Of a DNA stretch of 25,698 bases, positions 1 to 25,698 are shown one piece after another; position 1 is the stretch's first letter, and the number at the start of each line of letters is the position of its first letter. The notes below the pieces were generated by a model. It was not told the origin of the DNA. It saw only the letters and a list, made by a program, of their open reading frames with translations, and ran no database searches. The position numbers and the translations under genes were made by a program. The stretch covers positions 1-25,698 of the forward strand of contig JAFRBA010000289.1 of NCBI GenBank assembly GCA_017405115.1, written 5' to 3'. Origin of the DNA: Kiritimatiellia bacterium (GTDB taxonomy: Bacteria; Verrucomicrobiota; Kiritimatiellia; RFP12; UBA1067).

Positions 1-287
1 CGCGCGACCGCCGCGCACGCACCGACCGCGGCCAGCAGAAGCGCGACGTCATAGGCCACCGACATCGCGTGGATCACCCACGCCGGCAGCTCCGGCTGGA
101 ACATGCGCCCCCCGAAGACGGCGAACCACGTGAACTTCATCGAGCAGACGAAAATCGCTGCGGAGGCCGCCGCCTTGGCCGCGAGGCCCCAACGCCGCGG
201 CCGGACAAGCGTGCAATACGCGACGACCGCACTGGCCGGCCCCAGGAACGGGAGAAGAACTGCAAAGACGAAGTGCGTGAGGGTCAT
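1..287 (-). CDS. Membrane protein, N-terminal part only (runs off window)
   Basis: Translating the minus strand from the ATG at 287 gives 95 open codons to the window edge, starting MTLTHFVFAVLLPFLGP. At least three hydrophobic stretches are visible, around residues 4-26, 36-58 and 68-95, separated by a short basic loop (VRPRRW) and a loop with FGGRMFQPELP. This is an integral inner-membrane protein. An AAGGTGG sequence lies just upstream of the ATG. The gene begins 34 bp after the activase stop, so it is probably the third gene of the glycyl radical enzyme unit. Several membrane-bound hydrolases start with similar helices, but nothing here identifies the family. The competing frame over the same bases (MRGLWHQGG...) is Arg/Gly/Pro-rich and looks like a shadow. 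Confidence 0.7.
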   Translation of the reverse strand, partial: MTLTHFVFAVLLPFLGPASAVVAYCTLVRPRRWGLAAKAAASAAIFVCSMKFTWFAVFGGRMFQPELPAWVIHAMSVAYDVALLLAAVGACAAVA

Positions 288-321
288 GTCCACCTTGGTG
301 CCAGAGGCCGCGCAACAGGCT

Positions 322-1167
322 TCACAGCCGCACCGGCTCCCGCTTTTCCGGCATGGTGTCCTTCATCCCGAGCGCGAGGTACTTGGACCTGGCGTAGTCG
401 AGGTACTCGAGCTCCACGACGTCGCCGTCCGCTATGCCAATGGACCTCAGGTAGTCATGCCTGGCGTTGATGTCGGCGCCGTCGGTGCACCCTGGCACGA
501 TAAGCATGCGGACCTCCAGCTTCGCCTTTGCGGCGACCAGGCGCTCCAAGTTCGCCTTGACGACCCTGTTCGAGACGCCGGTGTACCGCGTGTGCAGCGC
601 GTCGTCCTCGGCCTTGTAGTCGGGGAGCCACATGTCGGTGACCGGCAGCAGCCTCTCGATGGCCGCAGGCGGCGCGTAGAGCGAGGTGTCCAGGCAGGTG
701 CGCAGCCCGGCGGCGCGGCAGGCGGCGAAGAAGTCGTACGCCCACTCCCAGAAGAAGAGCGGCTCGCCGCCGGAAAGCGTCACCCCGCCGCCGGTGCTCT
801 CGTAGAACGGCATGTCCTCGAGCGCCTTCTTGACGAGGTCGTCGATGGTCCACGGCCTGCCGTAGAGCTTCAGCGCGCGCGTCGGGCACGTTGCCTCGTC
901 CATCGTGCACTTCTCGTGGTGCCTGCAGAGGTGCTGGAAACGCGCCCACTGCGCCTCCGGGCTGATGGACTCCGGATTGTGGCACCACACGCACTTCAGA
1001 GGGCACCCCTTGACGAAGAACGTGGTGCGCACCCCCGGCCCGTCGTGTATGGCGAAGCGCTTCGTGTCCAGCAAAAGCGGCGTCTTCACGCGCCGTTCGC
1101 GCGCCACGAGAACGCCGGGAAGCATGGCCGCCGCCGTGCCGGCCCCTATGAACTCCCTCCTTCTCAT
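322..1167 (-). CDS. Glycyl radical enzyme activase (radical SAM, PflA family) with Tat-like N-terminus
   Basis: Protein of 281 aa. By family, it cleaves S-adenosylmethionine with a 4Fe-4S cluster to put a glycyl radical on its partner enzyme. The radical SAM motif CxxxCxxC is seen at C55, C59 and C62 (GCPLKCVWCHNPES), preceded by the activase signature HDGPGVRTTFF at 41-51. GGGVTLSGGEPL follows at 126-137. A short insert holds C81, C87 and C94, fewer Cys than the two-cluster ferredoxin-like insert of many activases. The start at 1167 has a strong GGAGGTGAG site and lies 5 bp after the stop of the glycyl radical enzyme, so the two are translated together. Oddity: residues 1-22 (MRRREFIGAGTAAAMLPG...) look like a twin-arginine signal, unexpected for a SAM- and flavodoxin-dependent cytoplasmic enzyme. 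The frame stays open upstream, but that part is a shadow of the neighbour. Confidence 0.93.
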   Translation of the reverse strand: MRRREFIGAGTAAAMLPGVLVARERRVKTPLLLDTKRFAIHDGPGVRTTFFVKGCPLKCVWCHNPESISPEAQWARFQHLCRHHEKCTMDEATCPTRALKLYGRPWTIDDLVKKALEDMPFYESTGGGVTLSGGEPLFFWEWAYDFFAACRAAGLRTCLDTSLYAPPAAIERLLPVTDMWLPDYKAEDDALHTRYTGVSNRVVKANLERLVAAKAKLEVRMLIVPGCTDGADINARHDYLRSIGIADGDVVELEYLDYARSKYLALGMKDTMPEKREPVRL

Positions 1168-1172
1168 CTCGC

Positions 1173-3494
1173 TCACCTCCCGATCTCCTCTGCGCGGCGG
1201 ATGTAGGCGTCCTGCTCGGCCTTCGGAAGGTCGTTCCACCGCACGTTCCAGCCGCATACGCGGACCTGGAGGTTCTCGTACTTCTCGGGATGCGCCTGGG
1301 CGTCCCTGAGCTCCGCCGCGTCGAAGACGTTGAACTGCATCATGAAGCCGCCGTTCGCGTAGTACTGGTCGAGGAGGACCTTCATCATCTCGAGGCCCTT
1401 GTCGCCGGCCACGGTGTACGGCAGCAGCATCACGTCGAGCGGGAAGTCGCCCGGGAAGTCCCGCGAGTCGAGCGCCCCGAGGGTCTGGACGAGCGCCGTG
1501 ACGCCCTCCGTGTCGGCTCCCATCGTCGGCGAGAGGTTCTTGGAGAACTCCTCCCCCCGCCTGCGACCGTCCGGCGTCGCGCCCGTCTTGGCGCCCTGCA
1601 CGATGAACTGCCGCGCGTTGTGCCCGCTCATGCCGAACCTGCCGCCGCGGGAGTTGGGCCGGGCGTTTATCTCCGCGGAAAGGCGCTTGGAGATCTCCCG
1701 CCCGAGGGCGTTCGCCTCGCGGTCGTTGGTCCCCCACTTGCGCTTCGAGCGCAGCATCCTCAGCCGCAGGTCCTCGCGGCCGTCCCAGTTGGCCGCCATG
1801 AGCGCGCCGAGCCCGGAAAGCGTCAGCTCCCCCTTCTCGTACACGAGCTCCTTCACCGCGAGCAGCGCGTCCACGGCCGTGCCGAAGCCGGAGAGGCATA
1901 CGCCCGTGCGGTTGCCGGTGCGCGTGCCGCAGGAGAGCGCGTCAAGCCCGGTCCTGGCGCTGTACTCGCCCGCAAGCGACGCGACGAGGGCGGGGTTGAC
2001 ATCGTCGAGGTGCTGCTCGAAGACGAAGAAGAACCCCCTTACCTCGTCGGCCGCGGACGCCGCCCGCCGCAGGTACTCCGCCTTGAACGCGTCGAAGTCT
2101 GCGGCGGCGAACTTGCCGTCCTTCGCGTCGGCGAGCATCAGCTCAACGACCTTGAGCAAGTTGACGTGGCCGCCGCCCAGCCCGTTTCCGGACTCCGGGG
2201 TGCAGAACTCGTAGCATCCCTTGGTGACGAAGCGCCTGGCGTCGTCGGCGGGGTAGCCAAGGTGCTCCAGGACGGCGCGCACGGGCAGTTCGCCTATGAA
2301 CGACAGCGGACGGTGCCTGCGGGCCATGTCCAGCGCCTTGTAGAGGATTCCCTTCGGCGTGTTCGGTGCGATCTTGAGGTGGAACTTGGGCGTTGTGAGC
2401 GCGCACTTGTCCATCACGTCGAGTATTACGTACGAGAGCGGATTGTACTCGGTCGTTCCGTCCGCCTTCGTGCCGCCCATCGTGACGGGCTGCCCCCAGT
2501 AGTTGTCGATGGAGCCCCACTGCCAGAGGAAGTGCGCGAACTGCTCGCGGAACTCGGCCTCGGTGGTGCGCCCTGCGGCGAGGTCGGCGCGGTAGTAGGG
2601 CCAGAGCGTGTGGTCTATGATCGAGAGGGAGCGCGCCTGCACGCCCTCGAAGTGCTCGCTCAAGACGAAGTACAGGTAGATGAACTGCATCACGTCGTAG
2701 GCCGTCTGCGGCGGCCCCTTCCGCAGCCGTTCGATGCACTCCGCCTGGCGAAGCGCCCTCCCGCCGCCGCGCGCACGGCCCTGCGCGGCGAGCCTAGCGA
2801 GGAGCCGGTCGATCGCGTCGGACGCCGTTCGCTCCGCGCGGTAGTACGACAACTCGTCCTTCCAGTTGTCCATGAGGCGCTGCCTCATCCCCGGGAAGCC
2901 AAGCGGCAGCACCTTGTCCCATTCCGGTATTATGTGGTCGAAGTCCTTCCACATCGTCCATCGCCCGATCGCGTTCCCCTCGTCGACGCGCGCGCACACC
3001 TCGGGGTAGAACTTCGCCGATATCGCCGCGTTCCGCCGGCCCGTGACGCTGCACATCGGCCGCCCGTAGCGATTCCAGAGCGAGAACGCCGGGAACCAGT
3101 CAAGCGGCGAGACGTCGATGGCCACGTTGTCGCAGAGCCACGCAAAGCATGCGGCCTTGACGACGTTCCAGGGCTCCTTGGGCTCCAGCTCGTCCGCAAT
3201 CGCCAAGATCCTCTCCCTGGCCGTCGCAGCGTCGACGCCAGTCGACGGGTCGGTCACGTCCATGCGCCATTTCCACTCGATGTAGCGCGCCTCGTTCGTG
3301 AGCGTCGCCACGGGCGGAGGCGGCGGGGGCTTCGGCACCCACGACTCCCCGCGGGCGAATGCGCACGGCGCCTCCACCGACGCGGCAACGGCGAACGCCG
3401 CCGCGCCGATCCAGAGAAACCGTGAACGCCCTTTCGGCACCTCGCACGAGACCCGACTTCCCCCTGGACGCACCATTCTCTTGACTACCGGCAT
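1173..3494 (-). CDS. Glycyl radical enzyme (PFL-like) with apparent Sec signal peptide
   Basis: Protein of 773 aa with a PFL-type barrel and a C-terminal glycine-radical domain. The thiyl cysteine is C427 in TKGCYEFC; E429 matches the Glu of the GCxE motif of dehydratase/lyase-type members, and C431 is an extra nearby Cys. The glycyl radical residue is G748 in RVCGW near the C-terminus. The family does radical dehydration, C-C, C-N or C-S cleavage or decarboxylation; GCYEF does not let me name a substrate. True PFL has adjacent Cys-Cys here, so this is probably not pyruvate formate-lyase. The N-terminus is odd: residues 1-25 are basic, 26-39 hydrophobic (FLWIGAAAFAVAAS), a plausible cleavage site follows AFA at 45-47, then a PKPPPPPP linker. 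The ATG at 3494 has AGGGGG upstream; the next in-frame ATG is six codons in, and no well-placed start removes the signal. The activase follows 5 bp downstream. Confidence 0.93.
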   Translation of the reverse strand: MPVVKRMVRPGGSRVSCEVPKGRSRFLWIGAAAFAVAASVEAPCAFARGESWVPKPPPPPPVATLTNEARYIEWKWRMDVTDPSTGVDAATARERILAIADELEPKEPWNVVKAACFAWLCDNVAIDVSPLDWFPAFSLWNRYGRPMCSVTGRRNAAISAKFYPEVCARVDEGNAIGRWTMWKDFDHIIPEWDKVLPLGFPGMRQRLMDNWKDELSYYRAERTASDAIDRLLARLAAQGRARGGGRALRQAECIERLRKGPPQTAYDVMQFIYLYFVLSEHFEGVQARSLSIIDHTLWPYYRADLAAGRTTEAEFREQFAHFLWQWGSIDNYWGQPVTMGGTKADGTTEYNPLSYVILDVMDKCALTTPKFHLKIAPNTPKGILYKALDMARRHRPLSFIGELPVRAVLEHLGYPADDARRFVTKGCYEFCTPESGNGLGGGHVNLLKVVELMLADAKDGKFAAADFDAFKAEYLRRAASAADEVRGFFFVFEQHLDDVNPALVASLAGEYSARTGLDALSCGTRTGNRTGVCLSGFGTAVDALLAVKELVYEKGELTLSGLGALMAANWDGREDLRLRMLRSKRKWGTNDREANALGREISKRLSAEINARPNSRGGRFGMSGHNARQFIVQGAKTGATPDGRRRGEEFSKNLSPTMGADTEGVTALVQTLGALDSRDFPGDFPLDVMLLPYTVAGDKGLEMMKVLLDQYYANGGFMMQFNVFDAAELRDAQAHPEKYENLQVRVCGWNVRWNDLPKAEQDAYIRRAEEIGR

Positions 3495-3546
3495 GAACGC
3501 AATCCCCCTCGACGATTACATTATATCATAATTGGCGCATAAAACG
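3420..3546 (-). repeat. Promoter-leader repeat, copy 1 (fused in frame to the glycyl radical enzyme)
   Basis: This segment matches 5133-5249. Bases 3458-3494 and 5171-5207 are identical over 37 bp, encoding MPVVKRMVRPGG and the following base. Upstream, the -10 box, the spacer and the Shine-Dalgarno are nearly identical. Downstream, 38 bp align without gaps but with about a third of the bases changed, while EVPxxRSR is kept in the peptide. Copy 1 carries about 10 extra bases between CGTTTTATG and the -10 box. Here the leader reads directly into the signal peptide of the glycyl radical enzyme. Confidence 0.85.
3520..3528 (-). promoter_or_regulatory. Extended -10 promoter of the glycyl radical enzyme gene
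   Basis: The minus strand reads TGATATAAT, an extended -10 whose TGA is also the stop codon of the preceding GH31 gene. A transcription start about 7 nt on would give a 5' leader of roughly 20 nt that contains the AGGGGG ribosome-binding site. No clear -35 box is visible, which fits an extended -10 promoter. The element lies in a sequence repeated at 5133-5249. Confidence 0.65.
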
Positions 3547-5100
3547 CGGGAGTCGCCCCAGATGGACATCTGCGAGGCGAAGCTTCTTGGGCCCGCCATG
3601 CAACTCCCCAAGGTCGTCCAGCCACCGCCCCTCCGGCAGGCGAACGACAACGTGTCCGCCCGGTTCGACCACCGGCGCAACAAGCCAACGATCGCCCAAC
3701 ATGAACTGCTGCCGACAGTCGCCTGCCCCAAACCCTGGGAACTCGTACTCCATAGTCCGCACAATCGGCTCGCCGGTCTTCGCCGCATGGTCGGCTAGTT
3801 CAAGTATGTACGAAGCGAAGTTGACGTGCAGTTCCGCAAAGCCGCGACAAATCGCCAATCCCTCCGCATCGAGCAGCCTCCATGGCGCGGCGGAAAACTG
3901 CATCATCGGCATCATGGCCTGCGCCGCACACGAACGGATGAAGAGCTCTCGGTCAAATCCCCTGCCGGCGGCAAACGTCTTGCCGCCGCATCCGCCGCCC
4001 ACCATGTCCGGGCAGACGAACGGACAGCCCAGCAGCCCAGCAGCCTGGACGTCTGGCACGAGCTTGCGCAGGTCTTCCCACGAGTGCCGTTTGTCCTGCA
4101 GACGGCATACGAGCGGCAATCCGCCGAACTTCCACCCCGCGCGCATTTCGTGAAACGGGAAGCGCATCGCGAAGCGTCCCCACGCCCCCGTGTAGTCGGC
4201 CGGCGTCGCGTCGCCAAGCCTAGGCCGACCGGGATCGGAGCCGTCCGGCTTGCGGAGGATGCATTCGGCGTCCGTGAAGTCAAACTTGTAGCCGTCGAAC
4301 CCGAACGACGATGCGAACGCCTTGTAGCGGACTTCGAGAACGTCTCTGACGTGTGCATCGAGAACGTCAAGGATGCCCGCGGCCGGAACACCCCAGTAGT
4401 ACATCCCGTCGTAGGTGCGCCCTGTAGTGTCGTTTGCCAGCAGCAGTCCATCGTTTGCCGCTTCGGTGTAGAAGCGGGCCTCCCTGTTGATGTACGGCGT
4501 CGTCCAAAGTATCGTGCGGAAGCCCGCTGCACGGCATTTGGCGAGCATCTCCCTAGGCGCGGGGAAGAGCGTCTCGTCGAATTCGAGGTCGCCGTAGCGC
4601 CGCTTCGGCGCCCACCCGTCGTCAATCATCAAGACCCCGCACGGAATGCGGCTGTCGACGATCCCTCGCACATACGACTCGACGAAGGCCTGTCCGTTTC
4701 CAACGGCACAGCTCTCGACCCACGTGTTGAACTGCGGCTTCGCAAAGAATATGGACTCCGGGCGGCGCCCCGATGGCGCGAAGTGGCGGCGACATGCTGC
4801 AAGGTATGCCGTCTTCAGGCTGCTCCCCGCCACTACGGGCTTGACCGAGCCATGCTCCGAAGTGATGTAGAGGACGCCGTTCGTCCAGGCAAACGTGAAG
4901 GGAAAATCGCTCCAGACGTACCGCCCCGCCGTAGAGACGAAGAACGGTGCGCATGGGTTGCAATAGCTGCAGACGGACAGATTCCGCGGCGGCGTGGTGT
5001 TGTACGGCTGGTCCTCGCCGTAAAAGGTTGTGCCGCCATGCCAACGCTCCCCGGGAAGCGGCTCTATTACGCTCAAGGTCGCTGCTAAAACGAGAAACAT
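3526..5100 (-). CDS. Secreted GH31-type alpha-glycosidase
   Basis: Protein of 524 aa resembling compact glycoside hydrolase family 31 enzymes such as the MYORG-like branch, which hydrolyse terminal alpha-glycosidic bonds. Seen: MIDDGW at 158-163; FGFDGYKFDFTDAE at 267-279 with the likely nucleophile D274; RLQDKRHSW with candidate acid/base D336 (assigned from memory of MYORG, so less certain); CPDMVGGG at 363-370; and a C-terminal beta-sandwich around 445-524 with LVAPVVEPG. The first 12 residues (MFLVLAATLSVI) are hydrophobic but short and without a basic n-region, a weak signal peptide by themselves. The start at 5100 is supported by AAGGAG 8 nt upstream. It overlaps the end of a leader ORF in another frame, suggesting translational coupling. 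Its stop TGA forms the TG of the next promoter. The substrate cannot be read from the sequence. Confidence 0.87.
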   Translation of the reverse strand: MFLVLAATLSVIEPLPGERWHGGTTFYGEDQPYNTTPPRNLSVCSYCNPCAPFFVSTAGRYVWSDFPFTFAWTNGVLYITSEHGSVKPVVAGSSLKTAYLAACRRHFAPSGRRPESIFFAKPQFNTWVESCAVGNGQAFVESYVRGIVDSRIPCGVLMIDDGWAPKRRYGDLEFDETLFPAPREMLAKCRAAGFRTILWTTPYINREARFYTEAANDGLLLANDTTGRTYDGMYYWGVPAAGILDVLDAHVRDVLEVRYKAFASSFGFDGYKFDFTDAECILRKPDGSDPGRPRLGDATPADYTGAWGRFAMRFPFHEMRAGWKFGGLPLVCRLQDKRHSWEDLRKLVPDVQAAGLLGCPFVCPDMVGGGCGGKTFAAGRGFDRELFIRSCAAQAMMPMMQFSAAPWRLLDAEGLAICRGFAELHVNFASYILELADHAAKTGEPIVRTMEYEFPGFGAGDCRQQFMLGDRWLVAPVVEPGGHVVVRLPEGRWLDDLGELHGGPKKLRLADVHLGRLPRFMRQL

Positions 5101-5207
5101 GCGAATATCTCCTTGTCCTTATCGACCTGTCTCCGGGAACGCCTCCTCGGCACCTCGAACGCGTCCCACTTTCCCCCTGGACGCACCATTCTCTTGACTA
5201 CCGGCAT
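5085..5207 (-). CDS. Leader peptide ORF overlapping the GH31 start (40 aa)
   Basis: An ATG at 5207 with AGGGAG upstream opens a 40-codon frame. It begins MPVVKRMVRPGG, continues through EVPRRRSRR, and stops with TAG at 5085-5087, 16 bp inside the GH31 gene in another frame. The first 12 residues are identical to the start of the glycyl radical enzyme, and the spacing to EVPxxRSR is the same. The peptide is strongly basic. It could be a translated leader that couples to GH31. Alternatively it is the n-region of a long signal peptide separated from GH31 by a one-base frameshift: in the GH31 frame the hydrophobic MFLVLAATLSVI follows at the equivalent place. Expression is not shown by the sequence alone. 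Confidence 0.5.
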   Translation of the reverse strand: MPVVKRMVRPGGKWDAFEVPRRRSRRQVDKDKEIFACFSF

Positions 5208-5249
5208 AAACGCAATCTCCCTTTGACGATTACATTATACCATAAAACG
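5133..5249 (-). repeat. Promoter-leader repeat, copy 2
   Basis: Second copy of the element at 3420-3546: CGTTTTATG, extended -10, Shine-Dalgarno, ATG, the 37-bp identical block (5171-5207) and the diverged EVPxxRSR part. It lies in the 201-bp gap between the GH-like gene ending at 5302 and GH31. The remaining 5250-5301 shows no gene and no convincing terminator. A weak GGG...CCC hairpin precedes the TCGTTTT at its edge. Confidence 0.85.
5234..5242 (-). promoter_or_regulatory. Extended -10 promoter of leader ORF and GH31
   Basis: The minus strand reads TGGTATAAT 27 bp upstream of the leader ATG. The predicted transcript start leaves about a 20-nt leader containing AGGGAG. No good -35 box is seen. 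Confidence 0.65.
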
Positions 5250-5301
5250 AGGGTGCGACGCCCGAACCGAACCTGATGGGCAGAACTCCCGGCAACCGAC
5301 G

Positions 5302-7581
5302 TCACCTGAGTTCATCCAGCAGAGTCCGACACAGCAGCACCTTCTCGCGGAGATCCTGCGGGACGAAATAGTATCTAACCGACGGAATGAATCCGATTCG
5401 CGAATCCCGCTCGACGATCGGAAGCAGCTCCTTGGCCGCAGCCAGCTCCCGCCTGACCGCTTCGGCCATTTCCCCAGTCAGCCGCGCACGGTCGGCTGCG
5501 GATTTCGCCTTCAAACGCTTGTCGCGAGCAAGCGTGAAACGCATCTGGTCGGCGGCGGACTGGAAATGGATCCTTTCGCCGCAGAACAGATCCAGCTCCC
5601 GCCGTGCCTCCGCCCGCTTGTCGGCCTCCATCATCGGAATCGCCTCTTCGAAAATACGGCATCCCTCCGCAAACCCGTTGGCAACATTCTGCATCAACCA
5701 GACCCATGTATCGGGCGGATAGACGCCGCACCAGCTGACGACGTCGTCATACGGGAAGAAGTTCATCGTCGCTCGGTAGCCTGTCGGCTCAAGGTACAAC
5801 GGATTGGCCGGCCCCATGTGCTGTGGGTCGCTATAGAGGGTGCTGATGTTATGCGGAAACGACGCAAAGCCTTCGGAAAAGGCCCGCCAAGCGCGGCGCA
5901 CCGTCGGCGCGGCGGCGGAGCCGTACTGCTCCGCGGCAAGCCTGTCCAGCAGGCCGTCAGGCGAAAGACCTGTTCTGTCGGCAAGTTCGAAAATCCTGAA
6001 AGCCGCGCACGGATAGGTGTCGATCGACCACGAAAGCAATATTGAATCGACCCTTGCGGCGCGGAGATTGCATGCGTGTCGCGCCACCTGCTCCAATGTC
6101 GGATAATACGGATACGACGCCAGCTCTAACGAATTCGCCGCCTGCACCTTCGCCGCCAGACCAAGTCCGGCATCGGCCGCCAGACTCCACCGCTCTAGGG
6201 CCTGCCGCCCCGGACCGACAACCGAGATCGCATAGTCCCGCTCCTCCACATACACGCCACCACGCCGGAACTTCATGCGACTTTCGCTGCCGCAAAGGAG
6301 CTTGACGTTCCGCTTCGGCAGCCGGGAGATGACATCCTTTGCCGCATTCGTCGGCCACGCCCAGTCCCAGACCAGAACCTGCGCGTCCGGCGCAGACCGG
6401 TGGACGCCCGCTATCATCGCGCTGTTGGCCTCGACGATCAGGTCGGCGTCGGAACGCATGCGGCATCTCGGACACGATTCTCGTTTCCAACGCGAGGCGC
6501 AGTGCGTCAAGTTCTCTGAATAGGTTATCGTAATGATGCCGCCAAGCCCCGGCACTGACGCAAAGACCTGCGCCAGGGAATCCTCAAGCCATCGGCGCGT
6601 TTCCGGAGACGAAGTGCAGAATGCGTATTGTTCGAATCCCTGCGGGCCGTAGGGCGAACCTTTCATGTCGCGACGGGCAGGATCGACCTCGAAGAAGCTC
6701 CCGAGCTGCCCGCGCGGCTCGTTCATGTACAGGAAGACCTTGATGCCGTACTTGGCGGCCCGTGCAACCAAGACGCGCAAGTTGGCAAGGCGATTCTCGC
6801 AGCCATTGCCGAACTCCGGGTATTTGGGATCCTTCGCCAATGTCCATAGGACGGCATGCAGCCATATGCCATTGACGCCTTCGCCAGCAAGCCTGGCCAG
6901 CAGTCCCTCCGGGCAGGACGACACCTCGGGGTCTTCCAGCGAATCGCAGTACGTCCCCGTATAGGGGTAGACTATGCGAAGGGCGCCGTTCCCGATCGCC
7001 GCCTGTCTGTGCATGCCGGCAGGCACGTTCGCGAACTCGGAGAAGAATCCGAAGCGCGGCGATTCGGCCGCCGCGACGTCAACGCCCTCCTCCTCCAGCA
7101 CGCGGGCGAGGCGTCTGCGGGCCACGCGAAGTCCGTCATCGGACTTCCGCCAGACGACAAGCGCACACTTCGGCTTGAGATCTCCAAGTTTGTAGAACAG
7201 GAAGTCCTCCTCCTTGAAGGCAAAAAGGAGTTCGTCGCGCGTCATGTCCAGAACCTTGAACAGCTGCTCGTAGGGAAGCAGATGCCAGTTCCGCTTGAGA
7301 ACCGTCACGTATCCGCGACGCCGCCATTCCGGCTGCACGTGCGGTTCCGGCGGAAGACCGAGTTCCTCCGCCGTTTCCGTGACTTCGGACTGCGTTGCTC
7401 CGATCGCCCGCGCCAGGACGTCCTTCGGCACGAGAAACCAGTTGCGCCAGACATACGCGCTCAAAGCGTCTGGAAATGGGGCGAACGTCACAGGCTCGCG
7501 CGTGCAGGGTTCGCCCGGAAATTCCGCGACGCCGAACAAAACGGCAGGCAAAAACGTCAACAGCAGCACAAGCGATTTCAT
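5302..7581 (-). CDS. Secreted TIM-barrel glycoside-hydrolase-like protein, family not recognised
   Basis: Protein of 759 aa with a clear signal peptide (MKSLVLLLTFLPAVLFGVA). Residues 46-75 and 97-128 form a degenerate tandem repeat, RNW(F/H)L(V/L)P followed by a helix pattern with T(Q/R)xE. From about 200 onward it reads like a (beta/alpha)8 hydrolase: GVNGIWLHAVLW, KYGIKVFLYMNEPRG, ITITYSENLTHC, QVLVWDWAWP and SILLSWSIDTYP. A helical C-terminal part (about 600-759) is rich in Arg and Glu. The Glu in MNEPRG or YSENL could be catalytic, but I cannot assign a GH family. Its start overlaps the regulator stop as ATGA, so it is the last gene of the operon and translationally coupled. It could be a hexosaminidase-like or other exo-acting enzyme; the role in glycan breakdown is inferred from context. 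Confidence 0.8.
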   Translation of the reverse strand: MKSLVLLLTFLPAVLFGVAEFPGEPCTREPVTFAPFPDALSAYVWRNWFLVPKDVLARAIGATQSEVTETAEELGLPPEPHVQPEWRRRGYVTVLKRNWHLLPYEQLFKVLDMTRDELLFAFKEEDFLFYKLGDLKPKCALVVWRKSDDGLRVARRRLARVLEEEGVDVAAAESPRFGFFSEFANVPAGMHRQAAIGNGALRIVYPYTGTYCDSLEDPEVSSCPEGLLARLAGEGVNGIWLHAVLWTLAKDPKYPEFGNGCENRLANLRVLVARAAKYGIKVFLYMNEPRGQLGSFFEVDPARRDMKGSPYGPQGFEQYAFCTSSPETRRWLEDSLAQVFASVPGLGGIITITYSENLTHCASRWKRESCPRCRMRSDADLIVEANSAMIAGVHRSAPDAQVLVWDWAWPTNAAKDVISRLPKRNVKLLCGSESRMKFRRGGVYVEERDYAISVVGPGRQALERWSLAADAGLGLAAKVQAANSLELASYPYYPTLEQVARHACNLRAARVDSILLSWSIDTYPCAAFRIFELADRTGLSPDGLLDRLAAEQYGSAAAPTVRRAWRAFSEGFASFPHNISTLYSDPQHMGPANPLYLEPTGYRATMNFFPYDDVVSWCGVYPPDTWVWLMQNVANGFAEGCRIFEEAIPMMEADKRAEARRELDLFCGERIHFQSAADQMRFTLARDKRLKAKSAADRARLTGEMAEAVRRELAAAKELLPIVERDSRIGFIPSVRYYFVPQDLREKVLLCRTLLDELR

Positions 7582-8666
7582 GACGACGCGGCACTCCTGC
7601 GCGTGGAATCCCGCTCCACCAGATACGCCGAAAGCCGAATATGCCTTGGCCGCAGACCTGGATTGGCAATGCGCTCCAAAAGCATCTTATACGCCACCTC
7701 TCCAATCTCGTGACAGGGACGGTGCATTGTCGTAAGCCCCGGAGTGACCAGTCTCGCGAAGTTCACGTCGTCGAATCCACCAAGAAGCAGGTCTTCCGGG
7801 ATCCTGACGCCCATTTCGGCGAGGGACGGCATTAGAGTGGCCGCCAATCGGTCGTTTCCACAGACGATTGCATCCGGCTTGAATCTCCTGACGAAACGCC
7901 TCACCGCCGCCACGCTCTCAAAAACGCCCTCCTTTGCAATGCCATGCGCACCCAGTTCGCCAGTCGCCGCCATTATGCCGCGACCCCGATCCTGAAAACT
8001 CGAGTTCCCAAACCTTGGCATCAGATAAGCAATGCGACGGGCGCCGCGCTCGGCCATATGCCGGGCCATGCGATATCCCGCGTCGAAATCGTCGCTCCCG
8101 ATCACGTCGTATCCGCTTCGGCGGGGATGCCTCTCGACGTCGCAGTCGACCAAGACCACCGGCATGTTCGCCGCACTTAACATGTCAAGCGCGGCTTTGT
8201 TCATGCGGGCCGCTTCCGGAACCCCGTCGGCCAGCTGGAACACCACCCCGGCTACCTTCTGCAGCAGGAAATCGCCCATTACGCGCTTGGCGACAGCCAA
8301 CATGTCGCCGGAAGTCCCGGCCATCAGGTCGGCAAGGCACACGGAACGGTGATCCTGCTGGGCCTGCTTCGTAATCGCCTGGCACAGAGGGGGGAACATC
8401 TCGCCTCTGGAAATGGGAATCACCACGCCTATTGGCCCGACCCGGCCCCTGGCGCCTTCGGCCACGAAGGTGCCGCGCCCCTTCTGCCTTACTGCCAGGC
8501 CGGACGCACACAGCTCGCGCAACGCCCGCACGACGGTTATCCTGGAACAGCCGAAGCGCCTCACAAGCATCGCCTCGCTGGGCAGCCGCCCCGTGCGATA
8601 TCCGCCGACGATATCCGCCTTCAAGGACTCGTATATCGCCCCGTACTTCGTCTCGTTTCCGGACAT
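7578..8666 (-). CDS. GntR-LacI hybrid transcriptional regulator
   Basis: Protein of 362 aa from the ATG at 8666. Residues 5-70 are a GntR-type winged helix (IYESLKADIVGGYRTGRLPSE, then SRITVVRALREL, QKGRGTFV). From about 77 there is a LacI-type sugar-binding effector domain (IGVVIPIS, VVLVDCDVERH, YDVIGSDDFDAGYRMARHM, DAIVCGNDRLAA, LLGGFDD, TTMHRP). This is the AraR-like arrangement of a GntR DNA-binding head on a LacI effector body. It probably binds DNA as a dimer and responds to a sugar released by the neighbouring enzymes. A longer frame begins at a TTG at 8684, but AGGAG lies at the right distance for the ATG at 8666, so I use that. It sits 31 bp after GH30 and overlaps the next gene by ATGA, so it is encoded within the operon it may control. 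Confidence 0.92.
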   Translation of the reverse strand: MSGNETKYGAIYESLKADIVGGYRTGRLPSEAMLVRRFGCSRITVVRALRELCASGLAVRQKGRGTFVAEGARGRVGPIGVVIPISRGEMFPPLCQAITKQAQQDHRSVCLADLMAGTSGDMLAVAKRVMGDFLLQKVAGVVFQLADGVPEAARMNKAALDMLSAANMPVVLVDCDVERHPRRSGYDVIGSDDFDAGYRMARHMAERGARRIAYLMPRFGNSSFQDRGRGIMAATGELGAHGIAKEGVFESVAAVRRFVRRFKPDAIVCGNDRLAATLMPSLAEMGVRIPEDLLLGGFDDVNFARLVTPGLTTMHRPCHEIGEVAYKMLLERIANPGLRPRHIRLSAYLVERDSTRRSAASS

Positions 8667-8697
8667 CGCCGATCTCCTCGCCAAAAGGACGCGTCCG

Positions 8698-10188
8698 CTA
8701 TCGGGGCATGTCCAGCAGCAATGTCTGGATCGAGCGCGGCGGCAGCGTCAACTTCGTCTGAAGTCCGGCGCGACGGAAACGGTAGATGAACTCGACGGAC
8801 TCCCCGAGCTCGTTCTGCGTCACCACGACAATGGATCCGCCGGGATTCGCGAACGCGGTCGCGATAGGCATGTTCCGAGTCGTGGTGACGGCGAGCCGGA
8901 CCGCTCCCGGACGCACGAAATCGTGGAAATGCGCCATGTACTCGCGGCATATCTGCGGACGCAGCTCCCTTTTCGCGGTGTCGTACACGTACGGCGCACC
9001 GCACCCGTTCGGCAGATGGCGGGGGCCGCCGGTCTGGTCCACGACGAGATTCCAGTCGATCCATCCAGCCGCCCAGTTGTTGAAGTCACGGATCATGTTG
9101 CGCCCGTAGCGTTCGCCGCCCTCCCACACGCCCTCGTGCAGATACAGCCCGTTCGGGTCTCGCTTGTCCGCGTCGCCCCATTCCGGGTCGCCGTAGTTGT
9201 TGCCTCCGTTGCAGCCCTCCGTCATGACGAGCCCCTTGTCAGGATATGCGTCGTGGAGGATGCGCACGTTGTCATAGCAGTTCTCGCCGTACCAGTGGTA
9301 TGCCGCCCCCCAGACGTACTTCGACGCCTCCGCGTCGTCATACGTGGTGGCGGCGTTCGCATACACGTGGTTGCGCCCGTTGTCCCACAGCATTATCTTC
9401 ACGTGCCCGAGGCCATGGCGCGCGAAGGCCGGCCCGAGGTGGTCGCGCACGAAGTCGCGCTGCGCGTACTCCGGCCACGTCATCGCCTCCCATTTCGCCT
9501 CGTAGTACGACTCGTTGTTCACCGTGACGCCCCAGATCGGAATCCCCTCCTTGGCGTACTCCTCCACGAACCGGCAGAAGAACTCCGCCCACACGGCGCG
9601 ACATTCCCGCCTGAGCTCTCCGCCTCCGCACATCTTGCCGTTCGTCTTCATCCACGCCGGCGCAGACCATGGCGACGCCACGATCTTGAGGTCGGGCCTA
9701 AACGCGAGTATGCGCTTCAAGACGGGAATCACGCATTCGCGGTCGTAGTCGACGTTGAACGTCTTGAGCGCGAAGTCGCCCGGCGTGTCGCAGCACGAAT
9801 ACGTCTTGCGGGAGAAGTCGCAGGAGTTGATGTGTATCCTCACCATGCTCTGCCCAGCCCCTCCTTCCGGCGCGAAGGTGCGCCGCAGCACGGCGTCGCG
9901 AGTAGCCGAGTCCATCTGCATGAGCGTCCATGCGGACGCATCCGATATCGACGACCCTATGCCCTCCACCTTCTGGAAGCGGGCGCCTTCGTCGACGGTC
10001 ACGCGGTCGTCTTTGAACATGCCCTCGCGTTCCTTCGCCGTTATCGGCGAAAGAACCGGATCGGCGAGCCGGGTCATCGTCGGATGCAGGTCCTTGGACG
10101 TCTCCCATAGCCGCGCCGCAGGCGCTGCGGCGGCAGCGCCGGACAACACAATGCACCCGAGCAAACCGGCAAAAAAGGACTTACCCAT
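8698..10188 (-). CDS. Secreted GH30 glycosidase (glucosylceramidase-like)
   Basis: Protein of 496 aa with a signal peptide (MGKSFFAGLLGCIVLSGAAAAAPA). The GH30 pattern is clear: FQKVEGIGSSISDASAW at 71-87; MVRIHINSCDFS; IVASPWSAPAWMKTNGKM at 169-186; the acid/base E226 in VTVNNES; and the nucleophile E324 in VMTEGCN. The 98-residue distance between the two Glu suits the family. A C-terminal beta-domain (about 425-496) ends the protein. GH30 members are retaining beta-glycosidases acting on beta-glucosyl, beta-xylosyl or beta-1,6-glucan linkages; the order of motifs is closest to the glucosylceramidase-like branch, and the exact substrate is not evident. It is secreted or periplasmic. AGGGGG precedes the ATG, which lies 12 bp after the strand-repeat gene. 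Confidence 0.94.
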   Translation of the reverse strand: MGKSFFAGLLGCIVLSGAAAAAPAARLWETSKDLHPTMTRLADPVLSPITAKEREGMFKDDRVTVDEGARFQKVEGIGSSISDASAWTLMQMDSATRDAVLRRTFAPEGGAGQSMVRIHINSCDFSRKTYSCCDTPGDFALKTFNVDYDRECVIPVLKRILAFRPDLKIVASPWSAPAWMKTNGKMCGGGELRRECRAVWAEFFCRFVEEYAKEGIPIWGVTVNNESYYEAKWEAMTWPEYAQRDFVRDHLGPAFARHGLGHVKIMLWDNGRNHVYANAATTYDDAEASKYVWGAAYHWYGENCYDNVRILHDAYPDKGLVMTEGCNGGNNYGDPEWGDADKRDPNGLYLHEGVWEGGERYGRNMIRDFNNWAAGWIDWNLVVDQTGGPRHLPNGCGAPYVYDTAKRELRPQICREYMAHFHDFVRPGAVRLAVTTTRNMPIATAFANPGGSIVVVTQNELGESVEFIYRFRRAGLQTKLTLPPRSIQTLLLDMPR

Positions 10189-10200
10189 GCAATCCCCCTT

Positions 10201-13200
10201 CTACCAGACCATGATCACCGATCCCCGCTGGAACTTCAGCGTGAGAGAATCGGCCGTCTTTGCGACATGCCAGTACGGCGGCGCCTCGACCGCCAGGTTG
10301 TCGAGCCCGGACATCGTACCGCCCGTCACGCTGAGGACGCGGTAGCGAACCGTATTGGAAAGCAGTTCCTCGTTGGTGAATCTGAGCGTCGCGCCGGGCA
10401 GGAAGGCGACATTTCCGGCGAGCGCCGGAACCGTGCCCGCCACTAGGTCGGCGCAGTCCACCGTCCAGTCCCCTCCGATCCTGACGGTTCCGTTGTTGAC
10501 CGTGCCGCTCGTTCCCGACACCCCGCCGAACGTGAAATCGAACCCGCCAAGGTCGAGCGTGCCGCCCGCAAGGACGAGTTCGGATCCAGACGGAATTGCG
10601 CGGTCGGTGCCGGCCTTGAGAAGCCCGGCTTCTATGACGGTGGCTCCAGCATAGGTGTTCGTCCCGGCGAGCGTAAGCGTTCCAGGGCCCTTCTTCGTGA
10701 TCCCTCCGCCGACATTGTCGGCAAGCGTGACCACAAGGCCCTCGGCAAGCAAATCCTTGCCGTAGTACGCGGAGGCCGTCGCCGTCGTGTAGTCACAGCC
10801 GTGCGAAGTGATGCGAATGCTCGTGACGCGACCGGAGCGCGAATCGAAGTCCGCATACGCCGACGCGCCCCAGCCGTCGCCGGATATGACGACCCTGGGC
10901 GGACCCACCAGCACGTTGGTCCCAAGTGTCCCCATGTCGATGGCGGACACTCCCTTACCGGACGGCGCGACGAGGGGGCCGACCGTGCCGGAAGAGTTTT
11001 TGTTCGCGACGGACAGTCCCGCCCCGTTCTCGAACACGGTCACCGGATCCATCGCCCCGCCGCCCACGCCGGTTCCCTTCCATGGATCCCCGAAGAGCCA
11101 TCCGCTGCCGCTAAGGACGAATGTGCCGCCGTTGAAGTTGAGATACGCGTGCATCCCGGACCAGCCGACGGTCGCCGCAGTGCGGTACTTCTCTATTCCT
11201 GGCGCAGTAACCGTCGCGCCGGTGTTGAAGTTCAGTATCGTGGTGGTGTCCTTTGCCAAACCGCAGTTGATTTTCTCCGAAGTCGTGAACGACGCGGCGG
11301 CGCTGCCGCCGCCGACGTTCAGCACGGCCGTGGACGCACTCGCGTTGCATGTGTATATCCGGCCGGGCTGATGGAAGTACGTTCCTGACGAGACGTCCAG
11401 AATCGCATGTCCGTTGTGCGCAAGATACAGCATCGGCGCAGTGCCGCTGGCCACGATGCCGCCCCTTGTGGTACTCACATAGCCGCCCCCGACATGCATT
11501 ATGGCCATCGAGCCGTTTCCGGCCATGCACTGCGCGGCCAGCTGTTCGTATTTTCCGCCCGTCACCTCGAGGTAGCCGTATGCCCCGTTCCCCGACGACA
11601 GACCGACTCCGGCAGAATTGACGCTAGCCTCCTTGGAGCCAACGTTGCCGAAATGGCCGCCCCGTATGTACACGCCTCCGCGCGAAGTGGCGTTGTTGCC
11701 GCCGACTACCAGTCTGTTTGTGATCGCCGCGCCCGCGCCAACTTCGAGAATTCCGCTCGAATACCCGCCGACGACTATCGCATTGGCATAGTAGTCGGCA
11801 GTTCCGGCGGAGTTCGTGTATGCGAAAGGCCCGCCGTTCAGCATCGACCACGACTGCACGCACGAGTTTGAAATCGCCGCGCGCCCGGGAACGTCGCGTA
11901 CGGTCGACAGGCTTCCCACGACAAACGACGCCCCGTTCGTAAGCGACAGCAAGACGTCGGACGCGCCGTCGACAAGCACGTTGCCCGGTATTCCGCCGGC
12001 GTGCGCGCCCTCGGATATGACCTCGCGCAGGTTGATTCTGTCGGGACCAGTGACGCGAAGCGTTCCCTCCTTGGCGCCAATCCTGAACCCGTCCGTTCCC
12101 GGACTCGAGAAATTGAGGACTCCGCCGCCCGTCTTCATCCACATCGAGTCGGAGGCCAGCATCTCCAGCCCCGACACCGAGGCGTTCTCGCCGATTTCCA
12201 CGTCAAGGCCCACGCCGGCTCCATTCAGGAACGAGGCCGTGCCCGCAAAACCGTATATCTCCGGAAGCGACCAGTTGGCCACCGACGCGGAGAACGAGCC
12301 TGCGCCAACGACGGAGACCTTGGAGTAGTCGGGCACGAAAGTCGGATGCTTCGCGACGACGGTGGCGCGCACCACGTTCGCCGTGAGCGGACCAGAGAAC
12401 GTGCCGTCCGCGCCGCCGAGAACGACGCGCCCGTCCTTGTAGCTGGAGTTGTTCAGCCCGAGCGTCAGGCAGCCTTCGCCGGTGAGCGCCCCCGCGAAGC
12501 ATATCCTCCATATGCCGGTGTTCAACTCCGGCGAGACGGCGAGGGAATCGCCGGGGGCATGGACTTCAAGCCCCGCCCACGCATGCTCGTTCGTTCCGAC
12601 ATAGCCCGGATTGATCAGCATCTTCGCCCCGGCTCCGTTGACCACGACCGAACGATGCTGCGACTGCGCGCCAAGCATGCGGATGGACGTCTTACTCCCC
12701 ATGTAGACCGGAGGCGCGCCGGGGCCGCCAAGGGAGAAGTTGGTGTAGAGCAGAATTCGGCTGTACTCGGCGTAGTTCCCCGTGTAGTCGCTCAGCACGA
12801 TAGGCCCGGCGTTCGTTATCGCGCCGTTCTCGAATCGCAGATACCCGCTGCCGTCCCTCTTCGTGAGCGTGTGGCCGCCCATGTCGAACAAGCCGAATAT
12901 CTTGCTGTACGTGCTGCCGCCGAACTGAATCCAGCTGCTGGAATGGTCGGGATTGACCGATGCGTCGCCAGTGAGCGTGAAATACGGGAAGGTACGGGCA
13001 AATGCGCCGCCCTTCACGATCGCCACGCCGTCGCCGTATACGCCGTCGCCGGCCGCGGACACGTGCGTCCCTGCCGTGTCATACCATCCCGAAGTGGTGT
13101 CGATCTGTGAACCGGGCTCGAACCTGTATCTGTATTTGCCCGTGGAAAGCCTGCTGTTGTTGTAGAACCCGTTCGTGCCGGCTCTAAAGACGATTTCGCC

Positions 13201-13827
13201 CGTGAAGTCCTTGAAATCGACGTTCGGCATCTTGAATGTCGTAAGCCCCTCCTTGGCAAACGTGCCCGAGCCCTTGAGCGTGGCCGTTATCGTTGTGGCG
13301 TTCGTCACGGAGAACGTGCCGCCGTCGAGCTGAAGCGTTCCCGCATGCGCGAAATCGGAGGCGACGTGCGTCTCGCCCGGCCCGGACACGGAGATCGTGT
13401 CCGACGAAGACGTGGCGACGGTTGAGTTGACGACCAGCCTCGCTCCGTTGGTCGACCCGTTCGAAAACGCCAGGGCCCCGGAGAGCGACGCAAGAGCCCC
13501 GTCGCCGGGAGCGGACCCGACCACAAGCGACGCCGAGTCTTCCCCGGCGATGCCCACCGCCCCGGCCGCAAGCGTCCCGCCGGCAATATCCACCACGGCG
13601 TCGACGCCCGTACGCTGCACGAGCGACTTGACGGACGTCGAGGACTTCTCCAGCGTTATCGGCCCCGCACCGTCCGCGCCGGCCGACGTTATCGAGACGT
13701 CGGTCCCCGAACCGTCCGGCACGACGCCGCCACGCGCCGGGATGTCTGCCGCCATGCATGTCGCCGCCGACAGGAACGTCGCGCCCAGCGCGACGCGCCA
13801 AGCCGCCATGTTGGATTTAGTGTTCAT
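10201..13827 (-). CDS. Large secreted beta-strand repeat protein (autotransporter passenger-like), no barrel
   Basis: Protein of 1208 aa with a signal peptide (residues 1-27, ending CMAAD). The body is Gly/Thr/Ser/Asn-rich with short beta-strand repeats typical of a right-handed beta-helix. An autotransporter-associated strand repeat is clear at about 1043-1070 (KKGPGTLTLAGTNTYAGAT, then GLLKAG), followed by SELVLAGGTLDLGG. There is no C-terminal autotransporter barrel and no PEP-CTERM motif. The chain ends LTLKFQRGSVIMVW. It is probably an exported surface or matrix protein that binds glycan or forms a scaffold for the enzymes around it; this role is inferred. AGAGGAG precedes the ATG. The start overlaps the preceding gene by 11 bp, and the stop is 12 bp before GH30, so it is inside the operon. 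Confidence 0.88.
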   Translation of the reverse strand: MNTKSNMAAWRVALGATFLSAATCMAADIPARGGVVPDGSGTDVSITSAGADGAGPITLEKSSTSVKSLVQRTGVDAVVDIAGGTLAAGAVGIAGEDSASLVVGSAPGDGALASLSGALAFSNGSTNGARLVVNSTVATSSSDTISVSGPGETHVASDFAHAGTLQLDGGTFSVTNATTITATLKGSGTFAKEGLTTFKMPNVDFKDFTGEIVFRAGTNGFYNNSRLSTGKYRYRFEPGSQIDTTSGWYDTAGTHVSAAGDGVYGDGVAIVKGGAFARTFPYFTLTGDASVNPDHSSSWIQFGGSTYSKIFGLFDMGGHTLTKRDGSGYLRFENGAITNAGPIVLSDYTGNYAEYSRILLYTNFSLGGPGAPPVYMGSKTSIRMLGAQSQHRSVVVNGAGAKMLINPGYVGTNEHAWAGLEVHAPGDSLAVSPELNTGIWRICFAGALTGEGCLTLGLNNSSYKDGRVVLGGADGTFSGPLTANVVRATVVAKHPTFVPDYSKVSVVGAGSFSASVANWSLPEIYGFAGTASFLNGAGVGLDVEIGENASVSGLEMLASDSMWMKTGGGVLNFSSPGTDGFRIGAKEGTLRVTGPDRINLREVISEGAHAGGIPGNVLVDGASDVLLSLTNGASFVVGSLSTVRDVPGRAAISNSCVQSWSMLNGGPFAYTNSAGTADYYANAIVVGGYSSGILEVGAGAAITNRLVVGGNNATSRGGVYIRGGHFGNVGSKEASVNSAGVGLSSGNGAYGYLEVTGGKYEQLAAQCMAGNGSMAIMHVGGGYVSTTRGGIVASGTAPMLYLAHNGHAILDVSSGTYFHQPGRIYTCNASASTAVLNVGGGSAAASFTTSEKINCGLAKDTTTILNFNTGATVTAPGIEKYRTAATVGWSGMHAYLNFNGGTFVLSGSGWLFGDPWKGTGVGGGAMDPVTVFENGAGLSVANKNSSGTVGPLVAPSGKGVSAIDMGTLGTNVLVGPPRVVISGDGWGASAYADFDSRSGRVTSIRITSHGCDYTTATASAYYGKDLLAEGLVVTLADNVGGGITKKGPGTLTLAGTNTYAGATVIEAGLLKAGTDRAIPSGSELVLAGGTLDLGGFDFTFGGVSGTSGTVNNGTVRIGGDWTVDCADLVAGTVPALAGNVAFLPGATLRFTNEELLSNTVRYRVLSVTGGTMSGLDNLAVEAPPYWHVAKTADSLTLKFQRGSVIMVW

Positions 13828-15427
13828 GAGGTTCCGCTCCTCTCATTTTTGCGAGATCAGTTCTTCTTGTTGAAATCTGGAGTTCGCACGCGCGCAGTTT
13901 CGTCCCGTCGTTCCCGAAGCCCCGGACCGAAACGACATTCGCTCCCTCCTTGAGCGAGAAGGCGTCAAAGGCCAAACGCCATGATGTCAACGCGACCTTG
14001 GTCGGGGCGATCCACGATTCCGTCTTCTCCGGCGCGATCGAGGTCGGAGCCCTGCCGTTCAATCTGACGCCGTCTCGAATCTCCTCGCCGGAAACTGCGG
14101 CGTCGAAAGCCAACAGAACCGTCACATCGCCGGATTCCGGAGGACGGCCGACCCTTATGCGAATTTCCACGCCCTCTCCCACGGACTTGTTCGTCTGCAG
14201 CCCAAACGGGCCGGTCGGCAGACAGTCGCAAAACGAAACCGGGTACGCCAAAGACGGCGCGGCGGACACCGCAGCGGGGGAAAGCCCCCCGTCCAGCACT
14301 GCATCCCATATCGACGAATCGTTTTTGTACTGATCATGGCTGGCAGGATCGAACTGGAAGAGGTTGAACAAGTACACGCCCGGAGCCTTTTGCGCATACA
14401 TGGACGCACACCATCCGCGATATTCGGCGAGCGTGAGGTACTGCCGGACACCACCTGCACCAACAGCTTTTACGACTCCCGTGTCAAGACCAGGGACAAC
14501 CTTCACGCCGGAGTTCACGGTCGAAATGCGGCGCGACCAGTCTCCATAGTCGAGATCGAAGTCCACCGACGTGAAGAAGTTGCACGGCACAAGCCAGTCT
14601 ATCGAGCCGTCTTTCGCCCACTGTTCGACGTCGGTTCCAAGGAGAAGCGCGGCATCGCGGTTCGACGCAACGCGTGCGCCGACGAGAATCCGGCGTCCGC
14701 GCCTGGCGAAAGCGGCATCGGCGATTTTGCGCACCTCGCGCATGAACTCGGTCAGCACATGGGACTTCTCGCGCTCCCGCCCGCGGGTCAGATGCCACGG
14801 GAAGCGCAGCCAGTCGCACTCCAGACCGTCGACGTCGTATCTCTCCAGCAGTTCGCGAACGTAGCCGAGGGCTCGCGCCCTGACTGCCTCATGCGAATAG
14901 TCAAGTGCGTGGCAGCTCCAAGTCGGCCCCTCGTAGTTCGGAACGACCTTGTATTCAGGATGCTCCCGCCAGAAACGGCAATGCATGCCGCGCTTGGGGT
15001 CGCTCGCCGAATGGACGTCGTTCATCCGCATGGTAAGCCACGGCGAAACGCCCTTCTCCCTGGCGCGGGCGATCCATATCGCATACTGGTCCACGCCGCT
15101 GTCATGCAGCCACTTCGCCGCCTCCCCCCATTCCGGCTTCACGCCGTCCTCCTTCAGCGCCTCCCATATCGGCTCTATGGACTTGGTGTCCAGATTCGAG
15201 CGCATCGAATTGGGACACATGAAGAAATGCGTGACCGCTCCCCGGCAGATGGTGTCGAAGTAGCGGATAAAATCCTCCCTGCCCTTCCGCTTCTCCTTGG
15301 CGTCGAGTATGAAATGCGTGTTGTCCTCGTTGAATACGACGATTTTCTCCGCAGCGGCTGCGCATGCCGCCGCAGACAGGAACGCCGCGCACAGCGCCAG
15401 CGTCGATCTGTTACAGTTCCACCACAT
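13817..15427 (-). CDS. Secreted GHL10-like (family-10-like) glycosyl hydrolase
   Basis: Protein of 536 aa with a signal peptide (MWWNCNRSTLALCAAFLSAAACAAAA). The barrel shows GVSPWLTMRMNDVH at 126-139 and YDVDGLECDWLRFPWHL at 197-213. The latter matches the DG(I/L)xxDxxRFP signature of family-10-like glycosyl hydrolases (DUF187 type), with E203 and D205 as candidate catalytic residues. ILVGARVASN, IDWLVPCNFF and GVYLFNLFQF are later barrel strands. Residues from about 400 form a beta-sandwich (VEIRIRVGRPPESGDVTVLLAF...). The gene begins 2 bp after the DUF4838 stop and has no good Shine-Dalgarno of its own, so it probably depends on coupling. It overlaps the next gene by 11 bp. The substrate is unknown. 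Confidence 0.82.
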   Translation of the reverse strand: MWWNCNRSTLALCAAFLSAAACAAAAEKIVVFNEDNTHFILDAKEKRKGREDFIRYFDTICRGAVTHFFMCPNSMRSNLDTKSIEPIWEALKEDGVKPEWGEAAKWLHDSGVDQYAIWIARAREKGVSPWLTMRMNDVHSASDPKRGMHCRFWREHPEYKVVPNYEGPTWSCHALDYSHEAVRARALGYVRELLERYDVDGLECDWLRFPWHLTRGREREKSHVLTEFMREVRKIADAAFARRGRRILVGARVASNRDAALLLGTDVEQWAKDGSIDWLVPCNFFTSVDFDLDYGDWSRRISTVNSGVKVVPGLDTGVVKAVGAGGVRQYLTLAEYRGWCASMYAQKAPGVYLFNLFQFDPASHDQYKNDSSIWDAVLDGGLSPAAVSAAPSLAYPVSFCDCLPTGPFGLQTNKSVGEGVEIRIRVGRPPESGDVTVLLAFDAAVSGEEIRDGVRLNGRAPTSIAPEKTESWIAPTKVALTSWRLAFDAFSLKEGANVVSVRGFGNDGTKLRACELQISTRRTDLAKMRGAEPHEH

Positions 15428-15429
15428 GG

Positions 15430-17940
15430 CTATTCAAACACCATATCTCCAAACGCCTCCGGCGCGTCGAACTGCCGACTCACGAAATTAGGCGACCAAA
15501 GAAGCAGCTCCCCTCCTGCGGCGGCGGGGGTCTCGCGTCCGACGTTCGCAGCCATGGTCGCGCCCGGCTCCGGGGTGTTCACGCCAAGCGTGGCGAACGG
15601 AATCGTCACGAGCGAATACCACATGTTGCCGCCCCTCAAGTTCTCGTATCTCCAGTCGCCGTTCCACCCGATGTCCGGCTTGCCGTACTTGGGGTCGAGC
15701 CTGTCCGTTATCAGCCCCGTCGCCTCGTCGGCGAAGGAGTCCGCCACCGGATTGTAGGTGAAGTGGAACCATTTCTCCCTCGAACCGTGCGGATCGACGA
15801 ATATCTCCACGCAGTGGTTCCGGAAGCACGCGCCGTCGCGGCCGAGATGCTTGAACTTTATCGCGTCCATCAGCGTGCTCCTGACGCCGAAGTAGAGGTT
15901 GGCGTCGTCGTAGAGCACCTTGAACCCGGCCCCCACGGTGACCTTTTCGAGCTGCATTCCGTTGAGGTCGTTGTACGCCGCTTTCTTCCATTCGCCGGAG
16001 TCGAATCCCGCGACGAGCGTCGGCCGGGACTTGGCGCGCTTCACGACAAGCCGCCGCCTCACGCCGCCGGGCATGTTGCCGCCGGACAGCTTCGACACGT
16101 CCCAGCCGAACGGCGCGCCAAGTATTGCCGAGATCTGGCCGTTGTCCTTCATCACCTTGCGGGAATAGTTTCCGAACACCTTCACCTCCGGCCATCCGGG
16201 GAATTTCCTGCTTGCGCCCTTCTCGTCGTAAAGCGCGTCTATGAACTCGTTCCTCTCCGCAAGGGCTCCGGCGAGGGCTGACACCGACGCCTCGGAGGGC
16301 CTCAGCCGGCTGGCGTTGTAGAGGTGGCACACGGTTGCAGTCTTCTTCGCATAGTCGAATTCCTTTCTGACGAGCGCCAGTCTGATTCGCTGCTTGTCCG
16401 CCAGGCGGCACTTTTCCGCGCGGGAAAGTCTGGACTCCAGCGTCTCCATGACGTCCGGCGTGTAGATGTACGCCAGCATGTCCGCTGCCTTCTTTGGACA
16501 TGTGCCTGCGGCGAAGAGCGCGTCGTAGCCGGCCAGCCGCGAGTCGAGGCATGCGAAGAACTCGCGCATGGGCTTGGCGGCGTCCGGGCCATACGCACGT
16601 TCGCAGTATTCGTCTACCAGGGCCCGCCAGTCGAGCGATGCGTCGCCAAGGGTCCTGTTGTACACGTAGTAGCTCGGCCCCTCGGTTCCGAAGAGCTCTC
16701 CGCAGCCGCAGCGGTATATCGACCGGACTCCGCTCTCAACCATCAGCTTCGCGGAGGAAGACGCCCGGGCCATCGAACACTTCGCCGTGGCTCCGGGCTG
16801 CGGCCACTGCCCCCACAGGTACACGTAGGCGGAGAACCCGCCGGGCACCTTGCACCGGCGCCATTCCTTGAACGCCTCCGGCGACGTCGAAGTCAGCTCC
16901 ACCATGACGTTGGCTGGTAGCGTCGGCATGGTGCGAGGCGGATCCTTCGTCTTTCCGTAGCTGAGTATCTGCACCGTCTTGCCGGGACGCAGACGCCCCA
17001 CCGCTTCCGCGACGGACGCGTGGAAACGCCATATCTTCTCGCCGACGTCTCCCCTGCCAAGCCCGTAGAGCGAGCTGCACTTGTCGCATTCGCAGAAAAC
17101 GCCGCCATCGTTCTGCCCTAGCTCCACCACGTCGGCGCCATCGTCCATCTTCGAGACGATCAGGTCCACAAGCAGCTTCTTCACGTCCGGATTGGATATG
17201 CACAGCGCGGGATTGCCCTTTTCCGCCTTGCGCGCCCCGCCCCGCATGGCGTAGTATTCCGGATGCGCGTCGGCGTACTTCTCGACTGGCACCGCGTGCA
17301 GATATGCGTGCCCGCCCCAGGAATGGTAGCCGCCGGCCCCGAATATGTTGTTCGCGATGGAATACGTCATCGTGAAATAGCGCCCGGTGCCGGCGTCGAA
17401 CTTCGGGTTCTCGCGGCTTTGGAATCCGACCGGCATCGGCTCTGGAGGGCGCTTCGGGATGTCGGTTCCAACGTCGCCCGGGCCAAGGAACCTCACGCCA
17501 AGGAACCTCTCCATGAAATTCGCCGTCGCCTTCACCGTGGGCAGCATGCACTCCGTCCAGTCGAGGCGTTTCTTCTTCCGCATGGCCCGATCCGCACCAA
17601 ATAGATATATGCTGCCGTTCTTCTCCGCCACGACGTTGTCGAAGCCGCGCAACGGCTCCTTCGGGACGAGCCCGGCCTTCCCTGCGAAATCCATTCCGAG
17701 GTATATCGCGGGAACGCCGCGTCTTGCCGCAGACCCCGCCACGACCTTCACATCCCAGCCCTGCCCCTCCTTGAAGGCCTTTGCCAGATCCCTGCCGGCA
17801 GATGCAAGATGCGGCGCAAAACCAGACGAATCGGCATCTGGAACGACGATTTCAAAATCACCGTTCAACTCAAGCAGCGAGCGCGCCAGCAACGTCCCGC
17901 CACACATGGCCGACAAAAACAAAAATATGATTTGTCTCAT
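15430..17940 (-). CDS. Secreted DUF4838 protein with C-terminal CBM9-like domain
   Basis: Protein of 836 aa with a signal peptide (MRQIIFLFLSAMCGGTLLARS). An N-terminal alpha/beta domain resembles those fused to GH67 and GH20 enzymes (FGADRAMRKKKRLDW, then FMERFLGVRFLGPGDVGTDIP). The central DUF4838 region carries HPEYYAMRGG, NPALCISNPDVKKLLVDLI and FCECDKCSSLYG, whose CxCxxC may bind metal. The last 170 residues resemble a CBM9-type domain (FKVLYDDANLYFGVRS, CVEIFVDPHGSREKWFHF, IPFATLGV). Proteins of this kind sit in polysaccharide-degradation loci, but their reaction is not settled. The frame is open upstream to 18054, but I choose the ATG at 17940 because it begins the signal peptide and lies directly after a promoter. 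That promoter leaves almost no 5' leader, and no Shine-Dalgarno is present. First gene of the six-gene operon. Confidence 0.88.
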   Translation of the reverse strand: MRQIIFLFLSAMCGGTLLARSLLELNGDFEIVVPDADSSGFAPHLASAGRDLAKAFKEGQGWDVKVVAGSAARRGVPAIYLGMDFAGKAGLVPKEPLRGFDNVVAEKNGSIYLFGADRAMRKKKRLDWTECMLPTVKATANFMERFLGVRFLGPGDVGTDIPKRPPEPMPVGFQSRENPKFDAGTGRYFTMTYSIANNIFGAGGYHSWGGHAYLHAVPVEKYADAHPEYYAMRGGARKAEKGNPALCISNPDVKKLLVDLIVSKMDDGADVVELGQNDGGVFCECDKCSSLYGLGRGDVGEKIWRFHASVAEAVGRLRPGKTVQILSYGKTKDPPRTMPTLPANVMVELTSTSPEAFKEWRRCKVPGGFSAYVYLWGQWPQPGATAKCSMARASSSAKLMVESGVRSIYRCGCGELFGTEGPSYYVYNRTLGDASLDWRALVDEYCERAYGPDAAKPMREFFACLDSRLAGYDALFAAGTCPKKAADMLAYIYTPDVMETLESRLSRAEKCRLADKQRIRLALVRKEFDYAKKTATVCHLYNASRLRPSEASVSALAGALAERNEFIDALYDEKGASRKFPGWPEVKVFGNYSRKVMKDNGQISAILGAPFGWDVSKLSGGNMPGGVRRRLVVKRAKSRPTLVAGFDSGEWKKAAYNDLNGMQLEKVTVGAGFKVLYDDANLYFGVRSTLMDAIKFKHLGRDGACFRNHCVEIFVDPHGSREKWFHFTYNPVADSFADEATGLITDRLDPKYGKPDIGWNGDWRYENLRGGNMWYSLVTIPFATLGVNTPEPGATMAANVGRETPAAAGGELLLWSPNFVSRQFDAPEAFGDMVFE

Positions 17941-17947
17941 GCCGAAA

Positions 17948-17956
17948 ATTATACCA
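17948..17956 (-). promoter_or_regulatory. Extended -10 promoter of the six-gene glycan operon
   Basis: The minus strand reads TGGTATAAT, ending 7 nt before the ATG at 17940. Standard -10 to start spacing puts +1 at about 17941, so the mRNA would be leaderless. No -35 consensus is seen. Confidence 0.65.
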
Positions 17957-17978
17957 AAATAAACCGTCCGGGTTTTCG

Positions 17979-17992
17979 CTTGACATATCAAG
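17979..17992. promoter_or_regulatory. Imperfect palindrome upstream of the operon promoter, possible operator
   Basis: CTTGACATATCAAG pairs with itself at 12 of 14 positions and lies 26-39 bp upstream of the -10 box. It also contains the stop codon of the preceding gene. Position and symmetry suit a dimeric regulator, perhaps the GntR-LacI protein encoded in the operon. I see no second copy in the window, so this is tentative. Confidence 0.25.
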
Positions 17993-19253
17993 TTTTTGTA
18001 CTGAAGCTGAATTCTCCCTTGAGCGGATTGCCGGGATGCACGGCCGAGTAGCACGAGAACGTGTAGGTCTCGCCGCCCGGCGGAACGTCCAGCACGACGT
18101 GGCAGGGCTGGTCTATCACGCAGCGGGCGACGTCGCCGAGATATCCGCGGCCGGCGGGTGTCTCCGGCCGGTTGAGCGGCATGAAAGTCGGCAGCATGAG
18201 CCTGTCGCCGCCATAGAGAGACCTGTCGGCAAGCCGCGACATCGTGTCGTCCGTGCAGTGCTGCTGGTCGAGGGAGCAGTTCGTCCAGACTCTCGCGCGC
18301 AGCGCCTTGACGAGCCTCGGAAACATGGAATGGTGTCCGTGGTGGTTAATCTTCGCCACGTCGACCGGCCCTACGCTCTCGGCAAGTTCGTCCTCGATCT
18401 CGCGGCGAATGCCGTCGCCACGCTTCCAGCCGTCGGTGAAGTCCCCTGCAGTGAAATACCTGAACTTGCCGTACTCGACGACCATTCCGCAGCTCATGCC
18501 GTTCTCGTTCAGAACCTTCGGACTCTCCTTCAACCGCTCGGTGTAGTGGTCGAACACCGTCCCGTCGGGACGGACGGAGCGCCCGTTGGCGCAGACGTTG
18601 AACACCTTGAAGCCCGGCCATTTCGCGTCGTCGCGCATCCGGAACTGCCCCTTGTCGCCGAGCCTGAACTTCTCGATCTTCGTGCCCTGCGTCTCGGCGA
18701 GATGCGCGTAAAGCGCCCGCATCTGGACTGGCGTCCCGTCCCGCGACGTGTCCAGCACGGCAAGCGGATCGTCGAAGCCTGGCCAGGCACGGTCAACGGC
18801 TCGGCCGAACTTCAGGAACCTCGCCGCGTCGGCGATGCCGCACCTGTTGAACTCGCCGAGCGACGAGCGCCCGAGGGGACCTCCGTGATAGCGTTTCCCT
18901 CCGCCGTGGTCTTCGTGGTAGTGCGACAGGTGGAGGTAGTCCACGGCATCCCCGTGCGGATTTACGCCGAGAACGTACTTCGCGGCGAACTCGCCGGCCC
19001 TGATGCCCGGGTCGCATGGCAGGGGAACCTCCGCCGGCGTGCCGTAGAACCGCATCGAGTCCCCGCAGTCCAGCAGCATCGACGTCCCGTCGGGGAAGAT
19101 GTGGAACATGCACTCGGAGCGCCCCGTGTAGATGTAGTGCACCTGGTAGTGCCCGGCGCGCCACTCGCGCCGACCTGGGCCTGAGCCGCCGCACAGGCGC
19201 AACGCGCCGGCCGACAGCAGCCCGCCAAGGAATTCTCTTCTGCGTGTTTTCAT
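17988..19253 (-). CDS. Tat-type exported metallo-beta-lactamase-fold hydrolase
   Basis: Protein of 421 aa. The N-terminus MKTRRREFLGGLLSAGALRL is a good twin-arginine signal. The metal-binding signature HxHxDH is at H111, H113, D115 and H116 (LSHYHEDHGGG). YFTAGDF at 266-272 and KINHHGHHS at 301-309 supply further ligands; these resemble the ComEC-type branch of the fold more than true beta-lactamases. It probably acts folded and metal-loaded in the periplasm; the substrate is unknown. The ATG at 19253 has GGGAGG upstream. A longer frame reaches 19502, but that part is a shadow of gatA. It starts 23 bp after gatA and may be co-transcribed with it. There is no obvious functional link to either neighbour. 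Confidence 0.87.
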   Translation of the reverse strand: MKTRRREFLGGLLSAGALRLCGGSGPGRREWRAGHYQVHYIYTGRSECMFHIFPDGTSMLLDCGDSMRFYGTPAEVPLPCDPGIRAGEFAAKYVLGVNPHGDAVDYLHLSHYHEDHGGGKRYHGGPLGRSSLGEFNRCGIADAARFLKFGRAVDRAWPGFDDPLAVLDTSRDGTPVQMRALYAHLAETQGTKIEKFRLGDKGQFRMRDDAKWPGFKVFNVCANGRSVRPDGTVFDHYTERLKESPKVLNENGMSCGMVVEYGKFRYFTAGDFTDGWKRGDGIRREIEDELAESVGPVDVAKINHHGHHSMFPRLVKALRARVWTNCSLDQQHCTDDTMSRLADRSLYGGDRLMLPTFMPLNRPETPAGRGYLGDVARCVIDQPCHVVLDVPPGGETYTFSCYSAVHPGNPLKGEFSFSTKT

Positions 19254-19276
19254 CGACCTCCCAGGGGGCGCGCGTC

Positions 19277-20677
19277 TCAGGCGAGGTCTTCGAACGCCTT
19301 TGAGACGCGCAGCAGCTTTTCCTCCTCGAAGCCCCCGCAGACGAACTGCACGCCGACGGGAAGTCCGTCCTTCGTGAAGCCCGCCGGCACCGACGCCGCG
19401 CACACGCCCGCGAGGGACGACGGTATGGTGTAGAGGTCGTTGAGGTACATCGTGAGCGGGTTCTGGTGCGCGCCAAACTTGAACGCGGGCGTCGGCGCGC
19501 ACGGCGAGACGAGCGCGTCGACCTTCTCGAACACCTCGTCGAAGTCGCGCTTGATGAGCGTGCGCACCCTCTGCGCCCGCCCGTAGTACGCGTCGTAGTA
19601 GCCGCTCGAGAGCACGTAGGTGCCCATGATTATGCGGCGCTTCACCTCCGGGCCGAATCCCTCCGCACGGCTCTTGGTGTAGAGGGTGTAGACGTCTTTA
19701 GCCTTCTCGCTGCGGTGCCCGTAGCGGACGCCGTCGAACCGCGCGAGGTTTGCGCTGGCCTCGGCCGGCGCGATTATGTAGTACACCGCCATCGCGTACT
19801 CGGTGTGCGGCAGCGAGACCTCCACGAGCTCCGCGCCCGCCGCCTCGCACCGACGCACGGCCTCGTCGGTCAGGCGCCGCACCTCGGGGTCGATGCCCTC
19901 CGCCGAGAAGTACTCCTTCGGAAGCCCCAGCCTCACGCCCTTGAGCGTAGCGCCCTCGAGCGCCGCCGCGTAGCCAGGCACCGGCACGTCGGGCGTCGTC
20001 CCATCCATTGCGTCGTGGCCGGCGAGCGCGCCGAGCAGGATCGCCGCGTCCTCCACGGTCTTCGTCATCGGCCCGACCTGGTCGAGCGAGCTCGCGAACG
20101 CCGTCACGCCGTAGCGGCTCACGCGCCCGTAGCTCGGCTTCACGCCCACGCAGTTGCAGAAGCTCGCCGGCTGGCGGATCGACCCGCCGGTGTCCGTCCC
20201 AAGCGCCGCGATGCACATGTTGCCGCCGACGGCCGCTGCGCTGCCGCCGGAGGAACCGCCGGGGACGCGCTCGAGGTCGTAGGGGTTGCGCGTGACGCCA
20301 AGCCCCGAGTTCTCCGTCGACGAGCCCATCGCGAACTCGTCCATGTTCACGCGCCCCGCCGGGATGAAGCCCGCCGCCTTCATGTTGCGGATCACCGTCG
20401 CGTCGTAGGGCGAGACATAACCCTTCAGTATCTTCGACGCGCATGTGCACGGCTGGCCCTCGACGTTGATGAGGTCCTTGACCGCGATAGGCACCGACTT
20501 TGGGTTCGCCTCCGCGAGCGCGAGCGCCTGCTCCTCGTCGAACGTGAGGTACGCGCCGACCTCGCCGTTCTTCTCGTGGAAGCGGTCGATGACGGACTTC
20601 ACGAGGTCCACGGACGTGAACTCGCCCTTCGCGAGCCCGTCCCGCGCCTCCTTTATGCCAAGTTCGTATAGATTCAA
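19277..20677 (-). CDS. gatA: Glutamyl/aspartyl-tRNA amidotransferase subunit A
   Basis: Protein of 466 aa, the glutaminase subunit of GatCAB, which converts mischarged Glu-tRNA(Gln) or Asp-tRNA(Asn) to the amide form in the cytoplasm. The amidase-signature triad is present with family spacing: K67 in PIAVKDLI, S142 in VPGGSSGGSAAA and S166 in TDTGGSIRQPASFCNCVG. The C-terminal end (GLPVGVQFVCGGFEEEKLLRV) is also typical, and the length is usual. The start is a TTG at 20677 with GGAGGAG 6-7 nt upstream. An upstream ATG near 20702 opens only a short out-of-frame peptide whose stop overlaps the TTG. gatB and gatC are not in the window. Other amidases share the fold, but the sequence fits GatA well. 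Confidence 0.95.
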   Translation of the reverse strand: MNLYELGIKEARDGLAKGEFTSVDLVKSVIDRFHEKNGEVGAYLTFDEEQALALAEANPKSVPIAVKDLINVEGQPCTCASKILKGYVSPYDATVIRNMKAAGFIPAGRVNMDEFAMGSSTENSGLGVTRNPYDLERVPGGSSGGSAAAVGGNMCIAALGTDTGGSIRQPASFCNCVGVKPSYGRVSRYGVTAFASSLDQVGPMTKTVEDAAILLGALAGHDAMDGTTPDVPVPGYAAALEGATLKGVRLGLPKEYFSAEGIDPEVRRLTDEAVRRCEAAGAELVEVSLPHTEYAMAVYYIIAPAEASANLARFDGVRYGHRSEKAKDVYTLYTKSRAEGFGPEVKRRIIMGTYVLSSGYYDAYYGRAQRVRTLIKRDFDEVFEKVDALVSPCAPTPAFKFGAHQNPLTMYLNDLYTIPSSLAGVCAASVPAGFTKDGLPVGVQFVCGGFEEEKLLRVSKAFEDLA

Positions 20678-20717
20678 CTTCTCTCCTCCGCGCTTCCCAT
20701 GTCCGCGCTTTCGGGAT

Positions 20718-20726
20718 ATTATACCA
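20718..20726 (-). promoter_or_regulatory. Extended -10 promoter of gatA
   Basis: The minus strand reads TGGTATAAT, about 40 bp upstream of the TTG start. The TAA inside this box (20719-20721) is the stop codon of the sensor kinase gene, so promoter and stop overlap. The leader contains the GGAGGAG site. Confidence 0.65.
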
Positions 20727-23700
20727 GATTATTGCGTCCGCCGCCCTCCCGGCGGAAGAGTCCGCGCAGCTTCGTCCCCGTGACCGGCTTCGCGATCACC
20801 TTCGCGAACACCGACATGTCGAAGGTCGAGCCGACGTCGACGTCCGCCGTGATCGCCATCACCGGGATGGTCGCGAGCCTCGCATCGGCCTTCATCGCGA
20901 CCGCGAGCTGGTGTCCGTCCATCTCCGGCATCCAGACGTCCGTCAGCACGGCGTCCGGCGTCCAGTCCTTCATCGCCGCAAGCGCGGCGACCCCGTTCTC
21001 CGCGAGCCGCACGTCCTTCACCCCGATGTTCCGGAGGTGGATCTCGAGTATCTCGCGGTTCATGAGCATGTCGTCGACGACGAGGATGCGACCGGGTATC
21101 TCGCCGGCCGGCTCCGGCGCGCCCTGAGGCGCGGGGCGGACGACCTCCAGCGACGGTATCCGCAGCGCGAACGTCGTCCCCCTGCCGACCTCGCTCGACA
21201 CCTCGACCGTCCCTCCGGCGTTGTCGACGATGCGCTTGACGATCGGGAGCCCCAGCCCCGTGCCGCGCATCTCGCCCTCGGCGTGCTTCATGCGGCTCGA
21301 GATGTCCTGCACGAAAGGGTCGAAGAGGTGCGCCATCTTCTCGCCGGAGATGCCGCAGCCGGTGTCGCGGACGGACAGCGAGAGCGTGCGCGTCGCCGGT
21401 TCCCATCCGTACGTCACCTCGACCTCTCCGCTCTCGGTGAACTTGGCCGAGTTGCCGACGAGGTTGATGAGCGCCTGCTTCAGGCCCTGGTGCGAGAGCT
21501 TCAGGATGGGCGGCGGCGCGGACGACGTGCGCCGCACGGCGAGCTTGACGCCGCGCTTGCTGAATTTGTAGCCGAAGATCGCGGTCATCTCGTCCAGTAT
21601 CTTCTGGACGTCGCACTCGCCCGAGCGCATGTGCATTGCGCCGGAGTCGAGCTTTGACAGGTCGAGGATGTCGTTGATGAGGTCGAGAAGCGCGTTCGCG
21701 CTGAGCCGGATCCCCTTGACGTACTTCTGGCGCCGCTCCTCGTCGCAGTCCGCCGGCGTCAGGAACTCCGCGAAGCCGATGACGGCGTTGAGCGGCGTGC
21801 GCAGCTCGTGGGACATCATCGCGAGGAATCGCGTCTTCGCGCGCGAGTACTCCTCGGCGACGGCGGCCGCCTCGCGCGCGATCCGCATCTGCCGCTTCAA
21901 CAGGACGATCATCACGAGAGCGAAGACGACGACAAGCGACAGCGCGGCGAAGCCGACGACGACGAGCATCCGCTCGAACTCCTCGTCCGTCATGCCGAAC
22001 ACGCGCCGCGCGACGTTGCGCTCCGCCGCCGCCTTGACGAACATCTCCTGCATGTCGACTGGCTCGATGCCCGACACCGCCTTGCGGATGATGCCCACCA
22101 GCTCCGCCGGCGCGTCGCGCGCGGCCCACAGCACCAGCTCGTCGTTGTTGCCGTCGGACCCCAGCATGTACGCGTAGGTCCTCGGCACCGGGAGCGAGAA
22201 GACGGAGACGCCGCCCATCGCCGCGACATCCACATCGCTCGGATACGGTATCCAGAACTTCGTGTCGCCGCGCAGGAACTTCGCCTCGGCCGTCTGGATG
22301 CCGGTCTGCGGATGCGTGTCGAACCTGAGCCCCGTGCGCTTCGAGAGCTCGGCGAGGAACTCCTTCGCGAAGTGGACGAGGTTCCCGCCCGCGTTCTTCA
22401 GGTTGACCGGCCACGGCGAGAAGTCGATCATGACCGGCGACGGGTCCTTGAGGCGCTCCTTGAGCCACTCGGCCTCGCGGAACGTCAGCACCGACATCTC
22501 GTTGCGGATGCCGTAGTGGTGCTCCGTCAGCATTCTCATGTACTTCGGGAAGTCGTCGCACACCCCGTCGAACGCCTTCTCTAGCTCGAGGAAGACGTCG
22601 CGGCGGCTCGGCGCGACGCAGACGTACATCGGGTGAGAGACGTAGAGGTGGAGGGCGCGCTCGTTGTCGAGGGCCGGCATCTCGACGTCGACGCAGGCGT
22701 CGATCTCGCCGTCGAAGTACGCCTTAATCATCTCGCTGTCCGTCGCGTACTCGACGCACACGACGCCCGCCGAGTTTCCGTCCGCCTCTAGGTCGCGCTT
22801 CACGCGGTCCGCGCTGAACGACCCGGCGAGCAGCCCGACCCTCATGCCGTTCCACGTCGTCTGGTCGCCCGCCTTGAAGCGGTTGCCGCGCTTTGTCCAC
22901 AGGTAGACGCGCAGCATCCCGATCGGCGTGTGCGAATAGAGGAGCTTCTCGCTCCGCTCCGCCGAGAACCCGAGTCCGCAGAAGACGTCGAGCCGCCCGG
23001 CCATCACGTCCTTGAGGCTCTCCTCGTACGGGCCGTAGACGTAGTCCATGTCCCACTGCGCGTGGCTGGCGATGGCGTTGAGCCAGTCCTCGATCACGCC
23101 GGACCTCTCGCCGTCCGGCGTGACGTCGAACAGGTTGCCGCGCATGTACGCGGCGACGCGGACGCGCCGCTTCGGCTTCTTGACGCCGAGGATGCGCGCG
23201 CGCAGGTCGTCGTACCTGTCGATGCGCTCGATGAGGCACTCGCGGTACGCCTTCTGGAGCCGTTTGAGGAGGTCGAGTCGGTCCTTTCGGACGGCGAAGT
23301 AGACGTTGCGCGACCCGATCGGCACGACCTCCACGAGTCCCTCGGGGCGCCGGCCGTCGGAGGTGTAGAGGAACAGGAGGTCGACCTTCCCCTTCCGCAG
23401 CGCGGCGACGGCCGCCTCGCTCGTCTCGAACTCGACGTACTCGGGCGCAAGCTTCGCCTGCCTGAAGTAGCGCTCACGGTCGTCGCAGCGCCCCTGCGAC
23501 ACGGGCGAGTAGCCGACCTTCATGCGGGGCCATTCCGTGATCCTGGCGGACAGCATCTCCTTCGCCCGCGCCGGCGTCGCGTAGAGAGCGAAGTGCATCC
23601 GCGCGAGCGGCTGGAGAGGGAAGGCATAGCCGCGGCAGAGCTCCGGCGTCCTGAACGCGCACTTGATGACGTCGGTATTGCGGCGGTCGAAGAGGTTGTC

Positions 23701-23919
23701 GCCGCCGAAGGGAACGTCCTCCGCCTCGACGCCCGCCTTCTCGAAGACGTCCTTCATCACCTCGCCGGCGAACTCGACGTCCGCCGCCGCCCAGACGTCC
23801 ATCGACGGATTGCGCTCGCAGTCCGACACGCGCACCGTCTCGGCGGACGCCTCTGCGGCCGCCAGCGCGACTGCGGCGGCGACTGCGGCGAAGGCGCATC
23901 TCTTTGCTGACACCATCAT
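20719..23919 (-). CDS. Hybrid sensor histidine kinase with multiple periplasmic Venus-flytrap domains
   Basis: Protein of 1066 aa. After a signal or anchor (residues 7-26) come SBP_bac_3-like domains at about 28-247 and 252-470, and a degenerate third-like region at 490-620. A membrane helix lies at 651-674. The cytoplasmic part has HisKA with H704 (MMSHELRTPLN); HATPase with N823, DTGCGI at 852-857 and GTGLGL at 886-891; and a receiver domain at about 944-1056 with D949/D950, phospho-acceptor D994 and K1044. This is the BvgS/EvgS type of arrangement, suggesting it senses small solutes in the periplasm and passes phosphate along a relay. No PAS, HPt or DNA-binding output domain is present, and no partner regulator is in the window. 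The start is ATGATG at 23919/23916 with no Shine-Dalgarno, 11 nt after a -10 box. The stop lies inside the gatA promoter. Confidence 0.94.
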   Translation of the reverse strand: MMVSAKRCAFAAVAAAVALAAAEASAETVRVSDCERNPSMDVWAAADVEFAGEVMKDVFEKAGVEAEDVPFGGDNLFDRRNTDVIKCAFRTPELCRGYAFPLQPLARMHFALYATPARAKEMLSARITEWPRMKVGYSPVSQGRCDDRERYFRQAKLAPEYVEFETSEAAVAALRKGKVDLLFLYTSDGRRPEGLVEVVPIGSRNVYFAVRKDRLDLLKRLQKAYRECLIERIDRYDDLRARILGVKKPKRRVRVAAYMRGNLFDVTPDGERSGVIEDWLNAIASHAQWDMDYVYGPYEESLKDVMAGRLDVFCGLGFSAERSEKLLYSHTPIGMLRVYLWTKRGNRFKAGDQTTWNGMRVGLLAGSFSADRVKRDLEADGNSAGVVCVEYATDSEMIKAYFDGEIDACVDVEMPALDNERALHLYVSHPMYVCVAPSRRDVFLELEKAFDGVCDDFPKYMRMLTEHHYGIRNEMSVLTFREAEWLKERLKDPSPVMIDFSPWPVNLKNAGGNLVHFAKEFLAELSKRTGLRFDTHPQTGIQTAEAKFLRGDTKFWIPYPSDVDVAAMGGVSVFSLPVPRTYAYMLGSDGNNDELVLWAARDAPAELVGIIRKAVSGIEPVDMQEMFVKAAAERNVARRVFGMTDEEFERMLVVVGFAALSLVVVFALVMIVLLKRQMRIAREAAAVAEEYSRAKTRFLAMMSHELRTPLNAVIGFAEFLTPADCDEERRQKYVKGIRLSANALLDLINDILDLSKLDSGAMHMRSGECDVQKILDEMTAIFGYKFSKRGVKLAVRRTSSAPPPILKLSHQGLKQALINLVGNSAKFTESGEVEVTYGWEPATRTLSLSVRDTGCGISGEKMAHLFDPFVQDISSRMKHAEGEMRGTGLGLPIVKRIVDNAGGTVEVSSEVGRGTTFALRIPSLEVVRPAPQGAPEPAGEIPGRILVVDDMLMNREILEIHLRNIGVKDVRLAENGVAALAAMKDWTPDAVLTDVWMPEMDGHQLAVAMKADARLATIPVMAITADVDVGSTFDMSVFAKVIAKPVTGTKLRGLFRREGGGRNNLV

Positions 23920-23930
23920 ACTTGTTTTAT

Positions 23931-23939
23931 ATTATACCA
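23931..23939 (-). promoter_or_regulatory. Extended -10 promoter of the sensor kinase gene
   Basis: The minus strand reads TTTTGGTATAAT, ending 11 nt before the first ATG. The predicted start of transcription is about 5 nt before the ATG, and no Shine-Dalgarno is present, so the mRNA is nearly leaderless. Confidence 0.65.
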
Positions 23940-23990
23940 AAACCGCGGCTCCGTGCGCCACTTGCGCAGGGCCGAGGCTAGGTTGAGATC

Positions 23991-24011
23991 TGAGACCGAC
24001 CTGCTGTCTCA
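23991..24011. repeat. Inverted repeat between kinase and sensor genes
   Basis: TGAGAC and GTCTCA, 6 bp each, are separated by 9 bp. An overlapping alternative pairing joins TTGAGA (23983-23988) with TCTCAA (24007-24012). It lies just downstream of the Ser/Thr kinase stop. It has no T-tract on the minus strand, so it is not a classical intrinsic terminator. It could be an RNA hairpin or a remnant of a dispersed palindromic element. Confidence 0.4.
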
Positions 24012-24023
24012 AATTCCATGGGG

Positions 24024-25139
24024 TCAGAAGACGAAGAGGAGAAGGACGAGCGCAGCGGCGACGGCAACGGCGGCGGCCGAAGCCACGACGACCTTGCGCA
24101 GCTTCCTGCGGCGGCTGCGGCGGCGCAGGAACTCCAGCATGTCCGGGTCGTCGGTGGTAAGCGCCATATCCACCATCGTGCTCAGCGACTGGTTTCCGCC
24201 CGCCTTCTCCGCCGCGGCGAGGAGATCGCCGATGCACTCGCAGTCGCCCGCGGCGGAGAAGGCGGACGCGGCAGACGGCGTAGGGGCGCTGAACCCAGCG
24301 GCGGTCAGCGCGTCGATAAGCTCGGCGGGCGTCGCGTAGCGGTCCTCCGCCTTCTTCGCGCACATCTTCGCGACAATCCCCGCGAGCTCTGGCGAGACGG
24401 ACGGCGCGAATTCCCGGACGTCTGGGATCGGGTCGTCCGACAGCAGCTGGCGAAGCGCCTGCGACAGCGAGCCGCCTTCGTACGGGCGGCGCCCGGACAG
24501 CAGCTCGAAGAGTATGACGCCGAGCGAGTAGATGTCGGCCCGCACGTCGACGGAGCTCGAGTCCACGGCCTGCTCCGGCGCGATGTACGCCGGCGTGCCG
24601 AACACCGAGGCCGCCATGGTGCGGAACGAGTCGATCCGGTTCTTCGAGACCTTCGCCACGCCGAGGTCGAGGAGCCGCACCGTCCCGTCCGGCGCGACCA
24701 TTATGTTCTCCGGCTTCAGGTCGCGGTGGACGAGCCCCAGCCTCTGCGCAGCGTCGAGGACCCCGGCGATCTGGAGCACGATCCCCGCCGCCTCTGGCCC
24801 TGGATGCGGCCCGCCGAGCGCAATCGCCGGACGCAGCGTGTCGCCCATCACATAGTCCATGACGATGAAGTACACGTCGTACGCCTCGTCATACCCCGAG
24901 TCGTGGACGGCGACGAGGTTCGGGTGGCTGATCTCCGAGACGAGCTTCGCCTCGCGCACGAACCGCTTCACGTACTCCGGCTTCTGCCTCGCGACGTCGC
25001 GGTCCAGGATCTTGACGGCGAAGGGCTCGGCGTGCTCTCCCCGGCAGGCCAGCCAGACCGACCCAATGCCGCCTCTCCCGAGCAGTCGCCTGATCGTGTA
25101 GCCGCGGAACTCGTCGCCTGGCTGGAACACTTGCTTCAT
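24024..25139 (-). CDS. Hanks-type Ser/Thr protein kinase with C-terminal membrane anchor
   Basis: Protein of 371 aa. The kinase domain (about 12-275) shows the Gly-rich loop GRGGIGSVW (21-29), K43 in AVKIL, HRDLKPEN at 138-145 with catalytic D140, DLG at 158-160 in place of DFG, GTPAYIAPEQ at 181-190 and ADIYSLGVILFELL. All main catalytic residues are present, so it is probably active. After an Ala/Ser-rich linker and a short helical region, the chain ends in RRRSRRRKLRK and a hydrophobic helix (349-371) that reaches the last residue, so it is tail-anchored with the kinase in the cytoplasm. There are no PASTA or sensor domains. The start overlaps the stop of the preceding kinase gene as ATGA. 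Substrates are unknown. Confidence 0.94.
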   Translation of the reverse strand: MKQVFQPGDEFRGYTIRRLLGRGGIGSVWLACRGEHAEPFAVKILDRDVARQKPEYVKRFVREAKLVSEISHPNLVAVHDSGYDEAYDVYFIVMDYVMGDTLRPAIALGGPHPGPEAAGIVLQIAGVLDAAQRLGLVHRDLKPENIMVAPDGTVRLLDLGVAKVSKNRIDSFRTMAASVFGTPAYIAPEQAVDSSSVDVRADIYSLGVILFELLSGRRPYEGGSLSQALRQLLSDDPIPDVREFAPSVSPELAGIVAKMCAKKAEDRYATPAELIDALTAAGFSAPTPSAASAFSAAGDCECIGDLLAAAEKAGGNQSLSTMVDMALTTDDPDMLEFLRRRSRRRKLRKVVVASAAAVAVAAALVLLLFVF

Positions 25140-25698
25140 CTAGACGCCTTTCCGAAAAGCCCAAGCCTGCTCCACCACCCGCGTCTGCCGGACGACTTCC
25201 CGGCATCCTTCTCCGCGCCGGGCGCGGCGCCGTCGGCGGAGTCCATCAGTAGCGAGTCTGAGTCCGCCCTCACGAGCAGGTCGCCAGCCGCGCCAGACGT
25301 CTTCGGCCTGTCCTCGGGACGCGGCGCGCACATCAGCGAGAGGACATACGCGACGGCGGCCGAGACCTCGGGGCGCATCGTCCGCACGTCCGGAAGCGGC
25401 TCGCCCCGGATCGCCTTCGCGATGAGGCCCATCACAGTGCTGCCGCCGTTCGGACGCGTGTTCGTGAGCATCTCGTAGAGGACGACGCCGAGCGAGTAGA
25501 CGTCGGCCCTGGCGTCGATGCTGTGCGAGTCCATCATCTGCTCGGGGGCCATGTAGGCCGGCGTCCCGACAATCATCCCCGCCTCGGTCACCATCGTCGC
25601 GGTCGCGTCGCTCTCGAACTTCGCGACGCCGAGGTCCGCGAGCTTCGGAACGCCGTCCGCCCCGAAGAGGATGTTGTCCGGCTTGATGTCCCGGTGGA
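25136..25698 (-). CDS. Second Hanks-type Ser/Thr protein kinase, C-terminal part (runs off window)
   Basis: The visible part starts within the catalytic loop at the window edge: HRDIKPDN, then ADLGVAKFES with DLG instead of DFG, GTPAYMAPEQMMDSHS, ARADVYSLGVVLYEML and the final kinase helices ending RPEDRPKTS. The N-lobe lies beyond 25698. Unlike its neighbour, the C-terminal tail has no membrane helix; it is a charged linker ending in GRRGWWSRLGLFGKASR, a short basic and aromatic stretch. It overlaps the next kinase by ATGA, so the pair is translationally coupled. Their similarity over the shared region suggests gene duplication. A start at the internal ATG (25594) would lack the catalytic loop and is not credible. 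Confidence 0.93.
   Translation of the reverse strand, partial: HRDIKPDNILFGADGVPKLADLGVAKFESDATATMVTEAGMIVGTPAYMAPEQMMDSHSIDARADVYSLGVVLYEMLTNTRPNGGSTVMGLIAKAIRGEPLPDVRTMRPEVSAAVAYVLSLMCAPRPEDRPKTSGAAGDLLVRADSDSLLMDSADGAAPGAEKDAGKSSGRRGWWSRLGLFGKASR

Follow-up and report, generated by a model that had tools for sequence, protein, structure and literature searches.

In gut bacteria of the class Kiritimatiellae, a glycyl radical enzyme (GRE), a fragile and oxygen-sensitive catalyst, and in many cases also its activating enzyme appear to be sent out of the cytoplasm. This reading comes from the comparison of homologues and gene neighbourhoods, starting from a stretch of Kiritimatiellia DNA of 25,698 nucleotides (hereafter the window) in which a GRE gene with an N-terminal signal sequence is followed by the gene for a radical-SAM activase with a Tat-like signal. 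We consider, at a probability of roughly 0.6, that the pair forms an extracytoplasmic GRE system, with the GRE exported by Sec, the activase by Tat and the glycyl radical installed outside, the enzyme probably being of the eliminase type and acting on carbohydrate-derived substrates. Export of the system as such is well supported by comparison across genomes. To our knowledge, GREs and their radical-SAM activases are taken as cytoplasmic, since their chemistry depends on SAM, a strong reductant and strict anaerobiosis, and no GRE or activase was described as a Tat substrate or as exported in the titles and abstracts of the open-licence literature that we searched. The GRE and activase families are themselves known; as far as these literature searches reach, what is new is the compartment and the paired signals.

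The GRE and activase genes of the window

The 773-residue GRE belongs to an exported type that we designate type A and matches the PFL-like and Gly_radical families of Pfam with 190.7 bits (cut-off 24.3) and 77 bits (cut-off 22.2), respectively. Its AlphaFold2 model (mean pLDDT 91.5) contains the ten-stranded barrel with the finger-loop cysteine and the C-terminal glycine, and places a helix at residues 24-41, with the catalytic fold beginning near residue 65. Twelve NCBIfam models for GREs matched the protein, all below cut-off, so that it falls under no equivalog (PFL, HypD, CutC, HPAD, HpsG/HpfG), the best score being 213 bits against a cut-off of 678.2 for the subfamily model TIGR01774.

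A preliminary description of this DNA had proposed that intact catalytic motifs lie behind an export signal with a hydrophobic core at residues 26-39, an AFA cleavage site and a proline-rich linker. Codons 427 and 748 indeed specify cysteine and glycine, and the core, A45-F46-A47 and the linker were all found as claimed. The signal is of the Sec type, as judged by a sequence rule, and has no twin arginine. It had further been held that no well-placed alternative start would remove the signal. This holds less strictly, since in-frame GTG codons within the linker, of which codon 53 has a weak Shine-Dalgarno sequence, make such a start possible on paper. The retention of the signal in homologues (see below) nevertheless speaks against a misread start, a reading that we reject on this ground.

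The activase gene begins 5 bases past the GRE stop codon and has its own Shine-Dalgarno-like sequence, GGGAGG. The predicted protein carries the CX3CX2C and GGEP motifs, with Cys55, Cys59 and Cys62 invariant in 37 aligned members; the two-cluster ferredoxin-type insert of larger activases was not found in the aligned members, in which a short stretch with cysteines 81, 87 and 94 remains. The twin-arginine-type motif of the window protein is R-R-E-F. Among the best 120 of 7987 activase homologues, 117 were classed by rule as Tat-type (81 with R-K and 36 with R-R), 2 as Sec-type and 1 as having no signal. TatC was detected in 12 of 13 relatives that have a Tat-type activase and a scored GRE, the exception being the incomplete assembly G002. 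The structure model of the activase was poor (mean pLDDT 66.1) and was left unused. The Tat-like signal of the adjacent activase, the match of signals across genomes and the lineage that lacks both signals along with a detectable Tat system are additions beyond the preliminary description.

Table 1. Features of the GRE-activase locus, with positions in the window
Feature	Position	Strand	Basis
GRE, 773 aa, exported type (type A)	1173..3494	-	ATG start, Pfam, homologues, structure model
Signal sequence, residues 1-47 (long basic n-region, core 26-39, A-F-A then R48)	3354..3494	-	Sequence; Sec by rule; model helix
Proline-rich linker and conserved mature N-terminus RGESWVPKPPPPPPVATL, residues 48-65	3300..3353	-	Homologue comparison
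Cys427 codon, catalytic (G-C-Y-E; Glu429 next)	2214..2216	-	Homologue conservation
Gly748 codon, glycyl radical site (RVCGWNVRWNDL)	1251..1253	-	Homologue conservation
GAGGGGG, Shine-Dalgarno-like, GRE gene	3504..3510	-	Sequence
TATAAT box directly after the GH31 stop codon	3520..3525	-	Sequence, consensus match only
GH31 glycoside hydrolase gene, 31 bases upstream of the GRE gene	3526..5100	-	PF01055 80 bits, cut-off 23.5
Radical-SAM GRE-activating enzyme, 281 aa	322..1167	-	TIGR02494 226.8 bits, cut-off 174.35
Tat-like signal of the activase, MRRREFIGAGTAAAMLPGVLVA	1102..1167	-	Tat-type by rule
Apparent membrane protein start, downstream of the activase, leaves the window	3..293	-	ORF; no Pfam match

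Conservation and pairing of the signals

Signals were classed with a home-made rule based on hydrophobicity and the twin-arginine motif. This rule, together with the core start used for the type E subfamily, was altered once, after the first result, and the counts quoted here are those of the second version. With the first version, 13 of the 19 GREs that looked Tat-type by eye in genomes combining a signal-free activase with TatC were misassigned, 12 to the class without a signal and 1 to Sec, as was 1 of the 4 in the group with a Tat-type activase; the causes were that Tat cores are less hydrophobic and that the type E core start had been placed too early. The second version departs from the classes assigned by eye only in 8 type C proteins, which are weak by eye and Sec by rule.

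A search with the window GRE gave 948 homologues at E<=1e-30. The comparison took in the best 120: 105 were Sec-type by rule, 11 Tat-type, 1 had no signal and 3 were not judged. Among the 11 called Tat, only P0062 has a plain Tat signal, the others having a chance R-R or R-K ahead of a strongly hydrophobic core. The single homologue without a signal, P0011, starts inside the linker; those left unjudged are P0052 and P0103, which have late starts, and P0098, a run-together ORF. The latter (1145 aa) was considered as a fusion of a Tat signal-bearing protein with a GRE, and this was rejected because the former signal persists in the middle of the protein, so that two adjacent genes have probably been run together; its front part matches a neighbour gene family member (L060:10896-11963) with 39% identity. 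After the cut site, an RGExW-type stretch is retained in 116 of the 120 homologues and was absent from the sister-clade N-termini that we inspected. This sister clade (P0241-P0360, 120 of the 755 proteins retrieved with the signal-free GRE of locus L081) derives, where sources are named, from Lentisphaeria and Planctomycetes of the PVC group and is 41-46% identical to the window GRE (30 members aligned). It has the same catalytic residues, with Cys, Glu and Gly each present in 120/120, compared with 119/120 for Cys427, 118/120 for Glu429 and 119/120 for Gly748 in the exported type. In contrast, by the same rule 117 of its 120 members have no signal, their N-termini lying at the catalytic core or close to it, and two activases found next to sister-clade genes (L081, L082) keep the full ferredoxin-type insert, unlike window-type activases. 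The mean core cysteine content is slightly lower in the exported set (10.9) than in the sister clade (13.0). Thus the question raised in the preliminary description, whether the signal is kept across genomes, is answered by its presence in 116 of 117 judged close homologues and in no more than 3 of the 120 sister-clade proteins; proteins that start uniformly near residue 60 without a signal, which that description regarded as arguing against export, are confined to the sister clade.

GREs of the window's family (E<=1e-60) occur in 33 of the 144 genomes of the order, often several per genome, and the activase (E<=1e-70) in 33 of the 345 genomes of the class, as one copy in 31 and two copies in 2. 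With the activase mostly single-copy, several GREs of a genome are probably served by the same one. The activase clade also includes members devoid of a signal, so that the dependence of the GRE route on the activase signal can be tested. Within the loci examined, which are a chosen part of the matches, the 14 genomes with a Tat-type activase (including the window's) hold 28 scored GREs, comprising 22 Sec-type, 4 Tat-type and 2 without a signal. The 13 genomes with TatC and a signal-free activase hold 27, of which 19 are Tat-type and 8 Sec-type; six of these 8 are type C proteins with a short uncharged hydrophobic start that is weak by eye, and the other two are type D (G272 and G273). These counts exclude GREs that are fragments or cut by contig ends (e.g. 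L063, L039, L104, L110, the 5-open copy of L119, L137 and L139), fused or unclear starts (L088, L151, L122) and seven GRE genomes with no activase match (G006, G016, G028, G068, G097, G114, G139), in five of which (G006, G068, G097, G114, G139) Sec-type starts were seen by eye. With kinship ignored throughout, Fisher's test for Sec against Tat GREs by activase class gives 7.7e-5 by rule and 6.6e-7 by eye with weak starts left out; at the level of genomes, a clear Sec GRE is present in 13/14 with a Tat-type activase versus 2/17 (p 6.8e-6, or 8.8e-5 on a laxer reading that takes weak starts as Sec), and Tat-type GREs are fewer alongside a Tat-type activase (p 0.011). The activase tree implies about 5 signal changes (4 to 6 in bootstrap trees), 2 of which are forced by well-supported branches. 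Once kinship is taken into account, 2 contrasts rest on well-supported branches, far too few for significance; in these the GRE route agrees in 1.8 of 2 on average and is never opposite.

The same switch is visible within the type E subfamily, which is about 30% identical to the window GRE and whose members are also included in the overall route counts. Its judged members are Sec-type in 2/2 cases with a Tat-type activase (G002, G091), Tat-type in 5/5 with TatC and a signal-free activase (G073, G080, G095, G113, G272) and without a signal in 4/4 where TatC is lacking (G010, two in G021, and G024); the copies of G004 and G143 were left unjudged. In 3 of the 4 signal-free cases another type of activase lies beside or overlaps the gene, and these four proteins may represent a distinct group that is cytoplasmic throughout.

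Of 35 genomes examined for TatC, 29 contain it, the exceptions being G002, G010, G019, G021, G024 and G055. G002 is a 1.4-Mb assembly that also lacks SecY and in which TatA is present. In the other five genomes neither TatC nor TatA/B was found, SecY being found in 5/5. The activase tree unites these five in a single clade (100/100). Neither their activase nor any of their 12 scored GREs has a signal; a Sec-like signal (by eye) is retained by a gene close to the GRE in two of the genomes. A GRE tree from a quick search, supported by SH-aLRT values only and with long-branch warnings, places their signal-free proteins at three distinct points, within subclades B, C and D, all nested in the exported clade (support 99), and the relatives of the C and D subclade proteins use Sec-type signals. 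The count itself is undirected; the nesting and the retained linker suggest that signals were lost in this lineage. Across the order, 24 of the 144 genomes likewise yielded no TatC, so its absence alone is not rare, and draft assemblies can miss genes; among the 33 activase-holding genomes, it is missing only from the five and from G002. One of the five, G010, encodes a GRE in frame behind a beta-lactamase-like PF00144 domain (L055:377-3799, 1140 aa), and G024 also contains a long GRE ORF (L054).

Related enzymes and gene neighbourhood

In its fold and its catalytic pair of Cys and Glu, the window GRE resembles the glycerol/propanediol and hydroxyproline dehydratases (PDB 1r8w, 5i2g, 6vxc), from which it differs in being only 20-23% identical in fold alignments. 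Cys and Glu in the GCYE motif suggest that it belongs with the eliminase-type branch rather than with PFL. In a profile alignment with the glycerol/diol dehydratase (GDH), His187 of the window protein aligns with His164, whereas Asp447, an active-site residue of that enzyme, corresponds to Gly440, and the positions of His281 and Ile283 in GDH are taken by Gln286 and Arg288 (the differences being counted by hand). Gln286 and Arg288 are invariant in 240/240 aligned proteins. GREs of the dehydratase branch are cytoplasmic or reside within microcompartments. The fold matches also include the PflD/YbiW enzymes that act on 1,5-anhydrohexitol 6-phosphates (PDB 8id0, 8id7), the ligands of which are sugar-derived according to the entry titles; the fold matches single out no one substrate. 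We know of no signal in PflD/YbiW GREs.

Neighbours of the GRE gene in the window encode GH31 and GH30 enzymes and a GntR/LacI-type regulator. In other genomes they include GH3, GH92, GH95, an acetyl esterase, SSF and MFS transporters, an AraC-type regulator and metallophosphatases, with a 3-keto-disaccharide hydrolase and GH123 at locus L004; several other scanned neighbours had no Pfam match. Carbohydrate-derived substrates are a suggestion from this genomic neighbourhood. The scan of window proteins and of a part of all neighbours detected no shell-protein domain.

Several further features of these loci were recorded. The window encodes a 759-residue protein (5302-7581) whose start resembles a signal and for which neither Pfam nor NCBIfam gave a match, with a 767-residue relative near a Tat-type GRE (L056:11452-13755), and a protein with a Tat-like signal (17988-19253, start MKTRRREFLGGLLSAGALRLCGG; no Pfam match for 17988-19235). 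It also encodes an autotransporter-like protein of 1208 aa with a passenger-associated transport repeat (10201-13827) and a hybrid sensor kinase that combines SBP_bac_3 solute-binding sensing, HisKA, HATPase and receiver domains (20719-23919). The family of L060:10896-11963, which has no Pfam match and a Tat-like start in L060, occurs near GREs in L060 and L065 and is joined to the GRE in P0098; its HIGxDEE stretch resembles GH20, and it is perhaps a glycosidase. Another family with Tat-like starts recurs near GREs (L058:2858-4303, L060:844-3815, L080:935-2401, L087:711-2345), its sole member scanned, L058:2858-4303, being a calcineurin-like phosphoesterase. Clusters of GRE genes from multiple subfamilies, some in tandem, lie within 8-20 kb at L067, L068 (G089:C37) and L058 (G050:C170). 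The type A GRE of G004 (L004:7929-10135) is broken up into two frames that overlap (508 and 233 aa), reflecting an assembly error or a pseudogene.

Export and the site of activation

We propose that the GRE of the window's lineage crosses the inner membrane unfolded through Sec, would arrive free of the radical and is probably cleaved after AFA, and that the activase, with its 4Fe-4S cluster, would travel folded through Tat, as do the Tat-exported Fe-S and molybdenum enzymes. With the two partners on these routes, activation would occur outside, the glycyl radical being installed after export of the GRE. The GRE and activase must presumably share one compartment, which, where Tat exists, would usually be the outside. 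There the GRE, probably an eliminase-type enzyme, may act on carbohydrate-derived substrates made by the neighbouring glycosidases. In other lineages the GRE itself would leave through Tat and could be loaded with its radical beforehand, and the two signal-free GREs from genomes with a Tat-type activase could leave together with a partner, as in other Tat complexes. The earlier suggestion of an undescribed envelope radical-enzyme system is favoured by the conserved signals of both proteins, their match across genomes and their joint absence where Tat is not detected; actual export, activation outside and the class of substrate are what we infer from these patterns. Taken further, radical-SAM chemistry might itself operate outside the cytoplasm, with the Tat-borne activase using SAM and a low-potential electron to radicalise Sec-exported GREs that attack glycan-derived substrates, while in sister lineages the radical would be loaded inside and the enzyme then exported by Tat. 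We regard this fuller picture as tentative, a little short of even odds. The periplasm is not known to contain SAM or a suitable reductant, and their supply outside the cytoplasm is the main reason for caution. The extracytoplasmic reading is also weakened by the exceptions to the pairing of signals, by Sec-type starts in genomes with no activase match and by the predominance of R-K over R-R in the activase motifs.

A distinctly less probable, though still serious, alternative is that the system is exported with the radical installed before or during export, either by a cytoplasmic activase or in a Tat complex sharing one signal. The Tat-type GREs that accompany a signal-free activase (19/27) fit activation inside followed by folded export, and two signal-free GREs in genomes with a Tat-type activase (G101, G115) would suit hitchhiking, which is described for hydrogenases and formate dehydrogenases (PMC10924467). 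However, the window pair and most of its close kin have separate signals on both proteins, and the window's GRE signal is of the kind without a twin arginine; since Sec moves its substrates in the unfolded state, an installed radical should not survive the passage. It is rather unlikely that the N-terminal stretches serve some purpose other than export, being misread starts, uncleaved anchors of a cytoplasmic enzyme or another form of targeting such as a microcompartment tag. The GTG codons in the linker would allow a later start, some microcompartment GREs bear N-terminal extensions, and we know of GRE activation only from the cytoplasm. Against this stand the near-universal signals of the judged homologues and the residue pattern kept after the cut site, the twin-arginine-type motif of the partner activase, the joint absence of both signals in the lineage without detectable Tat and the lack of shell-protein domains among the proteins scanned; moreover, basic n-regions favour an N-in, C-out topology. 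Automatic names such as formate C-acetyltransferase, and the one MAG copy in two frames (L004), could point to an ordinary or decaying PFL-like enzyme whose export is functionally meaningless. We give this very little credence, as the catalytic residues are near-invariant, the family is expanded in many genomes alongside its activase and the score lies far under the cut-off of every NCBIfam GRE model matched.

The extracytoplasmic reading lends itself to experiment: the natural switch of signals between the partners, together with their joint absence where Tat is not detectable, makes the site of activation directly testable, and the sister clade provides a clean contrast with the signal-bearing close homologues. 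If the exported, evolutionarily maintained pair is real, SAM and low-potential electrons would have to reach the envelope of a gut anaerobe, and the exported GRE would add radical chemistry to extracellular glycan breakdown.
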